Assembly (NCBI RefSeq): GCF_008629695.1
Contig: NZ_VWSH01000004.1
Coordinates: forward strand, 186,001 to 250,000
Source of the DNA: Taibaiella lutea
GTDB lineage: Bacteria; Bacteroidota; Bacteroidia; Chitinophagales; Chitinophagaceae
DNA length: 64,000 nucleotides
Direction: 5' to 3'
Under the pieces are notes generated by a model that was not told the origin of the DNA, made no database searches, and was given only the letters and a program-made list of their open reading frames with translations. Positions 1-64,000 of the stretch are shown here, one piece after another. The translations under genes and the position numbers were made by a program. The stretch's first letter is position 1; each line of letters begins with the position of its first letter.

Positions 1-269
1 TGCCATGCCTGCATTCCGGCGATGACACCGTAAATAATGCTGTTATTGTTGAAGTTGCGAAGTTCCAAAGCATCAAAATATGTGCCGATTAATGCATCAC
101 CCAATTCGGGTTTGCCACCAATACAACAAGAGAAGCCAAGCGCAGCAAGGTCCGGCTGATATTTTATACCGGAAATGCCTGACTTTACAGCTTGTTCAAA
201 ATCTGAAAGATTATTGGCATTCGGCGCCACAACGCCCATTCCTGTTATGACGACTCTATGTTGTGACAT
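1..269 (-). CDS. Beta-ketoacyl-ACP synthase, N-terminal part (cut by window edge)
   Basis: About 89 N-terminal residues can be read leftwards from an ATG at 269. They open with VVITGMGVVAPN, the usual start of the thiolase-fold ketosynthase I/II (FabB/FabF) family, which condenses acyl groups with malonyl-ACP. The catalytic Cys-His-His lie beyond the edge, so activity cannot be judged. The start overlaps the end of the FabZ-like gene by 14 bp, which indicates translational coupling. The context (dehydratase, enoyl-reductase-like SDR, type III PKS) suggests a dedicated chain-building synthase of a secondary-lipid pathway rather than housekeeping FabF. That role is inference. Confidence 0.8.
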   Translation of the reverse strand, partial: MSQHRVVITGMGVVAPNANNLSDFEQAVKSGISGIKYQPDLAALGFSCCIGGKPELGDALIGTYFDALELRNFNNNSIIYGVIAGMQAW

Positions 270-717
270 TATTTTCTTTTATTTGAATACCTGAAATCAT
301 ACCATCACAAACCGTTTCACCTAAAGCGTTTTTCATCATGACTTTACACTTCAGTTTCCCGAACCTGAAATAAACCTTTTCGCTTTCTACCCATACGGTT
401 TCATCAGGATAAACAGGTTTATAGAATTCTATATTGGTGGATGTAAGCACAAAAGGCAATTGTTGTTTCTGCCATTCATCGCCAATTAAAAATATGCCCA
501 GACAAACCAGTCCTACCTGTGCCAGAATCTCCGTTAATATAACACCCGGAGTTATCGGATTATCAGTAAAATGTCCCTTAAAGAAATTCAAATCAGGATG
601 CAGGTGAAAGCTTCCTGAAATATGATTTTCATCTACTTCCTGTATGTCATCCACAAAGCGGAAAGGCGCCGTGTAGGGCAATCGTTCCAATATGCTATAT
701 GTTGTTGTGTTGTTCAT
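256..717 (-). CDS. FabZ-like 3-hydroxyacyl-ACP dehydratase (hotdog fold)
   Basis: This 153-residue single hotdog domain carries the FabZ active-site pattern: GHF with His49, then NPITPGVILTEILAQ with Glu63. These match the catalytic His and acid of FabZ, which dehydrates 3-hydroxyacyl-ACP to trans-2-enoyl-ACP. The length is normal for FabZ. It is upstream of and overlaps the ketosynthase on the same strand. A 132-bp gap holding a palindrome separates it from the SDR gene. Pairing with a ketosynthase and an enoyl-reductase-like SDR suggests a mini fatty-acid cycle for the type III PKS cluster. The family call is firm; a specialised rather than housekeeping role is inferred. Confidence 0.8.
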   Translation of the reverse strand: MNNTTTYSILERLPYTAPFRFVDDIQEVDENHISGSFHLHPDLNFFKGHFTDNPITPGVILTEILAQVGLVCLGIFLIGDEWQKQQLPFVLTSTNIEFYKPVYPDETVWVESEKVYFRFGKLKCKVMMKNALGETVCDGMISGIQIKENNVTT

Positions 718-772
718 ACACCAATGGTGTTTTAAGGAATTTGATTAATCATAATTATTTTGCACCATTTAG

Positions 773-805
773 AAACCTATAAGGTTTTCAAAACCTTATA
801 GGTTT
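773..805. repeat. Dispersed palindrome, AACCTAT-AGGTT family
   Basis: Perfect 33-bp inverted repeat with arms AAACCTATAAGGTTTT around a single C. Close relatives with TGAGG in place of TAAGG occur at 56934-56964 and 57117-57149. It lies between the SDR and FabZ-like genes. It could form a hairpin in the polycistronic mRNA, but there is no clear U-tract for termination. Confidence 0.75.
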
Positions 806-849
806 ACCCAAGGTCCTGAATATGTCCATCAGTTCACACACTGAATCTA

Positions 850-1638
850 TCAGGTAATGTGTTCCCCGCCATCCACCGGTATAATACTTCCGTTAATCCA
901 TGCTGCTTCCTTCTTACACAGAAGGTAAACAACATTTGCAACATCTTCCGGTGTCGTCATTCTTTTAAACGGATTGCGCTTTATAGTATGGTCTTGCAGT
1001 AAATCGCTGCCCGGTATGCGCTGCATCGATTGTGTAATTGTAACACCCGCCTGGATGCAATTTGATTTGATGCCATAAGGTGCAAATTCCAGTGCCATAT
1101 TCCTGACAATGGCTTCCAGAGAAGCTTTGGCAGCAGATACTGCGCCGTAATGCTTCCATGCTTTCCGGCCTCCTTCGCTTGTAAAGGCAATGACCCTTGT
1201 ATCATCTGTAAGCAGCTTGGCTTCATGCAATTCCTTAACCCAATCCAGTAAACTGTAAGCCATGTATTGCATGGTTAACTGAAAATCATCTTCCGTCAAT
1301 GTATCGTTCTCATTGTCAACCATTGATTTAAGGCTTCCTTTTGCAATACTGTGCAATACGCAACTGAACTTAATATTTTTCTCTCTGGCAAATGTAATAA
1401 GCAAAGCTCTCTTTTCTTTATCTAAAACATCATCATTAAAAGCATAGAAAGGAGCATTCATTTCTTTAATTTCATCAAAGGCCGTTTCTATTACTTTTAT
1501 TTCCGCACGTGTATTTCTATGAAGCACAAATAGCCCCATACCATGCATAGCAAGCTTTTTGGCAGAAGCCAGGCCCAAACCGGAACTGCCGCCAAGTATC
1601 AATGCATATTGTTGAGGTTGTGCAAATTCTTTTACCAT
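850..1638 (-). CDS. FabI/FabL-like short-chain dehydrogenase (putative enoyl-ACP reductase)
   Basis: This is a 262-residue Rossmann-fold protein. It has a glycine-rich nucleotide site, GGSSGLG, near residues 16-22. The active-site spacing is Tyr164-x6-Lys171 (YGAVSAAK), which is the spacing of enoyl-ACP reductases FabI/FabL rather than the Y-x3-K of classical SDRs. VLHSIAKGS near 94-102 also resembles the HSIA segment of FabI. The C-terminal INGSIIPVDGG is typical of the superfamily. The gene overlaps the type III PKS by 7 bp, so the two are co-translated. Likely role: NAD(P)H-dependent reduction of an enoyl or keto intermediate of the cluster. The exact substrate is unknown, and a ketoreductase role is not excluded. 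Confidence 0.75.
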   Translation of the reverse strand: MVKEFAQPQQYALILGGSSGLGLASAKKLAMHGMGLFVLHRNTRAEIKVIETAFDEIKEMNAPFYAFNDDVLDKEKRALLITFAREKNIKFSCVLHSIAKGSLKSMVDNENDTLTEDDFQLTMQYMAYSLLDWVKELHEAKLLTDDTRVIAFTSEGGRKAWKHYGAVSAAKASLEAIVRNMALEFAPYGIKSNCIQAGVTITQSMQRIPGSDLLQDHTIKRNPFKRMTTPEDVANVVYLLCKKEAAWINGSIIPVDGGEHIT

Positions 1639-2684
1639 TGCAATAAAATTCTTTGTGCGGAAAAACCGGGACCAAAGCTAAGCATCAGTCCTGTATCTCC
1701 TTTCTTAATATCACTATCCAGGAAATGCTCCAATACATACAACACTGTTGCGCTCGACATATTGCCGTACTGACGCATCACTTCTTTTGTTACATCAATA
1801 TTCTTGCCCATGTCCGAGAATAATGATTCCACCATTTGTATAATCTTTTTACCGCCGGGATGAAATATCAGATGGTCAATATCGCTTATGGTCTTATTAT
1901 TTTTCTGCAAAAAAGGTAACAATATATCTTCAAAATGCGCTGCAATTTTCTCAGGAACTTCAATATCCAGCACCATTTTCAATCCTGTATCGGTTAAATC
2001 AAAACCCATCATTTGTTCCGCATCATAAAAATGATACATGCCTTCATCTATTATTTCAGGGCCTTCGTCGGCATCATGAGAAGATAAAAGCACGCAGGAA
2101 GCGCCATCTCCGAATATCGCTGCACTTACCACATTTGTCATCGAAAAATCATTCAGCTGAAAGGTACAGGTGGGTGATTCAACAGCCACTACTGCCGCAC
2201 GTTTACCGGGATTGGATTTCAGGAAGTTCTTAGCATATATCAAAGCTGAAATACCTGCAGCGCAACCCATTTCCGTTACCGGAAGCCTGATAATATCCTG
2301 ACGTAAATTCAATTTATTGATAAGATACGCATCCAGCGAAGGTATCATAATGCCGGTACAACTCACGGTTATAATATAGTCCAATGTTTCCGGTGCCCAG
2401 GATGCTTTTTCCAATGCTGAGGTCATACAGGCTGTTCCGAGTTTGATGGATTCACGCATGTATATCCTGTTCCTTTTTTCAAAAGAAGTTTCGCTGAAAA
2501 CATCATCGGGCGGCATCATGGCGTATCTTTTATCTACCGCTGCATTTTCAAATATCTTTTTCACTTTGCGTACAAACCTTTCTTCCTGGCCCACAAGCCA
2601 TTTGTCGAGATATGGGATTATCTCGGGTGTCGTTCTCGTGTATTCCGGTAATGCCTTTGCCGCTGCTTTTATTTTTACTTTCAT
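1632..2684 (-). CDS. Type III polyketide synthase (chalcone/stilbene synthase family)
   Basis: Homodimeric ketosynthases of this family extend an acyl starter with malonyl-CoA and cyclise it to a resorcinol, phloroglucinol or pyrone without an ACP. The triad is visible: Cys141 in TEMGCAAG, His275 in IFHPGG and Asn308 in YGNMSSAT, numbered from the start used here. The C-terminal GPGFSAQ loop fits the family. I chose the ATG at 2684 because it forms a 4-bp ATGA overlap with the stop of the methyltransferase and gives a normal 350 residues. An in-frame start at 2726 would add 14 unlikely residues. Neighbouring methyltransferase and FAD enzymes suggest tailoring of an alkylphenol, similar in logic to the Streptomyces srsABC phenolic-lipid operon (inference). 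Confidence 0.9.
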   Translation of the reverse strand: MKVKIKAAAKALPEYTRTTPEIIPYLDKWLVGQEERFVRKVKKIFENAAVDKRYAMMPPDDVFSETSFEKRNRIYMRESIKLGTACMTSALEKASWAPETLDYIITVSCTGIMIPSLDAYLINKLNLRQDIIRLPVTEMGCAAGISALIYAKNFLKSNPGKRAAVVAVESPTCTFQLNDFSMTNVVSAAIFGDGASCVLLSSHDADEGPEIIDEGMYHFYDAEQMMGFDLTDTGLKMVLDIEVPEKIAAHFEDILLPFLQKNNKTISDIDHLIFHPGGKKIIQMVESLFSDMGKNIDVTKEVMRQYGNMSSATVLYVLEHFLDSDIKKGDTGLMLSFGPGFSAQRILLQW

Positions 2685-3385
2685 AGTTTGTTGATAATCC
2701 ATTGATACCGGAAAGCCCATTTCCATTGAATGGTATAAGATTCCAATTTCAGTTTTTCGGAAAACAGTTTTAATTCCTTTCTTTTAAATCCTCGTTTGAT
2801 GCTTATCTTGCCATCGTTCTTATTCATATTTCCCAATCCTGTAATGGAAGAAAGCCATGTGAAAAGCAGGTAAGAAAGATTGCTTCTTTCCAGGTCGTTT
2901 ATAATAATAGCCAATTTCACATTCGCCTTTGTCTTATTGATTAAGCTTATTATCTCCTCATCCGAAAAATGATGCAATGTCAGGGTGAAAAGTACAATAT
3001 CATAATTATCCATTTCAAAATCAGGATGTAAAATATTGCTGCAGCTGTACGATATTTCAGGATATGCTGCAGAAAGCTCTTTGCCGTATTGTATGGTACA
3101 TTCATTCGCATCAATTCCATGCAACCTGAAATGCAGGTTTTCCTTGCGCCCCATATCCGCAACTGCCCTCAACATATCTCCATTTCCGCAACCAATATCT
3201 GCGATGCTTATTATTCTGCCGGGCGCTTTTTTAGCAATCGATTTTACCGCATCAAGAACAGAATTATTACCACCCAAAACCCGGTTAATCCAGGCTATCT
3301 TGTCCAGCGATGTTTTCAATTCTTCACCATCCATGCTAAAATCATCCATTATCTCCGTTTCCTTACTCCTGTATTTCATATTCAT
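2681..3385 (-). CDS. Class I SAM-dependent methyltransferase of the type III PKS cluster
   Basis: A 234-residue protein with SAM-binding motif I, IADIGCGNGDM, at about 61-71. An acidic HGIDANE strand follows near 100 and VLFTLTLHHFSDEE is the post-motif region, so it is a UbiE-like class I methyltransferase. It begins 23 bp inside the FAD-oxidoreductase gene and ends on the ATGA shared with the PKS, so it sits in a coupled trio. Expected job: O- or C-methylation of the aromatic polyketide. An alternative ATG at 3349, preceded by GGAG, would drop 12 residues. I kept the longer form because the residues before MDD look conserved in this family. Confidence 0.8.
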   Translation of the reverse strand: MNMKYRSKETEIMDDFSMDGEELKTSLDKIAWINRVLGGNNSVLDAVKSIAKKAPGRIISIADIGCGNGDMLRAVADMGRKENLHFRLHGIDANECTIQYGKELSAAYPEISYSCSNILHPDFEMDNYDIVLFTLTLHHFSDEEIISLINKTKANVKLAIIINDLERSNLSYLLFTWLSSITGLGNMNKNDGKISIKRGFKRKELKLFSEKLKLESYTIQWKWAFRYQWIINKL

Positions 3386-4511
3386 AAGCTGAAGCTATGG
3401 TTATTGGTTTCCCGTGTGTCCTTTTGATAACAGTATTCAATAATTTCGGGAACATGGTCAAGGCTAAAGATGCCAGCTTTACACTGGATGGTTTCTGTAG
3501 TAAAGATGCAATCCATTTGCCTGTTTTAATCCTCGTTAAAAAAATATGGTTCCATTCTTTGGTATAACGTTCCTCCATTTCCTTTCTTGATAACTTGTTG
3601 TTGGCAAAAGCAATTACAGCCTCGCTTGCAAGTTTTGCACTATGAATGGCCATTGCCATGCCATTGCCACACAATGGGTGTATCAGTCCCGCAGTATCTC
3701 CCATCATCAGCATATGGTTTTCCACCGCATCTTTTCTTTCAAATGAAATCTGGCTGATAGTTAACGGTTTTTCAAACACAGACACGCAATCGTTAAATAT
3801 CCTTGCCAGCACAGGGTTTTTGCATAAGATTTGTTCCCTGTGTTCTTTGATATCTTTATATTTTTTAAAAGAATCGTATGCCACAAGGTAACAGATATTG
3901 ATAGCTCCATCCTCTGTTTTTGATACGCCGCAATAACCTCCTTCGAAGCAATGCAAGCCTACTATATGTTCTGCATGCGCGCCTTTGTAATGTTCCTTTA
4001 CGGCAAGCCAGGGCGATTTTTTGTGGGTGAAATTTCTTTCCATTTTTATATCCAGTACCGAACGTTTGCCATAGGCTGCCAATACAATATCTGCATAGAA
4101 AACCTCACCCGAAGCCGTAAGAACCTGAAAGGTGTCTTCGCTATATTTCACTTCCATAACCTGCCCTGTAACAATATTGCAGCTATTTTCGATTGCTTTA
4201 TCATACAGAAATTTGTCAAAAGCATACCTGCTCAATCCGAAACCTCCCAAAGGTAATTTTGCAATGAACTTTTTCCCTGACTCAGTACTGAATTCAAGAT
4301 GTGTAATTTCCGCCGGATTTAAAATCGAAGGGTCTGCATCCAGCCATTGAAGATAGGGCAGCACTTCATTTGAAATATATTCACCGCAAACTTTGTGATG
4401 CGGATAAGTATCTTTTTCTATCAGCGTCACATCAAGACCCTGTTTCCGTAAATGTATCGCACTTGTCAGTCCTGCCAATCCGCCACCAATAATAAGTACT
4501 TTTTGTTGCAT
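3363..4511 (-). CDS. FAD-dependent oxidoreductase, geranylgeranyl-reductase-like
   Basis: A 382-residue flavoprotein. The N-terminal dinucleotide-binding motif is IIGGGLAGL (residues 7-15), followed by an acidic IEKD. The KVCGEYIS segment around Cys42 is typical of the geranylgeranyl reductase branch. The second FAD motif GDTAGLIHPLCGNGM lies in the C-terminal half. Members either hydroxylate aromatic rings or reduce isoprenoid or polyketide double bonds. As first gene of the minus-strand operon next to a methyltransferase and type III PKS, it probably oxidises a phenolic product to a quinone or reduces the chain; the sequence does not decide which. It is divergent to the acyl-CoA dehydrogenase across 110 bp that must hold both promoters. 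Confidence 0.8.
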   Translation of the reverse strand: MQQKVLIIGGGLAGLTSAIHLRKQGLDVTLIEKDTYPHHKVCGEYISNEVLPYLQWLDADPSILNPAEITHLEFSTESGKKFIAKLPLGGFGLSRYAFDKFLYDKAIENSCNIVTGQVMEVKYSEDTFQVLTASGEVFYADIVLAAYGKRSVLDIKMERNFTHKKSPWLAVKEHYKGAHAEHIVGLHCFEGGYCGVSKTEDGAINICYLVAYDSFKKYKDIKEHREQILCKNPVLARIFNDCVSVFEKPLTISQISFERKDAVENHMLMMGDTAGLIHPLCGNGMAMAIHSAKLASEAVIAFANNKLSRKEMEERYTKEWNHIFLTRIKTGKWIASLLQKPSSVKLASLALTMFPKLLNTVIKRTHGKPITIASAYEYEIQE

Positions 4512-4621
4512 GCATTTTGCTTGTTACGACTAAATTACAAATACAAATGATAATGGTTGATTGTATCCGTAAAATAATGCAACATTATCTGTATCTGTGT
4601 GTTAGTTAAGAAACAAAAGCT

Positions 4622-5974
4622 ATGTTCGGTAAAATAAAGGACTTTATTCATCTGCTGAAAAATATAGACGTTGAAGCCCTCAATAAGCTGGCTGAAAAAG
4701 TCGATTTACCTGCTGTAATGGAATCTGTATCGAAGTTGAATGATGTGCAGCTTGCGGGGCTTATGAAAATGCTGCAACATGGTAATGGTGCTAAAAGAGT
4801 ATTACCGCCGGTTGATGGTGATTTTTATGACATAAGTCATTCGTTGAACGATGAAGACCGCGCCCTGCAACTGAAAGTACGGGCTTTTATGGAAAATGAG
4901 ATACAGCCTATAGTAAATGAATATTGGCTGAAAGCCGAATTTCCGTTTGAAATTATTCCCAAATTAGCCGCTTTGAATATATGCGGGCTCACCTATGAAG
5001 GTTATGGCTGTCCCAATCGTTCTTTTCTTATGGAAGGCATTGTGGCAATGGAAATGGCGAGGATAGATACTTCTATTTCTACTTTTTTTGGTGTACAAAG
5101 TGGTCTGGCAATGGGCTCCATTTATTTGTGCGGTTCTGAAACACAAAAGCAAGAGTGGTTGCCGGGCATGCAACAGTTAACAATTATGGGAGCTTTTGGT
5201 CTTACGGAACCGGAAGTGGGGTCGGGTGCTGCAGGAGGGTTGACAACTACTGCAAAAAGAGAAGGTGATACATGGATATTGAATGGCCAGAAGAAATGGA
5301 TTGGCAATGCGACTTTTGCAGATGTAATAATAATATGGGCAAGGGATTTGGATGATAATGAAGTGAAAGGTTTTCTTTTAAGGAAAGGTACACCCGGATT
5401 CACTGTGGAGAAAATGCATGATAAAATGGCTTTACGGATTGTACAGAATGGCCTTATCACGTTGACAGACTGCAAGATTGCCGAATCAGACAGGTTGCAA
5501 CATGCGGATTCATTTAAAGACACAGCGAAAGTATTAAAAATGACACGTGCAGGCGTGGCCTGGCAAGCCGTTGGCTGCGCAAGAGGCGCTTATGAACATG
5601 CTTTGAAATATACAAGAGAAAGGGAACAATTCGGCAAGCCGATTGCTTCTTTTCAGTTGATACAAAACCATCTGGTTGAAATGCTCTCCAATCTTACCGC
5701 TATGCAAACGATGTGTTTCCGTTTATCGGAATTGCAGGATAATGATTTGCTGAAAGATGAACATGCTTCACTTGCCAAAGTCTTTTGTTCCCTGCGTACC
5801 AGAGATGTGGTAAGTAAAGCAAGGGAAGTGATGGGCGGAAACGGCATTTTGCTGGAATACAATGTGGCGAGATTTGTTGCGGATGCAGAGGCTATTTATT
5901 CATATGAGGGCACCAAGGAAATCAATTCATTGATTGTGGGAAGGGCTATTACCGGTTTTAGCGCGTTTGTGTAA
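4622..5974 (+). CDS. Acyl-CoA dehydrogenase (glutaryl-CoA dehydrogenase-like) with N-terminal extension
   Basis: This 450-residue flavoenzyme oxidises acyl-CoA to enoyl-CoA and passes electrons to ETF. The ACAD domain starts near residue 70 (LNDEDRALQLKVRAFMENE). Visible motifs are the FAD/substrate segment AFGLTEPEVGSGA, the arginine segment REREQFGKPIASFQ, and the C-terminal YEGTKEINSLIVGRAITG. Glu429 sits where glutaryl-CoA and isovaleryl-type enzymes place their catalytic base. About 60 extra residues precede the domain and are predicted helical. The gene is divergent from the PKS operon and could supply or turn over its acyl precursors, but it may simply be catabolic. Substrate specificity cannot be read with confidence. 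Confidence 0.85.
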   Translation: MFGKIKDFIHLLKNIDVEALNKLAEKVDLPAVMESVSKLNDVQLAGLMKMLQHGNGAKRVLPPVDGDFYDISHSLNDEDRALQLKVRAFMENEIQPIVNEYWLKAEFPFEIIPKLAALNICGLTYEGYGCPNRSFLMEGIVAMEMARIDTSISTFFGVQSGLAMGSIYLCGSETQKQEWLPGMQQLTIMGAFGLTEPEVGSGAAGGLTTTAKREGDTWILNGQKKWIGNATFADVIIIWARDLDDNEVKGFLLRKGTPGFTVEKMHDKMALRIVQNGLITLTDCKIAESDRLQHADSFKDTAKVLKMTRAGVAWQAVGCARGAYEHALKYTREREQFGKPIASFQLIQNHLVEMLSNLTAMQTMCFRLSELQDNDLLKDEHASLAKVFCSLRTRDVVSKAREVMGGNGILLEYNVARFVADAEAIYSYEGTKEINSLIVGRAITGFSAFV

Positions 5975-6002
5975 ATAAGCGATAGGTTTTACCGATCTTT
6001 AT

Positions 6003-6058
6003 TTTTTAGTGACGATGGGTTTTACCCATCGCTGATTTGTGTCGCCCTTTCAGGGCTT
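6003..6058. repeat. Dispersed double-hairpin element, copy 1
   Basis: Two adjacent hairpins: GATGGGTTTTACCCATC at 6014-6030 and GCCCTTTCAGGGC at 6044-6056. Almost the same ~56-bp block occurs at 62444-62500, also a few tens of bp after the stop of a plus-strand gene. A degenerate version of the first hairpin (GATAGGTTTTACCGATC) precedes it at about 5980-5996. It resembles REP/REPIN-type intergenic elements. Confidence 0.75.
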
Positions 6059-6092
6059 TTATTTGCATATTTACTAATATTTAATAAGGTAT

Positions 6093-6440
6093 CTTCCCGC
6101 AAGCTGCGGCTTCCTATCAGGAAACCCTGATAACCTCTTGTAACCTCCGGCATCTCATCGGGAAAGGCCGATAACATCCCGCAACCTCGCGCATCCAACC
6201 GGGAAACCCCGACACCTTCCCGCAGACTGCAGCACTTCATCGGGTAATCCCGAAACCTTCACGCAAGCTACGGCATCATGTCGGGAAGGCACGACACCTT
6301 CCCGCAGACTGCGGCAACATATCGAGAAAGGCCGATAACGTCCCGCAACCTCGCGCATCCAATCGGGAAACCCCGATAACGTCCCGCAACCTCACGCATC
6401 CAATCGGGAAACCCCGATGGCGTCCCGCAGGCTGCGGGAT
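6093..6440. repeat. 41-bp tandem repeat array (about 8.5 units)
   Basis: A noncoding minisatellite fills most of the 502-bp space between the acyl-CoA dehydrogenase and mscS. The G of the CCCGC box, or its degenerate equivalent, falls at 6099, 6140, 6181, 6222, 6263, 6304, 6345, 6386 and 6427, an exact 41-bp period throughout. Each unit pairs a CCCGCAAnCTGCGG-like hairpin half with ATCGGGAAACCCCGAT. Units differ by substitutions, while the last two full units are almost identical. The local GC content is clearly higher than the surroundings. Short open frames of 60-70 codons across it are by-products of the repeat. Confidence 0.9.
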
Positions 6441-6476
6441 ATTGACAATCAATGATTTAGTTGTTTTTGTGTTTTT

Positions 6477-7253
6477 TTACTTCACAGGCTCCTTATGCAA
6501 GTATTTCATCAGGTTCTGCTGAAACTCCATTTTGGTATCCATAAATCCATGTGCATTTACCCAGACATTCAGCATGACTTTATAACCACCATCAGATTCT
6601 ATAGATGAAATACCGATTCTTCGTGGAGGGTCATTCAACAAATTGGGCGTTTCTGCAATCGCTTTATCAATTTTTTCCTTTACGTCTTCAAATTTATCTG
6701 AATTGCTGAATTTCAATTCAATATCCATTCTTCTTTTACCCGTTTTACTGATGTTGACAATAACTTCATTGGATAATTTGCTATTTGGAATAATGACGGT
6801 CTGATTGTCAAAGGTGGTAACAATCGTATAGAAAATCTGAATGGAAGTAACAGACCCTTCCTGGCTTTGTGCAATTATATTATCGCCCACTTCAAATGGA
6901 CGTAATATCAGTATAAGGATGCCGCTGGCAAAATTTTGCAAAGTACCCGATAACGCCAGTCCGGCAGCAACACCAAAGGCAGCTATCAATGCAGCGAAAA
7001 TGGTGAGCTGAATACCCATAATCTGCATTACACCAATAATCAGCAATATGCGTAATGTGGTAATGGCAATGCTAATCAGGAATGGCTTTAAAGTAGGATT
7101 GATATTCCTTTTATGAAGCAGGGATGTCAATGATTTTGACAGGAGTTTTATTAGCCACCAACCCAAAAACAATACGAGTATGCCTACAAGAATGGCCGGT
7201 CCTCTTACAACCACTAATTGTGTTAATGCATTATAGACTTTTTCTGCTTTCAT
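6477..7253 (-). CDS. Small-conductance mechanosensitive channel (MscS family)
   Basis: A 258-residue inner-membrane channel protein that opens on hypo-osmotic shock. Three hydrophobic helices lie at about 18-40, 57-80 and 83-107. The third carries the Ala/Gly-rich pore pattern AAFGVAAGLALSGTLQNFASG. The MscS beta-domain start, LRPFEVGDNI, follows, with IIPNSKLSNEVIVN and a C-terminal alpha/beta domain. Length and order match minimal MscS (E. coli 286 residues). It is a single gene on the minus strand; the upstream neighbour ends in a strong hairpin at 7298-7334, so it has its own promoter. The family call is firm. Confidence 0.9.
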   Translation of the reverse strand: MKAEKVYNALTQLVVVRGPAILVGILVLFLGWWLIKLLSKSLTSLLHKRNINPTLKPFLISIAITTLRILLIIGVMQIMGIQLTIFAALIAAFGVAAGLALSGTLQNFASGILILILRPFEVGDNIIAQSQEGSVTSIQIFYTIVTTFDNQTVIIPNSKLSNEVIVNISKTGKRRMDIELKFSNSDKFEDVKEKIDKAIAETPNLLNDPPRRIGISSIESDGGYKVMLNVWVNAHGFMDTKMEFQQNLMKYLHKEPVK

Positions 7254-7297
7254 AAACAGATAAACAACAATGGAAATGATATTGTTTAACTTTCTGC

Positions 7298-7334
7298 AAA
7301 AAGATTCAGGCTTTTAAAAGCCTGAATCTTTTTT
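7298..7334 (-). terminator. Intrinsic terminator after the serine hydrolase gene
   Basis: Hairpin with arms AAAAAGATTCAGGC and its complement, TTTTAAAA loop and T-tract, starting 20 bp after the stop of the minus-strand hydrolase. It is symmetric, so it could work in both directions. Confidence 0.8.
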
Positions 7335-7353
7335 ACATTAACCGATACAGCAA

Positions 7354-8757
7354 CTAATCAATTTTTGGTGCAGGAATATCAGCGCCACCCTGGTGAAACA
7401 TCATTTTGGTAATTTTGCCACCCTCCGTAATAAACTCCATATGGGCATCTACTACTTTTACGAAAAATTTGTCGGGAGCATACGCATAAATAGGAAACTT
7501 ATTTTGCCCAGTGGCTTGTGCATATAATTGTGTTCCTTCTTTTGTAACTGTTAATATAAATTCTTCGTCCAGTTTATATTGACCGGTATAAGCAGATAAT
7601 GTGTTTTCAGGCAATTTTATTTCATTATAAACCGGTGCAGCCGGTATGGGTTTCCCATCCATTATAAGTCTTATTTCTTTTGTGGGAATAACTCCGGGGC
7701 CATTTTGCAATAGTATAATGGTTTTATGGCTGGTCATATTTCTTTCTATATAAGTAATGTAACCGGGCCATCCGCCACTGTGCGAAACGATTTTAGTGCC
7801 ATCGGGTTTGTCTTTTATAAACCAGCCGAAGCCATAATTAGTGGGTGTTCCGTCATTCAGTTTTCCGGATTCGAATATCGTTTTCATTACTGTGGCGGGT
7901 AAAAGTTTATTGGTATAAAGGGCATCGTCCCATTTCAATAAATCGTTAACGGTGGAATTTACGCATCCGTCACCCACTATGCCATCGAAGTTGTAAACGT
8001 ATTGTGTGTACATATAACTGTCAGGCAATACCAATTTGTTTAGGGAATCATCCATTACATAGCCAAAGGCATAATTGTCAACTTTCTTGGGAGCGTATCT
8101 TCTGTTATATACAAAGCTGTGATCCATTTTTAACGGTTTGAAGATGTTCTTTTGCAGGTAATCGCCGAAAGACATGCCGGAAGCTCTTTCAATAATGCTT
8201 GCCAGAAGCGCGTATCCGGTATTGGAATACTCGTGTTTGCTTCCTGTTGTGAAAAGCAAGGCGGGTTTATATTGTACAAATTTTTTAATGACGTCGCCAT
8301 TATTGGCAATTTTATGTTCGTCCCAATCCATCCACATAGAATCAAGCTGCATGTAATCGGGTATGCCGGAAGTATGGTAAATCAGGTTGCTGATGGTGAT
8401 GTTTTTGTAAAAATTCAGTTCAGGTATGTATTTTGTAAAATCATCGTCAACATTCAGTTTGCCTTGCTGCTGTAACAAGGCAATTGCCATAGCGGTAAAT
8501 TGTTTGGAACAGGATGCCAGTTCAAATATGGAGTTTTCATTAAGTGGCGCTTTGGTGGTTTGATTGGCGAACCCAAAACTTTTTTCGTACAAAACTTTGC
8601 CGTTTTCGGCCAGTAATACATTGCCGTTGAATTTCCCTGTTGCGTGTAAGCTGTTGAACAGGCTGTCTGCGGTTTGAGTTAATGTATTGCTTTGCGCTTT
8701 TGTGCCGGTGGCAAAAAGCAGGATGTAAATAATTGTAAGGTGGATTAGCTTTTTCAT
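7354..8757 (-). CDS. Secreted serine hydrolase, class C beta-lactamase / penicillin-binding-protein-like
   Basis: About 467 residues with signal peptide (MKKLIHLTIIYILLFATGTKAQ). The beta-lactamase/transpeptidase fold has the SxxK nucleophile motif S82-C-S-K85, a YSN motif (HEYSNTGY) as the second box, and HSGG as the third (KTG-equivalent) box. A C-terminal domain of about 100 residues follows. Such proteins are periplasmic esterases, DD-peptidases or amidases; true beta-lactamase activity is uncertain. I chose the ATG at 8757 because the signal peptide begins there, rather than the in-frame ATG at 8781. It is divergent from the LytS-type kinase across about 200 bp. Confidence 0.85.
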   Translation of the reverse strand: MKKLIHLTIIYILLFATGTKAQSNTLTQTADSLFNSLHATGKFNGNVLLAENGKVLYEKSFGFANQTTKAPLNENSIFELASCSKQFTAMAIALLQQQGKLNVDDDFTKYIPELNFYKNITISNLIYHTSGIPDYMQLDSMWMDWDEHKIANNGDVIKKFVQYKPALLFTTGSKHEYSNTGYALLASIIERASGMSFGDYLQKNIFKPLKMDHSFVYNRRYAPKKVDNYAFGYVMDDSLNKLVLPDSYMYTQYVYNFDGIVGDGCVNSTVNDLLKWDDALYTNKLLPATVMKTIFESGKLNDGTPTNYGFGWFIKDKPDGTKIVSHSGGWPGYITYIERNMTSHKTIILLQNGPGVIPTKEIRLIMDGKPIPAAPVYNEIKLPENTLSAYTGQYKLDEEFILTVTKEGTQLYAQATGQNKFPIYAYAPDKFFVKVVDAHMEFITEGGKITKMMFHQGGADIPAPKID

Positions 8758-8954
8758 TGTCGTTTTGTTTTTATACCACAAAGAAAATCACACCGGAAAC
8801 CTTAATTGCTTACTTTTCCACAAACAAGGTTTGTATATTGACATAAAGCCAGGAATTATGAAAAGGGTAGTGTGCGGCTTGTTTTGTCAACGAAATCCGG
8901 CTTTTTGTCCAAATTGCAAAAAATATAAAGAATTTGTTTTTGAAATTTGACCTT

Positions 8955-10025
8955 ATGTTACAATGGATAAATAAATATGGCATCAGGATTTTGCTGAATG
9001 TTTGTGCGTGGGGGCTTATCTTCAATGCTTCCTATAATAACAGCTTCAATTATCAACCGGCGGAAGGGATGCGCGACATGTTTACGTTGCATGCTGTCTG
9101 CTATAATCTGTTATTCCTGATAGCCAGCAGCATCAATACGTTTTGGCTCATGCCAAAATATTTTCTTGAAAAGCGATACAAAATTTATATTCCTGCTTTT
9201 ATAGTGCTGTTACTATGTTTTACAGTTATAATGAGCAATTATAATAACTGGATAGTGCAAAAGTTTCCGGGTGTAGGCGAGAATTTTACATCTATCGGTA
9301 TTGGTTTAAAGGGTTCCGGCCTTGGCTGGGTCGATTACTACTTTTCTGTAATACCTTCCTTGTTCTTCCTGCTTTTTACATTCGCTATCGGATATCTTAC
9401 GCAACAATATTTCAGGGTTAAAAGGCAACAGGAAATAATAGGAAAGAAACAGACGGAATCGGAACTGAGTTTACTGAAATCGCAAATAAACCCGCATTTT
9501 CTGTTTAATGTATTAAACAGCATTTATGCGCTTTCACTTAAAAAATCGGATAAGACACCTGAAATCGTTTTGAAACTTTCAGACATATTGAGGTATATGC
9601 TTTATGAGACGAAACAGGAGAAGGTACCGCTGGAGAAGGAAATTGACATGATTGAGAATTATATTGAAATAGAAAAAATCAGAATTGGCAGCCAGCAGCA
9701 GATTTCGCTTGAAATCAAAGGTGCTTTTGATTCTTATATCATTGCTCCGGTTATATTGATTCCTTTTGTGGAAAATGCCGTAAAGCACGGACTGGATTCC
9801 ATGAGCGAAAATGCTTTTGTAAACATAAAGATTCAGATTGAGCAAGGGATCCTGAAATTTTATTGCAGTAATAATTATAAAGAAAATAATATCAAAAGGC
9901 CCGGTGGCATTGGCCTGGAGAATGTCCGGAAAAGATTGGAATTGCTTTATCCCGGTAAACACAACTTACTGATAAAGAACGAAAATGCTATTTTTACCGT
10001 AACCTTAAACCTGACATTGAACTGA
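8955..10025 (+). CDS. LytS/YehU-type sensor histidine kinase
   Basis: About 356 residues. The N-terminal half has roughly four hydrophobic membrane segments (about residues 6-25, 48-66, 78-95 and 128-148). The His_kinase motif SQINPHFLFNVLNSIYAL places the phospho-acceptor at His181, and a HATPase domain follows (PFVENAVKHGLD, GGIGLENVRKRL). This is the PF06580 type, which pairs with LytTR response regulators. Such a regulator follows 46 bp downstream in the same operon. I used the ATG at 8955; the longer frame begins with a TTG at 8934. No sensory domain outside the membrane is evident, so the signal is unknown. Confidence 0.9.
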   Translation: MLQWINKYGIRILLNVCAWGLIFNASYNNSFNYQPAEGMRDMFTLHAVCYNLLFLIASSINTFWLMPKYFLEKRYKIYIPAFIVLLLCFTVIMSNYNNWIVQKFPGVGENFTSIGIGLKGSGLGWVDYYFSVIPSLFFLLFTFAIGYLTQQYFRVKRQQEIIGKKQTESELSLLKSQINPHFLFNVLNSIYALSLKKSDKTPEIVLKLSDILRYMLYETKQEKVPLEKEIDMIENYIEIEKIRIGSQQQISLEIKGAFDSYIIAPVILIPFVENAVKHGLDSMSENAFVNIKIQIEQGILKFYCSNNYKENNIKRPGGIGLENVRKRLELLYPGKHNLLIKNENAIFTVTLNLTLN

Positions 10026-10071
10026 CGAACCTTTATGTTTCTCAGACCCTGAATACTAAAAAAACTTACCA

Positions 10072-10773
10072 ATGAAATGTCTGATAGTAGATGATGAGCT
10101 ATTGGCTCAGGAAGTAATTGAATCTTATATAGAGAAGGTGGATTCCCTGCAGCTTGCAGGTAAATGCAATAATGCATTGCAGGCTTTCGCAGCGCTCAAC
10201 CGTGAACCGATTGACCTGATGTTTCTGGATATAAAAATGCCGGAAATGACGGGACTTGAATTGCTACGTACGTTGAAAAACCCGCCTAAAGTCATTATTA
10301 CAACTGCATTTCATGAGTATGCGCTGGATGGTTTTGAACTCGATGTGGTCGATTATTTATTGAAGCCTGTTTCTTTTAACCGCTTTTTAAAAGCCATACA
10401 TAAGGTTAAGGTGAATAAAGAGCCTGTTGCTGAAATCAAGGAGGAGCATAATATTCCGGAAGCTTTTTATGTGCGCAGCGATCGGAAACTGATTAAAATA
10501 AACCCGATGGAAATCATTTATATTGAAGCACTTAAGAACTATTTGTGTATCTATACTTTAAGCCAGAAAGTAATCATCCATAGCACGATGGTCTATCTGG
10601 AAGAACAACTCAAGTCTCATGCATTCATACATCGGGTTCATAAATCTTTTCTTGTCAACAGGCATTTTATAAAAGAAATTGACAATGGAATACTTAAGAT
10701 GAATAATGGTAGTGAAATTCCTTTGGGTGGTTTATACAGAGATGCATTTTTAGAGGAAATGCGTATTCTGTAA
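10072..10773 (+). CDS. LytTR-family response regulator
   Basis: A 233-residue transcription regulator. The receiver domain (1-120) has the acidic pocket VDDE at 6-9, phospho-acceptor Asp53 in FLDIKMPEMTG, the Thr in ITTAFHEYA and Lys in YLLKPVS. The C-terminal LytTR DNA-binding domain (about 135-233) contains VRSDRKLIKI and HRVHKSFLVNRHFI. It is phosphorylated by the kinase encoded just upstream. The pair is convergent with the large ABC-peptidase gene across a bidirectional terminator, so the target genes are not evident from position. Confidence 0.92.
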   Translation: MKCLIVDDELLAQEVIESYIEKVDSLQLAGKCNNALQAFAALNREPIDLMFLDIKMPEMTGLELLRTLKNPPKVIITTAFHEYALDGFELDVVDYLLKPVSFNRFLKAIHKVKVNKEPVAEIKEEHNIPEAFYVRSDRKLIKINPMEIIYIEALKNYLCIYTLSQKVIIHSTMVYLEEQLKSHAFIHRVHKSFLVNRHFIKEIDNGILKMNNGSEIPLGGLYRDAFLEEMRIL

Positions 10774-10915
10774 GTGTGTTTATTTGCTGTGGTTTTCCAA
10801 AACATAGCATTAACTCCACCCTTACAAACGCTCTCCGCTCCGCCATTTTCTTTCATTTCATTGCGAAAAATAGCTCCGGTCGGGATGAAGAAAAAGATGT
10901 GAAATAGTATTAATT

Positions 10916-10949
10916 AAAAACCCGACCTGTTATTACAGATCGGGTTTTT
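10916..10949. terminator. Bidirectional terminator between response regulator and ABC-peptidase genes
   Basis: AAAAACCCGA..TCGGGTTTTT hairpin with A/T tracts on both sides, located 5 bp beyond the stop of the minus-strand ABC-peptidase gene and 143 bp beyond the plus-strand regulator. Confidence 0.8.
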
Positions 10950-10953
10950 AATT

Positions 10954-13900
10954 CTAATTTTCATCTACGCCTACCGTTATACTTGTCGGTCCGCTATCGC
11001 CTTTCACATCTGTGTTAACCTTGGGCGGCTGTGTGCCGAACTTCCATGTGTTATTATCAGGTGTGCGGTCAATCAGTTTATTATATGGGTCAAGGCCTGC
11101 GCTGACTGGTTTTTCATTTACAATGAATTCAAAAGTTTTAACCGGCTGATCCATTTTTATTTTTTGTAACATCAACTCTTTGTCCACGCTTTTACCATTT
11201 TTCATCTGTGTGCTGAAAATACCGATGTCCATATAATCAGCTACCGGAATCTTGGTGTTTTTACCTACACTGTCTGAACGGAACTTCACGCTTCCCACGG
11301 TCAATTTCACTTTGTACTTTCCATCAGCAGTCTTGGTATAGCTAAGGTTTTGCACATAGTTTTCGTACATCGTAATGGTTTCAAACATATCGTGAATGAT
11401 ATATTTCAGGCTGTCAGGAGTTGCAGCGCGTAAGTAGCTTACAAATTCAACGGAGTTGGTATAAGGCGGCTCCTGGAATTTTGTATGATTCAGATAATCT
11501 CTTACTGCTTTATTCAAAACGGCTTCTCCGAGATAGTCTTTCATGGAATACATGATGACACTGCCTTTGTTGTAATGGATGTATTGCTGGTTTTCTCCAA
11601 GCATTAAAGGCAATTCTTTCTGACGTTCCTGTGTCCTTTCTCTTAAATAAATGTCCATTTCATATTTAAGGAACTTCTTCATGGCCTGAGGACCATATTC
11701 TTTTTCCATGACCATTAATGCGCTGTACTGGCTCATGGTTTCGGACATCAGAGTGCTTCCCTGTACATTACCGCCAATTACCTGATGCGCCCACCACTGA
11801 TGCGCTACTTCATGTGCGGTTACATAAAACGGAACGTCAATTTTCTCATTGTTTTTATCATCCACTTTTGCAATGAAACCAATAGACTCAGAAAAAGGAA
11901 TCGTATTAGGGAATGATTGCGCAAAGGATTGATAACGCGGAAACTCAAGAATACGAACCTGTCTATGTTGGTAAGGGCCAAAGTTTGCAGTATAATAATC
12001 CAATGATTTCTTGATGCTGTTCACCATTCTGTCAAGATTGTATTCATGGCCTTTATGGTAATAGATCTCGATATTCACATCGTGCCATTTATCGCGTTTC
12101 ACCTGATAATCTGCACTTAAATAAGAGTAGAAATTCAGAATCGGGCTGTCCATTTTATAGTGGAAATAATGACGTCCGTCCTTTATCCAGTCTTTTTGCA
12201 AATAACCGGGCGCTACTGCAATCTGGCCTTCATCTGTACTTACGGTAGTTTCAAATTGAATCCAGTCGGCATCATTTGAAATATAAGTATTCATACGTGC
12301 CAGGGAATCATCTACTTTCGCCATTCTTGGTTTTGCCTTCAGTCCGTATTTTTTACGTGCCGCGTTAGAACCAAGCTCTGCATCAGGATTGTAGCCAATA
12401 GATGGAAATACCTGATTGTTGAAGAAAGTACCATTATATACAATGTCCGTCTCTGTATTGTCGTTTTCAAAACCAACAGGCTTGTATTGAATTTCGAATG
12501 TAAACAGAATAGAATCACCAAGTTGAACCGAATTCGTAAATTTCACCAGCTTAACACCATTCTTTTTATCATCTTTAATAAGAGAAAATGCGACGGCAGG
12601 TTCCATCTTGAGATAGTGGTAATCGTTGTTATCGCCACCTATATAGTTGATGAAAAGCGTATCCACCGGGAATGCATGTTTGTTTTTAAGGTAATAAGTA
12701 CCTTTTACATGAACACTTCTTTCTTTAGGGAAAATATCAACATTGGTATTGGAGGCAATAATTCTTAATTGTGGTGTGTTTTGATATCTTTTATATGTTT
12801 TTTCAAACGCAACCTGATCCAGTTCGTTGTCTTTTGGCGTACGGAAATGATGCAATACTTTGGTATTATAATAAATATACCCGCCCGCACTAACTGCAAT
12901 CAACATACAGATAAGCAATGCCAACTTATGTTTCATGCCGAAGGATGATTTAGATAATCTGAATCTTGCTTTCAGGCCTTTTTCTTTTCCGCGTGCAAAA
13001 AACAATAAAGCAAATAATACCACTATCAATGTAATGCTTAACCAGTAAGTTTTGTACAGCATGAAGGTTCCCACAATATGACCAAATCCATTCATGTCGG
13101 AATAAGGCATCATTGGTCCGCTTGAATTGAACAGGTATAGTTTGTTATTCCATTCCAGCAGATTGAAAACAATATTGATGAACATGGTAGGTACCAATGA
13201 AATAAAGAATCCGAGGTACTTGTTGGGAGTAACTATCTGTACTGCCAGACAAAGGCCTATAGTAATTATCCAGCTTATTAACCTGAACCCAAAAAGGCTT
13301 TTAATGTAAACCAAAGGTTGAACATTAAAGTATCCGGTAGAAAACTGAATCAATATTCCTGTTACCATTATAACAGCAAGCAGTGTAATAACCACATAAA
13401 TCAGGCCGATATATTTTGAAAAGAACAGAATACCATTACTTACAGGCGTTGCTCCTATCAGTTCATCTGCTTTATGTTCTCTTTCTCTCCAGATAATATT
13501 TCCGGAAAAGAATACAATGATGATAAGGATAAAGAATTGGAAAATACTACTTACGCTTTCAAGGATTTCATAAGTTACCGGATAGGTTTCTGTGGCATAG
13601 ATGGAACCCATGAATTGTGCGATACTAAACATCATTACAGCGCCTAAAGAGCAGATGATAATGAAGAAAGTTGTCCGTGTCATTTTTGAATATTCAAACT
13701 TTGCCAGATAGAACAATTGTTTCCGGTTCTCTTTACTTGAAAAATGCTGGGTAACTTTTGGCAATAATGCAAGCGATTGTAAAGGACTTGGTTCTTCTCT
13801 TGTTTCTTCCCTGTTTTTTCTTTTAAAGATTGAAATAGGTGTAAGAAACTGACTGAAGCTGAATTTGAAAAAACTGACAAACGTTATCAGCAACCCGATT

Positions 13901-14661
13901 CCCAACCATAGCATTCTATTTATAAGCAAGCTGCCTTCCAGCGGAATCATTCTTGTGTTCTGATCACTTGGTGTCCAATATTGCGTTACATATCTAAGGG
14001 CTTCGCTTCCGAATGGTTCCCAGATAGCTGCAGTAGCTTTATTGTCAATATCCGCAGTGATGGTGGAAGTGATAGATTGAATAACAAGCAGGACTATGCA
14101 GAATAAATAAGCGATAAGCGTATTGCGTGTAAAAGTAGTAAGCGAAAAGAAAATGACTCCCAGTAACAATACATTAGGTACGGTAAATATCAGGAAGGGC
14201 TGCAGAAAATTCATAAGCTGGAATGTGCCCATGTGCGGTGTTCCCATTCCAAACAAACAACCAACATAATAGCCTATAACTTGTGCTGAAAATACAAATA
14301 GTGCAGTTACGAATGCAGATAGAAATCTTCCGAAAAAGTAACTTGCTTTGGTGATAGGTTTTGTGAAATAAAAAGGATGTGTATTGTATTCATAATCTTT
14401 ATGAATGCCTGTTGCCATAACTGCTACCAGAATCACGCCATTCACCAGGCCCAGGATGTTATCATTCAAACTCACAATAACATCTGCAACGGCAGATGCA
14501 GAATTGCCAATAGTATTTGTATCACCTGTGGCAATATTGAAAACGCCTGCTATTACAAGCCCCAACAGGAGCGTAAGGATAAAAAATATTCCAAAGAATA
14601 TATATGTCTGTGGCTTTTTAAAGTTGAGCCTCAGGTCGAATAAAAAGATTTCTTTAAACAT
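10954..14661 (-). CDS. ABC transporter permease fused to M1-family metallopeptidase
   Basis: A 1235-residue membrane protein. The first ~590 residues hold two ABC-2-like permease halves with about a dozen hydrophobic segments and a hydrophilic linker near 280-330. The rest is a large extracytoplasmic domain with the M1 aminopeptidase zinc site: HEVAHQW with His950, Glu951 and His954, and a downstream Glu974 in MSETMSQY. The spacing from the second His to that Glu is 19 residues instead of the canonical 18. It is followed 6 bp later by the C-terminal end partner, since the ATPase gene lies immediately upstream on the same strand. Likely export or membrane-protein processing coupled to peptide hydrolysis; the substrate is unknown. 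This fusion type is common in Bacteroidota. Confidence 0.88.
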   Translation of the reverse strand: MFKEIFLFDLRLNFKKPQTYIFFGIFFILTLLLGLVIAGVFNIATGDTNTIGNSASAVADVIVSLNDNILGLVNGVILVAVMATGIHKDYEYNTHPFYFTKPITKASYFFGRFLSAFVTALFVFSAQVIGYYVGCLFGMGTPHMGTFQLMNFLQPFLIFTVPNVLLLGVIFFSLTTFTRNTLIAYLFCIVLLVIQSITSTITADIDNKATAAIWEPFGSEALRYVTQYWTPSDQNTRMIPLEGSLLINRMLWLGIGLLITFVSFFKFSFSQFLTPISIFKRKNREETREEPSPLQSLALLPKVTQHFSSKENRKQLFYLAKFEYSKMTRTTFFIIICSLGAVMMFSIAQFMGSIYATETYPVTYEILESVSSIFQFFILIIIVFFSGNIIWREREHKADELIGATPVSNGILFFSKYIGLIYVVITLLAVIMVTGILIQFSTGYFNVQPLVYIKSLFGFRLISWIITIGLCLAVQIVTPNKYLGFFISLVPTMFINIVFNLLEWNNKLYLFNSSGPMMPYSDMNGFGHIVGTFMLYKTYWLSITLIVVLFALLFFARGKEKGLKARFRLSKSSFGMKHKLALLICMLIAVSAGGYIYYNTKVLHHFRTPKDNELDQVAFEKTYKRYQNTPQLRIIASNTNVDIFPKERSVHVKGTYYLKNKHAFPVDTLFINYIGGDNNDYHYLKMEPAVAFSLIKDDKKNGVKLVKFTNSVQLGDSILFTFEIQYKPVGFENDNTETDIVYNGTFFNNQVFPSIGYNPDAELGSNAARKKYGLKAKPRMAKVDDSLARMNTYISNDADWIQFETTVSTDEGQIAVAPGYLQKDWIKDGRHYFHYKMDSPILNFYSYLSADYQVKRDKWHDVNIEIYYHKGHEYNLDRMVNSIKKSLDYYTANFGPYQHRQVRILEFPRYQSFAQSFPNTIPFSESIGFIAKVDDKNNEKIDVPFYVTAHEVAHQWWAHQVIGGNVQGSTLMSETMSQYSALMVMEKEYGPQAMKKFLKYEMDIYLRERTQERQKELPLMLGENQQYIHYNKGSVIMYSMKDYLGEAVLNKAVRDYLNHTKFQEPPYTNSVEFVSYLRAATPDSLKYIIHDMFETITMYENYVQNLSYTKTADGKYKVKLTVGSVKFRSDSVGKNTKIPVADYMDIGIFSTQMKNGKSVDKELMLQKIKMDQPVKTFEFIVNEKPVSAGLDPYNKLIDRTPDNNTWKFGTQPPKVNTDVKGDSGPTSITVGVDEN

Positions 14662-14667
14662 GGCTCT

Positions 14668-15537
14668 TTAGTTTTTGGTAATGGTAGAGAAATAAACATC
14701 TTCCAATCCTGCCGGAATCTGTTCGAAACCACTGCCGGGATTGTTGTCGGCATACACATGAATGGTTAATTTTCCATCGACCATGTGTGAGGATATCACC
14801 TGCATGTTTTGACGGTAGTCATTTACCTCATTCTTGTCTATATCCTTTCTCCAGATCTTATGCTGAACAGATGCTACAGCTTCGTCGGGCGTGCCTTGTA
14901 ACATAATTGTGCCTTTATTCATCACCACCATTTGCTTACACAAATTCTTTACATCGTCTACTATATGTGTTGAAAGAATAACAATCACCTGTTCGCCTAT
15001 TTCACTTAGCAGATTATGAAAGCGGTTACGTTCCATAGGATCCAGTCCGGCAGTCGGCTCATCTACAATAACCAATTTAGGATTGCCCAGCAATGCCTGC
15101 GCAATGCCAAAGCGCTGACGCATACCACCGGAATATTCACTCACACTGCGTTTGCGGGCTTCAAACAAATTAGTTTGTTGTAATAAAGCATCTACAATTT
15201 CTTTACGTTCACCTTTATTCGTAATGCCTTTTAATACTGCGAAGTGATTTAACAGATTCAATGCCGATACTTTCGGATAGAATCCGAAATCTTGCGGCAA
15301 ATAGCCTAATGTTTTTCTTAATTCGGTTTTCTCTTTCAAAACATCAATATTGCCCAAAGTAATGCTTCCGCTATCAGGATCCTGTAATGCGGCAATGGTG
15401 CGCATCAGTGTCGATTTGCCGGCGCCATTCGGACCCAGCAGTCCAAACATGCCTTTGCCAATATTCAGGTTAATGTCATTCAAGGCCTTTAAGCCATTTG
15501 GGTAAGTCTTGCTTACGTTTGAAATGATGAGTTGCAT
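14668..15537 (-). CDS. ABC transporter ATP-binding protein
   Basis: A 289-residue ATPase with Walker A GPNGAGKST near 35-43, Q-loop YLPQDFG, ABC signature EYSGGMRQR, Walker B KLVIVDEP and the D-loop AGLDP, then the H-loop STHIVDD. It is the energising subunit for the permease-peptidase encoded 6 bp downstream, and its C-terminal ~70 residues form the accessory domain seen in ABC-2 exporters. It is the first gene of a two-gene operon; the promoter should lie in 15538-15660. Confidence 0.92.
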   Translation of the reverse strand: MQLIISNVSKTYPNGLKALNDINLNIGKGMFGLLGPNGAGKSTLMRTIAALQDPDSGSITLGNIDVLKEKTELRKTLGYLPQDFGFYPKVSALNLLNHFAVLKGITNKGERKEIVDALLQQTNLFEARKRSVSEYSGGMRQRFGIAQALLGNPKLVIVDEPTAGLDPMERNRFHNLLSEIGEQVIVILSTHIVDDVKNLCKQMVVMNKGTIMLQGTPDEAVASVQHKIWRKDIDKNEVNDYRQNMQVISSHMVDGKLTIHVYADNNPGSGFEQIPAGLEDVYFSTITKN

Positions 15538-15777
15538 ATAGAAGATGAATTAAATTGTTTGATAAATAATAAATCGTGTGAACATTTAAGATGTTACAAG
15601 ATAATTGTTTTACAAACTTAATTTCAATTCCAAAGCTTTTTTGCAATTATTAGACCAATGCTTTGAATTAATCGACCTAATTTATATGTTTTCTTTTGTC
15701 GAAGGAATTGGGGGTTTGGTCGAAGGCGAAATGCGTTGTTGTAGATTTGACAATGATTTGAATGTGGGATACATTGT

Positions 15778-15811
15778 AGATTTGACAACTTTTTAAAAGA
15801 TTGTCAAATCT
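15778..15811. repeat. Dispersed palindrome, GATTTGACAACTTTT family, copy 1
   Basis: Imperfect inverted repeat reading AGATTTGACAACTTTT, a short centre, then its complement. Near-identical elements lie at 24806-24838 and 31531-31563, and a divergent one at 27276-27325, each in an intergenic space behind a gene end. Confidence 0.75.
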
Positions 15812-15830
15812 GGTAAGTAGGTGAAAAATG

Positions 15831-15859
15831 AAAAGGTTGCTGAATATCAGCAACCTTTT
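15831..15859 (-). terminator. Terminator of ychF
   Basis: AAAAGGTTGCTGA hairpin with its complement and T-tract, 23 bp beyond the ychF stop on the minus strand. Confidence 0.75.
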
Positions 15860-15881
15860 CAAGTATTACTTTAAAAAATAA

Positions 15882-16979
15882 TTAAACGTTAAAGCGGAAA
15901 TGCATTACGTCACCGTCATTCACTACATATTCCTTCCCTTCAATACGCAATTTGCCTGTTTGTTTTGCCATAGTCTCACCACCTAAAGCAATGTAGTCAT
16001 CATACCCGATTACTTCTGCTTTAATAAAACCTTTCTCAAAATCAGTATGTATAACGCTTGCAGCCTGCGGCGCTTTCCAGCCATGATGGATGGTCCATGC
16101 ACGGACTTCCTGTACACCTGCTGTGAAATAAGTGATTAAGTCTAATAATTTATAAGCGGAACGAATCAAACGGTTTAAGCCCGGCTCTGTTAAGCCATAT
16201 TCGGAGAAGAACAACTCTTTATCTTCAACACTTTCCAATTCTGTGATTTGCGCTTCAATATTGTTATTCATCACGATTACCTGAGCGCCTTCGTCTGTCG
16301 CAACTTTCGAAATAGCTTCACTGTATTTGTTTCCGGTTAAAATAGAAGCTTCATCAACATTGGCAACATACAGCACTGGCTTTTCTGTCAACAGGAAAAT
16401 ATCTGCAATCGCTTCTCTGTCTTCACCTTCCAATTTAAGTCCGCGAATATTTTTACCTTGTTCCAGATGATTTTTGCAAGTCAATAAAACTTCCAGAGCC
16501 CTTTTGGCTTTTGGATCATTCTTTGCAATTTTCTCGGTACGTGCAATTTTCTTTTCTACACTGTCAAGGTCTTTCAATTGCAATTCAGTATCGATGATTT
16601 CTTTATCACTTACAGGGTTGATCGCACCTTCATCGCGCAAAATATTTTCATCTTCAAAACAGCGCACCACATGTACAATAGCATCTACTTCACGAATATT
16701 TGCAAGGAATTTATTTCCCAAACCTTCTCCTTTAGAAGCGCCTTTTACCAAACCTGCAATATCTACAAATTCAATGGCTGTAGGAATAATTCTTTGAGGC
16801 TGAACTATTTCTGACAATTTTGTCAATCTTTCGTCTGGAACATCCACCAGGCCTACATTTGGCTCAATGGTACAAAAACGGTAATTGCTTGCCTGTGCTT
16901 TTGCACTGTTACTGACTGCGTTAAATAAAGTCGATTTACCTACATTCGGAAGTCCTACGATACCTACTTGTAATGCCAT
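15882..16979 (-). CDS. ychF: Redox-regulated ATPase YchF (OBG-like)
   Basis: A 365-residue OBG-family P-loop protein that binds ATP rather than GTP and associates with ribosomes and the stress response. It begins MALQVGIVGLPNVGKSTLFN (G1 box). The G2/switch and DIAGLVKGASKGEGLGNKFL (G3 region) follow, with NVDE in place of the GTP-specifying NKxD. The C-terminal TGS-like domain ends in GDVMHFRFNV, a YchF hallmark. The open frame extends to 17087, but the ATG at 16979 gives the family length (E. coli 363) and lies just downstream of a good Bacteroidetes promoter at 17000-17031, so the extension is not coding. Confidence 0.95.
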   Translation of the reverse strand: MALQVGIVGLPNVGKSTLFNAVSNSAKAQASNYRFCTIEPNVGLVDVPDERLTKLSEIVQPQRIIPTAIEFVDIAGLVKGASKGEGLGNKFLANIREVDAIVHVVRCFEDENILRDEGAINPVSDKEIIDTELQLKDLDSVEKKIARTEKIAKNDPKAKRALEVLLTCKNHLEQGKNIRGLKLEGEDREAIADIFLLTEKPVLYVANVDEASILTGNKYSEAISKVATDEGAQVIVMNNNIEAQITELESVEDKELFFSEYGLTEPGLNRLIRSAYKLLDLITYFTAGVQEVRAWTIHHGWKAPQAASVIHTDFEKGFIKAEVIGYDDYIALGGETMAKQTGKLRIEGKEYVVNDGDVMHFRFNV

Positions 16980-16999
16980 GTGATTTTCAAAAATTTTTG

Positions 17000-17031
17000 C
17001 AAAGGTAAAAAAATGGAATTTAGCAACGCAA
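17000..17031 (-). promoter_or_regulatory. Probable promoter of ychF
   Basis: On the minus strand TTG (17031-17029), 21 bp, then TACCTTTG (17007-17000), matching the Bacteroidetes -33/-7 consensus TTTG..TAnnTTTG. It lies about 20 bp upstream of the chosen ATG and supports that start. Confidence 0.5.
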
Positions 17032-17166
17032 CCTTTTTTAATTGCATAACTTAGTTGTAAATACCACATTTTTATGTCAGTTGACAAAGTAAGGGTATCA
17101 TTTTTAAATGAGTTAAATAATCGTTATTTTTGATATAGACTAATTAAAGCAGTCGATAATAATATT

Positions 17167-17433
17167 ATGGTACACACGATGATTTTAAAAGAAGAAATAG
17201 CTCAACTCCATATTATTCCTGCAAATGTTGATAGGACTAATTACTGGAAAGAAGAAATGGCTTATGCCGTAAGACTGGGAAATGAATTTAAGGGGAAGAC
17301 GACTATTACTTTTGAAACTTCAGAAGGCTCCCGTACTGTAGAAACAACCGTTTGGTCACTGACGGATAAGTATATTGTTTTAAAGAGTGGCACAACTATT
17401 CCTATGAATAGTATAACAGAAGTACATTTTTAG
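17167..17433 (+). CDS. Small conserved-looking protein of unknown function
   Basis: 88 residues, acidic/basic mixed, no signal peptide and no membrane segment. The C-terminal half (about 38-88: GKTTITFETSEGSRTVETTVWSLTD...) is beta-strand rich with regular alternation, and the end TTIPMNSITEVHF resembles a small beta-barrel/Sm- or SH3-like fold. I do not recognise the family. It lies 28 bp upstream of the glycosyltransferase on the same strand, so they may be co-transcribed. An ATG at 17179 is an alternative start. Codon use looks like the neighbours, supporting a real gene. Confidence 0.6.
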   Translation: MVHTMILKEEIAQLHIIPANVDRTNYWKEEMAYAVRLGNEFKGKTTITFETSEGSRTVETTVWSLTDKYIVLKSGTTIPMNSITEVHF

Positions 17434-17461
17434 CTGTGAATTTGATAATTTTGCGCCGATT

Positions 17462-18583
17462 ATGCGCATAGCTGTCAATACCAGGTTATTTTTAAAAGGC
17501 AAATTGGAAGGAATTGGTTGGTTCGCCCACGAGACATTGTCGCGTTTGGTGCGCAATCACCCTGAACACGAGTTCATTTTCTTTTTCGACAGGCCGTTTC
17601 ATAAAGATTTTATTTTTGCACCGAATGTTACGCCTGTGGTTTTGAAACCTCAGGCGCGGCATCCTGCTTTGTATTATATGTGGACCGAATGGGCCATCCC
17701 TTATGCATTGCGGAAATATAAGGCTGACATTTATTTCTCTCCCGATGGATTTGGAACTTTACATTCCAAAGTGCCTACCTGCCTGACTTTACATGATCTT
17801 GCTTACCTGCATTATCCGCAGTTTATGGATAAAATGCACAAATTATATTATACACGGTATCTCCCGAAGTTTGCAAACAGAGCAAAACGGATTGTTGCTG
17901 TTTCAGAATTTACCAAGCAGGATGTAATGCATCATTATGGTATTGATGCCAATAAGATTGATGTGATTTATAATGGGGCCCATGAAGAATATAAGCCACT
18001 TTCGTATGATGAAAAGGAGGCAGTGAAAGCGCAATATACCAATGGCGAAGAATTCTTTTTATTTACCGGAGCCTTGCATCCCCGTAAAAATGTCATCAAC
18101 CTGCTGAAAGCGTTTGTGAAATTTAAAAGAAGACAAAAAAGCCCTATAAAATTGGTCATTGTGGGGCGTATGGCCTGGCAATATGATGAAATTGCAAAAG
18201 CAAAAGAACTGATGCCCTTTAAGGATGATGTGGTTTGGACCGGCTATCTGGAAGTAAAGGATTTGGCAAAGATCACTGCTTCGGCTTATGCGTTGGTTTA
18301 TCCATCTTTATTTGAAGGTTTTGGTATTCCCATCTTAGAAGCAATGACTTGCCATGTTCCTGTAATTGTTTCCAATTCATCTTCAATGCCGGAAGTAGGG
18401 GGCGATGCTGCGTTATTGGTTGACCCGCATTCTGTAGATGATATCGCGGAAAAAATGATGTTGATTTATAAAGACGAAAATCTTCGTGACAGAATGATTG
18501 AGGCAGCTAAAATTCAAAAAATGAAATTTGACTGGGCCAAGTCGGCAGAACAGATTTGGGATAGTTTGATGAAGTGCGTGTAG
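17462..18583 (+). CDS. Glycosyltransferase family 4 (GT-B fold)
   Basis: 373 residues. The N-terminal domain (to about 185) is followed by a GT4 C-terminal domain with FTGALHPRKNVINLLKAF, WTGYLEVKDLAKITASAYALVYPS and the donor-binding E-x7-E motif in FEGFGIPILEAMTC. Retaining enzymes of this kind transfer a sugar from an NDP donor during polysaccharide or glycolipid synthesis in the cytoplasm. It has no glycan-cluster neighbours, so acceptor and sugar cannot be inferred. It ends 10 bp from the stop of the convergent PQQ-repeat gene, with no room for a long terminator. Confidence 0.88.
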   Translation: MRIAVNTRLFLKGKLEGIGWFAHETLSRLVRNHPEHEFIFFFDRPFHKDFIFAPNVTPVVLKPQARHPALYYMWTEWAIPYALRKYKADIYFSPDGFGTLHSKVPTCLTLHDLAYLHYPQFMDKMHKLYYTRYLPKFANRAKRIVAVSEFTKQDVMHHYGIDANKIDVIYNGAHEEYKPLSYDEKEAVKAQYTNGEEFFLFTGALHPRKNVINLLKAFVKFKRRQKSPIKLVIVGRMAWQYDEIAKAKELMPFKDDVVWTGYLEVKDLAKITASAYALVYPSLFEGFGIPILEAMTCHVPVIVSNSSSMPEVGGDAALLVDPHSVDDIAEKMMLIYKDENLRDRMIEAAKIQKMKFDWAKSAEQIWDSLMKCV

Positions 18584-18593
18584 TATTTTTTAA

Positions 18594-20159
18594 TTATTTG
18601 AAAAAATCACTCAGATTTACTTCAATCAATTTATTATCCGAAAAATCGTACAATAAACCATTCTTAAGAACCGATTGACCGCTTGTATTAAATCTTGCAA
18701 TTATCTCGGCATTTTTATTGAGTATATAACTTTGATTTCTCCGGTTTATAAGATTTAAGTTGCCTGTATTTACTATTGTGAAGAATAAGTCTTCCCGTTT
18801 AAAAGTTTTAGAAACTGTAAGATCATTATTGATTTCATAAATGATATTTTCATCTGAAAATACATAAGCTTTCGTATTATCAAAACGCTTAAAACGTGGG
18901 TTGAGAGAATCATTCACGTTATAATAAATATTGTTATCCAGAAAGAATAACAAATCTTCATTCTTCTTCTTTTCGATTTTATTGCCCCCGATTCGTAAGC
19001 CGGTATTGATATTGTACGCTGCAATGCTGTCATTAAAAAGTAGCAGGACACTTTCCTTCTTTCTAAAAATGCTTTTTATCGGATTCTTTTTGTCTCCGAT
19101 ATCTGTAACAAATATTTGGTTACCTGTATTTTTATCAAAGCTGGCAATAAAGGGCTTTCCGTAGCCAATGGTGTTATTATCTAAAAACGCATATCCGAAA
19201 TTAATCATTATTAACCTATCGTCAATCAGAAAGATATTTGAATGGCTTGCTTCATTTTCGTCAAAAGGGAATTTCCATATGACTTGGCCGTTTACTTTAT
19301 CAATCTTTGTGAGCTCTTCTTTTGAAGCATAATAAAATGCGGAACTATCTTCCAGAGTATTGGAGACTATGCCATGCAGCAGATCCGGATCGGTAGCATA
19401 AAAATAAGTGCCCGTCAGCAACCCTGCTGTGATTCCCGCAACCGTTGTAATCGCGGCTGTTTTATAATTTTTCTTTCCGGTGATTGCATTATAATCCCAT
19501 CCTTTACCGGTATTGATATTTATCGAATGCAGGCCTGCAGCGCTTACTAATAGGGTGGAATCGTTGATATACTTTAGCCCGTCCCAATAGTAATCCCTTT
19601 TTAATTCGCGTTCCCATTTCAGGCTAATATCTTTTACATCTACACCTACTAATTGATAGGAAACGCCGGATGCCTTTACAATATATCCAATACTGACATC
19701 ATTAGTTGTATCAACATAATACACTTTATGTTTCAACTCAGCCAAACCTTTCCCGGTTTCAGCATTTATTTTCTGGCTTGCTGCTTTGACAAAGTTGTTA
19801 TTAAGAATAAATGTATTACCGAATTGACTTAAATACTCGCTTTGGTAATTGATTTTGCGTATCCATTTGGTTTGGTGACTTTCTAAATCAAACAATACAA
19901 TTTCGCCTTTATTGTCAAGCCACTTGCCGTTTTTGCTTGTGCCCCTTATCTGCAACGTAACATCGTTGGATTGTGCATTTACATATATTTCATGTATTCT
20001 GTCTTTGAAAGTGTATTCAGTTGCTGTAATGTCTTTTTGTGTGTCTTCATTTTTGCCAATAACAATAGTATTGGTACTAACTGTTTCTGTAGATTGACTA
20101 TGGACTGAAACTTTAATTAATAAAAATATCAGGAGGAGTATTACACCTTTTGTTTTCAT
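18594..20159 (-). CDS. Exported PQQ/WD-like beta-propeller protein
   Basis: 521 residues with a signal peptide (about 1-21, ending SVHS-Q). Repeated segments of about 40-60 residues read like PQQ-type propeller blades, for example KIDKVNGQVIWKFPFDE and ASFDKNTGNQIFVTDIGD. A hydrophobic stretch around 235-255 (TAAITTVAGITAGLLTGTYF) interrupts the propeller and could be a membrane or lipid-facing segment. No catalytic residues are apparent and I do not recognise a specific family. It is upstream of no obvious partner; rodA starts 1.3 kb away on the same strand with a 29-bp gap, so it may be the tail of the mrdA-rodA operon. Confidence 0.65.
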   Translation of the reverse strand: MKTKGVILLLIFLLIKVSVHSQSTETVSTNTIVIGKNEDTQKDITATEYTFKDRIHEIYVNAQSNDVTLQIRGTSKNGKWLDNKGEIVLFDLESHQTKWIRKINYQSEYLSQFGNTFILNNNFVKAASQKINAETGKGLAELKHKVYYVDTTNDVSIGYIVKASGVSYQLVGVDVKDISLKWERELKRDYYWDGLKYINDSTLLVSAAGLHSININTGKGWDYNAITGKKNYKTAAITTVAGITAGLLTGTYFYATDPDLLHGIVSNTLEDSSAFYYASKEELTKIDKVNGQVIWKFPFDENEASHSNIFLIDDRLIMINFGYAFLDNNTIGYGKPFIASFDKNTGNQIFVTDIGDKKNPIKSIFRKKESVLLLFNDSIAAYNINTGLRIGGNKIEKKKNEDLLFFLDNNIYYNVNDSLNPRFKRFDNTKAYVFSDENIIYEINNDLTVSKTFKREDLFFTIVNTGNLNLINRRNQSYILNKNAEIIARFNTSGQSVLKNGLLYDFSDNKLIEVNLSDFFK

Positions 20160-20188
20160 GATTGGGGATAATATAGGATTTAATCGTT

Positions 20189-21499
20189 TTACCTTATCAA
20201 CATCTGCCTGTCCGCATCAAGTCTTAACAAGATAAATAATAAGATACTGAACGAGAGCAACGATGTTCCTCCATAGCTCAGCATGGGTAAGGTAATACCA
20301 ATAACCGGCGCTAATCCCATTGTCATACAAAGATTGATGGCCAAGTGGAAAAATAGAATAGATGCAACGGAATAAGCATACACTCGGCTGAATGTGGACC
20401 GTTGACGTTCCGCTATATGAACAATACGAAGCAGAAGTGTTATATAAATTAACACCAGAATCGTACTGCCAACAAATCCGAATTGCTCGCCGATACCACA
20501 AAAAACAAAGTCTGTATTTTGCTCAGGAACAAAAGAATATTTTGTTTGAGTGCCGCGCATAAATCCTTTGCCAAAAAAGCCCCCGCTACCGATGGCGATC
20601 TTGGATTGCCTTACATTGTATTCCGCATCTTTTTTAACAGCTTCTCCCGGTTTTTGATATTCCGTCGGCACATCCTGTCCCAACATTGAATAAATACGTT
20701 CGGTCTGATAGCCATGAAAGACATTCTTAAAAACATAGGGAACTGCAACCTGTGAAAACAATACGGCTATAAGCCATGATCCGGCTATAATTACAATAAT
20801 AATTCTGTTGCGTTTGATTTGTGTCCTCAGAAACCATGTAGCCAATAGTGGAATCACTGTAATAATTATAAACAACGGAATACGTTCTATTAATAATGTT
20901 CCGATCAATAAGCCTGCTACAGAAAATCCTATCAGCAAAATAGCATTGGGCAATCCTTCGCGATACATTGCAAGGAAGAAAGAAAAATAAACCAATGCAA
21001 GTCCCGTTTCATTTTGCTTTACAATGATAAGGCAAGGAATCATTACAATAGCGGATGCAATCAACCTGTCTTTCAATGTTTTGAAATTGGTTTCGGGCGT
21101 AGCCATAAATCTTGCCAGCGCCAATGCCGTAAATATCTTGCACAACTCACCCGGCTGGAAAGTAAAAGAACCGAATTTAATAAAGCTTTGTGAACCTTTT
21201 ACATCAGAACCTATGGCAAAAGTTGCCAGTAAGAGTAAAATTCCTAAAAGATAAGCCAGATAAGCAACAGCAAGAAAGAATTTACTGTCTGTAAAAAGTA
21301 TAATCATTCCTGTGACCAATGAAATAACCAACCAGGTCAATTGTTTCATGTGGCTTTTAGACATATTGAAGAAGGGCTCGCTGAAGCTTGTGTATTCTAC
21401 CGAATAAACAGCTGCGATACCAATACATACCAATGCGAGGTAAAGATATATAACAGGCCAATCTACCCGGTTTGTCATTGGTTTACGCCCTGAACTCAT
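20189..21499 (-). CDS. rodA: Rod-shape peptidoglycan polymerase RodA (SEDS family)
   Basis: A 436-residue SEDS glycosyltransferase with about 10-11 membrane helices. It carries the family signature at the C-terminus, AINLCMTMGLAPVIGITLPMLSYGG, and the earlier QPGELCKIFTALALARF segment. RodA polymerises lipid II into glycan strands in the elongasome together with PBP2, which is encoded 55 bp upstream on the same strand. The extracytoplasmic loop region with GSGGFFGKGFMRGTQTKYSFVPEQNTDFVF is typical of RodA rather than FtsW. Length is somewhat long (E. coli 370) because of an extra helix/loop region near 225-300. Confidence 0.93.
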   Translation of the reverse strand: MSSGRKPMTNRVDWPVIYLYLALVCIGIAAVYSVEYTSFSEPFFNMSKSHMKQLTWLVISLVTGMIILFTDSKFFLAVAYLAYLLGILLLLATFAIGSDVKGSQSFIKFGSFTFQPGELCKIFTALALARFMATPETNFKTLKDRLIASAIVMIPCLIIVKQNETGLALVYFSFFLAMYREGLPNAILLIGFSVAGLLIGTLLIERIPLFIIITVIPLLATWFLRTQIKRNRIIIVIIAGSWLIAVLFSQVAVPYVFKNVFHGYQTERIYSMLGQDVPTEYQKPGEAVKKDAEYNVRQSKIAIGSGGFFGKGFMRGTQTKYSFVPEQNTDFVFCGIGEQFGFVGSTILVLIYITLLLRIVHIAERQRSTFSRVYAYSVASILFFHLAINLCMTMGLAPVIGITLPMLSYGGTSLLSFSILLFILLRLDADRQMLIR

Positions 21500-21554
21500 A
21501 TTTTGATTTCGTTATTTTTGTGATATTATAGACTTTGATATTGGATACTTTCAG

Positions 21555-23594
21555 TTATTGCCTTTGTCTCGATATATCCAGATTGTAATAATCTTTCATA
21601 ATTTGTTTCACAAGGAAAGTATCACGCATCCTTTTAACACTATCTCTGGTACGCTTATCGGCTGTACGGAGCATATCCCGTAAAAGGTCTTTTTGCCTTG
21701 ACATCGAATCAATTAGTTTTACATAGCCTTTTACCGTATTGGCCTGGAACATTCTGTCCTGCAATGCCAGACGGCTTGTTGCAATAGAATCTTTCAGGTA
21801 TTTTTCCATCATCAAACTTGCTACAGGACCCGCCCAGGTAGCACCATAACCCGCATTTTCAACTACTACGGCGATAGCTATCCTCGGATTAACCCTTGGC
21901 GCAAAACAAACGAATACGGAATGGTTATCTAATTTGGTCCTTTTACCATTTACTACTGCATAGTTTTCTACTGTACCTGTTTTACCGCAAACCTCAATGC
22001 CCGGTAGTATAGCAACCTTACCGGTTCCTTTGTTCACCACGTCTTCCATACCATTAATAACCTGTTCAAATGCCGAATCTGCGATATGGGTCGGTGTATG
22101 CTTTTCCAGATATTTAGCCAATAATTTGTCCTTGGAATTACCACCAATGCTTTTCACAAAATGCGGAATATAATAATAACCTCTATTGGCAATCATACTT
22201 ACACCATTCACCATTTGCAAAGGTGTCATATCTACTTCACCTTGCCCAATGCCGACTACAGCCATCGTACAGGAATTCCAATGACCGCCATATACACCGT
22301 CATAATAGACTGAATCGGGGATGTTACCATCCATTTCTCCCGGAATATCAATACCTAAAGGATGCCCCAGGCCGAATGAGGTCAGGTAATCATGCCAATG
22401 CTGTAAGCCTTCGTGTGTACCGCCTTTCCATTTTGGCGCATCCACAATTCTTCTGAAGACATCACAAAAATAAGAGTTACAGGATTGGGCAATTGCTGTA
22501 CGGAGGTTTGCCGCATGGCCAGCCCATGTTTCGGTACAGCCAATCCTCCTGCCACAGGCATAATATCCACCACGACAAGGGTAACCAAATGAAGGTGTAA
22601 TAACACCAACATCCAGTCCTATTAATGCATCCAAAGGTTTAAATGTAGAACCGGGAGGATATTGTGCAAGTATAGCTCTGTTAAATAATGGTCTTGTGTA
22701 TAGCTTTGAAAGTTCATAATAATCTTTCCCGAAATTAGAGCCCGAAAGCATATTGGGATCATATTCAGGTGCGGAAACCATTGCAAGGATGCCACCCGTT
22801 CTGGGGTCTATGGCAATGGCGCTTCCTATTTTTCCTGTCATTAATTTTTCTGCATAAGCCTGTAAATCGGCATCCAGATAAAGTTCCAATGTTTTGCCTG
22901 CAACAGATGGCGTGTCCAGTTCTCCGTTTTTATAAGCATCTCTTGGTCTGTTCAAAACATCCCTTACCAGATATTGTACACCTCTCTGTCCTCTCAAAAC
23001 CTCTTCATAGCTGCTTTCCAGGCCACTTAAACCTACATAATCACCTTGTCTGTAAGAAGCATATCTTGGATTGTTCAGCATTTTCTCGTTTACTTCATTC
23101 AGATAACCAAAGATATGCGCGCCGATGCCTAACGGATAAGTACGGGCCGTACGTTCCAATAATTCGAAGCCTTCAAACAGGTAAAGGTTTTCCTGTAATC
23201 TCGCGTTTTTTTCGGCCGAAAGCCCTGCTTCAAAAACACTTGGCTTATTGTATCCGTTCTTTACAATTAGTTTTTTTACCGTTTTTAAGAAAGCCGCCTT
23301 GTCAATCCCCATTGACTCACAAAATAAATTTGTGTCAAGATTCTTTATTTTGTTGGGCGTAAACGAAAGATCGTAGGTTACATTATTAGTAAGTAACGGC
23401 CTTCCTTTTCTGTCAACAATGGCACCTCTTGCCGGATAAATAACTTTACGGAAAATGGCCTGATCGTCAGCCATGATTTTATATTTATCATTCAGCAGTT
23501 GAAGCGCAAACAGCCTTGATATCAGAATCACGGCAAGTGCAACAAACAAGGCTCTTATAATCCATGGACGTGGATTTTGACTAAATGCAGACAT
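21555..23594 (-). CDS. mrdA: Penicillin-binding protein 2 (transpeptidase of the elongasome)
   Basis: 679 residues. One N-terminal membrane anchor lies at about 12-28, then the class B PBP dimerisation domain (GAIVDRKGRPLLTNN). The transpeptidase domain has SxxK as STFK in PPGSTFKPLDA, SxN as SCN in AQSCNSYF and KTG in CGKTGTVEN. It crosslinks lateral-wall peptidoglycan as RodA's partner, and rodA follows directly. The C-terminal tail after about 615 is Arg/Lys-rich and helical (KLIDSMSRQKDLLRDML...). The mreBCD genes are not in the window. It is divergent from an orphan histidine kinase. Confidence 0.93.
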   Translation of the reverse strand: MSAFSQNPRPWIIRALFVALAVILISRLFALQLLNDKYKIMADDQAIFRKVIYPARGAIVDRKGRPLLTNNVTYDLSFTPNKIKNLDTNLFCESMGIDKAAFLKTVKKLIVKNGYNKPSVFEAGLSAEKNARLQENLYLFEGFELLERTARTYPLGIGAHIFGYLNEVNEKMLNNPRYASYRQGDYVGLSGLESSYEEVLRGQRGVQYLVRDVLNRPRDAYKNGELDTPSVAGKTLELYLDADLQAYAEKLMTGKIGSAIAIDPRTGGILAMVSAPEYDPNMLSGSNFGKDYYELSKLYTRPLFNRAILAQYPPGSTFKPLDALIGLDVGVITPSFGYPCRGGYYACGRRIGCTETWAGHAANLRTAIAQSCNSYFCDVFRRIVDAPKWKGGTHEGLQHWHDYLTSFGLGHPLGIDIPGEMDGNIPDSVYYDGVYGGHWNSCTMAVVGIGQGEVDMTPLQMVNGVSMIANRGYYYIPHFVKSIGGNSKDKLLAKYLEKHTPTHIADSAFEQVINGMEDVVNKGTGKVAILPGIEVCGKTGTVENYAVVNGKRTKLDNHSVFVCFAPRVNPRIAIAVVVENAGYGATWAGPVASLMMEKYLKDSIATSRLALQDRMFQANTVKGYVKLIDSMSRQKDLLRDMLRTADKRTRDSVKRMRDTFLVKQIMKDYYNLDISRQRQ

Positions 23595-23622
23595 CTAAAA
23601 ATTTGAGAAATAATTATTACTA

Positions 23623-23653
23623 CAAAGATAATGCCACAGTAAGTCCGAAACAG
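23623..23653 (-). promoter_or_regulatory. Possible promoter of mrdA-rodA
   Basis: Minus-strand TATCTTTG (23630-23623) fits TAnnTTTG. A CTG 20 bp upstream replaces the usual TTG. It lies 28 bp before the mrdA ATG. Confidence 0.4.
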
Positions 23654-23721
23654 AAAAAATAATAATTAGTTTTTAACATTAACCTGAAAAACAAATTACT
23701 TTTGTTTAAAATCAATTTGCC

Positions 23722-24777
23722 TTGTCTGTAATCCAATCAAAAAATACCTCTCCGGTAATCCTTTCATTTTTCACAGCCCTTATACTGGCTATATTTATCA
23801 CGCTTTTTACGCTAACGCTCAGACAGCCGTGGTACATAGATTTGACTGCTTTTGGCCTTACATTTATAATTGCCTACACCATTTATTTTTATACGCTTCA
23901 GTATTTTATCTACCGGAAAATAAAGCTCATATATAAGTTCATTTATCAGACAAAGGCCACCAAACGGGAAGAATTTTTTTATCAGAATATCTTACCGCAA
24001 AAATCGATTGATGAAGTAAGGAAAGATGTGGAAAGATGGGCAATTGAAAAAAGTGACGAGATTGCTTTGCTTCAAAAGAACGAACGCTTCAGGAAAGAGT
24101 TTTTGATGAATCTGGCTCACGAGTTACGCACACCTATATTTACGGTTCAGGGCTATGTGCACACTCTTTTGGACGGAGCCATTGATGATCCGAATGTAAA
24201 TCGTAAATTTTTGAATAATGCAACAAAAGGCATCCAGCGTTTGGTACAGCTTACAGACGACCTGAATCAGATATCCAAGCTTGAATCAGGACAAGCACAA
24301 TTGGAAACAAGCTATTTTGTAATACAGGATTTGGTTAAGGATGTTTATGAAGAACTGATGCTGAAAGCAAAAGAAAAGAGTATTGAGATGCTGATTAAGA
24401 AAGGCACAGAGGCCGGTATCTACGTCATGGCCGATAAGGAAAAAATCAAGCAGGTAATAGTAAATCTTGTTGAAAACGCATTAAAATATGGTAATACAGG
24501 CTGCACAATTACCACCGGTTTTTATCAGATGGATGAAGGCCGGGTCTATATTGAAGTTTCTGATGATGGTCCCGGTATTGCAGAACAACATGTTCCCCGC
24601 ATATTTGAAAGATTCTACAGAGCCGATCGTAGCCGCAGCCGCGATGTTGGCGGAACAGGTTTGGGTCTCGCAATCGTAAAACACATAATCGAAGCCCATG
24701 GTGAAACAGTAACGGTGAGAAGTAAATTGGGCGTAGGTTCGTCTTTTGGTTTCACTTTGGAAAAAGGTAAGTCTTAG
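23722..24777 (+). CDS. PhoR-like membrane sensor histidine kinase (orphan)
   Basis: 351 residues. Two membrane helices (about 12-33 and 39-60) with almost no periplasmic loop are followed by a DHp domain, FLMNLAHELRTPIFTVQGY with His133. The HATPase domain has an N box (VNLVENALKYG), DDGPGIAEQHVPRIFERFYR and GGTGLGLAIVKHI. The start is TTG at 23722: an in-frame stop lies 12 bp upstream and the first internal ATG falls just before the His box, so no other start is possible. No response regulator is adjacent. Divergent to mrdA, it may sense envelope state, but this is only positional inference. Confidence 0.88.
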   Translation: MSVIQSKNTSPVILSFFTALILAIFITLFTLTLRQPWYIDLTAFGLTFIIAYTIYFYTLQYFIYRKIKLIYKFIYQTKATKREEFFYQNILPQKSIDEVRKDVERWAIEKSDEIALLQKNERFRKEFLMNLAHELRTPIFTVQGYVHTLLDGAIDDPNVNRKFLNNATKGIQRLVQLTDDLNQISKLESGQAQLETSYFVIQDLVKDVYEELMLKAKEKSIEMLIKKGTEAGIYVMADKEKIKQVIVNLVENALKYGNTGCTITTGFYQMDEGRVYIEVSDDGPGIAEQHVPRIFERFYRADRSRSRDVGGTGLGLAIVKHIIEAHGETVTVRSKLGVGSSFGFTLEKGKS

Positions 24778-24805
24778 ACTTTATCAGGCAATTCATTGTT
24801 ATTAT

Positions 24806-24838
24806 AGATTTGACAACTTTTAGAAAGTTGTCAAATCT
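24806..24838. repeat. Dispersed palindrome, GATTTGACAACTTTT family, copy 2
   Basis: Near-perfect inverted repeat AGATTTGACAACTTT-TAG-AAAGTTGTCAAATCT, 29 bp after the stop of the histidine kinase gene. Same family as 15778-15811 and 31531-31563. Confidence 0.8.
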
Positions 24839-24889
24839 TAAACCTTAAACGAATCAAATCTTTGTTTTCTAAAATGCAGATAATCATTT

Positions 24890-24932
24890 AAACAAATAGA
24901 GGCTGTTCTTTCGGAACAGCCTCTATTTGTTT
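24890..24932. terminator. Strong bidirectional terminator
   Basis: Perfect 19-bp stem AAACAAATAGAGGCTGTTC with a TTTC loop, A/T-rich on both sides. It lies between the convergent histidine kinase and methyltransferase genes. Confidence 0.85.
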
Positions 24933-24941
24933 AAATATAAT

Positions 24942-25706
24942 TTATTTTTTTCGGCACAAATAAATCAGTTCACCCTTTGGCAACCTATAACGGTCTATTT
25001 GTTCCGGTGTAAATGTATTGACATAATCATCCGGTATTACTTCAAATCCTGCTTCTTCCAGCCATTTGCCAAAATCTCTCCCGAAAAGACGAAGGTGGTC
25101 TTTCTGCCAAAAATGCTTTTCGCGTTCTTTGGGATCGGTAATAGTTTTGTCTTCGTAAGTAGTGGCGCGATCAATGTCAAGCGGTACCTGAAAAATACCC
25201 CAGCCTCCCGGTTTCATCATGCGGTATAATTCATCCATACATTGATGTGCATCTTCTACATGTTCCAAAACATGGTTACAAAAAATAACATCAAAAGTAT
25301 TGTTTTCAAAAGGAGCATGATGTAAATCGAAATGTACATCTGCAATCGGACTGTTATAATCTCCCGTGGTATAATCCAGATTTTTCATGCTTTTGAATAT
25401 TTTATAAAAGCATTGTTCCGGAGCTATATGCAGCATTTTGTGCGGCGCTGTAAAGAAATCAGTTTTGTTTTTCAGATACAGCCAAAGCAAACGGTGTCTT
25501 TCCAATGACATGGTACCGGGGCTCAGCACATTATTTCTTTTTGCATTACCGCTATATCCATAAGGCAAAAATTTTCCGTAAGTTTTACCGTTTATAGGGT
25601 CTTCATATTTATTACCGGCATAAATAATAGAGGAAAATCTCTGGAATAATAAACTCAGCTTTATAAGAATAGGGCGGGGGATGGTACGCAGCAGGAAATG
25701 AAACAT
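24942..25706 (-). CDS. SAM-dependent methyltransferase, class I
   Basis: 254 residues. The methyltransferase core shows a SAM-site region MLHIAPEQCF (about 91-100, a variant of the usual glycine-rich motif), an acidic motif TTGDYNSPIADVHFDLH, and FDVIFCNHVLEHVEDAHQCMDELYRMMKPGGW, a typical motif IV to post-motif arrangement. The N-terminal 60 residues are basic and hydrophobic. It is monocistronic and divergent from the nucleoside-recognition protein gene. The substrate cannot be inferred. The sequence runs close to a conserved Bacteroidetes family annotated only as methyltransferase. Confidence 0.8.
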   Translation of the reverse strand: MFHFLLRTIPRPILIKLSLLFQRFSSIIYAGNKYEDPINGKTYGKFLPYGYSGNAKRNNVLSPGTMSLERHRLLWLYLKNKTDFFTAPHKMLHIAPEQCFYKIFKSMKNLDYTTGDYNSPIADVHFDLHHAPFENNTFDVIFCNHVLEHVEDAHQCMDELYRMMKPGGWGIFQVPLDIDRATTYEDKTITDPKEREKHFWQKDHLRLFGRDFGKWLEEAGFEVIPDDYVNTFTPEQIDRYRLPKGELIYLCRKK

Positions 25707-25842
25707 TGATATATTGAATTACGTTGCTTTTAAATTTCGCCAAAAATAAGTAATTATTTTTCTAAACAGCATTAAAGCTGATACAGAGAATTGATAATCA
25801 TTTTGATTAAATTCGCCTCCGATACTATATAATCTGCGTCCA

Positions 25843-27246
25843 ATGGCATTAAGCAAAATATGGAGTTCCTTTATTCTTATAGCAATACTGGCCGCTTCTG
25901 TTCAATTATTAAGTAATCATGATCATCGTGCCATTTACAGTAAAATGGTAATCGGGAAATCGGGCGATACTTCGCAGACCAGGATTTATGCAAGCCAGCA
26001 GGTTCCGCCGGAAATTCTGGTGCAGCTTAACGGAGCAAATACGTTTAAAAAAGGCGATGACAGGATCATTAAAAATGAAGATGGTTCTGTTATTACTTAT
26101 AAGGAACAAACCGCCGATGGTATTCTGGCAACCTGTAAAGTGGCTGTTGAAATTTGTCTCGGTCTTATCGGAATCATGGCTTTGTTTATGGGTTTCATGC
26201 GTATTGCCGAAAATGCAGGCGGCATACGGCTGCTTTCGAGAATTATAGGCCCTTTTTTCTCTAAATTATTTCCCGAAGTGCCCAAAGGCCATCCGGCATT
26301 CGGCCACATGATGCTGAATTTTTCTGCTAATCTTTTAGGATTGGACAATGCAGCTACACCATTCGGTATCAAGGCTATGGAAAGTTTACAGGAACTGAAT
26401 CCCGACAAAGACAGGGCAACCAATTCGCAAATCATGTTTTTGTGTTTGCACGCTGCCGGACTTACTTTGATTCCTGTCTCTATCATCGCATTACGACAAA
26501 ACCTGAATGCAGCAAAACCAACCGACATTTTCCTGCCATGTATGATTGCAACTTTTGTGGCAACCATTGCGGCCATGAGCATTATTGCCATCAAGCAAAG
26601 AATCAATCTCTTTCAGCCTGTTATACTTGCATGGGTTTTAGGTATTTCTGCATTGATTGCTTTAATGATTGTAGGATTGAATGGCATGAGTAAAGAAGGC
26701 ATGGAAGCCTTTTCAGGAATGTTGAGCAATGGCCTGATTTTACTTATTTTCTTTGCAATTGTATTTGGCGCCTGGTATAAAAAAATAAACGTGTTTGATG
26801 CTTTTGTGGATGGTGCCAAAGGCGGCTTTGAGACTTCTATAAAAATTATTCCTTATCTGGTTGGTATGTTGGTAGCTATCAGCATGTTGCGTACCAGCGG
26901 CGTGTTTGATATTATTACTAATGGATTGAAATATGTTTTCACACTTTGTAATCTTAATACCAATATTGTAGATGCTTTGCCTACGGCACTGATCAAACCT
27001 TTGAGCGGAAGCGGAGCAAGAGGTATGATGGTAGATACAATGAAGGTTTTCGGGCCTGATTCTTTTGCAGGAAGATTGAGCTGTGTATTTCAGGGTTCCT
27101 CCGATACCACGTTTTATGTAATTGCGGTTTACTTCGGTGCAGTGAGCGTTAAGAATACGCGCTACGCCATTGGTTCTATGCTGCTTGCCGACTTAATAGG
27201 GATTATTACGGCTATTATAATTTGTAGCCTCTGGCATTGGGGATGA
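25843..27246 (+). CDS. Nucleoside-recognition (SpmA-SpmB fusion-like) membrane protein
   Basis: 467 residues with a membrane segment at the N-terminus (about 8-24), a soluble insert to about 95, and then some ten helices. Two Gate/nucleoside-recognition halves are visible. The first, around 100-215, has MMLNFSANLLGLDNAATPFGIKAM, the SpmA signature. The second, around 320-460, has KPLSGSGARGMMVDTMK and FQGSSDTTFYVIAVYFGAV, the SpmB signature. In Bacillus the two halves are separate spore-maturation genes; Bacteroidota often carry them fused, and their role outside sporulation is not established. The start codon fits a clear ATG after a short leader. Confidence 0.85.
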   Translation: MALSKIWSSFILIAILAASVQLLSNHDHRAIYSKMVIGKSGDTSQTRIYASQQVPPEILVQLNGANTFKKGDDRIIKNEDGSVITYKEQTADGILATCKVAVEICLGLIGIMALFMGFMRIAENAGGIRLLSRIIGPFFSKLFPEVPKGHPAFGHMMLNFSANLLGLDNAATPFGIKAMESLQELNPDKDRATNSQIMFLCLHAAGLTLIPVSIIALRQNLNAAKPTDIFLPCMIATFVATIAAMSIIAIKQRINLFQPVILAWVLGISALIALMIVGLNGMSKEGMEAFSGMLSNGLILLIFFAIVFGAWYKKINVFDAFVDGAKGGFETSIKIIPYLVGMLVAISMLRTSGVFDIITNGLKYVFTLCNLNTNIVDALPTALIKPLSGSGARGMMVDTMKVFGPDSFAGRLSCVFQGSSDTTFYVIAVYFGAVSVKNTRYAIGSMLLADLIGIITAIIICSLWHWG

Positions 27247-27275
27247 TAATGTTGACTGTATAATATTTGTCTTTT

Positions 27276-27325
27276 ATAATTATAGCTATGACGACTTTTT
27301 AAAAGTTATCATAGCTATAATTATA
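27276..27325. repeat. Long inverted repeat between convergent genes
   Basis: ATAATTATAGCTATGA and complement around GACTTTTTAAAAGTT. The centre matches the GACAACTTTTTAAAAGTTGTC core of the palindromes at 15778, 24806 and 31531. It likely terminates both the SpmAB-like gene and purB. Confidence 0.65.
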
Positions 27326-27345
27326 TTACAATTGAAAAACAATTA

Positions 27346-28695
27346 TTAGTATTCAGCTGTAACGCCAACATAATTCTGTGGTGTTATAGCCAATAGTTCT
27401 TTTTTTACTTTATCAGAAACAGCAAGTGTTTCAATAAATGCATGCATTGTCTTTTTTGTAATGGTTTGCTGACCGCGTGTCAAATCTTTCAATGCCTCGT
27501 AAGGTTTAGGGAATTGTTCCCTGCGCAGAATAGTTTGAATGGCTTCTGCTACAACAGCCCAGTTGTTTTCCAGGTCATCGTTCAATTTAGCCTCGTTCAA
27601 TACTAACTTGCCAATACCTTTTTCCAAAGATTTTAATGCCAGTAAAGCATGTGCAACAGGTACACCTATATTTCTTAATACCGTAGAATCCGTCAAATCT
27701 CTTTGCAAACGGCTGATAGGCAACTTAGCAGAAAGATGCTCGTATAAAGCATTTGCAACACCCAGGTTACCTTCCGCATTTTCAAAATCAATAGGATTCA
27801 CTTTATGCGGCATAGCGCTGGAACCGACTTCGCCTTTCTTCGTTTTTTGTTTAAAGTAATCAACCGAAACGTAAGTCCATATATCTCTTGCAAAGTCAAT
27901 CAGTATATTATTAATACGCTTTAAAGTATCGAAGTGAGCCGCAAGGTTATCGTAATGTTCAATCTGCGTTGTGAACTGCATTCTTTGCAATCCCAGTTTT
28001 TCATTCACAAAATCATTGCCGAATGCAACCCAGTCTTTCTTTCCGAATGCAACATGATGGGCATTGAAATTACCTGTTGCACCACCAAATTTTGCTGCAT
28101 ATGGAACATAAGAAAACAGGTCAACCTGATTTTGCAAACGTTCTACAAACACCATCATTTCTTTTCCTAAAGAAGTGGGAGATGCAGCCTGGCCATGTGT
28201 GCGGGCCAATAGAGGAACTTTGCTCCATGATTTGGCCAGTTTGTGCAAAGTAGAAATAAGATTCAGCAAGGAAGGCATGTAAACCTCTTCCATGGCCTCT
28301 TTCCATGATAAAGGAATAGCGGTGTTATTTACATCCTGAGAAGTAAGGCCGAAGTGAACCCATTCAGAACAGGCTTCTCCGCCTAATTCAACCAGCTTTT
28401 CCTTAATGAAATACTCAACGGCTTTCACATCATGATTGGTTACCTTTTCCGTATCTTTTACTTTCTGCGCATCTTCTTCCGTCAGATTTTCATAAATAGC
28501 ACGAAGCTTTGACGCTGTAATAGCAGCCGGCAATTTAAAAATTTTGGCTTCTGCCAAAGCAAGAAAATATTCAATTTCAACTCTGATGCGGTAGCGAATC
28601 AGACCGTACTCCGAGAAGTAAGGTGCAAGTTCTTCCAATTGTTTGCGGTAGCGTCCGTCAACAGGACTGATAGCAGAAAGAGGGGTTAAATTCAT
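27346..28695 (-). CDS. purB: Adenylosuccinate lyase
   Basis: 449 residues of the fumarase/aspartase superfamily. The signature loop reads GSSAMPHKVNPIDFENAEGN, and other family segments are visible: TSQDVNNTAIPLSW, the catalytic-His region ARTHGQAASPTSLGKE, and the N-terminal SPVDGRYRKQL that is typical of the E. coli-type PurB. It cleaves succinyl-AICAR and adenylosuccinate in purine synthesis. The gene is monocistronic and divergent from the DUF5686 gene. Length matches E. coli (456). Confidence 0.96.
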   Translation of the reverse strand: MNLTPLSAISPVDGRYRKQLEELAPYFSEYGLIRYRIRVEIEYFLALAEAKIFKLPAAITASKLRAIYENLTEEDAQKVKDTEKVTNHDVKAVEYFIKEKLVELGGEACSEWVHFGLTSQDVNNTAIPLSWKEAMEEVYMPSLLNLISTLHKLAKSWSKVPLLARTHGQAASPTSLGKEMMVFVERLQNQVDLFSYVPYAAKFGGATGNFNAHHVAFGKKDWVAFGNDFVNEKLGLQRMQFTTQIEHYDNLAAHFDTLKRINNILIDFARDIWTYVSVDYFKQKTKKGEVGSSAMPHKVNPIDFENAEGNLGVANALYEHLSAKLPISRLQRDLTDSTVLRNIGVPVAHALLALKSLEKGIGKLVLNEAKLNDDLENNWAVVAEAIQTILRREQFPKPYEALKDLTRGQQTITKKTMHAFIETLAVSDKVKKELLAITPQNYVGVTAEY

Positions 28696-28980
28696 GGGTG
28701 CAAAAGTAAGGAATATTGAAATCCGATTAAGTTTTTTCAGAAAATCAATGTTTCGTCGAAGAATTAACGGCTTATGTCTAAAATACTTAAAGCCATGAAA
28801 TGACGTATTGTAGGTTTGTATAAGTATTAAAACACAGCAATTATTGCTACGTTGACATTAAAGCCAAATAAATACAAACAACGTAGTAACAATTTAAGGC
28901 CCAAAACGATTTACTTGTTTGAAAACATTATATAAATTGTACCATTTAATCCGCACACTCACCGCAATACTAAATATATC

Positions 28981-31512
28981 ATGATCAGAAGAAAATTTTA
29001 CATCACTGCAACACATGTCATCCTACTTGTATTTTTATCTTCTTCCGTTTTTGCTGCCGTTATCAAGGGCCGTGTAACAGACGAAAACGGAGAAGGACTT
29101 CCTTTCGCAACAGTTGTAGAGAAAGGAACGACCAACGGAACTTCTGCCAATGGAGATGGCTATTACTCACTGGAAATCCCTGATGGCATTCATAATATTA
29201 CAGCACAGTATATGGGCTATCAATCGGTGACCAAACCTGTAAATACCAATACCGAAAAGGGTGCGGTAAATTTCAAATTGAACCCACAGGCACTGGAAAT
29301 GAAGGAAGTTGTAATTAATGGAAATGGAGAGGATCCTGCTTACCCCATTATGCGTAAGGTTATTGAAAAAAGGAAGTACCATGCTGATCTTGTAAAATCA
29401 TTTGAAACAGATATTTATCTCAAAGGAGTGTTCCGTATCCGCAGTTTTCCAAAAAAGATAATGGGTTTTAAGCTTTCAGCAGAAGACAGAAGTGAAATGG
29501 GACTGGATTCATCAGGAAAAGGTATTGTTTATTTACTGGAAGAATACACCAAGTATTTCCGCCAGGATTCAAAAGAATTTACAAAAGTTGTTTCGTTAAG
29601 ACAAAGCGGAGACCCCAAAGGTATTGGCTTTGCAACCATGCCGCCTATCACCAATATTTATGAAAACAATTTCCCTATCATAGATGGTATCAGCAAAAGG
29701 GGCTTTATTTCTCCGGCCAACAGCAATGCGTTTCTTTATTATAAATACAAATTCATGGGAAGCTATATGGACGGCGACCTTATGATTAATAAAATAAAAG
29801 TAACACCAAAGCGTAAGTTTGAGCCGTTGTTCAGCGGTTATGTATATGTTGTGGATGACGAATGGGTATTTCAAAGCGTAGATCTGACATTGACCAAAGA
29901 ATCGCAAATGGACCAGTTAGATACTCTAAAGCTGGAACAAACGTATGTTCCTGTTAAAAAGGATCTATGGATTGTACAGAGCCAGGTTATTTATCCGGTG
30001 GCAAAAATTTTAGGAGTTGAATTTGCAGGTAGTTTTATTACTTCTTATAAAAACCAGAAAGTAAACCAGGCAATTGATGATAAAATCTTTCAGGATAATA
30101 TTATCTCAGCATACGACAGCACAGCCAATGACAAACCTATTTCTTATTGGGATAGCATCAGACCTATTCCTTTGGATAACGACGAAATAAGAGATTTTAA
30201 AGTAAAAGACAGTCTGTATGCAATAGAAAACAGCAAATCAGACTCAATCAAGAAATCATCTTCCACAAATTTAGGCTTCACTTCTTTTCTTTTCGGACAA
30301 CCATCAGTCCGTCGCGGGAAAGATACATGGAGCATGGAATCCATATTAAATTCTGTTGCCTACAATACGGTTGAAGGATTGAACACAACATTGACCTTAA
30401 ATTGGAATCATAAAATAAATGACAACAAGAATTATTATCTGCAACTTCAAAACAGATATGGCTTCAGCAATAAGCATTACAATGCCCTGATGAAGTTCAA
30501 CTATACTTCAAGAGATGATTACTGGCGCGGCAGGAACTGGAGTCTTAATGTGTATGGTGGCAAGTATGTTTACCAGTTGAATGGCGACGTGCCGATTACT
30601 CCTTTCATCAATGAATTGTACACTTTGATTGGCGGTAATAACTATATGAAGTTATATGAAAAAAGTTATGGCAAAATAAGGCTCGGACGTAATTGGGGTA
30701 ATGGCTTCAGCGGCTCTGCCTTTGTTTCCTATGAACATAGAATGCCGTTGGAAAATACCACAGATTATACTTTCAGCAAAAGCAACAGAGATAATCTTAC
30801 ACCAAACAATCCTGTAAACTTAGGAACATTTGAGACTCACAATGCAGCACTGGCTGGTTTTGCATTAAGTTATCAACCCGGATGGAAATATATTAAATAC
30901 CCTAAATTCAAAAGTGCGCAACATTCTGACGCGCCTATTTTTACAGCACGTTATACAAAAGGCATTCCAAATATATTCGACAGTAAATCAGATTTTGATA
31001 AGTGGAGTATAGAAGTTGAACATGAAATCGGCTTAAGGCTTTTAGGAAAAGTAAATTACAAGCTTATTGCAGGAGGTTTCTTTAATAACAGTTATGTTGG
31101 TATTCCTGATATGAAACACCTTTTCGGAGACCAGACATTTTTGGCAAATCCTTATCTGAACAGTTTCCAGTTGGCGCCTTATTACCGTTTCAGCAATGCA
31201 GAGAAGGTTTATGGAGAAGGGCACGTGGAATGGCACCTGAATGGCTGGCTTACTAATAAAATACCCGTGTTTCGCCGCCTTAACTGGAATCTTGTCGGAG
31301 CATCCAATGTATTATATATAAACCAGGATAGCTATTATGCGGAAGTATCTGTGGGACTTGAAAATATCGGTGCTAAGTTTTTACGCTTCGGACGTGTAGA
31401 TGTAGTGGCAGGGTACGAAAGTGGCAAAGGAAAACCATCCATCGGTGTGAGAGTCGGATTGGGCGAGGTATTATGGCAAATATTGGGTATCAGTACAGGA
31501 CCAAAAGATTAA
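28981..31512 (+). CDS. DUF5686 outer-membrane protein with carboxypeptidase-regulatory-like domain
   Basis: 843 residues. A signal peptide (about 1-25, ending VFA-A) precedes a CarboxypepD_reg-like beta-sandwich (about 27-100: KGRVTDENGEGLPFATVVEKGTT...GYYSLEIPDG...). A large region follows that reads like an outer-membrane beta-barrel with many aromatic-rich amphipathic strands and ends in a strand-like C-terminus. It lacks a TonB box and plug, so it is not a TonB receptor. This architecture is a widespread Bacteroidota family (DUF5686) of unknown function at the outer membrane. It is single-gene, divergent from purB across 285 bp. That spacer has a TAGGTTTG box at 28811-28818 but no clear -33 partner. 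Confidence 0.8.
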   Translation: MIRRKFYITATHVILLVFLSSSVFAAVIKGRVTDENGEGLPFATVVEKGTTNGTSANGDGYYSLEIPDGIHNITAQYMGYQSVTKPVNTNTEKGAVNFKLNPQALEMKEVVINGNGEDPAYPIMRKVIEKRKYHADLVKSFETDIYLKGVFRIRSFPKKIMGFKLSAEDRSEMGLDSSGKGIVYLLEEYTKYFRQDSKEFTKVVSLRQSGDPKGIGFATMPPITNIYENNFPIIDGISKRGFISPANSNAFLYYKYKFMGSYMDGDLMINKIKVTPKRKFEPLFSGYVYVVDDEWVFQSVDLTLTKESQMDQLDTLKLEQTYVPVKKDLWIVQSQVIYPVAKILGVEFAGSFITSYKNQKVNQAIDDKIFQDNIISAYDSTANDKPISYWDSIRPIPLDNDEIRDFKVKDSLYAIENSKSDSIKKSSSTNLGFTSFLFGQPSVRRGKDTWSMESILNSVAYNTVEGLNTTLTLNWNHKINDNKNYYLQLQNRYGFSNKHYNALMKFNYTSRDDYWRGRNWSLNVYGGKYVYQLNGDVPITPFINELYTLIGGNNYMKLYEKSYGKIRLGRNWGNGFSGSAFVSYEHRMPLENTTDYTFSKSNRDNLTPNNPVNLGTFETHNAALAGFALSYQPGWKYIKYPKFKSAQHSDAPIFTARYTKGIPNIFDSKSDFDKWSIEVEHEIGLRLLGKVNYKLIAGGFFNNSYVGIPDMKHLFGDQTFLANPYLNSFQLAPYYRFSNAEKVYGEGHVEWHLNGWLTNKIPVFRRLNWNLVGASNVLYINQDSYYAEVSVGLENIGAKFLRFGRVDVVAGYESGKGKPSIGVRVGLGEVLWQILGISTGPKD

Positions 31513-31530
31513 ATTTTCTTTTTTGATTAT

Positions 31531-31563
31531 AGGTTTGACAACTTTTAAAAAGTAGTCAAATCT
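31531..31563. repeat. Dispersed palindrome, GATTTGACAACTTTT family, copy 3
   Basis: AGGTTTGACAACTTTT-A-AAAAGTAGTCAAATCT, two mismatches between the arms, 18 bp after the DUF5686 stop codon. Confidence 0.75.
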
Positions 31564-31570
31564 ATTGGTA

Positions 31571-31601
31571 GTAAAGCCCGCTTTATAAAAGCGGGCTTTA
31601 C
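31571..31601. terminator. Bidirectional terminator
   Basis: GTAAAGCCCGCTTT-ATA-AAAGCGGGCTTTAC hairpin between the convergent DUF5686 and pseudouridine synthase genes. Confidence 0.8.
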
Positions 31602-31604
31602 TAT

Positions 31605-32351
31605 TTATCCGAATTTTTCATTCTCCCTCAAGTATCTCCATTTGCCCGGGGGTAATTCTCCCAATCGCACGTTCCCCATCCTGATTCTTTTCAGTCCTAT
31701 TACATGCAAACCCACCAATTCACACATTCTGCGTATCTGACGTTTCTTTCCTTGTTTGAGTATAAAACGTAACTGATCTTCGTTTTGGATAGTAACTTTT
31801 GCGGGGCGCAGCTTTTCACCATCAAGACTTAAACCATGGTTCAATAAGCTCAAACCATTCGGTACCATTGTACCTCTTACTCTTACAAGATATTCTTTTT
31901 CGATACCGCTGTTTTCACCAATAAGCTGTTTGGCAACAACACCATCCTGTGTCAATACCAGTAAACCCACAGAATCAATATCCAACCTTCCTGCAGGAGC
32001 AAGGCCATATTTGTGCTGATCGCTATACCTGATATTGCTTTTATCTTCCTGCCAGTGATTTTGTGGCGTAATTAGCTCTGCAGCCGCTTTGTAACCTTTT
32101 TCAGGCTGGGCGCTTACATAGCCTACAGGTTTATTAAGAATAATTGTAACCCGGTTTGATTGTTGTTGCTGCCCCTGATGATTTAGTGTAATCTTATCGC
32201 TTTCGGTTACTTTATGGCCTTTTTCTGTAATGACTTCACCATTTACCTTCACCCATCCTTTCACAATATAACCATCCGCCTCGCGGCGTGAGCATATACC
32301 AAGATGCGCCATGCGCTTGGCTAAGCGCATAATGTCATTATCATTATTCAT
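31605..32351 (-). CDS. RluF-like RNA pseudouridine synthase
   Basis: About 248 residues. An N-terminal S4 RNA-binding domain (RLAKRMAHLGICSRREADGYI...VKVNGEVI, about 8-60) is followed by an RsuA/RluF-type catalytic domain with Asp in GRLDIDSVGLLVL and GIEKEYLVRV, then KQGKKRQIRRMCELVGLHVIGLKRIRMGNV. This converts a uridine in 23S rRNA or tRNA to pseudouridine; the overall pattern is closest to RluF, but the target is not decidable. The open frame begins at a GTG (32366). I used the ATG at 32351 (MNNDNDIM) as the more likely start. Confidence 0.85.
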   Translation of the reverse strand: MNNDNDIMRLAKRMAHLGICSRREADGYIVKGWVKVNGEVITEKGHKVTESDKITLNHQGQQQQSNRVTIILNKPVGYVSAQPEKGYKAAAELITPQNHWQEDKSNIRYSDQHKYGLAPAGRLDIDSVGLLVLTQDGVVAKQLIGENSGIEKEYLVRVRGTMVPNGLSLLNHGLSLDGEKLRPAKVTIQNEDQLRFILKQGKKRQIRRMCELVGLHVIGLKRIRMGNVRLGELPPGKWRYLRENEKFG

Positions 32352-32446
32352 ATTCAGTTGCTTCACGGAACCTGGAATCTGCTTCAGGTCAAAGCGGCAA
32401 ATTTAATCAAAAAGATAGTAGCAAACAGGTCTTGCCGGAGGTAATC

Positions 32447-34792
32447 TTAATTAAGAAGCGGAAGTGTAAAGTGAAATACAGAGCCTTTATCCGGTGTGCT
32501 TTCCGCCCATATATTGCCTCCATGCCCCTGAATGATTTCAGCACACAAATATAAACCTATACCAAAGCCGGAGATGAAACGGTTCTGATTGTTTTCCACG
32601 CGGTAAAATCTGTCAAAAAGCTTTTTTATATCCTGTTCATTAATGCCTATGCCTTCATCGTGTACGCTTATCTTAACCATACCATTGTGTTCCGAACAAT
32701 CTATGTGTATAGCACTGTTTTTTTGCGAATATTTTACTGCATTGCTTAAAAGGTTTAAAATAACGGAGCCTATTTTTTCTTTATCTGCATTCACTGTAAA
32801 AGTGTCGCAATGGGTTGTTTTAATAACGTGTGACGAAAATATAAGACTTGCATCGTCCTTGATTTCTTCAATTAAGTCATTCAGGTTAAAATGTTCTTTA
32901 TTGAGCAGTAATTTGCCCGATTCGAGACGGGAAACATTCAGGAAGCCATCAATAAGCGAACCCATGCGTTTCACCTGATTGTCTGCTTTTTTCAATACCT
33001 GCTTCATGAATTCATCTTTCGCCAATTCTATTTCCATCAACATCTGGATGTATGCTTTCACGGATGTCAAAGGCGTTTTCAGTTCATGGCTCACCATACT
33101 GATGAAATCATTCTTGCGTAGCTCGTCAGATTTTTGTTCGGTTATGTCCAGTACGGAACCGATAAAACGTAACGGCTTATCCTGTTCGTCGAAGTAAGTT
33201 TTGCCTTTGGCTCTTACCCAGCGCAGTTTTTTATCATCGAGGCCTATAGTTCTGTATTCCACATCATAATCACCATTGCTGACCGATTTTATATAAACTT
33301 CTTCTATTTTTTTGTGAATGCGTTCTTTATCATCAGGGTGCAATCCCGCGAGAAAATCTTTTTCATAGCTGACAGGATCAGCATGGCTGATACCGAATAA
33401 GGTACGGCAACGTTCATCCCATTCCATTGTGCCTTTTTGCAGGTCCAAATCGAAGGTGCCAAGCTGCGCTGCTTCTTTCGAGAGGCGGGCTTGTTCATAA
33501 ATACGTTCCAGTTCTTTTTGCGCATTTACCTGACGGGTAATGTCATTGGAAACACCAATGATTCTTATAGCCTTACCATCACGTCCATAATAAGGTTTAC
33601 CGTGAACACTTATCCAATGAATACTGCCATCGGGCCATCTTACCGGATATTTGGCATGATACAGCGTTTTATTCGCAATGGCTTTGTCTCTCAAAGCCAC
33701 AACTTCCGGCATATACTCCGGAAGAATAGCATCAATAAACAATTGTAAATTGAAAGGAGCATCTGCCGGATAGCCGAAATTGGCCTTGTATTGGGCATTG
33801 CAAATCATATTGCCGGTGGTAAAGTCAAGGTCAAAAGAGCCCAGGTTGGCAGCGTCAAGTGCCATTTCAAGGCGTTGGGTACTTTCTTTTAATTGCTCAG
33901 AAACTGTTTTTTCAGGAGTAATATCCTGAATAATGCCGCTTAATCTGATAGCTTCTTTATTAGCATTGAATATGGCCTTACCCATTGCCCTGATGTTCCG
34001 GGATGCTGCAGTTTCTATATTTACAATACTGTATTCTATGTCATAATGGCCGCCGGATTCATAAGTCAAAGCTTGCTTTATTGCCTCACGGACGCGTTCC
34101 CTGTCACATGGCACAATTGCTTCCAATGCTTCCGACAGTTCAATTTCGCTGTCCGCATTCAGGCCAAACCACGCCTTTAGTCGGCTATTACCTACAAAAC
34201 TACCCGTTAAAGGATTTAAATCCCAGGTGCCGAGATCGGCTGCATCAAGTGCGAAATCGAGTTCATTCTTTGCGTTCAGCAGTTCATGATGTGCCTGCAC
34301 CTGTCTGGTGGTTTCGGAACAAATGACCAATACGCCGCCGGGATTACCACTCTCATCATTCACCCTGCTGTAACTAAAAGTCCAGTAAACATCTTCAAGG
34401 CGGTTGTTCCTGTAAATTGGTATCAGCTGGTCTTCATTGAAAGTAGAAGAGCCTCCCGACATTACCTGGTCTATCAAAGGTTTAATAATGGGCCATATTT
34501 CAGGCCAGCAATCTTCGCCTCTTTGCCCTATAGCTGTAGGGTGTTTGCCATTATTACCAAGACTGGGACGGTAAGCATCATTGTAAAACTGAATCAAATC
34601 AGGCCCCCACCACAAGAACATGGGAAAGCGGGAATTGAGCATGATACTTAATGTGGTCAATAAACTTTGAGGCCAGTATTCAGGTTTGCCAAGTACGTTT
34701 TCAGACCAGTCATAGGCACGAATCAGCTTGCCCATTTCGCCACCATCTCTCAGGTACTGAAACGTATTTATAGTGGGGTTATCGGAAGACAT
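32447..34792 (-). CDS. Multi-PAS sensor histidine kinase (cytoplasmic)
   Basis: 781 residues with no membrane helices or signal peptide. Four PAS-type sensor domains run from about 35 to 545; each end shows a PAC-like element (GVLVICSETTRQ, IRLSGIIQDITPE, IRIIGVSNDITRQ, LRFIGSVLDITEQ). The kinase core follows: FISMVSHELKTPLTSVKAYIQML with His569, then HATPase motifs LLNLLSNAVKYSQ, VHDEGIGINEQ and GFGIGLYLCAEII. No receiver domain is fused and no response regulator is adjacent. The kinase is preceded by a clean promoter and faces the rluF-like gene's upstream side. The signal is unknown; multi-PAS kinases often bind small ligands or cofactors. Confidence 0.9.
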   Translation of the reverse strand: MSSDNPTINTFQYLRDGGEMGKLIRAYDWSENVLGKPEYWPQSLLTTLSIMLNSRFPMFLWWGPDLIQFYNDAYRPSLGNNGKHPTAIGQRGEDCWPEIWPIIKPLIDQVMSGGSSTFNEDQLIPIYRNNRLEDVYWTFSYSRVNDESGNPGGVLVICSETTRQVQAHHELLNAKNELDFALDAADLGTWDLNPLTGSFVGNSRLKAWFGLNADSEIELSEALEAIVPCDRERVREAIKQALTYESGGHYDIEYSIVNIETAASRNIRAMGKAIFNANKEAIRLSGIIQDITPEKTVSEQLKESTQRLEMALDAANLGSFDLDFTTGNMICNAQYKANFGYPADAPFNLQLFIDAILPEYMPEVVALRDKAIANKTLYHAKYPVRWPDGSIHWISVHGKPYYGRDGKAIRIIGVSNDITRQVNAQKELERIYEQARLSKEAAQLGTFDLDLQKGTMEWDERCRTLFGISHADPVSYEKDFLAGLHPDDKERIHKKIEEVYIKSVSNGDYDVEYRTIGLDDKKLRWVRAKGKTYFDEQDKPLRFIGSVLDITEQKSDELRKNDFISMVSHELKTPLTSVKAYIQMLMEIELAKDEFMKQVLKKADNQVKRMGSLIDGFLNVSRLESGKLLLNKEHFNLNDLIEEIKDDASLIFSSHVIKTTHCDTFTVNADKEKIGSVILNLLSNAVKYSQKNSAIHIDCSEHNGMVKISVHDEGIGINEQDIKKLFDRFYRVENNQNRFISGFGIGLYLCAEIIQGHGGNIWAESTPDKGSVFHFTLPLLN

Positions 34793-34816
34793 TTATTATT
34801 GGTTATACCTTTTCAC

Positions 34817-34847
34817 CAAAGCTAATAGATACAAGGCATAAATACAA
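34817..34847 (-). promoter_or_regulatory. Promoter of the multi-PAS kinase
   Basis: Minus strand TTG (34847-34845), 20 bp, TAGCTTTG (34824-34817): a full match to the Bacteroidetes -33/-7 pattern, ending 24 bp before the start codon. Confidence 0.5.
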
Positions 34848-34900
34848 GAGATTTATGTTTAACAAAGGGAGGTAAGCTTTGGATATAACAAATAAGTTAC

Positions 34901-34931
34901 AAAAGAGGGCTGCCAGAAACAGCCCTCTTTT
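34901..34931 (-). terminator. Terminator of the amino-acid permease gene
   Basis: AAAAGAGGGCTG-CCAGAAA-CAGCCCTCTTTT hairpin just past the permease stop codon on the minus strand. Confidence 0.85.
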
Positions 34932-34934
34932 GTA

Positions 34935-36590
34935 TTAGTTTATTTTCTTTTGGACGCTCTTGACGCCATAAAGCAAAATATGAACAGCAGCAAAAATAAC
35001 GGAGAAATAGAATAACCCGGTATCCGGCTCCGATGCCGTATAATGATGGGCCAATGCAATAATGATCAGCGCTATTCCCATGAAAAGCCCTGAAAGGGAA
35101 ACGGTCTTATAACTTTTTACGTCAAATGCTTTATTGTTTAAAAAGCTGTTTTTCATGCCGTATAATAAATAAACATCTATACCAATCATCATCCACACTA
35201 CCAAGCGAATCCATGTGTCTAAAGGTAAAAATGCCATCATAAAGAAGCAAACTGCAATCCCCAAAATAGGAACCAAAGGAACCAAAGGAGTCTTAAAAGC
35301 TCTTGGCGCATCCGGCATCTTTACCCTCATAATCCACACTCCGATACAAACAAGAATAAAAGCGAAAAGCGTTCCGATACTTGTCATTTCTCCCACAACA
35401 CGGGCAGGTACAAATGCAGCAAAAAGGCTGACAAAAACTAAAAACAGCAAATTGTTTTTAAACGGAGTGCGGTATTTCGGATGTACATCTGAGAAAACTT
35501 TAGGCAATAAGCCATCTTTACTCATAGAGTAAAAAACACGGCTTTGTCCCATCAGCATTACAAGAATTACAGAAGCGTACCCTCCCAAAATGGCAACGAC
35601 AATAGCTCTGTTAAGCCATGGGTAATCAGGTACAAGAGCACCGGCAGCGTTTACTTTCCCCATATGTTCCACTGCAACGGCAACGGGCGCAATACCGTCT
35701 TTACCGGAAAAAGTACTGTAATGCGTAACGCCTGTCATTACATGCGCAAACAGGATATAAAGAATGGTACACACCGCAAGAGAGCCTAAAATGCCAATCG
35801 GCATATCTTTTTTAGGATTTTTAGCTTCCTGGGCTGCGGTACTCACCGCATCAAAACCAATATAAGCGAAGAAAACAACTGCGGCCGCTCTTATTATACC
35901 GCCCCAACCATGGTCAAAGAAACCTTCATGACCTGGTGTGTTTTCAGGAATCATATAAGGAGTGTAGTTTGAATAAGAAATATAGTGCCAGCCGAGGACG
36001 ATAAATATCAGCACTACCGCTACTTTAATGGCAACAATAACACCATTGATGGTAGCGCTTTCTTTGGTTCCTTTTATAAGCAATAAACTCATTAATACTA
36101 CAATAAATACCGCGGGGAGGTTAATGATACCGCCATCCCAAGGGCCGACAGTCATTGAAAGGGGCAAATGGATATCAAATCCTTCCAGGAATTTTACAAA
36201 ATACCGGCTCCAGCTGATACCTACAGTAGCGGCGCCCACGGCATATTCCAATACCAAATCCCAACCGATGATCCATGCAATAAATTCACCCATTGTGGCA
36301 TAAGAGTAGGTATATGCACTGCCGGCAACAGGTATCATAGAAGCAAATTCAGCATAACAAAGTCCTGCGAATGCACATCCCAATGCTGCTACTACAAATG
36401 ATATGGTAATGGCAGAACCGGCATAGTTGGCAGCAGCCATTCCGGTAATGGAAAATAAGCCCGCACCTATAATAGCTCCGATTCCCAAAGCTATAAGAGA
36501 CTTTGCCGTTAAGGTCTTCTTTAAGCCATGCTCACTTTCCGAAGATTCAGCTAATAATAAATCCAATGGTTTCCGTGTAAATAATCCCAT
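34935..36590 (-). CDS. APC-family amino-acid permease (cationic amino-acid transporter type)
   Basis: 551 residues, about 14 hydrophobic helices. The APC signature GIGAIIGAGLFSITG lies at about 37-51, and the second helix region AGLCYAEFASMIPVAGSAYTYSYATMGEF is characteristic of CAT-type permeases. A later AYIGFDAVSTAAQEAKNPKKDMPIGI loop (about 260-285) is another hallmark. It imports amino acids by H+/Na+ coupling or exchange; specificity is not readable from sequence. It is monocistronic between its own promoter and a strong terminator. Confidence 0.9.
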   Translation of the reverse strand: MGLFTRKPLDLLLAESSESEHGLKKTLTAKSLIALGIGAIIGAGLFSITGMAAANYAGSAITISFVVAALGCAFAGLCYAEFASMIPVAGSAYTYSYATMGEFIAWIIGWDLVLEYAVGAATVGISWSRYFVKFLEGFDIHLPLSMTVGPWDGGIINLPAVFIVVLMSLLLIKGTKESATINGVIVAIKVAVVLIFIVLGWHYISYSNYTPYMIPENTPGHEGFFDHGWGGIIRAAAVVFFAYIGFDAVSTAAQEAKNPKKDMPIGILGSLAVCTILYILFAHVMTGVTHYSTFSGKDGIAPVAVAVEHMGKVNAAGALVPDYPWLNRAIVVAILGGYASVILVMLMGQSRVFYSMSKDGLLPKVFSDVHPKYRTPFKNNLLFLVFVSLFAAFVPARVVGEMTSIGTLFAFILVCIGVWIMRVKMPDAPRAFKTPLVPLVPILGIAVCFFMMAFLPLDTWIRLVVWMMIGIDVYLLYGMKNSFLNNKAFDVKSYKTVSLSGLFMGIALIIIALAHHYTASEPDTGLFYFSVIFAAVHILLYGVKSVQKKIN

Positions 36591-36619
36591 GTATGTTTTT
36601 TATTTATAAAAATCAATCC

Positions 36620-36650
36620 CAAACCTACTGTAAAATTGTCAAACATGCAA
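36620..36650 (-). promoter_or_regulatory. Promoter of the amino-acid permease
   Basis: Minus strand TTG (36650-36648), 20-bp spacer, TAGGTTTG (36627-36620), about 29 bp before the ATG at 36590. Full match to the Bacteroidetes housekeeping pattern. Confidence 0.5.
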
Positions 36651-36672
36651 TGGTGAGGGCGTATTTTATTGA

Positions 36673-36718
36673 GTTGATATAACAAAGCCCCGAAATTTCG
36701 GGGCTTTGTTATATCAAC
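36673..36718. terminator. Perfect 46-bp palindrome, likely terminator of the PNGase-like gene
   Basis: GTTGATATAACAAAGCCCCGAAA followed directly by its exact reverse complement, with no loop bases, between the permease start region and the PNGase-like stop at 36738. It can form a very stable hairpin and should terminate minus-strand transcription. Confidence 0.8.
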
Positions 36719-36737
36719 CTTTAGATAATCAATGATT

Positions 36738-38732
36738 TTATTTTGAAACAATTACTTTCTCAACTTTTTTCACATCACCAACAGTATAACTTAAAAGATA
36801 AATGCCGTTAGGTATGTTTTCAGTACTGATATACACATTCTGGTCTTTTGTTTCATTTTTGTAAACAACTTGTCCGACAATGTTAGTTAGCTGAATCTGT
36901 GCTTTTTCTTTTAGCTGGCCCAATACTTCTATATGTATTGCATCTTTTGCAGGGTTAGGATAAACGCCCATGCTGAAGGTAGATTTTTCAATTTCGCCAA
37001 CACCAACTACTTCAGAATTCTGAACAGTGAAGTATTGTGTGAAGCCATTTCCGAAGTTACCTTCCAAACCTGGATTGCCAAGGTCGGTTTTTGGCAAATC
37101 CATTTTATTTCCTGTACCCAGGTTATAAATTCTGAAGTAACCTTTTGTGGTCATTGCAGTAAAAAACGCCAATCCTGCGCCTGTTGTATTTTCAACATCC
37201 AGACGGTAACATCCGTTAGCTAAATGGAAAGTATCGGCATAAGTAGCAGAAGAAGCTGTACCTTGTCTGGAAGCAATGGTGTTGCCATCCATATCTTTAA
37301 GCGTCCAGTTGGTTTTATTAATTTGTCCGCTATAATTACTTGACATTTTGAAGTCTACTCTGTAGTGGCCGCCACTCCATTTTGGAGCTGCTTCAAAAGC
37401 AGTGGTCATTGTGTTGTTGAAGTTATCCTGATCAGCAGCACCATTTGCCTCTACGATAGAAACCGTAAATTGATTGGTACCGGTTACATTTTTCAATTCG
37501 GGAATGGATGGCAAAGTAATATCCATAGCATTCAAAGAAGCCATGCTGCCGGTCCATGTATAGGAAGCCATAGTTTGTCCAACTACGCCGTAAGAGAATT
37601 TGATAGAAGTTAAAGTGCTACTGCCAAAATTCTTAACATTAATTACAGGTTGTCCGCAAACAGGATTGTATCTGTAATTTGCTTCCAAAGTACTTGGGCT
37701 TACAATATTCTCAATACCTGCATCAACAGTATGATTGAATCCACCATAATAGAACATACCTGCAGCAACATTATAGCTTGCACCGTTATTACCGGAAGTA
37801 TACGATTGGAAGTTCAGGTTTGTAGTAAAAGTAGAACCTGGCGTAACGGTAGCAGGCATTTTGTGGATATTGTCGTGTACAAGATCGCCGGGACACCAGT
37901 TACCTCTGTCATAGATCCAGGTACCGGATTGAGGATATAAGAAATTAGAACCGCAATCATCTCTCCAGATATCTTTTTGTTCGTTCATACTGCCATTCAC
38001 CATTACCTGATACCATTTTTTACAGAACTCTGCGCAGTTTGCCGTGTTATCACCACCATGTCCGGTAATTATAAGTTTCATTTCGGCAGATACCGCCGTA
38101 CCAGGCATTACCAATGTTTTTTCTGTAATATTAGTTGATATCGGATTGGATGTATTACCATAAGGAGAAGATTTAACCCATAGTGATTCCAATTTTACAA
38201 CATCTCTCGGAGGTGTTCCTTCAATAAAGATAAATCTTACACTTCCTGTAAAACCACCTGAATAACCATTGTATTTAATTCTCAGAAAGGCATTGTTTTT
38301 TAACAATGGATAGTAATCCGTTACATCAAATACATAAGGATGTCTCCATGTCAAAGGAGTTCTCGGGAAATTCGTATTGGCATACGGTGTAATGAATCTT
38401 GCCAATTCCAATGTATCAGTTGGTGCTAATACAAGCGTGTGTACATCATAATCCCAATCGCCACACCAACCTGTCTGGCCGGCACCTTCGCCGGGATTTG
38501 AAGGGTCGTATCCCGGACATGCATATTTACCTAAAGTAAATTCTAATAATATTTTGCGGTAAGTTTTGGAACCATCAGGGAAAACTACAGCTGTATCATA
38601 AGGGGTTCCGGCAGAAGGCCAATCCATCTGTTTGTTTTGTTGACAAACAACAATCGTCGTATCTCCCGGGTTAGCCTGTGCAACACCAAACGCTCCAAAC
38701 GCCAGGAGCAATAAAGAATAAATTTTTTTCAT
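36738..38732 (-). CDS. Secreted PNGase F-related protein with type IX secretion C-terminal domain
   Basis: 664 residues with a signal peptide (about 1-20). Two PNGase F-like jelly-roll halves are recognisable: CGDWDYDVHTLV with Asp94, ARFITPYAN, CAEFC with Glu235, and YDRGNWCPGD. Known PNGase F uses Asp60 and Glu206 for deglycosylation of N-glycoproteins, and both appear conserved. The Glu118 position lies in a region that reads NGYSGG here, so no acid is evident. A middle domain and a C-terminal Por-type sorting domain (about 585-664, VYPNPAKDAIHIEV...NGIYLLSYTVGD...) follow, so it is probably exported by the T9SS whose components are elsewhere in the window. Enzyme activity is uncertain. 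Confidence 0.8.
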   Translation of the reverse strand: MKKIYSLLLLAFGAFGVAQANPGDTTIVVCQQNKQMDWPSAGTPYDTAVVFPDGSKTYRKILLEFTLGKYACPGYDPSNPGEGAGQTGWCGDWDYDVHTLVLAPTDTLELARFITPYANTNFPRTPLTWRHPYVFDVTDYYPLLKNNAFLRIKYNGYSGGFTGSVRFIFIEGTPPRDVVKLESLWVKSSPYGNTSNPISTNITEKTLVMPGTAVSAEMKLIITGHGGDNTANCAEFCKKWYQVMVNGSMNEQKDIWRDDCGSNFLYPQSGTWIYDRGNWCPGDLVHDNIHKMPATVTPGSTFTTNLNFQSYTSGNNGASYNVAAGMFYYGGFNHTVDAGIENIVSPSTLEANYRYNPVCGQPVINVKNFGSSTLTSIKFSYGVVGQTMASYTWTGSMASLNAMDITLPSIPELKNVTGTNQFTVSIVEANGAADQDNFNNTMTTAFEAAPKWSGGHYRVDFKMSSNYSGQINKTNWTLKDMDGNTIASRQGTASSATYADTFHLANGCYRLDVENTTGAGLAFFTAMTTKGYFRIYNLGTGNKMDLPKTDLGNPGLEGNFGNGFTQYFTVQNSEVVGVGEIEKSTFSMGVYPNPAKDAIHIEVLGQLKEKAQIQLTNIVGQVVYKNETKDQNVYISTENIPNGIYLLSYTVGDVKKVEKVIVSK

Positions 38733-38843
38733 TGAACTAAAATTAATTTTTTACCTACGAGAATGAATCCTCATAGATTAATAAAAGGTTAAAGCAAATG
38801 TCTGCAATTATGCCTTCACAATATAAGGCATTTTCATGTAGTT

Positions 38844-39632
38844 CTATAATTTGGCCGGAAGAAATTTCAGGTTTCTCTGAATTCCCTTCCATTTACTGCG
38901 TTTTATAGGCGAATTTCTTAATAACGTTTTGAAGGTTGATTCATCCATTTCCTCCCACTCGGCCGTATTTAAATTCAGCAGTTCCGGTATAGGCAAAAAA
39001 GCTTCGGTATGGTTTGGTTTGGAGAAACGGTTCCAGGGGCAGACATCCTGACAAATATCGCAGCCAAACATCCAGCCTTCCATTTTGTCTTTGAATTCAG
39101 GAGCAATAAGTTCGTCTTTTAATTCGATAGTAAGGTAGGAAATACATTTACTGCCATCAATGACAGCATTGGAGCCAATTGCATCTGTAGGACAGGCTTC
39201 TATGCACCGGGTGCAACTGCCGCAAAAATCTCTGGCAAACGGATCGTCTGCCACTAATTCCAGATCTGTTATTAAGGTTGCAATAAAAAAGAAAGAACCG
39301 TTTTGTTTATTTATCAGATTCCCGTTTTTACCAACCCAGCCCAAGCCGCTTTTAACAGCCCAGCTCCGTTCCAGCACCGGTGCGCTGTCAACAAAGCCGC
39401 GGCCGTCAATATCTCCGATTTCATTCCTTAATTCAAACAGAAATTCATTCATTTTTGCCCGGATTACATCATGATAATCCATGCCGAAAGCGTATTTGGC
39501 AATTTTAGGAGCTTCCGGATTCTGTTTTTCTTCAGGATAATAATTCAATAAAAGCGTAATAACCGATTTGGCGCCGGGAACCAGTTTGGCAGGATCAACC
39601 CGTAAGTCAAAGTTACGTTCCATATATCCCAT
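38844..39632 (-). CDS. queG: Epoxyqueuosine reductase QueG
   Basis: The iron-sulfur and cobalamin enzyme of the last step of queuosine tRNA modification. Motifs: VDSAPVLERSWAVKSGLGWVGKN (catalytic Asp region), CGSCTRCIEACPTDAI and GCDICQDVCPWN for two [4Fe-4S] clusters. The only usable start is the ATG at 39632. Yet the same frame upstream reads QLGFDYCGIARAQ and ARRLETWLSKGFHGK, which is homologous QueG N-terminal sequence. It runs to an in-frame TAA at about 39788 with no ATG, GTG or TTG. True translation may begin at a rare ATC/CTG start (39770 or 39782), or the N-terminus may be damaged. It is the last gene of the minus-strand porin-rluD-queG series. Confidence 0.88.
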   Translation of the reverse strand: MGYMERNFDLRVDPAKLVPGAKSVITLLLNYYPEEKQNPEAPKIAKYAFGMDYHDVIRAKMNEFLFELRNEIGDIDGRGFVDSAPVLERSWAVKSGLGWVGKNGNLINKQNGSFFFIATLITDLELVADDPFARDFCGSCTRCIEACPTDAIGSNAVIDGSKCISYLTIELKDELIAPEFKDKMEGWMFGCDICQDVCPWNRFSKPNHTEAFLPIPELLNLNTAEWEEMDESTFKTLLRNSPIKRSKWKGIQRNLKFLPAKL

Positions 39633-39826
39633 CTTTCCGTGAAAACCTTTACTAAGCCAGGTTTCCAGTCGCCGGGCATCTTCATCCAGCCTTTGTGCAC
39701 GTGCAATGCCGCAGTAGTCAAATCCGAGTTGAGCACTGATTTTTTTTACAAAGGTGGTATTTGATTGGATAGTAGATGCCAGATTTTAGATATTAGATTT
39801 GGTATTTGGAATTCGATTTTTGAGCT

Positions 39827-40915
39827 TTACTTACCTGTAACATATTTTCTCCATCTGTCAATTACTTCCTGCATGTCATCAGGAATCGGTGATTCAAAAC
39901 GCATTTCTTCTTTGGTGGTTGGATGGATAAAACCCAATTCACGTGCATGAAGCGCCTGCCTCGGAAGAATCTTAAAGCAATTGTCCACAAATTGTTTGTA
40001 TTTGGCATGAACTGTTCCTTTTACAATTTTGTCACCGCCATAAGTCATATCACCGAATAACGGATGTCCTACTAAGCGGGTATGAACCCTGATTTGATGG
40101 GTACGGCCTGTTTCAAGCCTGAATTCGAGTAACGAAACATAATGAAAACGCTCCAGAACTTTAAAATGCGTGATGGCATGTTTACCATAATCACCATCGG
40201 GAAAAGCATCCATTTTTTTACGAAACCGTAAGTTTCTGCCAATATGCGCATCAATAGTACCTTCATCTTCTTCAAAACTACCCCATGTTAATGCTACATA
40301 TCTTCTGTAAACAGTATGTTTTTTAAATTGTGCAGAAAGTTCCTGCATCGCAATTTCACTTTTAGCAATAAGCAATAAACCGCTGGTATCCTTATCAATA
40401 CGATGTACAAGACCGACACGCGGCAAATCAATAATCCTGTTTTTATCTTCAGCAGGATTCAGATACCAGGCAATTCCATTTACCAAAGTCCCTGTATAAT
40501 TACCACTGCCAGGATGCACAACCATTCCGGGCGGTTTATTGATTATCATTAAATCATCATCTTCATAAACAATATCTAATGGAATTTCTTCCGGAATAAT
40601 GTCAGTCGGTATTGTTTCGCGGTTGTCGAAAACAACAATTTCGTCAAATGGCCTTACTTTATAATTGGATTTTATTTTTTCTCCGTTTACCAATACCAGA
40701 CCCTCATCAATGCCTTGCTGAATTTTATTGCGGGTTGCGCCTTCAATTTTATTCATCAGGTATTTATCAATCCTTAATGCTTCCTGTTTGCCGGTAAGCT
40801 TGATGCGCAGTTTTTCGACAGGGCCTCGCTTGCCTTCGTTTTCACCTTCTTCCTCTGAACTGTCATCGTCGTCCCATTCTTCCTCGTTCAGTATTTCATC
40901 ATTTTCTATATTCAT
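39827..40915 (-). CDS. rluD: RluA-family 23S rRNA pseudouridine synthase (RluD-like)
   Basis: 362 residues. After an acidic N-terminal tail (about 1-30, DDDSSEEEGENEG) comes an S4 domain (KQEALRIDKYLMNKIEGATRNKIQQGIDEGLVLVNG). The catalytic domain has VGLVHRIDKDTSGLLLIAKS with the conserved Asp, and HQIRVHTRLVGHPLFGD. RluD-like enzymes modify helix 69 uridines of 23S rRNA; S4 plus catalytic domain is the standard RluD form, but an RluA/RluC-like target cannot be excluded. The unusually acidic N-tail of about 25 residues is an odd feature. It is 28 bp downstream of the small membrane-protein gene. Confidence 0.88.
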   Translation of the reverse strand: MNIENDEILNEEEWDDDDSSEEEGENEGKRGPVEKLRIKLTGKQEALRIDKYLMNKIEGATRNKIQQGIDEGLVLVNGEKIKSNYKVRPFDEIVVFDNRETIPTDIIPEEIPLDIVYEDDDLMIINKPPGMVVHPGSGNYTGTLVNGIAWYLNPAEDKNRIIDLPRVGLVHRIDKDTSGLLLIAKSEIAMQELSAQFKKHTVYRRYVALTWGSFEEDEGTIDAHIGRNLRFRKKMDAFPDGDYGKHAITHFKVLERFHYVSLLEFRLETGRTHQIRVHTRLVGHPLFGDMTYGGDKIVKGTVHAKYKQFVDNCFKILPRQALHARELGFIHPTTKEEMRFESPIPDDMQEVIDRWRKYVTGK

Positions 40916-40943
40916 GTCATTATTTTTATCAAGTATGTATTCA

Positions 40944-41351
40944 TTATTTCACATCATTGCGCATTTTTGCTCTTCTTTCTTTGTAATCTAATTCTATATT
41001 AATCAGTATATCTATGTGAAGAATAAAATAAAGAATTAAAAGCACTAAAGATAACCAGTCAAATCCGGAAATTTCAAATTTCCCCACGCTAACAGAGCTT
41101 TCCCAAACACCTGGAACTAAGGATAATAACCTAAAAGAGCCTAACAGTAAATAAATTCCGGTTGCAAGGACCACTAAACTATATTTTTTTATAATCAATA
41201 TAGGCAAAGGAATAAATAATATCAGGCCCGTAACATTACGCCATCGTATGACATAATTATCAACTAAAATCATTGTCCAAGAAAATATTAAAAGGCATCC
41301 TATGATGGACAGTATAATAGCAGTTGAAATGACTTTTTTTCTCATAGTCAA
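40944..41351 (-). CDS. Small membrane protein of unknown function
   Basis: 135 residues with four predicted membrane helices (about 9-27, 39-54, 58-76 and 94-117) and a Lys/Arg-rich C-terminus (ELDYKERRAKMRND). No catalytic motif or recognised family was seen. It lies 17 bp downstream of the porin and 28 bp upstream of rluD in the same direction, so all three are likely in one transcript. An ATG two codons in (41345) is an alternative start. Function is unknown. Confidence 0.65.
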   Translation of the reverse strand: MTMRKKVISTAIILSIIGCLLIFSWTMILVDNYVIRWRNVTGLILFIPLPILIIKKYSLVVLATGIYLLLGSFRLLSLVPGVWESSVSVGKFEISGFDWLSLVLLILYFILHIDILINIELDYKERRAKMRNDVK

Positions 41352-41368
41352 CGATTAGAGCTTTCCTC

Positions 41369-43384
41369 TTAATTAATCATTATCCAGTTAAAACCAAACC
41401 TGAACATTGTATTGGGTGCAGGATAATTGGGAGCTGCATTAATGGCATTTTCAGTAAATAACTGCTGTAACTGGTCAAACATTACAAATGCTCTGAAGGT
41501 TTTTACTTTAAAATTGAAATAAGCCATTACTTCCGGAACATTGGTTATTTTAGTAGTTGTCTGGTAGACAAATTGGTTGTAATAAGGTGTATAACCATCT
41601 GAATAATAAGGTGTATGATACCTTGCTTCCAAACCGGAAGATACTATCAATGCCGACTTAAATAAAGGCGTAGTTATGCCTAACTGAGACCGGATTAAAA
41701 TGTCAGGTAAGTTAACAGGTGCACTGGTTGCTTTTTGCCATACAACCTCATTATTGAAATGGAATGCACGCAGTTTTATATCCTTTCTTCCATAAACCTG
41801 TAAGACTGAAAATGCAGTGCTTTCCTGCTGAACCGTATTGGTTTCATCATAGTAAATATAGTTGGATATCAATGAATTATTTAGCCCTAATTCCAGCTTT
41901 ATTTTAGGTATGATGGTCTTTGCCCAAAGCTGCGTAACACTTACTTTTCCCAAAGAATAATTGTTCTTATAAAAGTCGGTATTAAAAGTTGTGAAGGTAT
42001 AAGGGGCGTTGCTGAGGTTTTGCTTAAAACCGGCAGAAAAATTGCCCCATTTCCCCAAATCCTTTCCGATAGAACCATTTATATTAAAGTTACCAACTGC
42101 GTCACCCGTCAGGAAAAATTGAGCATTAGCCTGATATTCCCATTGCCCGGTTTTAAAAGCTTCTTTTTTAATTTCTCCGAAAAGGTAATTACCGACGCTG
42201 TTCAGTTTATCTTTTCCTGTAGCGTAGTTTGTATTAAAAAAATCGATCCTATTTCCAACACCGGCTTCAATTTCAACTAACTCTTTAAGTTTGCCTATAA
42301 AACCATTCAAACTGAATTTGTTATCAATGTAAAACTGACTTTGTGTATTGAAAACGGTATCGGTTGGCAGAAATTTGTGATTTGCAATTTTAGCGTCAGC
42401 ATATCTTGCAGAATCGGGATCGGAATCACGAAAAGTATGTTTATCGCTGTGTAATAATAATTGGTGCTTGATGCGGAACCTTGGCGTAAATTCCAGGCTC
42501 ATACCTGTCGAGTCCTGATTATAAAGGGTATCTGTTTTACCGAAGGAATAATTGTTCTGAATGTAAAAATCAAAGACGCTTTCCGCATTTGTAACCGCTG
42601 CCGAAGTTTGCGAGCTTCCTTGCGGCAGATTGACTTCCATTGTGGTTCGCTTGGAATATAATGGGTCGCCCAGCTGACTGACATCTTGTACACCGCCGTT
42701 TTCATCTTGTCTGAATTTATTGTAAATAATACCTGAGGCTACGTAATAACGTTTATTAGGGCTTAAATAATTTGTATTGAAAGAAAATGAAAGGTTGTTG
42801 GCTTTTTGCAATTTGTAAAAACCTGCTGCGCTGTTATAACGCATATTGAAAGCAAAATTCCAGAAAGGATTGATGTTTTGAGTATGTAAAATAGAGGCAT
42901 TTTGCTCCAGTTTACTTCCAAGCAGGTACTGAAAGGAAGAGTAGGGACGGGTGGTATTGTAAAATCTGAGGCTGTCTAATGTCATCATATACATGTAATA
43001 GGCATGATATCCTAAACTGAGTCCTATAGGTGTGACAGGTGTAAAAAACTGGTTTCTTATTGCTGTGCCATAATTTCCCAAATCTTTGCCCCACCAAGGT
43101 TGAATAGGTTGATAATGATGAAAATTACTCAAAGAGGAATCAAGGTACTTTGCTTTGGCAGAATTTAAGGTATTATAATAAATGACAGCACTTTCTTCTT
43201 TCCATTCTTTGTTCAGCTTGTTTTTGGCAGAATCAGAAAGGTTAGTAGGATTATTAGGATCGAAACCGTTCTGTGGATTTGTCCCGAAATTATTATTCAT
43301 TACCTGCGCACGTCCTGTCAGCGAGGTTATTATTATTAAAATCAATAAAAAGGTATATCGGAAAATCTTAAAATTCAGATGCAA
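41369..43384 (-). CDS. Putative outer-membrane porin (Bacteroidetes type)
   Basis: 671 residues with a signal peptide (about 1-25, ending GRA-Q). The rest is rich in aromatic-ended amphipathic strands (for example NLSFSFNTNYLSPNKRYYVASGIIYNKFR), consistent with a large beta-barrel, and the C-terminal residues FRFGFNWIMIN look like a closing strand. I recognise it as the Bacteroidota putative porin family (PF14121-like). Substrate is unknown. It is the first gene of a minus-strand series including a small membrane protein, rluD and queG. The 364-bp spacer to dnaK provides the promoter region. Confidence 0.72.
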   Translation of the reverse strand: MHLNFKIFRYTFLLILIIITSLTGRAQVMNNNFGTNPQNGFDPNNPTNLSDSAKNKLNKEWKEESAVIYYNTLNSAKAKYLDSSLSNFHHYQPIQPWWGKDLGNYGTAIRNQFFTPVTPIGLSLGYHAYYMYMMTLDSLRFYNTTRPYSSFQYLLGSKLEQNASILHTQNINPFWNFAFNMRYNSAAGFYKLQKANNLSFSFNTNYLSPNKRYYVASGIIYNKFRQDENGGVQDVSQLGDPLYSKRTTMEVNLPQGSSQTSAAVTNAESVFDFYIQNNYSFGKTDTLYNQDSTGMSLEFTPRFRIKHQLLLHSDKHTFRDSDPDSARYADAKIANHKFLPTDTVFNTQSQFYIDNKFSLNGFIGKLKELVEIEAGVGNRIDFFNTNYATGKDKLNSVGNYLFGEIKKEAFKTGQWEYQANAQFFLTGDAVGNFNINGSIGKDLGKWGNFSAGFKQNLSNAPYTFTTFNTDFYKNNYSLGKVSVTQLWAKTIIPKIKLELGLNNSLISNYIYYDETNTVQQESTAFSVLQVYGRKDIKLRAFHFNNEVVWQKATSAPVNLPDILIRSQLGITTPLFKSALIVSSGLEARYHTPYYSDGYTPYYNQFVYQTTTKITNVPEVMAYFNFKVKTFRAFVMFDQLQQLFTENAINAAPNYPAPNTMFRFGFNWIMIN

Positions 43385-43748
43385 AGTAGGACGGCTTTAT
43401 TTCAGATTGCAAATTTAAGGTAAATCAAAAATCTAAAGTAAAATTAAAATACTGCGTTATAACTGTAGTAATGAACCAAACGCAAAACTATTCGTTTTAT
43501 TACGCATATATAAGCAAGGCATAAAATTGACGAAAAGACATAAATCCGAACAACAGATTAACAAAAAGACATATAAAGTCAAAGATGAAGTGCAATTTTA
43601 GCGGATTGAAAATGAATAATTTAAATTCTTGTCATAATAACTGACAATGTTGCATTTTTTTGAAAAATGGCATATAAGTTGACACTATAACTGAAAACGA
43701 CATTTAAAATATTGGTGTATAAAAAACACCAGAATAATCAACATAATT
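43385..43748. other. Intergenic region between the porin and dnaK
   Basis: A 364-bp A/T-rich spacer holding divergent promoters. There is a minus-strand TAAATTTG box at 43417-43410 (no clear -33 partner) and an inverted repeat CATTTTT-TTG-AAAAATG at 43653-43669 upstream of dnaK. No CIRCE inverted repeat (TTAGCACTC) was seen. No gene was found. Confidence 0.6.
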
Positions 43749-45653
43749 ATGAGCAAAATAATAGGAATTGACTTAGGAACTACGAACTCTTGCGTTTCCG
43801 TAATGGAAGGTAACGAACCTGTAGTAATTGCAAATGACGAAGGCCGTCGCACGACCCCTTCTATTGTAGCATTTTTGGCAAATGGCGAACGTAAAGTAGG
43901 TGACCCTGCAAAACGTCAGGCAATTACCAACCCGACCAAAACCATTATGTCTATCAAGCGTTACATGGGCCGCCGCTTTGATGAGGTTAAAGATGAAATG
44001 ACCCATAACGCCTATCAGGTGGTAAAAGGTGATAACAATACTACCCGTGTTGACATCGATGGCCGTCTATATACTCCACAGGAAATTTCTGCAATGGTGC
44101 TTCAGAAAATGAAGAAAACAGCAGAAGATTTTCTTGGACAAGAAGTTAAAGAAGCAGTTATCACTGTTCCGGCTTATTTCAATGATGCGCAACGCCAGGC
44201 TACTAAAGAAGCAGGCGAAATCGCAGGTCTGAATGTTCGCCGTATTATCAACGAACCTACAGCTGCAGCATTGGCTTATGGTTTGGATAAACAACATAAA
44301 GATTCTAAAGTTGCCGTATTTGACCTTGGCGGTGGTACTTTCGACGTTTCTATCCTTGAATTGGGTGACGGCGTTTTCGAAGTAAAATCTACTAATGGTG
44401 ATACGCACTTAGGTGGTGATGATTTCGATAAAGTTATCATGGACTGGTTGGCTGAAGAATTCAGAAAAGATATGCCTACAATGGACCTGCATAAAGATCC
44501 GATGGCTTGGCAACGTTTGAAAGAAGCAGCTGAAAAAGCAAAAGTAGAATTGTCTTCTTCTCAGGAAACTGAAATCAACTTACCTTATATCACTGCTGTT
44601 GACGGTGTTCCGCAACACTTGGTTCGTAAACTATCCCGTGCTAAATTCGAGCAATTGGCTGACAGCCTGATCGAACGTACTTTGGAACCTTGCCGCAAAG
44701 CATTGAAAGATGCAGGTCTCGGAACTTCCGATATCGACGAAATCATCCTTGTAGGTGGTTCTACCCGTATCCCTAAAATTCAGGAAGTAGTTGAAAAATT
44801 CTTTGGTAAAAAACCAAACCGTAGCGTAAACCCTGATGAGGTTGTAGCAGTTGGTGCGGCTATTCAGGGCGGTGTATTGACCGGTGATGTGAAAGATGTA
44901 TTGTTGTTGGATGTTACGCCATTGTCTTTCGGTATCGAAACTTATGGTGGTGTTATGACTCGTTTGATCGAAGCAAATACAACTATCCCAACCAAGAAAA
45001 GCGAAACTTTCTCTACTGCAAGTGATAACCAGCCAAGTGTTGAAATCAATGTATTGCAAGGTGAGCGCCCGATGGCAAATCAGAATAAATCATTAGGCCG
45101 TTTCATTCTGGATGGTATTCCTCCGGCTCCGCGTGGTGTTCCTCAGGTTGAAGTTATCTTCGATATTGATGCCAATGGTATCCTGAACGTAACTGCAAAA
45201 GATAAAGGAACAGGTAAACAACAAAACATCCGTATCGAAGCAGGTTCAGGTTTGAGCAAGGAAGAAATCGAGCAAATGAAGAACGAAGCGAAAGCTAACG
45301 AAGAAGGTGATAAGAAAATCCGCGAACAAGTTGAAAAACTGAATATGGCTGATGGCTTAATCTTCAATACAGAAAAACAAATGAAAGAATATGGCGACAA
45401 GATTCCTGCTGATAAAAAAGCAGCTATCGAAAGCGCTTTGGAAACATTGAAAGAAGCACATAAAAATCAAAACTATGATGCTTTAGACAGCGCTATGGAA
45501 GCATTAAACACTGCATGGTCTGCTGCAAGTGAAGAAATTTACAAAGCAGGACAAGATGCAGGTGCAACTCCGGGTGCTGATCAAGGCCAGGAAGCAAACG
45601 CTAATAATGGCGGAGATAATGTTGCTGACGCCGATTATGAAGAAGTAAAATAA
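43749..45653 (+). CDS. dnaK: Molecular chaperone DnaK (Hsp70)
   Basis: 634 residues. ATPase domain: [18 protein letters not shown] at the start, [13 protein letters not shown] near 190, and [17 protein letters not shown] near 335-350. The substrate domain has [18 protein letters not shown] and [16 protein letters not shown], followed by the helical lid and the tail [11 protein letters not shown]. It folds proteins with DnaJ and GrpE, whose genes are not adjacent here. Monocistronic with a strong terminator downstream. Expected to be heat-induced, but no CIRCE or other known heat-shock operator is visible. Confidence 0.98.
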
Positions 45654-45673
45654 TTTTTACGGATTATAAATAG

Positions 45674-45704
45674 AAACAGGAGCCTATAGAGGCTCCTGTT
45701 TTTT
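45674..45704 (+). terminator. Terminator of dnaK
   Basis: AAACAGGAGCC-TATAGA-GGCTCCTGTTT hairpin followed by a T-tract, 20 bp after the dnaK stop. Confidence 0.88.
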
Positions 45705-45773
45705 GTTTTCTGTTTCAGCAAGTGATCAATCTTTATAGGGGCTATTATAAATGAAATAAGATTCTTGTGATTA

Positions 45774-46805
45774 TTAATATTCTAATTGTGTTTCCTGAAT
45801 AATTTTCACCTGATTTCTTGCAGTGTCTGCAACAATAATAAATCCTTCATAAACAACAATTCCCCAGGCTGTATATTGTCCTGCATCAGATCCCAATTTA
45901 AAATTTCTTGTCGGATTAGGACTAAGTGAATTGACATCCCATTGTGTTACATAAGCATTTCCGTCTACAAGATTGGTAAAATAAACCTTATCTCCATCTG
46001 AGGTTATGTCCATTGTCATGCCTGCATGTCCGCAGGAATCGGGCATTGATTTTTTGTTGACCAGAATATTTTCATCAATTGCATACCTGTTTACAGAAGT
46101 TCTTTTCGCAAGCCCGTTTAAGTCTGTCGTATAAAGTTTATCGCCCCAAATGGCAAGAGCTAAAGCTCCCGGTTCTGATTGCTCTGAGTTTAACATTTCC
46201 TGCATTTGCCGTAAATCGGGATTAGCAGGATTATTCACTTTTACGATACTTGCATTTCTGCCCGAACTCTTATTACTGCACATCACATACATTTCATTGT
46301 CATCGTTGAAGGCCATGCCTCTGGGATTGGTAGCATTGTTAGTCGCATTTGCATCAAGCCGGAACATTTTGTCAGGCGCAATATTTATATCTTCTGTATA
46401 ATGAATAGTTCCATTTTCCGGGGATGAAACGTAAAGTGTTTCATTATTGTCAAACGCTACCGATTGCGGGCGATCCATGGAATAATGATAATTAGCTTTT
46501 TTATAATTGCAGAAATCTGTCAGCTTTTTCCATATAAAAAGATGGCCTGTCGGCTTATCATCTGAAGTATATGCATCATAAGTACAAATTGCTAAATACC
46601 CTGACCACGGAGCAATCGCAATGCCGGATGGATGTAATTCCATAGAATGAATACCCCAAAAGTCAGTTTTATAATCGCCTGATTTTGGGTATTGAAAAAT
46701 TTTCCGCCTCATATAGGGGTTAGGTAAATAGCTTAATGGAGTTGCAAATGAACTTAACATTATTGCTCTTTTAACGGATAAGTTGGTTTGGTTAAATTGT
46801 AACAA
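45774..46805 (-). CDS. Predicted beta-propeller protein of unknown function
   Basis: 343 residues, no clear signal peptide. Repeating elements such as AIAPWSGYLAICTYDAYTSDDKP, PQSVAFDNNETLYVSSPENG, PRGMAFNDDNEMYVMCSN and YTAWGIVVYEGFIIVADTARNQVKIIQ look like NHL/SMP-30-type propeller blades (about 5-6). No metal or catalytic site could be assigned. An in-frame ATG at 46760 (MLSSFATPLSYL) is a plausible alternative start. The gene is convergent with dnaK and divergent from the XRE-cupin regulator gene. Function is unknown. Confidence 0.6.
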   Translation of the reverse strand: MLQFNQTNLSVKRAIMLSSFATPLSYLPNPYMRRKIFQYPKSGDYKTDFWGIHSMELHPSGIAIAPWSGYLAICTYDAYTSDDKPTGHLFIWKKLTDFCNYKKANYHYSMDRPQSVAFDNNETLYVSSPENGTIHYTEDINIAPDKMFRLDANATNNATNPRGMAFNDDNEMYVMCSNKSSGRNASIVKVNNPANPDLRQMQEMLNSEQSEPGALALAIWGDKLYTTDLNGLAKRTSVNRYAIDENILVNKKSMPDSCGHAGMTMDITSDGDKVYFTNLVDGNAYVTQWDVNSLSPNPTRNFKLGSDAGQYTAWGIVVYEGFIIVADTARNQVKIIQETQLEY

Positions 46806-46987
46806 TAAAGTTCTGACAAGAGAAAATCATCCTGAAGAAGAATGTTCTAAAAGTACCTATGATTCAATGAGTTGTCGTTTTGAATCGATTAACGGTATTT
46901 GAAGAAGCGTTGATATTGAACGTTTTGTACAAACATTGCTATTCAATACCTGTAAAATCTGATTTGCAAAAGGCATCTTGATTAATT

Positions 46988-47050
46988 AATACTAAACAGC
47001 TTGCAAGATGCATCGAGTTCTGATATCTTTGCAGTTTATAAATACTAAAC
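46988..47050 (+). promoter_or_regulatory. Promoter region of the XRE-cupin gene with flanking direct repeats
   Basis: TTG (47001-47003), 20 bp, TATCTTTG (47024-47031) is a full match to the Bacteroidetes promoter pattern. It is flanked by exact direct repeats AATACTAAAC at 46988-46997 and 47041-47050; the second one abuts the ATG. A third near copy (AATACTAAAAC) follows the stop at about 47622. The repeats could be autoregulatory operators (inference). Confidence 0.5.
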
Positions 47051-47620
47051 ATGGAAGGAGCTTTTTTATTAGAAGTAAGCAGGCGTATAAAAGAATACCG
47101 GCTTGAAAAACGATTGACCGTACAGGAACTTGCCGATAGATCCAACGTAAGCAAAGGGTTAATTTCTCAGATTGAAAACGGACGCAGCATCCCGTCTTTG
47201 CCCGTATTATTTGGTATAATTCAGTCTTTAGAAATGGAAGTCAGCAGTTTTTTTGAAGGATTGAATGTGCAAACACCACAGATTCTGGTTCAGCGCAAAA
47301 AAGATTATGAATCTTTCACCAAGGAAGATGCAAAAGGATTTTTATATAAAAGGATTTTTGTAAAGAACGTAACCGCCTCGACACTTGATTTTGTAATTCT
47401 CGAGCTCAATAAAAATTCAAAAAGAGATGAGGTTTCAACAGAAGCCTTTGAATATAAATATATTATCCAGGGAGAATGCGAGTATTTGATTAACGGAGAA
47501 AAATATCAACTAAGTGAAGGAGACTCCTTATTCTTTGATGGAAGACTTCCTCACGTGCCTAAAAACATAGGAAGTGAAAAATGCATTATGCTGATTGTTT
47601 ATTTCTTCAATCAAAAGTAA
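47051..47620 (+). CDS. XRE-family transcriptional regulator with cupin domain
   Basis: 189 residues. An N-terminal helix-turn-helix (about 8-62: RIKEYRLEKRLTVQELADRSNVSKGLISQIENGRSIPSL) is followed by a short linker and a small cupin-like domain (about 100-189: FEYKYIIQGECEYLINGEKYQLSEGDSLFFDGRLPHVPKN). This HTH_3-cupin architecture usually binds a small ligand in the cupin to control one or a few genes, often including itself. It is preceded by a promoter flanked by direct repeats. Convergent with gldD. Ligand and targets are unknown; the adjacent propeller gene is a candidate target because it is divergent. Confidence 0.88.
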   Translation: MEGAFLLEVSRRIKEYRLEKRLTVQELADRSNVSKGLISQIENGRSIPSLPVLFGIIQSLEMEVSSFFEGLNVQTPQILVQRKKDYESFTKEDAKGFLYKRIFVKNVTASTLDFVILELNKNSKRDEVSTEAFEYKYIIQGECEYLINGEKYQLSEGDSLFFDGRLPHVPKNIGSEKCIMLIVYFFNQK

Positions 47621-47646
47621 AATACTAAAACAAGATTGTTTTATAC

Positions 47647-47681
47647 AAGTTCAAGTAAAAGAATTTCTTTTACTTGAACTT
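47647..47681. terminator. Hairpin overlapping the end of gldD
   Basis: Near-perfect palindrome with 17-bp arms (AAGTTCAAGTAAAAGAA) and a one-base centre. It includes the gldD stop codon (47672-47670) and separates it from the convergent XRE gene. It lacks a T-tract on the minus strand. Confidence 0.55.
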
Positions 47682-48269
47682 TAATGTTTCTACCAAATGC
47701 TCCATGTCTTTCTTTAAAAATTCATTAGCAGGCATTAAAGAATCGGCATTCGGTGTAGTATTGAAATATAACGCGCCTCTGATAAAATGTTTTGTTTTGT
47801 CAGTCAGGAAGAATTGGTACGCGGAAGCTGCGTTACCGCCAACCATATAAAACACACCGGTCAACCCATTACGTGTTTTGATTTGAGGCGCATCTATTTT
47901 ATCTGCTTTTACATCATGCTTTTCTGTAAGCCTGTAAGACTCTTCTACTAATTTGTCTAACGTGTTGGCGCTGTTAATATCCTTGTAACTTAGATAAATG
48001 GTTGCATTCAAATCTTTGAAAGTAACATTGATCCAATAAGGCGAATTTTCTTCTTTATTAAGGTTTGCATCTTGTTCCAATTGGCCGTACACAGGATATT
48101 CAAATGAAAAAGGAAAAGATGCACTGTCAAATTGCTGATAAGCATGTTCGGGAAAATCATATCTCGGATAACCTCTGCGTTTTGGCACCGGATTGTCAGG
48201 GCGGCAAGATGCAAAAAGAAAAGAAATGATAGCCGGGATTAATAAATATTTTGTAGCGTTGAATTTCAT
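47670..48269 (-). CDS. gldD: Gliding-motility lipoprotein GldD
   Basis: 199 residues, a lipoprotein with lipobox near Cys22 (FLFASC). The GldD pattern is visible: PKRRGYPRYDFPEHAYQQFDSASFPFSFEYPVYGQ at about 29-63, YWINVTFKDLNATIYLSYKDI and TRNGLTGVFYMVGGNAASAYQFFLTD. GldD is needed for gliding and/or T9SS function in Flavobacterium and is conserved in Bacteroidota, including nonmotile ones. Together with porD and the sorting domain in the PNGase-like gene it supports an active T9SS. It is the last gene of the bamD operon. Confidence 0.92.
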   Translation of the reverse strand: MKFNATKYLLIPAIISFLFASCRPDNPVPKRRGYPRYDFPEHAYQQFDSASFPFSFEYPVYGQLEQDANLNKEENSPYWINVTFKDLNATIYLSYKDINSANTLDKLVEESYRLTEKHDVKADKIDAPQIKTRNGLTGVFYMVGGNAASAYQFFLTDKTKHFIRGALYFNTTPNADSLMPANEFLKKDMEHLVETLKFK

Positions 48270-48313
48270 GAAGTATAACTGAATTTCTATAATGATTTAT
48301 TTGATTGCCTGTT

Positions 48314-48844
48314 TTACATAACCCTTCTTTTGGTTGTGGTATCCGTCAGATTTTGCCTTTTACGCAGGTCTTTTTTAATACTTGTGTCCTTATGCTTGTT
48401 TAAAGAATCGACATTGATGACAGGTTTGTTTTCAGCATTCGGGTCGTAATTCTTTATTTTTTCTTTCGCTTTTATTTCGGACAGTTGATTCAAAACATTT
48501 GAAAGCAGGGAATCCATTTTTAAAGGTCTTGCCTCATACCATTGCATGGCATCTTTAAAATCCTCGAAACTTATATCATATTTCTTTAAAACGGAGCGGT
48601 AAAAAACGCTGAGGCTATCATAGTTTTTCTCAAATTTATTGGTAACGCTATCCCCTAATCCCAGACTATATGTCTCTGCAATTTGCATATCCAGTAACAC
48701 TTTACTCATCTTTTCGGGTGCAACAGGAGGATTGTCAGGAAGGCTTTTGCAACCCAACTGCAATGTCAGCAATACAATGAGAATAATGGATATAGAAGAA
48801 AATTTCAAGACAGTAAAAATTGATTGGAACAAAAGATAGAACAA
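48314..48844 (-). CDS. DUF4296 lipoprotein
   Basis: 176 residues. An N-terminal hydrophobic segment ends in a lipobox (LTLQLGC, about Cys32), then a helical domain (about 38-130: PPVAPEKMSKVLLDMQIAETYSLGLGD...) typical of DUF4296, with a low-complexity charged C-terminal tail (LRKRQNLTDTTTKRRVM). The frame starts with TTG at 48844; a TTG at codon 13 is an alternative. It lies 15 bp after porD and 44 bp before gldD, the standard place for this family. Function is not known; a periplasmic helper of the outer-membrane/T9SS operon is plausible. Confidence 0.78.
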   Translation of the reverse strand: MFYLLFQSIFTVLKFSSISIILIVLLTLQLGCKSLPDNPPVAPEKMSKVLLDMQIAETYSLGLGDSVTNKFEKNYDSLSVFYRSVLKKYDISFEDFKDAMQWYEARPLKMDSLLSNVLNQLSEIKAKEKIKNYDPNAENKPVINVDSLNKHKDTSIKKDLRKRQNLTDTTTKRRVM

Positions 48845-48859
48845 CCTTGACTTTTCAGG

Positions 48860-49780
48860 TCATCGGATGCTTCTGTATTTGGATGTATTGGGAACATCCA
48901 TTTTGCAAAGCTGTTCCACATAATCCTTTCTGTCGGCCACAGGCGTCTGCATCAATATATTTTGGTATTCTATGGATTTGGCATTGAAATAGAACTGGAA
49001 AAATATAGAAGTCGGATTATCGTTATTGATTTGCGTAAGGGTAGGGATGCCATCCAATATTACTTTTCTCGCTTCTTCAGGTTTGGTGCTCATCATATCC
49101 AGGCCCTTGCGGTGGTAGCTGTAATAAAGCGGCCTGAATGCAGCAAAACGCGGGTTTAAAATCTGATCAATCAACCAATAACGGTTACGGTTATTCTCGG
49201 CGGCTTTCCAGCCTTTAATTGCTTTGGTATCTTCAGGTGCATTGGAAACAACATTCTGCGCTTTTTTGAAATAGTCGTCCCCGCCCTTCAGAGAAAACGA
49301 TTCATAATCGAAACCGACAATCAAATAGGCATAATAAGCGAAAATAGCCGTGAGATTAGAACTTAAAGCATCATTGCCACTTACCCTTGCATCATCAAAT
49401 TGTAATGTTTGCCCTTGATCGAACCTGAAAGTAACATCCCTGTCTATATAATTTACCATAGGCGAATTATATCCCGAACCAAAGACCGGCCTTGAAGATT
49501 GAATATTCAGATTGGCTTCAAAAATATTATCATCAGCAGCTTTTTTGGTAATGGTAAGCAGGAAGTTACATTCAATTCTTTCAGCAGGTTTTATATTATC
49601 TGCAGTCCATTTACGGTTATTGATGAATTCGTTCAAAGCCTTCTTAAGTCCGTCAAAAACTTTAGGATCCACATTTTGAATGCGGTCGGCATTAACTTCT
49701 ACAATGCCTTTCAAATCCTGTGCCATGACGTTTGTCGCCAGTAATAATCCTATAAATGAAATAAAAAGTTTACGCATCAT
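48860..49780 (-). CDS. porD: Type IX secretion system protein PorD (DUF4835)
   Basis: 306 residues with a signal peptide (about 1-20, ending VMA-Q). Conserved DUF4835 segments: VNADRIQNVDPKVFDGLKKALNEFINNRKW and ECNFLLTITKKAADDNIFEANLNIQSSRPVFGSGYN. The region around GWKAAENNRNRYWLIDQILNPRFAAFRPLYYSYHRKGLDMM is typical. DUF4835 proteins are annotated PorD, a T9SS-associated component. It overlaps coaBC by 11 bp, the same synteny seen in other Bacteroidota (bamD-rpoZ-coaBC-porD). Start is ATG at 49780; an ATG at 49777 is also possible. Confidence 0.88.
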   Translation of the reverse strand: MMRKLFISFIGLLLATNVMAQDLKGIVEVNADRIQNVDPKVFDGLKKALNEFINNRKWTADNIKPAERIECNFLLTITKKAADDNIFEANLNIQSSRPVFGSGYNSPMVNYIDRDVTFRFDQGQTLQFDDARVSGNDALSSNLTAIFAYYAYLIVGFDYESFSLKGGDDYFKKAQNVVSNAPEDTKAIKGWKAAENNRNRYWLIDQILNPRFAAFRPLYYSYHRKGLDMMSTKPEEARKVILDGIPTLTQINNDNPTSIFFQFYFNAKSIEYQNILMQTPVADRKDYVEQLCKMDVPNTSKYRSIR

Positions 49781-50987
49781 TCTTGTGTATAGACAATATG
49801 CAATCTACAATACTTTTTGCTATTTCGGCCTTGGACTGTAAGGGTAATGAAATGATTTCTTTATTTTTCTGCAAAATCTCCACCTGATTCGTATCATGCC
49901 CAAAACCTGCTCCTTCTTTTCTCAGCGAATTCAATATCATCATATTGGCCTTTTTGCTTTCCAGTTTCTTTTGCGCATGTTCCAGCTCATTATTTGTTTC
50001 TAAAGCAAAACCGACCAATACCTGATTTTCTCTTTTCATTCTGCCTAATGTTGCCAGGATATCAGGGTTCTTTACCAATTCCAGATGAAAGCTATCTTCA
50101 CTACCTTTTTTAATCTTTTCCGGGGCCTTTTCAACAGGCCTGTAATCCGCTACTGCCGCAGCACAAATTGTAATATCCGCTGCATTATAAACTTTCAGGC
50201 AAGCTTGCAGCATTTCTTCTGCGCTTACTACATTTACAATCTTAATAAGCGGATGATTTACTTTTTCTTTACTTGGTCCCAAAACCAATGTAACTTCAAT
50301 TCCTTTTTCAGCCAGGGATTCTGCTAAGGCAATACCCATTTTCCCCGTTGAAAAATTACCGATAAAACGTACCGGATCCAGCAATTCGTATGTAGGCCCG
50401 GCAGTTACCAATGCCTTTAACGATGAGGCAGGATGGACTTTAGTTTTTTTTTCGAAGAAAGATTCCAGATGTTCCTGTATAGCCTCAGGTTCCGCCATTC
50501 TTCCGGCACCTATAATTCCGCTTGCAAGTTCACCATGTTCAACCGGAATAACTTCATTTCCAAATGACTGCACTTTTTCCAGATTAGCTTTGGTGGCAGC
50601 ATGCAGCCACATGTCTTCATCCATGGCTGGCGCCAGAATTACAGGACATATAGCCGAAAGATAAACAGCCATTACCATATTATCACAAAGTCCATTAGCC
50701 ATTTTTGCCAATGAATTAGCGCTGCAGGGCGCTATCAGAAGCAAATCCGCCCAACGTCCGAGATGTACGTGGTTATTCCAGTGCGCACCATTACTTACAG
50801 ATGAAAAGACATCTCGTTTAGAAACTGTCGCAAGAACCAAAGGGCTGACAAAATCCTTTGCTGATTCTGTCATAATAACCTGTACTTCGGCTCCGGCCTT
50901 TACCAATAAACGCACCAATTGCGGCGTTTTATACGCCGCAATGCTACCAGTAATGGCTAAAATTATTTTTTTGCCTTGTAAAGACAT
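49770..50987 (-). CDS. coaBC: Bifunctional phosphopantothenoylcysteine decarboxylase/phosphopantothenate-cysteine ligase
   Basis: 405 residues. CoaC half: flavoprotein IILAITGSIAAYKTPQLVRLLVKAG, active His75 in NNHVHLGRWAD, and PAMDEDMW (PAMNxxM variant). CoaB half: AGPTYELLDPVRFIGNFSTGKMGIALAE and AAAVADYRPVEKAPEKIKK. It makes 4'-phosphopantetheine in coenzyme A synthesis. The residue equivalent to the E. coli proton-donating Cys158 appears as Ser (ELASGIIGAGRMAEPE); I believe many Bacteroidota show the same. It is part of the bamD-rpoZ-coaBC-porD operon. Confidence 0.94.
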   Translation of the reverse strand: MSLQGKKIILAITGSIAAYKTPQLVRLLVKAGAEVQVIMTESAKDFVSPLVLATVSKRDVFSSVSNGAHWNNHVHLGRWADLLLIAPCSANSLAKMANGLCDNMVMAVYLSAICPVILAPAMDEDMWLHAATKANLEKVQSFGNEVIPVEHGELASGIIGAGRMAEPEAIQEHLESFFEKKTKVHPASSLKALVTAGPTYELLDPVRFIGNFSTGKMGIALAESLAEKGIEVTLVLGPSKEKVNHPLIKIVNVVSAEEMLQACLKVYNAADITICAAAVADYRPVEKAPEKIKKGSEDSFHLELVKNPDILATLGRMKRENQVLVGFALETNNELEHAQKKLESKKANMMILNSLRKEGAGFGHDTNQVEILQKNKEIISLPLQSKAEIAKSIVDCILSIHKNDA

Positions 50988-51055
50988 AGAATGTAAATGC
51001 TTTAGAGCTTGGTATTATTTCTATTGCCGGACAAAGCTACTATCTAAAGAAAAGA

Positions 51056-51385
51056 TTATTCCTGATCTTTCTTACGATAATAGATTTTATCGTTCATAAA
51101 CTCGGAAAGAGATTGTAAAGCAGGATTTGCCATACGCTCATAGAAACGGGAGATTTCGATTTGCTCTTTGTTTTCATGCACTTCTTCCAAAGTATCAGTA
51201 TGGTTGGCAAAATCATCCAGCTTACGGTGCAATTCTTCTTTAACACTGATATTGATTTGGTTAGCACGTTTAGATGCTACTACAATACTTTCATAAAGAT
51301 TGCCGGTTTTCCCTTTGATAGCTGCAACGTCACGTGTTTCAATCAATGGATTCAATGAGGAAACTAGTTTTTTATTTGTGCTCAT
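51056..51385 (-). CDS. rpoZ: DNA-directed RNA polymerase omega-like subunit (Rpb6/RpoZ)
   Basis: 109 residues with the omega/Rpb6 core ETRDVAAIKGKTGNLYESIVVASKRANQINISVKEELHRKL (about 17-57) followed by an acidic helix. The N-terminal half (LIETRDVA..TGNLYESIVVASKRAN) matches the family used in Bacteroidota, which is longer and more divergent than E. coli RpoZ. It promotes assembly and stability of RNA polymerase. It overlaps the end of bamD (51372..) by 14 bp and is 68 bp before coaBC. Confidence 0.88.
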   Translation of the reverse strand: MSTNKKLVSSLNPLIETRDVAAIKGKTGNLYESIVVASKRANQINISVKEELHRKLDDFANHTDTLEEVHENKEQIEISRFYERMANPALQSLSEFMNDKIYYRKKDQE

Positions 51386-52184
51386 TACGAAGTTGTTTTA
51401 TATTGTTTTGTGCTGAATTATAATAGGTTTGTGCTTCTTTAATGTAAGTCGAATTAGGTGTATAGGTTATAAGTTCGTTATAAGCATTGATTGCTTCAGC
51501 ATAACGCTCTTCCTGCTTTTCCGTTATACTTAACTCGGCGTATTTACAAAAAGATTTGATCAACATTAATTGGTATTGATCTATAATTTTAGATTCGGGA
51601 TAAGCCTGAATCAGGCTTTTATATGCAACAGTTGCAGATTTAAATTCGCCCATGTCAAAATAAAGCTGGGCAGCTTTAGCATCCTTTGTTTCAATTTTAA
51701 TCCTGCCGAGATCAATATAATTATTGGCCAAAGTCAGGTTAGGCGAGCCCGGATGCGTATTGATGTAGGTTTGCAATGCATCAATAGCTTTATAGGTGCT
51801 TGACTGGTCTTTGGAATAGGGTTGCGATAATTTGTATAAACAAGTTGCATATTTGAATTCACATTCATCAGCTCTCGAACTTTTAGGGAAATATTCCACA
51901 AAATTCTTGAATTGATACGATGCACTCAGGTAATCATTCTGATAATAAAATGAATAGCAATAGCGATAATACAATTCTTCATAATTCTTAGAACCCCTGA
52001 AGGCAGGCATCAGAGCTTCGTATAACTCAACCGCTTTTTGATACTGCTTGTGGTCGTAGTATTCATTAGCCTTGGTAAGTTTGTAAGAAAGGTCTTTGCT
52101 TTCAAGTATTTTTTGATGTGTGCTTTTGCAGGAACACATAGTAAATACAATCAGTGCAATAAAAACAAACGAAAATTTCCGCAT
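51372..52184 (-). CDS. bamD: Outer-membrane assembly lipoprotein BamD
   Basis: 270 residues, a lipoprotein (FTMCSCK with Cys17/Cys19 near the signal peptide) with several TPR-like repeats: KANEYYDHKQYQKAVELYEALMPAFRGSKNYEELYYRYCYSFYYQ, then a typical SYQFKNFVEYFPKSSRADECEFKYATCLYKLSQPYSKDQS and further repeats to about 260. The asp-rich, PxPhxxxA-type TPR spacing fits BamD of the BAM complex, which folds outer-membrane barrels with BamA. It is the first gene of a six-gene operon; a TTTG..TAATTTTG promoter-like pair lies right upstream (52226-52193). Confidence 0.88.
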   Translation of the reverse strand: MRKFSFVFIALIVFTMCSCKSTHQKILESKDLSYKLTKANEYYDHKQYQKAVELYEALMPAFRGSKNYEELYYRYCYSFYYQNDYLSASYQFKNFVEYFPKSSRADECEFKYATCLYKLSQPYSKDQSSTYKAIDALQTYINTHPGSPNLTLANNYIDLGRIKIETKDAKAAQLYFDMGEFKSATVAYKSLIQAYPESKIIDQYQLMLIKSFCKYAELSITEKQEERYAEAINAYNELITYTPNSTYIKEAQTYYNSAQNNIKQLRNEHK

Positions 52185-52329
52185 AAGAGCAGCAAAATTA
52201 AGAAAATTATTTTAAATTCAGTCAAAGATAATAGGAACGCTGTTTGTTTCCTTAATATTACTTCCGATCAGCAAATAATTTGGGAAAATGAGTTTAAAGA
52301 GTTCATTCTCAAAAACTAAGAAAAATTTA

Positions 52330-52361
52330 TTTGAGATTTACTGAAAAAAATGCACCTTTGC
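52330..52361 (+). promoter_or_regulatory. Probable promoter of tRNA-Leu
   Basis: TTTG (52330-52333), 19 bp, CACCTTTGC (52353-52361), a one-base variant of TAnnTTTGC. Expected transcription start is only a few bases before the tRNA at 52372. Confidence 0.5.
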
Positions 52362-52371
52362 CAACCTCAAT

Positions 52372-52456
52372 GCGGCGATGGCGAAACTGGTAGACGCACT
52401 ACCTTGAGGTGGTAGCGCCTGTTACGGGCGTGGGAGTTCGAATCTCCTTTGCCGCA
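52372..52456 (+). tRNA. tRNA-Leu (anticodon GAG)
   Basis: The 85-nt sequence folds to a cloverleaf. Acceptor arms are GCGGCGA at 52372-52378 and TTGCCGC at 52449-52455 with discriminator A; CCA is not encoded. The anticodon stem is CTACC/GGTAG with loop TTGAGGT, giving anticodon GAG (reads CUC/CUU). The long variable arm (GCGCCTGTTACGGGCG region) and the T-arm GTTCGAAT are typical of class II tRNA-Leu. It is followed by a terminator at 52485-52521. Confidence 0.95.
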
Positions 52457-52484
52457 CATCGGCAAATTTGCCTGAATACTAAAT

Positions 52485-52521
52485 AAAAAGGGTTTGCTCG
52501 TAAACGAACAAACCCTTTTTA
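52485..52521 (+). terminator. Terminator of tRNA-Leu
   Basis: AAAAAGGGTTTG hairpin with its complement and a T-tract, starting 29 bp after the tRNA. Confidence 0.85.
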
Positions 52522-52825
52522 TTTATCTGAATACCTTTCAGCGAAATGTGTTTGATAATTCATTCCATAACCTGCTTTCAAATACAATATTTGTAAGTTC
52601 CTTTAGGGAATGATACAACACAGTTTTATGCCTGAAAACATTTATTTTATACATTCTTGGACACACAATAACAACATCTGCAAGGATTAACATTTTCTTC
52701 CGGCTGTATATAAAAATTTGAATTTCATTTTATTAAAATGATTCTCTACCTTTCGCTAATTAATTCTCATCCTTGCCAGGCTGAACCATATAACTAACCG
52801 CTTATTTAGATTGTATCTTTCAACT
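52522..52825. other. Intergenic region upstream of the stressosome operon
   Basis: A 304-bp A/T-rich spacer between the tRNA-Leu terminator and the RsbR-like gene. No gene was found. A TACCTTTC box (52747-52754) could be a -7 element but its spacing to the nearest TTTG is 26 bp, so the promoter is not clear. Confidence 0.55.
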
Positions 52826-53686
52826 ATGCCAACCAAAACATACCAATTGCTACAAAAAAAGAAAAAGAGTATCCTTGAACTCTGGATGAAGAACCAACTT
52901 TCAGATGAAGGATTGCGCGAAGACCTTATCAGTAACGAGGAATTACGAAGCCAGTCTGATGAACTGGTCACCGCATTGGTTGGTAATCTTTCTGCCGAAA
53001 ATTTCTCTGATCTCAACTCTGATGAGTGGAGTCCGGTTATAGAGATTCTCGGAGGAATAGCTATCACAAGGGCACGCCAGGGCTTCAGTCCGCGTGAAAC
53101 TGGTAATTTTGTTTTCTCATTGAAAGAAGCTTTACTACAAGTATTGCAGGATGAGATTAAGACTGATCCTATGATGTTGTTTCAGGAAAGCATGAAGATC
53201 AGCCGCATTATGGATAACCTTAGCGTGGTGACTTTTGAAACATTTATCAAAGGCCGTGAAGAAGTGATCCTTCGTCAGACAGATGAGATAACAGAAATAT
53301 CTACGCCGGTAATCCGTGTATGGACCGGTATTCTTGCCTTGCCTATCATTGGTACGCTTGATAGTGCACGTACACAGGTGGTAATGGAAAACCTGCTGCA
53401 GGAAATTGTGGAAACAGGCTCCAGCATTGCTATCCTTGATATTTCCGGTGTTCCTGCTGTAGATTCACTGGTGGCGCAGCACCTGATCAAAACGGTCAGC
53501 GCTACCCGTTTAATGGGGGCGGAATGTATTATCAGTGGCATCAGGCCTGAAATTGCTCAGACCGTGGTTCATCTTGGTATTGATCTTTCCAATATCATTA
53601 CGAAAGCGACCCTTGCAAGTGCTCTGGCTTATGCTTTTCAGGTAATGCGCTTGGAAGTTAGAAAAGTTAATTCAATTCAAAAATAA
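52826..53686 (+). CDS. RsbR-like stressosome scaffold/sensor with STAS domain
   Basis: 286 residues. The N-terminal half (about 5-145) looks like the helical RsbRD-type sensor domain; the C-terminal STAS domain begins near ISTPVIRVWTGILALPIIG. The STAS core has IAILDISGVPAVDSLVAQHLIKTVSATRLMG. Ser214 in VDSLVAQ occupies the position of the phosphorylated Thr205 of B. subtilis RsbR, and Ser180 (GTLDSARTQ) is near the Thr171 position. RsbR paralogues form the large stressosome core together with RsbS and hold RsbT until stress. The ATG at 52826 is used; an in-frame TTG at 52811 is unlikely. First gene of the five-gene operon; rsbS starts 13 bp downstream. Confidence 0.85.
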   Translation: MPTKTYQLLQKKKKSILELWMKNQLSDEGLREDLISNEELRSQSDELVTALVGNLSAENFSDLNSDEWSPVIEILGGIAITRARQGFSPRETGNFVFSLKEALLQVLQDEIKTDPMMLFQESMKISRIMDNLSVVTFETFIKGREEVILRQTDEITEISTPVIRVWTGILALPIIGTLDSARTQVVMENLLQEIVETGSSIAILDISGVPAVDSLVAQHLIKTVSATRLMGAECIISGIRPEIAQTVVHLGIDLSNIITKATLASALAYAFQVMRLEVRKVNSIQK

Positions 53687-53699
53687 TTAAAGATATACC

Positions 53700-54110
53700 A
53701 TGGATAGAATTCCTATTCTTCGGATGGGGGCCTTTTTGCTGGTCACTATTCAGGTAGATCTGTACGATCGACTCGCGCTTACGCTCGAATCGGATTTGGT
53801 ACAGATGGTGAACAAAACAGGCGCAAAAGGAGTATTGATAGATATTTCGGCGGTTTCAATAGTAGACTCATTCATGGGGCGCATTATCGGGAATATTGCC
53901 AGCATGTCCAGAATCCTGGATGCAGCCACAGTAGTAGTAGGTATGCAGCCTGCTGTTGCCATAACGCTTATTGAACTCGGCTTGCCGCTTAAAGGTGTAC
54001 ATACAGCACTGGATATGGAAAAAGGAATGAATTTACTAAAATCAATGATTCATATTCCTCAAGAGGATGACGACCAAGACCTCACTACTGATGATTCTAT
54101 CGCTGAGTAA
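53700..54110 (+). CDS. RsbS-like STAS-domain antagonist
   Basis: 136 residues. It is a single STAS domain with LIDISAVSIVDSFMGRIIGNIASM; Ser57 is in the VDSF position of RsbS Ser59, which is phosphorylated by RsbT to release the switch. AATVVVGMQPAVAITLIELGL corresponds to the STAS helix region. The C-terminal tail is acidic (QEDDDQDLTTDDSIAE), a feature not usual in RsbS, and its coding region overlaps the RsbT-like gene by 20 bp (or 44 bp, if an earlier start is used). It is coupled to the RsbR-like gene 13 bp upstream. Confidence 0.87.
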   Translation: MDRIPILRMGAFLLVTIQVDLYDRLALTLESDLVQMVNKTGAKGVLIDISAVSIVDSFMGRIIGNIASMSRILDAATVVVGMQPAVAITLIELGLPLKGVHTALDMEKGMNLLKSMIHIPQEDDDQDLTTDDSIAE

Positions 54111-54504
54111 AGACAACATCCAGATTGTCAGAGAACAGGATTCGGTCTTTCTCAAAAACCGGGTTAAAGAAGTTGCCGTCAAGATTAAAATGGGCCTTGT
54201 TAACCAGACCCGTCTTATTACGGCCGCCAGCGAACTGGTAAGGAATATGCTGCGCTATGCCAATGGCGGTAATTGCCTTATCGAAATCGTATCGAGCGGT
54301 AAGATAAATGGAGTAAGGCTGACTTTCAGTGATAAAGGTCCCGGCATTCCGGATATTACTGCCGCTATGCGCGATGGGTTTTCCACCGGCAAAAGTCTTG
54401 GATTAGGGTTACCCGGCACAAAACGTCTGGTCAATGAATTTGAAATAAAAAGTAAAGTAGGGGAAGGTACACAGGTTACGATATTGAAATGGGCAAATGG
54501 TTGA
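54091..54504 (+). CDS. RsbT-like anti-sigma-type serine kinase
   Basis: About 137 residues of the GHKL ATPase fold. N box SELVRNMLRYANG (Glu and Asn for Mg-ATP), G1 box SDKGPGIPD and G2 box GLGLGLPGTKRL are intact, so it should be an active kinase. In Bacillus RsbT phosphorylates RsbR and RsbS and, once released, activates the phosphatase RsbU. The start at 54091 was chosen by alignment to RsbT length (133 residues in B. subtilis); an ATG at 54067 would add 8 residues. It overlaps the following kinase-phosphatase gene by 8 bp. Confidence 0.87.
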   Translation: MILSLSKDNIQIVREQDSVFLKNRVKEVAVKIKMGLVNQTRLITAASELVRNMLRYANGGNCLIEIVSSGKINGVRLTFSDKGPGIPDITAAMRDGFSTGKSLGLGLPGTKRLVNEFEIKSKVGEGTQVTILKWANG

Positions 54505-55507
54505 CGCAACACATATTAGCTTTACCGCAAATGACAGAAGCTATTTTTCACTTATAAAAAAAGAAATCCGGAGACTTGCTACAGAATCCGGAATGAAACC
54601 CGGACGTATCAATGAGTTGGATCTGATTGCGGCCGAAATGACTTCAAACCTGTATAAGTACAGCGATGACGGCGAAATACTTGTTGGCGTATTTGCCAAT
54701 GGCGACAATCCTTACGTGGAACTCATTAGTCTGGATAAAGGCCCCGGAATGATTAACCCGGGGAAAATGATGCAAGACGGTATATCTACCTCCAATACAC
54801 TGGGACATGGGCTTGGCAGTATGAAAAGACTGTCTGATACTTTTGAAATCTATTCTCAGATAGGCTGGGGAACTATTGTAATGAGCAGAGTGTATAGCAA
54901 ACCTGAAAAAGCAGGAACTAAAAAAGACATCATTATACGTCCTATCGTAGTTTGCAAGCCGGGAGAAACCGTAAGCGGAGATGGTTTTGTGTACAAAAGG
55001 ACAGACAAGTATATAAAATTTATGCTCGCAGATGGTTTGGGACATGGGCCGGAAGCGAACAAAGCAGTGAATGAAGCAGTTGCTGCATTCAAAGTTTTTC
55101 CTGATTACAGCCCTTCTGAAACCTTACGTTTTATTCATGCCAATATAAAAAAAACAAGAGGGGCCGTTATCAATATTACAGGTTATGAGTTCGAATCAAA
55201 AAAATGGACTTCATCAGGCGTAGGTAATATCTTTTTGAGAGTCAACGGACCGATAACTGTAAAAAATCATATGTCTTATAATGGAATTGTAGGCCATAAT
55301 ATTCCCTCGACGATTAATGATCAGGTTTATCCTGGTGATCAGTTTAACCAGATTATGTTATGTTCTGATGGAATTAAGACACGCATTGACCTGACACGGC
55401 ACCCGCAAATGTATAAATACGATGCAGCTGTTTTAGCTGCGGTAATATACAAAGATTATGCACGCAGAAACGACGATATGTCAATAGTAATAGCAAAACT
55501 GAAATGA
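54497..55507 (+). CDS. Fused RsbT-like kinase and PP2C/SpoIIE-type phosphatase
   Basis: 336 residues. The N-terminal domain (about 1-135) is a GHKL ATPase with an N box (AAEMTSNLYKYS: Glu47, Asn51), G1 (SLDKGPGM, Asp80) and G2 (LGHGLGSMKRL). The C-terminal half (about 145-336) is an RsbX/SpoIIE-like PP2C phosphatase with acidic motifs ADGLGHGPEA (Asp179), MLCSDGIKT (Asp291) and RRNDDMSIVIAKLK. It thus combines the functions of RsbT/W-like kinase and RsbX-like phosphatase in one chain, likely acting on the RsbR/RsbS-like STAS proteins. It overlaps both neighbours (8 bp and 4 bp ATGA). Both active sites look intact. Confidence 0.86.
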   Translation: MVDATHISFTANDRSYFSLIKKEIRRLATESGMKPGRINELDLIAAEMTSNLYKYSDDGEILVGVFANGDNPYVELISLDKGPGMINPGKMMQDGISTSNTLGHGLGSMKRLSDTFEIYSQIGWGTIVMSRVYSKPEKAGTKKDIIIRPIVVCKPGETVSGDGFVYKRTDKYIKFMLADGLGHGPEANKAVNEAVAAFKVFPDYSPSETLRFIHANIKKTRGAVINITGYEFESKKWTSSGVGNIFLRVNGPITVKNHMSYNGIVGHNIPSTINDQVYPGDQFNQIMLCSDGIKTRIDLTRHPQMYKYDAAVLAAVIYKDYARRNDDMSIVIAKLK

Positions 55508-56697
55508 CAAACATTATAAAGGTATCGCTGGAAAATGAAATGGACCTTGTTCTGGCCCACAGAAAATCCATGAAAGTAGCAGAGCGGTTGGGGCTTACTA
55601 TTGCAACACAGACTACTTTTGCTACTGCCGTTTCTGAAATAGCACGGACGGTAATTGAACATACCGATAATGGAGAATTGAATATTTGTGTGGAGCAATA
55701 TAAACAACGATACAGTTTAATTGCTTCCGTTGCGTTTGAAAATACAATCAGGTTTACCAATGAAGATGCAGGTTATTACTATGCGCAAAAACTCGTTCCC
55801 GAATTCCGATTGATAGAATCTGAAACAGGCAATACCATCGAAATGAAGATAGGGATGCCACGTTCTCTGAGGTTGGATCCCGTTAAGCTTGCAACATTGG
55901 TAAAATACTTTGAAGAAGAAGAGCCTCTCAATGCTTATGAAGAGATCAAACAACGAAACTATTCCCTGAATAAAATTGCTCAGGAAAAAGAAGAAGAGCT
56001 TCGTCAGTCAAAAATAATTGATGAAAAGAAAACTGAATTTATTTCCATTGCCAGTCATGAAATAAAAACGCCTATCACCATTATAAAGGCTTATACACAG
56101 ATTGCACTTACACTCGGTGATCAATGCAGTGAAGATGTGAGAGAGTTTTTAACTAAAGTCGATTTTCAGACCACAAAATTGCTATCATTGGTTCAGCAGT
56201 TGCTGGATGTTTCAAAGATGGAAAACGGCAACTTTGCCTATACAAAAGAACCTGTTTCGTTGAACGGCTTTATTATAGAAATGGAAGCCGTCCTTAAAAA
56301 TATCGTGCCGCATCATCAGATCATTGTTAACCTGAGTAATGATTATACCGTTTTCATTGATAAAATAAGAATGGAACAAGTATTCTCTAACATTATTGTT
56401 AATGCCGCAAAATATTCTGATAAGCATACTGACATCATCATCACGGGAAATGTAACTCAGGATGGTTTTGTGAAAATTGGCTTTACAGATCAGGGTATCG
56501 GCATGACATCGGGCAGTATGGAATCTATTTTCAAGAAATTTTACCGCGATAAAGATGTCATGACAACACATTCCGGATTAGGAATGGGTTTATATATTAC
56601 CTCCAAAATCATAAGAGATCACGGCGGCGAAATATGGGCGGAGAGTACGGAAGGCATCGGTTCAACTTTCTACATTACCATACCTGTAGCAGAATAA
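55504..56697 (+). CDS. Histidine kinase with degenerate RsbT-like N-terminal domain
   Basis: 397 residues, no membrane segments. Residues about 1-130 look like an RsbT-type GHKL domain: TTFATAVSEIARTVIEHTDNGELNI is a degenerate N box with Thr49 in place of the Mg-binding Asn, and no G1 DxGxG is present. A coiled helix (145-170) leads to the DHp box SIASHEIKTPITIIKAY with His185, then a true HATPase domain: IVNAAKYSDKH, TDQGIGMTSGS and SGLGMGLYITSKII. The first domain probably binds STAS partners rather than ATP. The kinase would pass the stressosome state to a response regulator elsewhere. It starts within the stop of the previous gene (ATGA). Confidence 0.85.
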   Translation: MTNIIKVSLENEMDLVLAHRKSMKVAERLGLTIATQTTFATAVSEIARTVIEHTDNGELNICVEQYKQRYSLIASVAFENTIRFTNEDAGYYYAQKLVPEFRLIESETGNTIEMKIGMPRSLRLDPVKLATLVKYFEEEEPLNAYEEIKQRNYSLNKIAQEKEEELRQSKIIDEKKTEFISIASHEIKTPITIIKAYTQIALTLGDQCSEDVREFLTKVDFQTTKLLSLVQQLLDVSKMENGNFAYTKEPVSLNGFIIEMEAVLKNIVPHHQIIVNLSNDYTVFIDKIRMEQVFSNIIVNAAKYSDKHTDIIITGNVTQDGFVKIGFTDQGIGMTSGSMESIFKKFYRDKDVMTTHSGLGMGLYITSKIIRDHGGEIWAESTEGIGSTFYITIPVAE

Positions 56698-57283
56698 TCC
56701 ACTAAAGATTATATGAAATAGACAGGAATAAACCCTGTCCAATAATGATTTCAAATCCTATCTGTTTTGATACATATAGAGCCTGATTTTGTATCTGGCT
56801 ATTCAACTATAGGTGTTGACATACTGCTTAAAACGTTCTCTAAAAGTCCTGAAAGGGCGAAAGAGAACAGGATAGGGTGAAGCCTTATCCAATAATAATT
56901 CTGTAAAACCCTGTCCTCTGATTGCATTTCAGGAACCTATGAGGTTTTCAAAACCTCATAGGTTTAATTAGACGCCTAAGTTAATAACATAAAGAAAACC
57001 CCTTCCGTTGATTATACGCCTCTCTACCAGCCCTGAAAGGGCGAAAGAGAACAGGATAGGGTGAAACCCTATCCTCTAATAATTAGACACAACCCTATTC
57101 GCTGATTTATTTCAGTAAACCTATGAGGTTTTCAAAACCTCACAGGTTTAATTACTGTACACACTCCCTCTCTACCAGCCCTTAAAGGGCGAAAGAAAAT
57201 AGGATAGGGTGCAACCCTATCCTATAATAATTGGGTAAAACCCTATCCTGTTGTTGTTCCTGCCGCTTAAATATTTGTTCGGT
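56698..57283. repeat. Cluster of alternating palindromic repeats
   Basis: No gene was found in this 586-bp spacer. It holds three copies of a ~56-bp element (ccctgaaagggcgaaagagaacaggatagggt... then an ATCCT arm and aataataatt) at about 56845-56900, 57029-57084 and 57177-57232. Two AACCTATGAGGTTTT palindromes lie at 56934-56964 and 57117-57149, so the order is element-palindrome-element-palindrome-element. The GCCCTGAAAGGGC hairpin is shared with 6044-6056 and 62485-62497. It fits REPIN-like intergenic clusters rather than CRISPR: spacers are not unique sequences of constant length. Confidence 0.8.
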
Positions 57284-58438
57284 TTATTTTGTAGGATGTA
57301 TTTTTTTCTTCTTTTTCCTGCCACGCCAAATCATAAAACCCGTAACCGGCATACTCGCACAAATAAGGCTGGCACAGAAAGCCATTATCTTACCCGGCAA
57401 TCCTAATACAGCGCCGACATGTATATCGTAATTCATACGTTGCAGCTTCTGCGCAGCGCTTGCATCTTTTTTCAGGCCGTAAGCATGTTTCACCGGAATT
57501 TCCTTCAGGGTATTCTGGTCATAATAAATATAGTCTGATTTCCAGTAAGTATTGCCATCGGGATTCATGGCAATCTCAAGCGCAGCAATGGAATCTTCGG
57601 GTATATGCACCTCAATAATTCCGGGAAACCCGGGTTGTTTTTGATTCGTAAGCTTCCACACTTTATCAATAAGAGGCTCCGATGCATTTACGGCAGTATA
57701 AGGTTTTGCAGATTGCGGCATGCTGAATTTAATTTCCGCTTTCCCGCCGGAGCTGACCCAGTAAACCGTTTTTGAAAACCATTGAAAACCCATCACCAAT
57801 CCTGACAGCGCAATGAAAATGATTATCCAGCTCATGTAAAAGCCAAGTACATTGTGCAAGTCATAATTCGTACGCTTCCGGCTTGCTTTCCATTTTACAC
57901 TGAACCTTTGCTTTCTTGCAGCCTTGTTTCTCGGCCACCATAGAATAATGCCCGATATCAATAATATTACAAAAATCAGGGTTGCAGATGCTACAATGGG
58001 CTGCCCTATATTTTCAGGTAATAAAAGATAATAATGAATACCGATTACAATCCTGAAAAAATCACGGCTCATGTCTTTTACCTTCAAAACCTTGCCTGTA
58101 TAGGGATCGAGGTAAACAAGATAATAGTAGGAAGGATCGCCATTGTAAAAAGATGCAACGGCGCTTTTGCCTTGTTGGTAAGAAATGCTGTGCAGTTTTT
58201 TACCGGGCAATGTTTTTACGGCAATAGCCTGTATCTGTGATGGGGGATAATAAGATGCCGGCTGTACTGCTGTGAATCTGTAAGATTGGGTTGCATCTTC
58301 TATTTCCCGTTGAAAGGCGAGCATGCAGCCCGTTATGCCCAAAATGCAAACAATAATGCCACTTGCAAGCCCCAGAATCAAATGCAGCTTACCTGTCAGC
58401 TTTTTGAAGGTTCTGTTATTGGTTTTCTTTTGAGACAT
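57284..58438 (-). CDS. PepSY-associated TM protein (iron-siderophore reductase-like)
   Basis: 384 residues with four membrane helices: about 18-40 (LHLILGLASGIIVCILGITGCMLAF), 140-165, 198-218 and 355-375. Two PepSY-like periplasmic parts and His-containing helices (GIHYYLLLPENIG, NYDLHNVLGFYMSW, MNYDIHVGAVLGL) are typical of the family, in which paired His may bind heme. The C-terminal tail is Lys-rich. These proteins are often encoded next to siderophore receptors and may reduce ferric siderophores after uptake. It is immediately downstream of a TonB-dependent siderophore receptor on the same strand. Confidence 0.85.
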   Translation of the reverse strand: MSQKKTNNRTFKKLTGKLHLILGLASGIIVCILGITGCMLAFQREIEDATQSYRFTAVQPASYYPPSQIQAIAVKTLPGKKLHSISYQQGKSAVASFYNGDPSYYYLVYLDPYTGKVLKVKDMSRDFFRIVIGIHYYLLLPENIGQPIVASATLIFVILLISGIILWWPRNKAARKQRFSVKWKASRKRTNYDLHNVLGFYMSWIIIFIALSGLVMGFQWFSKTVYWVSSGGKAEIKFSMPQSAKPYTAVNASEPLIDKVWKLTNQKQPGFPGIIEVHIPEDSIAALEIAMNPDGNTYWKSDYIYYDQNTLKEIPVKHAYGLKKDASAAQKLQRMNYDIHVGAVLGLPGKIMAFCASLICASMPVTGFMIWRGRKKKKKIHPTK

Positions 58439-58463
58439 GAATATGATTGTTTGAATGTTGGCA

Positions 58464-58495
58464 AAACGCTATAAGGACAATGCCTTATAGCGTTT
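58464..58495 (-). terminator. Hairpin between the TonB receptor and PepSY genes
   Basis: AAACGCTATAAGG and complement CCTTATAGCGTTT, followed on the minus strand by TTTTG. It could attenuate transcription from the receptor gene into the PepSY gene. Confidence 0.55.
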
Positions 58496-58534
58496 CATGA
58501 ATTAAAATTACAAAATGGCTGCGAATGGCATTCC

Positions 58535-60937
58535 TTAAAATCTGTAAGTAACGCCCATTCTCCAGTTGCGTCCTGCCTCTGCCTGCCAGTAATAATAAGC
58601 GGCATAAGCAGCGCCGGAGTAAAGATATTTATCGGTAATATTGAATATATCGGCACTTACACGCACTTTTCCTTTTTCATAGAATAAGCCGCCATCCAAT
58701 CTGAAATACGTAGGAAGATTATTCGTTCCCGTACCGCCCCAGGTCCATGTTGAGCGATCTGCCATATAGCTTGCGCCGCCTGAAATGCCCAGGCCATTCA
58801 ATACGCCATCCATGATTTTATAGTTCAGCCATGCATTTGCAGTATGTTTTGCAAAACCAGGCACTACAGTTCCTACATTTGCTTCAGTAAGATCTTTCGT
58901 GATTTTAGAATCGGTATAAGCATAGTTGGCCGTTAATGTAAGGCCTCTTACTATTTCACCACGTATGTCAAACTCAATACCTTGTGTCTTTGTCTGGCCG
59001 AACTCGATAGAATACCTTCCTGTAGGATCAGATGGATCGCCTGCAACTGCATTGTTTTTCAGGATGCGGTAAACAGAAAGGCATGTATTCCATTTGCCAT
59101 CCATCCAGTCTCTTTTAATACCTATTTCCATATTGTCGCCGGTAAGCGGCTTAACGGTAGAGCCGTCTTTTTTGATGCCGCTCTGAGGAACAAAAGCCTG
59201 ATCATATAAAGCGTAAGCGGAAGTCGCTTTATCAATGGAATAGCTCAGGCCTATACGCGGCGTGAACTTCTTGGCTTCCGTAACCGTGTTGTAATCGTTG
59301 TTTTTTACATAAGTATAACGTCCGGCAATTGTAAGGCGCAATCTGTTTTCAAAGAATGCCAGTTCATCCTGCACATAAGCGGAAGCATACGATTGGTTTA
59401 CCATGCCGTAAATGCCTGCACGCTGTACCAATGACATCGATTCTCTTCTTAGCCTGAACTGATCGGAATGGTATCCGTTCGACGGATTGCCGTAAGTCGG
59501 ATTGTTTACATCAAAGGGACTTTCGTAAGTATCTAAGTTGAAACCATCATTCCAGTCCGCAATATATTCCTTATCGCCCGCGTCGATGCCTGCAAGGATA
59601 CGCTGATGTACGGCTCCTGTCTGAATATTACCGTTCAGGTAAACCTGTCCGAACTTCATGATATTGGATGCATCCCAGATGGAAACGTTCCTGATAACCT
59701 TGCCGTCAGCGCCTACGGCAGGCACGGTTATATTCCCCAAGCTATCTGTAAGGTCTGCACCTGTCCACATAGAGCTACCCACCTGCTGATAATTGAAATA
59801 AGAAAGCTGTGCAGTCAGTTTCCAGTCATCATTGAATTTATGTTGCAGGTTCAGGTTGATGTTATGGTCGTTTACAGTTGTAGGGTCAAGGCCCGGATCT
59901 GCTAACGTAAAGTTGCGGGGCAGTTTGGCATAACCGTTTGTTGCAAAAACATAGTAAGTACCTACGTTCGACATTTTTGCATGCTGGAAAATGTATTCAG
60001 CAGTGAAAGTTGTTTTATCGTCAAATTTATAAGTGATGACGGGCGCAAATCCGTAGCGGTCATTGTACTCAAATTGTCTGAATGAATTTTTTGTTTGTCC
60101 CAATACATTCAAGCGGTACAACACTTTTCCTTCCTTGTCAAATTTACCGTCCAGGTCAACGGAAGCACGATAGAAATCATAACTACCCATCATAAAGTTT
60201 GCTTCGCCTTTGGTTTCTCCGGTTGGCCTTTTCGTAACAGTATTATAGATACCGCTCGGCTCTCCGGTCGACATCATAAAGCCTGCCGGTCCTTTCACAA
60301 ATTCAACATGATCCACGAAGGCAAGGTCTTCTGTTAAAGGCCCCCAATTGGAAGTAATGTTTACGCCGTTTCTGAAAGCTGCAAGGCGGGAACCGCGTGC
60401 ATTGATGCGCGCATACATATCGCCCCAGTGTTCCAGCATCGTTGCACCGCTTACATTGCGTATAACACCGTCGCGGAAAGTCGTAGCCATCTGGTCGGCA
60501 AGCACTTTGCCGGTTATGATTTGTATATTCTGTGGCGTTTCCAACACGGGTGTTTCGATTCTTAGACTGTTGGATGGCGTATTGCTTACATATTGGTTAC
60601 GCGTATCGCCGATAACGATTTCATCCAAATCCGTATTGCTTTTGCTCAGATAGATATCAGCCACTTCAATTGTCTTATCCTCGCTTACCGTAATATCAAC
60701 AGTTTTGTTTTTGATGCCTGCACCGTGAATGGTAATCGTATGTTTACCGGGAGTAGCATCTATAATAAAGACGCCGTCATTGTCCGTAGTTACTTCGTCG
60801 GCATTATCCAACGTTATCACAACTTGCGTAGCAGGCAGGCCGTCATGCCTTAAAACTCTTCCTTTCACCTCGCCCGATTGTGCAGATGCTGCCAGTGAGA
60901 GGAGGGATGCTCCAAAAATCATAAAGATTTTCTTCAT
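58535..60937 (-). CDS. TonB-dependent siderophore receptor
   Basis: 800 residues. A signal peptide (about 1-19) is followed by an Ig-like/CarboxypepD_reg-type domain (22-95, GEVKGRVLRHDGLPATQVVITLDN...GVFIIDATPGKHTITIHG). The plug (about 125-240) has VLETPQNIQIITGKVLADQMATTFRDGVIRNVSGATMLEHWGDMYARINARG, a typical siderophore-receptor plug with FVKGPAGFMMSTGEPSGIYNTVTKRP. A 22-strand-like barrel runs to the C-terminal aromatic end (GVTYRF). It imports a ferric siderophore across the outer membrane with TonB-ExbBD. The downstream PepSY gene suggests reduction. Substrate not decided. Confidence 0.93.
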   Translation of the reverse strand: MKKIFMIFGASLLSLAASAQSGEVKGRVLRHDGLPATQVVITLDNADEVTTDNDGVFIIDATPGKHTITIHGAGIKNKTVDITVSEDKTIEVADIYLSKSNTDLDEIVIGDTRNQYVSNTPSNSLRIETPVLETPQNIQIITGKVLADQMATTFRDGVIRNVSGATMLEHWGDMYARINARGSRLAAFRNGVNITSNWGPLTEDLAFVDHVEFVKGPAGFMMSTGEPSGIYNTVTKRPTGETKGEANFMMGSYDFYRASVDLDGKFDKEGKVLYRLNVLGQTKNSFRQFEYNDRYGFAPVITYKFDDKTTFTAEYIFQHAKMSNVGTYYVFATNGYAKLPRNFTLADPGLDPTTVNDHNINLNLQHKFNDDWKLTAQLSYFNYQQVGSSMWTGADLTDSLGNITVPAVGADGKVIRNVSIWDASNIMKFGQVYLNGNIQTGAVHQRILAGIDAGDKEYIADWNDGFNLDTYESPFDVNNPTYGNPSNGYHSDQFRLRRESMSLVQRAGIYGMVNQSYASAYVQDELAFFENRLRLTIAGRYTYVKNNDYNTVTEAKKFTPRIGLSYSIDKATSAYALYDQAFVPQSGIKKDGSTVKPLTGDNMEIGIKRDWMDGKWNTCLSVYRILKNNAVAGDPSDPTGRYSIEFGQTKTQGIEFDIRGEIVRGLTLTANYAYTDSKITKDLTEANVGTVVPGFAKHTANAWLNYKIMDGVLNGLGISGGASYMADRSTWTWGGTGTNNLPTYFRLDGGLFYEKGKVRVSADIFNITDKYLYSGAAYAAYYYWQAEAGRNWRMGVTYRF

Positions 60938-61257
60938 CTTGTAAATATTGATTTAGAAATGATTGTTTATTAATATCGCCTGAATACAGGCCTCTGTTTA
61001 ACCGGCCGCGAAGATAGAACAGCATTCATGCAGGCATTTTCATAATCGGGAATTTCGCTTTCATAATCGGGAAAAGCATGTCAGGCAAATGTCATATTAT
61101 GGAGCTCGATGATTATAATCAATGGAACTTATTTGTAGTTACGCATTGAAGAAAATAATTCAACCATTCAGCCATCCGGCAATTAAATAAATGTAAGCGT
61201 CGGCCCTCCCTTTAAGGCCTCTGCTACTTTCAATCATAAATCCCATAAATTTGCCCC
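60938..61257. other. Regulatory spacer upstream of the siderophore receptor
   Basis: A 320-bp spacer between divergent genes with no coding sequence. It contains two direct repeats TTTCATAATCGGGAA 21 bp apart (61038-61073) and a TAAATTTG box (61246-61253) close to the GNAT-like gene start. No Fur-type box was recognised. Confidence 0.6.
61038..61073 (-). promoter_or_regulatory. Pair of 15-bp direct repeats (candidate regulator site)
   Basis: TTTCATAATCGGGAA at 61038-61052 and again at 61059-61073, 21 bp apart (two helical turns), 100-136 bp upstream of the TonB receptor start. On the receptor's strand it reads TTCCCGATTATGAAA. Spacing and position resemble AraC-type activator half-sites (inference). 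Confidence 0.5.
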
Positions 61258-62415
61258 ATGAAGTTTCAAATGAAAGAGGTGGTCAGCGCCCGCGAAGCCA
61301 GACAGTTTCTGGATCTGCCCCTTGCTATATATAATAATGACTCCAACTGGATTCGCCCGTTGGATAAAGACATTGAAGATGTATTTGATGTCAATAAAAA
61401 TAAATTCTTCAAACACGGTGTTTGTAAGCGATGGTTGTTAGTCAATAAACAGGAAGAAGTAATCGGGCGCATTGCCGCTTTTATCAATAATAAGTACAAG
61501 CAGGAACAGCCCACGGGCGGCATTGGTTTTTTTGAATGCATCAACAATCAGGAAGCGGCGAATTTTATGCTGGACCATTGCAAAGAATGGCTTGCCAAAC
61601 AGGGTATGGAAGCTATGGACGGCCCTATAAACTTTGGAGAACGCGACCGTTGGTGGGGCCTTGTAGTAGAAGGTTATTTTGAACCTTTGTATTGCATGAA
61701 CTACAATCCGCCTTATTATAAAGACTTGTTTGAATATTATGGTTTTCAGGTTTATTTCAATCAGGAATGCTATGGCATGAAAATCGTTTATGAATTTCAG
61801 GATAAGTTCTATACGCGTCATGAGGAATTATCGAAAAATGAAGACCTGCATGCCGAAAAGATATTGAAAAGTGACCTTGACAAATATGCAAAGGACTTTA
61901 CTTACATCTACAATAAAGCATGGGCAAGCCACGGACAAGGCAAGTCGCTGGACGAACGCCAGGCTGTAAAGATGTTCCGATCCATGAAGCCTGTAATGGA
62001 TGAACGCCTGAACTGGATTGTCTATCATAAACAGGAGCCTGTTGCATGCTGGATAAACCTTCCGGATCTGAACCAGTATTTCAAACACCTGAATGGTAAA
62101 TTCGGATTGTACCACAAACTCAAATTCCTGTTGCTTCAGAAATTCGGTAAATGCGAACGTGCGTTGGGGCTTGTCTTTGGCATCATTCCTGAATGGCAGG
62201 GGAAAGGCATGGATGCGTACATAATATTGGAAGGTTCAAAGGTTATATGCTTTGAAACGCCTTATAAAGATTATGAGATGCAATGGATAGGCGATTTCAA
62301 TCCTAAAATGATTAACGTAGCACAAAACCTCGGGGCACATGTGACGCGCCGCCTGAGTACTTACAGGTATTTGTTCGACAGGCAGAAAGAATTTAAACGT
62401 CACCCGATGCTGTAG
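61258..62415 (+). CDS. GNAT-fold-like protein of unknown function
   Basis: 385 residues, cytoplasmic. The N-terminal 40 residues (FLDLPLAIYNNDSNWIRPLDKDIEDVFD) and the segment WLLVNKQEEVIGRIAAFINNKY are like the GNAT fold of a conserved Bacteroidota family. A second acetyltransferase-like part is in the C-terminal half (LVFGIIPEWQGKGMDAYIILEGSKV, about 305-330), suggesting two tandem GNAT-like domains. The usual acetyl-CoA motif (RxxGxG/A) is only partly visible in QGKGMDA. Substrate unknown. Its 3' end is followed by the double-hairpin repeat at 62444-62500. Confidence 0.65.
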   Translation: MKFQMKEVVSAREARQFLDLPLAIYNNDSNWIRPLDKDIEDVFDVNKNKFFKHGVCKRWLLVNKQEEVIGRIAAFINNKYKQEQPTGGIGFFECINNQEAANFMLDHCKEWLAKQGMEAMDGPINFGERDRWWGLVVEGYFEPLYCMNYNPPYYKDLFEYYGFQVYFNQECYGMKIVYEFQDKFYTRHEELSKNEDLHAEKILKSDLDKYAKDFTYIYNKAWASHGQGKSLDERQAVKMFRSMKPVMDERLNWIVYHKQEPVACWINLPDLNQYFKHLNGKFGLYHKLKFLLLQKFGKCERALGLVFGIIPEWQGKGMDAYIILEGSKVICFETPYKDYEMQWIGDFNPKMINVAQNLGAHVTRRLSTYRYLFDRQKEFKRHPML

Positions 62416-62443
62416 GAAGTCTGAGGTAAAGAATCTATTGTTA

Positions 62444-62500
62444 TTTTTAGTGGCGATGGGTTTTACCCATCGCTGATTTCTGTCGCCCTTTCAGGGCTTA
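62444..62500. repeat. Dispersed double-hairpin element, copy 2
   Basis: GCGATGGGTTTTACCCATCGC at 62453-62473 and GCCCTTTCAGGGC at 62485-62497, almost identical to the block at 6003-6058, and in the same place after a plus-strand gene. A further inverted GCCCTGAAAGG follows at about 62510-62521. Confidence 0.8.
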
Positions 62501-62570
62501 ATCAGCGTGAGCCCTGAAAGGACGGAATAGCCTTTATAACACTGAAAGACGGATTGATTTTGTGCCGGAT

Positions 62571-62601
62571 TTTGACTAAGCAAGCAATTACCTTATTTTT
62601 A
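62571..62601 (+). promoter_or_regulatory. Probable promoter of the TPR gene
   Basis: TTTG (62571-62574), 19-bp spacer, TATTTTTA (62594-62601), a one-base variant of TAnnTTTG. It ends 29 bp upstream of the ATG at 62631. Confidence 0.45.
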
Positions 62602-62630
62602 CGCCCATTAAACTACCAAGAACGGACGGA

Positions 62631-63707
62631 ATGCAGAAATCAATACTTATTGCAGGTATTTCCTTAATTACTTTATTTCATAATCAGGCATCGGCGCAGG
62701 ATGCGGGCGGCACTGAAGTGCAGCGCATGCAAAGCAGTGCGCAGGATTTCCTCAACAGGGGCGATTATCCCAATGCCATTATGATGTATAGCCAGGCCAT
62801 ACGCATGGCGCCTTCTGATGTTTCGTTAAGAAGGGACCTTGCCTACGCTTATTTCCTGAGCGGCGATTTGAAGAAAGCAAAAGAAGTGATTGACCCTGTT
62901 GTTGCCTCGAATGTAGCTGATGAACTGACGTATCAGGTAGCGAGTGGGGTAGAGAACGGACTGGGCAATCCGGGCAAGGCTCGTCGCATATTGAACGACG
63001 GTATTGCCAAATTCAGTTATTCCGGTGTGCTGTACAATGCCAAAGGCAATTTACTGATGACGGATAAGAGCACGAAAGCTGCTTTGGAAGCTTATTCCAC
63101 AGGCATTAAAGTAGAACCGGGCTATCCGATGAATTATTACAATGCATCCAAGATTTATTTCCAGAACAATAATGCGGTATGGTCTTTATTATATGCGGAA
63201 ATTTATCTGAACCTCGACCCTTCTTCAAGGCGTACCATAGAGATGAAGAAAATGATGGTAGATGCTTACAGGCTGTTATTTACACCGGATAATAATGATG
63301 CATTGCCGACCTTCAATGCCAAATCGGGAACAGAAACAGAAGTCGGCTCCTTTGAAGAAGCATTTAAAAAGATAATGCAACAGGGCGCTCCGGCTATAAC
63401 GGACGGACTGAACACGGAAAACCTGATTATGCTGCGCACAAGGTTTATGCTGGCATGGTACAATTCTTTCTCCATCAATTATCCTTTTACGCTGTTCACG
63501 CTGCAAAACAAAATGCTGCATGACGGCGTGTTTGATGCCTATAATCAATGGCTTTTCGGCGCTGCGGATAATTCTGCGGAATTCAGCCTGTGGTTAAAAA
63601 CCAACAGCAAGGAATATGCCGCCTTTGAAAACTGGCGCAAGCAAAACCCTTTGCAGCCTGCATCTTACGATCCACAACCTAATAAAAACATTAAAATAAA
63701 AGATTAA
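62631..63707 (+). CDS. Secreted TPR-repeat protein
   Basis: 358 residues with signal peptide (about 1-22, NQASA-Q). Several TPR-like repeats are visible: SAQDFLNRGDYPNAIMMYSQAIRMAPSDVSLRRDLAYAYFLSGDLKKAKEVIDPV (about 36-92), then EAYSTGIKVEPGYPMNYYNASKIYFQNNNAVWSLLYAEIYLNLDPS. The C-terminal 130 residues are a separate helical part. No enzyme motif. It is directly upstream (5 bp to the first possible start, 71 bp to the chosen one) of the acyl carrier protein gene and likely co-transcribed with it. Its role with the lipid pathway is not known. Confidence 0.72.
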   Translation: MQKSILIAGISLITLFHNQASAQDAGGTEVQRMQSSAQDFLNRGDYPNAIMMYSQAIRMAPSDVSLRRDLAYAYFLSGDLKKAKEVIDPVVASNVADELTYQVASGVENGLGNPGKARRILNDGIAKFSYSGVLYNAKGNLLMTDKSTKAALEAYSTGIKVEPGYPMNYYNASKIYFQNNNAVWSLLYAEIYLNLDPSSRRTIEMKKMMVDAYRLLFTPDNNDALPTFNAKSGTETEVGSFEEAFKKIMQQGAPAITDGLNTENLIMLRTRFMLAWYNSFSINYPFTLFTLQNKMLHDGVFDAYNQWLFGAADNSAEFSLWLKTNSKEYAAFENWRKQNPLQPASYDPQPNKNIKIKD

Positions 63708-63778
63708 GAAAAATGAAAACGGGGCATGAACAAATAACCCCTGATTTCGTTTTTACACTTTATAAAGCTAATACAAGC

Positions 63779-64000
63779 ATGGAAGATTTAAAAGTTACAC
63801 TAAAGCAACAAATTATAGATGCCCTGAACCTGCAAGGCATGAAGCCTGAAGACATTGACGACAGTGCGCCTTTATTTGGCGATGCCGGTCTGGGCCTGGA
63901 CAGTATTGATTCGTTGGAGTTAATGGTTTTACTGGAAAGAAACTACGGTATTAAACTGACAGACGCATCCGAAGGCCGCAATGTATTGGCTAACATACAA
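63779..64000 (+). CDS. Acyl carrier protein, N-terminal part (cut by window edge)
   Basis: 74 residues readable. A classic ACP helix pattern with the phosphopantetheine site in LGLDSIDSLELMVLLE (Ser in LDSID). The frame is open back to an ATG at 63713, but the extra 22 residues (MKTGHEQITPDF...) do not look like ACP, so the ATG at 63779 is chosen. The DSID form and the ERNYGIKLTDASEGR helix resemble ACPs of arylpolyene/flexirubin and other secondary lipid clusters rather than the housekeeping DSLD type. The gene continues beyond the window, so the cluster cannot be judged. Confidence 0.85.
   Translation, partial: MEDLKVTLKQQIIDALNLQGMKPEDIDDSAPLFGDAGLGLDSIDSLELMVLLERNYGIKLTDASEGRNVLANIQ

Follow-up and report, generated by a model that had tools for sequence, protein, structure and literature searches.

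A predicted stressosome operon in Taibaiella lutea that encodes a histidine kinase with a degenerate RsbT-type front end

A compact operon of Taibaiella lutea encodes, judged from its genes alone, a complete stressosome module (RsbR-, RsbS- and RsbT-like proteins and an RsbT-PP2C fusion, here R, S, T and X), followed by a soluble histidine kinase (H) whose N-terminus is predicted to be an RsbT fold devoid of an ATP site. The stressosome most likely controls H via this pseudo-RsbT domain and thereby switches a phosphorelay. A kinase fronted by a decayed version of the stressosome's own switch kinase suggests how stress sensing may be joined to two-component signaling and not to a sigma factor, and the domain can be named as a concrete candidate for the coupling part in the signal output of stressosomes outside Bacillus-type bacteria. 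As the initial annotation had described, all five ORFs lie on the + strand, at positions 52826-56697 of the window (the whole stretch of 64,000 nucleotides that was analysed):

52826..53686, +, rsbR-like gene (R); RsbRD_N sensor domain at ~52844-53149, STAS domain at ~53309-53620
53700..54110, +, rsbS-like gene (S); single STAS domain, phosphoacceptor Ser57
54091..54504, +, rsbT-like switch kinase gene (T); another in-frame ATG start at 54067
54497..55507, +, fourth gene (X); RsbT-like domain (~54497-54886) fused to an RsbX-type PP2C phosphatase (~54944-55501)
55504..56697, +, histidine kinase gene (H); 397 aa, soluble
55504..55860, +, H residues 1-119; degenerate RsbT/RsbW/SpoIIAB-type domain (pseudo-RsbT)
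56029..56229, +, HisKA dimerisation/phosphoacceptor domain of H; Pfam 51.2 bits
56359..56691, +, catalytic HATPase_c domain of H; Pfam 87.2 bits

R and S are separated by 13 bp, and the following genes overlap by 20 bp (S/T, with the start at 54091), 8 bp (T/X) and 4 bp (X/H), matching the 4-20 bp overlaps and the 13-bp gap given before. Among the flanking ORFs examined (50.5-59.5 kb, two flanking proteins profile-scanned), neither a sigma-type gene nor RsbV/RsbW nor RsbU was found, again as claimed, so that no RsbU-RsbV-RsbW-SigB set accompanies the module there; a SpoIIE search lacks the sensitivity to rule out RsbU in other parts of the genome, since it also missed the operon's own PP2C. 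No Bacteroidetes-type promoter pattern precedes the operon: the window holds 3 matches against 6.2 expected, and none of them lies on the + strand in the interval from the tRNA gene to rsbR. Likewise, no integration scar, i.e. a duplicate of the tRNA-Leu end, is present on the operon's other side within the window.

Profile searches resolve R into RsbRD_N (PF14361, 98 bits) and STAS (55 bits), and R matches solved RsbR structures with E-values of ~1e-33 to 1e-31 (best 1.2e-33); its phosphoacceptor positions are occupied by Ser and Thr, both kept in 74 of 75 relatives. S is a STAS protein (27.7 bits; solved RsbS structure, E 2.5e-31), the Ser57 of which is invariant in a 9-row alignment (A2) and present in 73/75 relatives. 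When profile-searched as had been proposed, the STAS proteins come out as RsbR- and RsbS-type, and profile and solved-structure matches agree with the RsbR-, RsbS- and RsbT-like identities assigned at the outset. T (HATPase_c, 51 bits) is a predicted GHKL Ser/Thr kinase with intact ATP motifs, the residues of its N, G1 and G2 boxes being invariant across 27 sequences. In X, the ATP-site residues of the RsbT-like domain are invariant and the metal-site motifs of the PP2C half are kept in 27/27; this half matches Pfam weakly (SpoIIE, E 0.015) and the solved phosphatases 3zt9 (E 1e-17) and RsbX 3w40 (E 7e-8).

The designation of H as a cytoplasmic histidine kinase proved right about the kinase, while its N-terminal pseudo-RsbT domain had been missed. 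HisKA (51 bits) and HATPase_c (87 bits) are found in profile searches, the phosphoacceptor His and the N and G boxes mark H as a histidine kinase, and relatives retain SH[ED] (77/79), the N-box pattern (73/79) and the C-terminal DxGxG (78/79). The Pfam/NCBIfam reading as an ordinary soluble kinase is incomplete, as the N-terminal domain is extra. Residues 1-175 of the window's H contain no Pfam domain above its cut-off, and a solved-structure sequence search with the N-terminal profile returned non-significant matches only (E 0.47-0.53). In a structure model, residues 1-119 take up the fold of the RsbT/RsbW/SpoIIAB kinases; the domain also matches the RsbT-type half of X weakly (hhalign 20.9%, E 0.001). 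Neither the N-box Asn nor DxGxG is present in the window's copy, which has none of the N, G1 and G2 boxes for ATP binding, and these residues are rare in its relatives, too (7/57 and 2/57, respectively). Viral contigs yielded no confirmed relative of the domain. Many Bacteroidota genera conserve it, and it remains with the operon in both short and PAS-type kinases, a label that rests on Pfam (PAS model above the cut-off in 7/10 long H proteins scanned; L216, L217 and L218 show sub-threshold PAS only).

All five genes are present in 74 of the 80 best named relatives, and the layout is therefore not a product of chance; X and H overlap or lie at most 15 bp apart in 76/77 loci. The proposed search of Bacteroidota genomes for RsbRST loci and their downstream gene order shows that the layout recurs, with a kinase after rsbX. 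In an RsbS-seeded sample, the 14 genomes found (of 395) all encode a histidine kinase at the locus, fronted by pseudo-RsbT in eight, intact RsbT in one and RsbU_N in five (one just below the cut-off). In L108 and L121, the stretches examined contain H but none of the other four genes. The arrangement had been called noteworthy for a Bacteroidota genome; this does not hold, as it is conserved across many genera, and two-component stressosome outputs and rsbRSTX in Bacteroidota are already in print (PMC9237108, PMC10014275; both in excerpt). An RsbT-like domain on a kinase is not described in the literature searched, among the matches listed and in the excerpts covered (PMC9237108, PMC10014275, PMC4976288, PMC3944199).

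That H is the output of the stressosome through its pseudo-RsbT domain, whichever partner this domain binds, appears rather probable to us, a judgment that roughly adds up the two versions in which the partner is a STAS protein or RsbT. Tentatively, the catalytically dead RsbT copy may now serve a histidine kinase as its input domain and dock on the STAS sites of RsbS/RsbR used by RsbT itself, so that one STAS phosphorylation would free RsbT, the phosphatase and H together. Without stress, the STAS lattice of RsbR and RsbS would hold RsbT, the RsbT-PP2C protein and H. Upon stress, RsbT would act on RsbS and RsbR by phosphorylating their conserved Ser/Thr, whereby the docking sites for the T-type proteins would be lost, H would be released (or rearranged) with altered autokinase activity, in whichever direction, and a stand-alone receiver would be phosphorylated. 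Dephosphorylation of the STAS proteins by the RsbT-PP2C protein would then reset the system. If true, partner switching acts directly on a two-component kinase, with neither an anti-sigma factor nor a second messenger in between.

The pseudo-RsbT fold alone does not choose between STAS and RsbT as the predicted partner. The domain could instead bind RsbT (or the RsbT-PP2C protein) as a mixed dimer, and H would be activated by the RsbT that stress sets free, just as RsbT activates RsbU via RsbU_N; we regard this as unlikely, and it overlaps with the STAS-binding version in that H would still be the output through the pseudo-RsbT domain. RsbW and SpoIIAB dimerise, which is in line with a mixed dimer. 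A further argument comes from the RsbS-sampled genomes, in 5/14 of which the kinase at the same place carries RsbU_N, the RsbT-binding domain of RsbU (PMC9237108, in excerpt). However, RsbU_N has no match in H at E <= 1, so that the two domains are unrelated as far as tested and their partners may differ, and nothing found favors RsbT over STAS.

Output to a two-component phosphorelay, as initially suggested, is supported by related operons, a lone receiver gene lying directly 3' of H in 20/79 relatives and none in 59/79 (some contigs end there). The statement that the window lacks a cognate response regulator stands for the surroundings of H, where none is encoded; a receiver ORF (237 aa) is nevertheless present at window positions 10081-10398, ~43 kb away. 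The search for an orphan regulator in the same genome, suggested earlier, yielded on the same contig a receiver resembling the operon-linked ones (C4:123064-123435), which is the best candidate for the partner of H. Its arrival together with the operon is unproven: receivers of its family also occur in the genus-mates G730 and G819, in which, with 7 candidates per genome scored, no match to H reaches full-length strength (best E 3.2e-64 and 5.5e-65 vs 7.4e-187 for the window), and a third genus-mate (G890) has no H match. In a quick tree with 33/46 inner branches open, the window receiver groups with Mucilaginibacter orphan receivers (SH-aLRT 86) and those of G730/G819 are placed elsewhere. 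In Sphingobacteriaceae, the receiver occurs in 26/28 genomes with H and 71/123 without (raw counts, kinship ignored). Within the own family, it was found in 4/4 genomes with short-type H vs 16/191 others, among the matches listed, with kinship ignored, a cut of 130 bits chosen afterwards, an H match that is partial in three of these four genomes, and 7 candidates per genome scored in one search and 22 in another. Co-occurrence is weak evidence, since the receiver family is common without H, as the Sphingobacteriaceae counts and G730 and G819 illustrate. Of the 20 operon-linked receivers classified with the profiles A4 and Rcp1, 7 and 6, respectively, had served to build these profiles, and high scores on these rows arise by construction; L055, L087, L119, L120, L122, L123 and L131 took no part in the building. 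The regulated target may be approached through the way in which kinase and receiver types are paired.

The scarcity of receivers after H (20/79) and one further STAS gene in the genome would fit a mere neighbor with a signal of its own, the sole stressosome output being the RsbT-PP2C protein acting on another STAS partner; the tight X/H junction (76/77 loci) and the histidine kinase that 14/14 genomes of the RsbS-seeded sample have at the locus, behind front ends of three RsbT-pathway types, make this quite improbable. Similarly improbable is a regulation of H by RsbT-dependent phosphorylation in transient contact, a mode suggested for the kinase downstream in Vibrio and for downstream proteins without RsbU_N (a domain undetected in most downstream proteins of a published survey; PMC9237108, in excerpt), with the N-terminal domain of H serving otherwise, since an RsbT-like domain kept with the operon in short and PAS-type kinases suggests a coupling part.

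Several known systems resemble the operon in part. With the RsbRST-RsbU-RsbV-RsbW-SigB pathway of Bacillus subtilis, it shares RsbR/RsbS/RsbT with the same phosphoacceptor positions and an RsbX-type feedback phosphatase, but it has no adjacent RsbU_N, RsbV, RsbW or SigB, and its output would be a histidine kinase. From the anti-sigma kinases RsbW/SpoIIAB, H 1-119 differs by the loss of the ATP-binding motifs and the junction to a histidine kinase, and we know of no sigma factor partner for it. The fourth gene has a parallel in Rv1364c (PDB 3ke6; RsbU + RsbW domains), whose single chain likewise combines a phosphatase with an RsbW/RsbT-type domain, but in a different domain order and pathway. 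Vibrio vulnificus shows the same RSTX order, no sigma cascade, and two-component proteins (D1/D2) encoded downstream and transcribed alike; its RsbR sensor, however, is a haem globin and not RsbRD_N, c-di-GMP is the presumed target of its downstream module (PMC9237108, PMC10014275; both in excerpt), and the authors of the survey report a failure to show an RsbT-D1 interaction (PMC9237108, in excerpt). Further differences from Vibrio are the RsbT-type domain fused to RsbX and the pseudo-RsbT domain at the N-terminus of the kinase. The RsbU_N-PAS-HisKA_3 kinases of other Bacteroidota (G421, G423, G441, G457, G551) also follow rsbX and bear an RsbT-pathway domain at the N-terminus, but this is RsbU_N instead of pseudo-RsbT, their rsbX shows no detected RsbT domain, and they are followed by response regulators with LuxR-type DNA-binding domains (in the two scanned) instead of the lone receiver that follows H in 20/79 relatives.

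The locus at 52826-56697 of the window comprises five genes, whose reading frames agree with the layout proposed in the initial annotation, with overlaps of 4-20 bp and a single 13-bp gap (junctions R/S, S/T, T/X and X/H: +13, -20, -8 and -4 bp).

Genes of the stressosome operon
52826-53686, forward strand: R (RsbR), RsbRD_N (98 bits) and STAS (55 bits) by profile search
53700-54110, forward strand: S (RsbS), single STAS domain by profile search
54091-54504 (alternative start 54067), forward strand: T (RsbT), HATPase_c domain by profile search
54497-55507, forward strand: X (RsbT-PP2C), RsbT-type domain and divergent PP2C
55504-56697, forward strand: H (histidine kinase), HisKA and HATPase_c by profile search

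The RsbR/RsbS-type identity of the STAS proteins is confirmed by matches of R to solved RsbR structures (best 7o0i, 1.2e-33; 7b0u, 3.2e-32 over residues 9-277) and of S to RsbS (2.5e-31). The corresponding structure matches are SpoIIAB for T (2.5e-6) and, for the PP2C half of X, 3zt9 (1e-17) and RsbX 3w40 (7e-8). The genome (4.27 Mb, 5 contigs, completeness 99.6%) contains three STAS matches, namely R, S and a 124-aa protein, the gene of which is flanked by what we take from their sequence to be RNase Z-like and Clp-like genes. N, G1 and G2 box residues are retained in T and X (27-row alignments), as are the PP2C acidic motifs of X (27/27 rows). By pattern search, the phosphoacceptor Ser of RsbS is found in 73 of 75 relatives and Ser plus Thr at both known RsbR positions in 74 of 75, the remaining rows giving no pattern match. 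PMC3944199 describes what these residues do in B. subtilis.

Relatives were detected in 222 stretches of named genomes; the best 80 of these, all from Bacteroidota, were analyzed. All five genes are present in 74 of the best 80, contiguous on one strand in 73, which does not support the layout being unusual for this phylum. Incomplete loci lie at contig ends (L065, L090, L122, L125) or show H without R-X in the sequence covered (L108, L121); in L117, all five genes are present with R divided between two ORFs. T and X overlap in 77/77 loci, S and T in 74/75, and X and H in 35/77, with 0-15 bp between the latter in 41 more. H is short (<450 aa) in 60 relatives, counting the cut PAS-type protein of L117, and longer in 19, counting L095, merely a longer ORF call; long H proteins carry a PAS region, sub-threshold in some of those scanned. 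Two operon copies occur in Mucilaginibacter corticis (L053/L056), Mucilaginibacter sp. SMC90 (L069/L078) and M. gossypiicola (L068/L079).

Residues 1-119 of H adopt an RsbT-type fold in the structure model and lack ATP-binding motifs (pseudo-RsbT domain); this domain is present in 9 of 395 genomes of a class-level sample, the window genome included. A sample chosen independently of H, by RsbS-like proteins (E <= 1e-15) in 395 genomes of the phylum, yielded 14 genomes, and all 14 loci were read. Each encodes a histidine kinase that begins with a domain of the RsbT pathway, of three kinds in all; the kinase lies directly 3' of rsbX in 13 and second in G541. The kinase is of the pseudo-RsbT type in eight loci, short in 3 and long in 5, with PAS sub-threshold in 3 of the long ones. 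In G541, a receiver-receiver-kinase gene comes first, then a kinase whose RsbT-type domain is intact (PF13581, 51.6 bits), together with further receivers, an arrangement resembled by L051 of the class sample; the pseudo-RsbT kinase may have descended from such a form. The G541 locus (L219, 2970-10999) holds several receivers. The other five (G421, G423, G441, G457, G551) have an RsbU_N-PAS-HisKA_3 kinase after a shorter rsbX in which no RsbT domain was detected; RsbU_N scores 25.0-39.0 bits, above the 25.5 cut-off in 4/5. A receiver ORF lies 3' of the kinase in all five, LuxR-type in both scanned, and 4/5 also have an ORF that by eye resembles a sigma54-type activator. These loci (L220-L224) belong to another part of the phylum. 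The three-way swap of front domains is the best evidence for the pseudo-RsbT domain as the coupling part.

Sequence, structure model and conservation bear out everything from the gene content up to the pseudo-RsbT fold; we infer the docking partner of H, the direction of the switch and the identity of the receiver. In the reading that we favor, RsbT would phosphorylate the STAS proteins and thereby alter whether H stays held on the stressosome, H would relay the signal to a receiver, and the RsbT-PP2C protein would reset the system. As the main rival, H might dock on RsbT instead, which would parallel RsbU_N, the part of RsbU bound by RsbT according to PMC9237108; we consider this somewhat less likely than docking on the STAS proteins.

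In 20/79 relatives, H is followed by a gene for a lone receiver, the two overlapping by 4 bp in 6 of these. Short-type H is paired with one receiver type in 8/9 (the ninth with a different receiver) and PAS-type H with an Rcp1-like receiver in 11/11, counts that are partly circular as the profiles were built from 7 and 6 of the 20 receivers classified. No receiver gene lies directly 3' of H in the window. Of the 71 receiver matches in the genome, C4:123064-123435, some 63 kb ahead of the window, scores highest against the operon-linked type (178.6 bits), and C1:1073342-1073689 comes next (151.8 bits). The first of these is an orphan receiver and only a candidate partner of H: receivers of this type occur in 20/20 genomes searched by locus (best scores 157-225 bits) and are also common in genomes without H. 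The C4 gene adjoins genes presumed to be heme-oxygenase-like and YifB-like; a similar receiver lies near one or other such gene in several Mucilaginibacter-type loci examined.

In a quick tree, the operon nests in a 29-row group (SH-aLRT 99) of 27 Sphingobacteriaceae, the window itself and L086, which is labelled Chitinophagaceae, yet shares its family code with Mucilaginibacter rigui. None of three sampled genus-mates gave an H match of full-length strength (7 candidates scored per genome). Since the operon groups with Sphingobacteriaceae, the host probably belongs to the Chitinophagaceae and the three sampled genus-mates show no full-length H, acquisition looks like horizontal transfer. A tRNA-Leu (gag) gene precedes the operon (together 52372-56697); no duplicated tRNA-Leu end was found within the window. 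Just 3' of the operon, 56721-57256 holds REP-like palindromic repeats, three copies of ~88 nt with the core GGATAGGGT..ACCCTATCC; all five core matches in the window fall here, where none was expected.

Bacteroidetes rsbRSTX modules without SigB, and phosphorelay proteins downstream of them, have already been described in PMC9237108, and PMC10014275, an in vivo study of the Vibrio stressosome, credits two-component outputs to Pane-Farre 2005 and 2017. Full-text literature searches brought up, among the matches listed, no account of a histidine kinase that begins with an RsbT-like domain.
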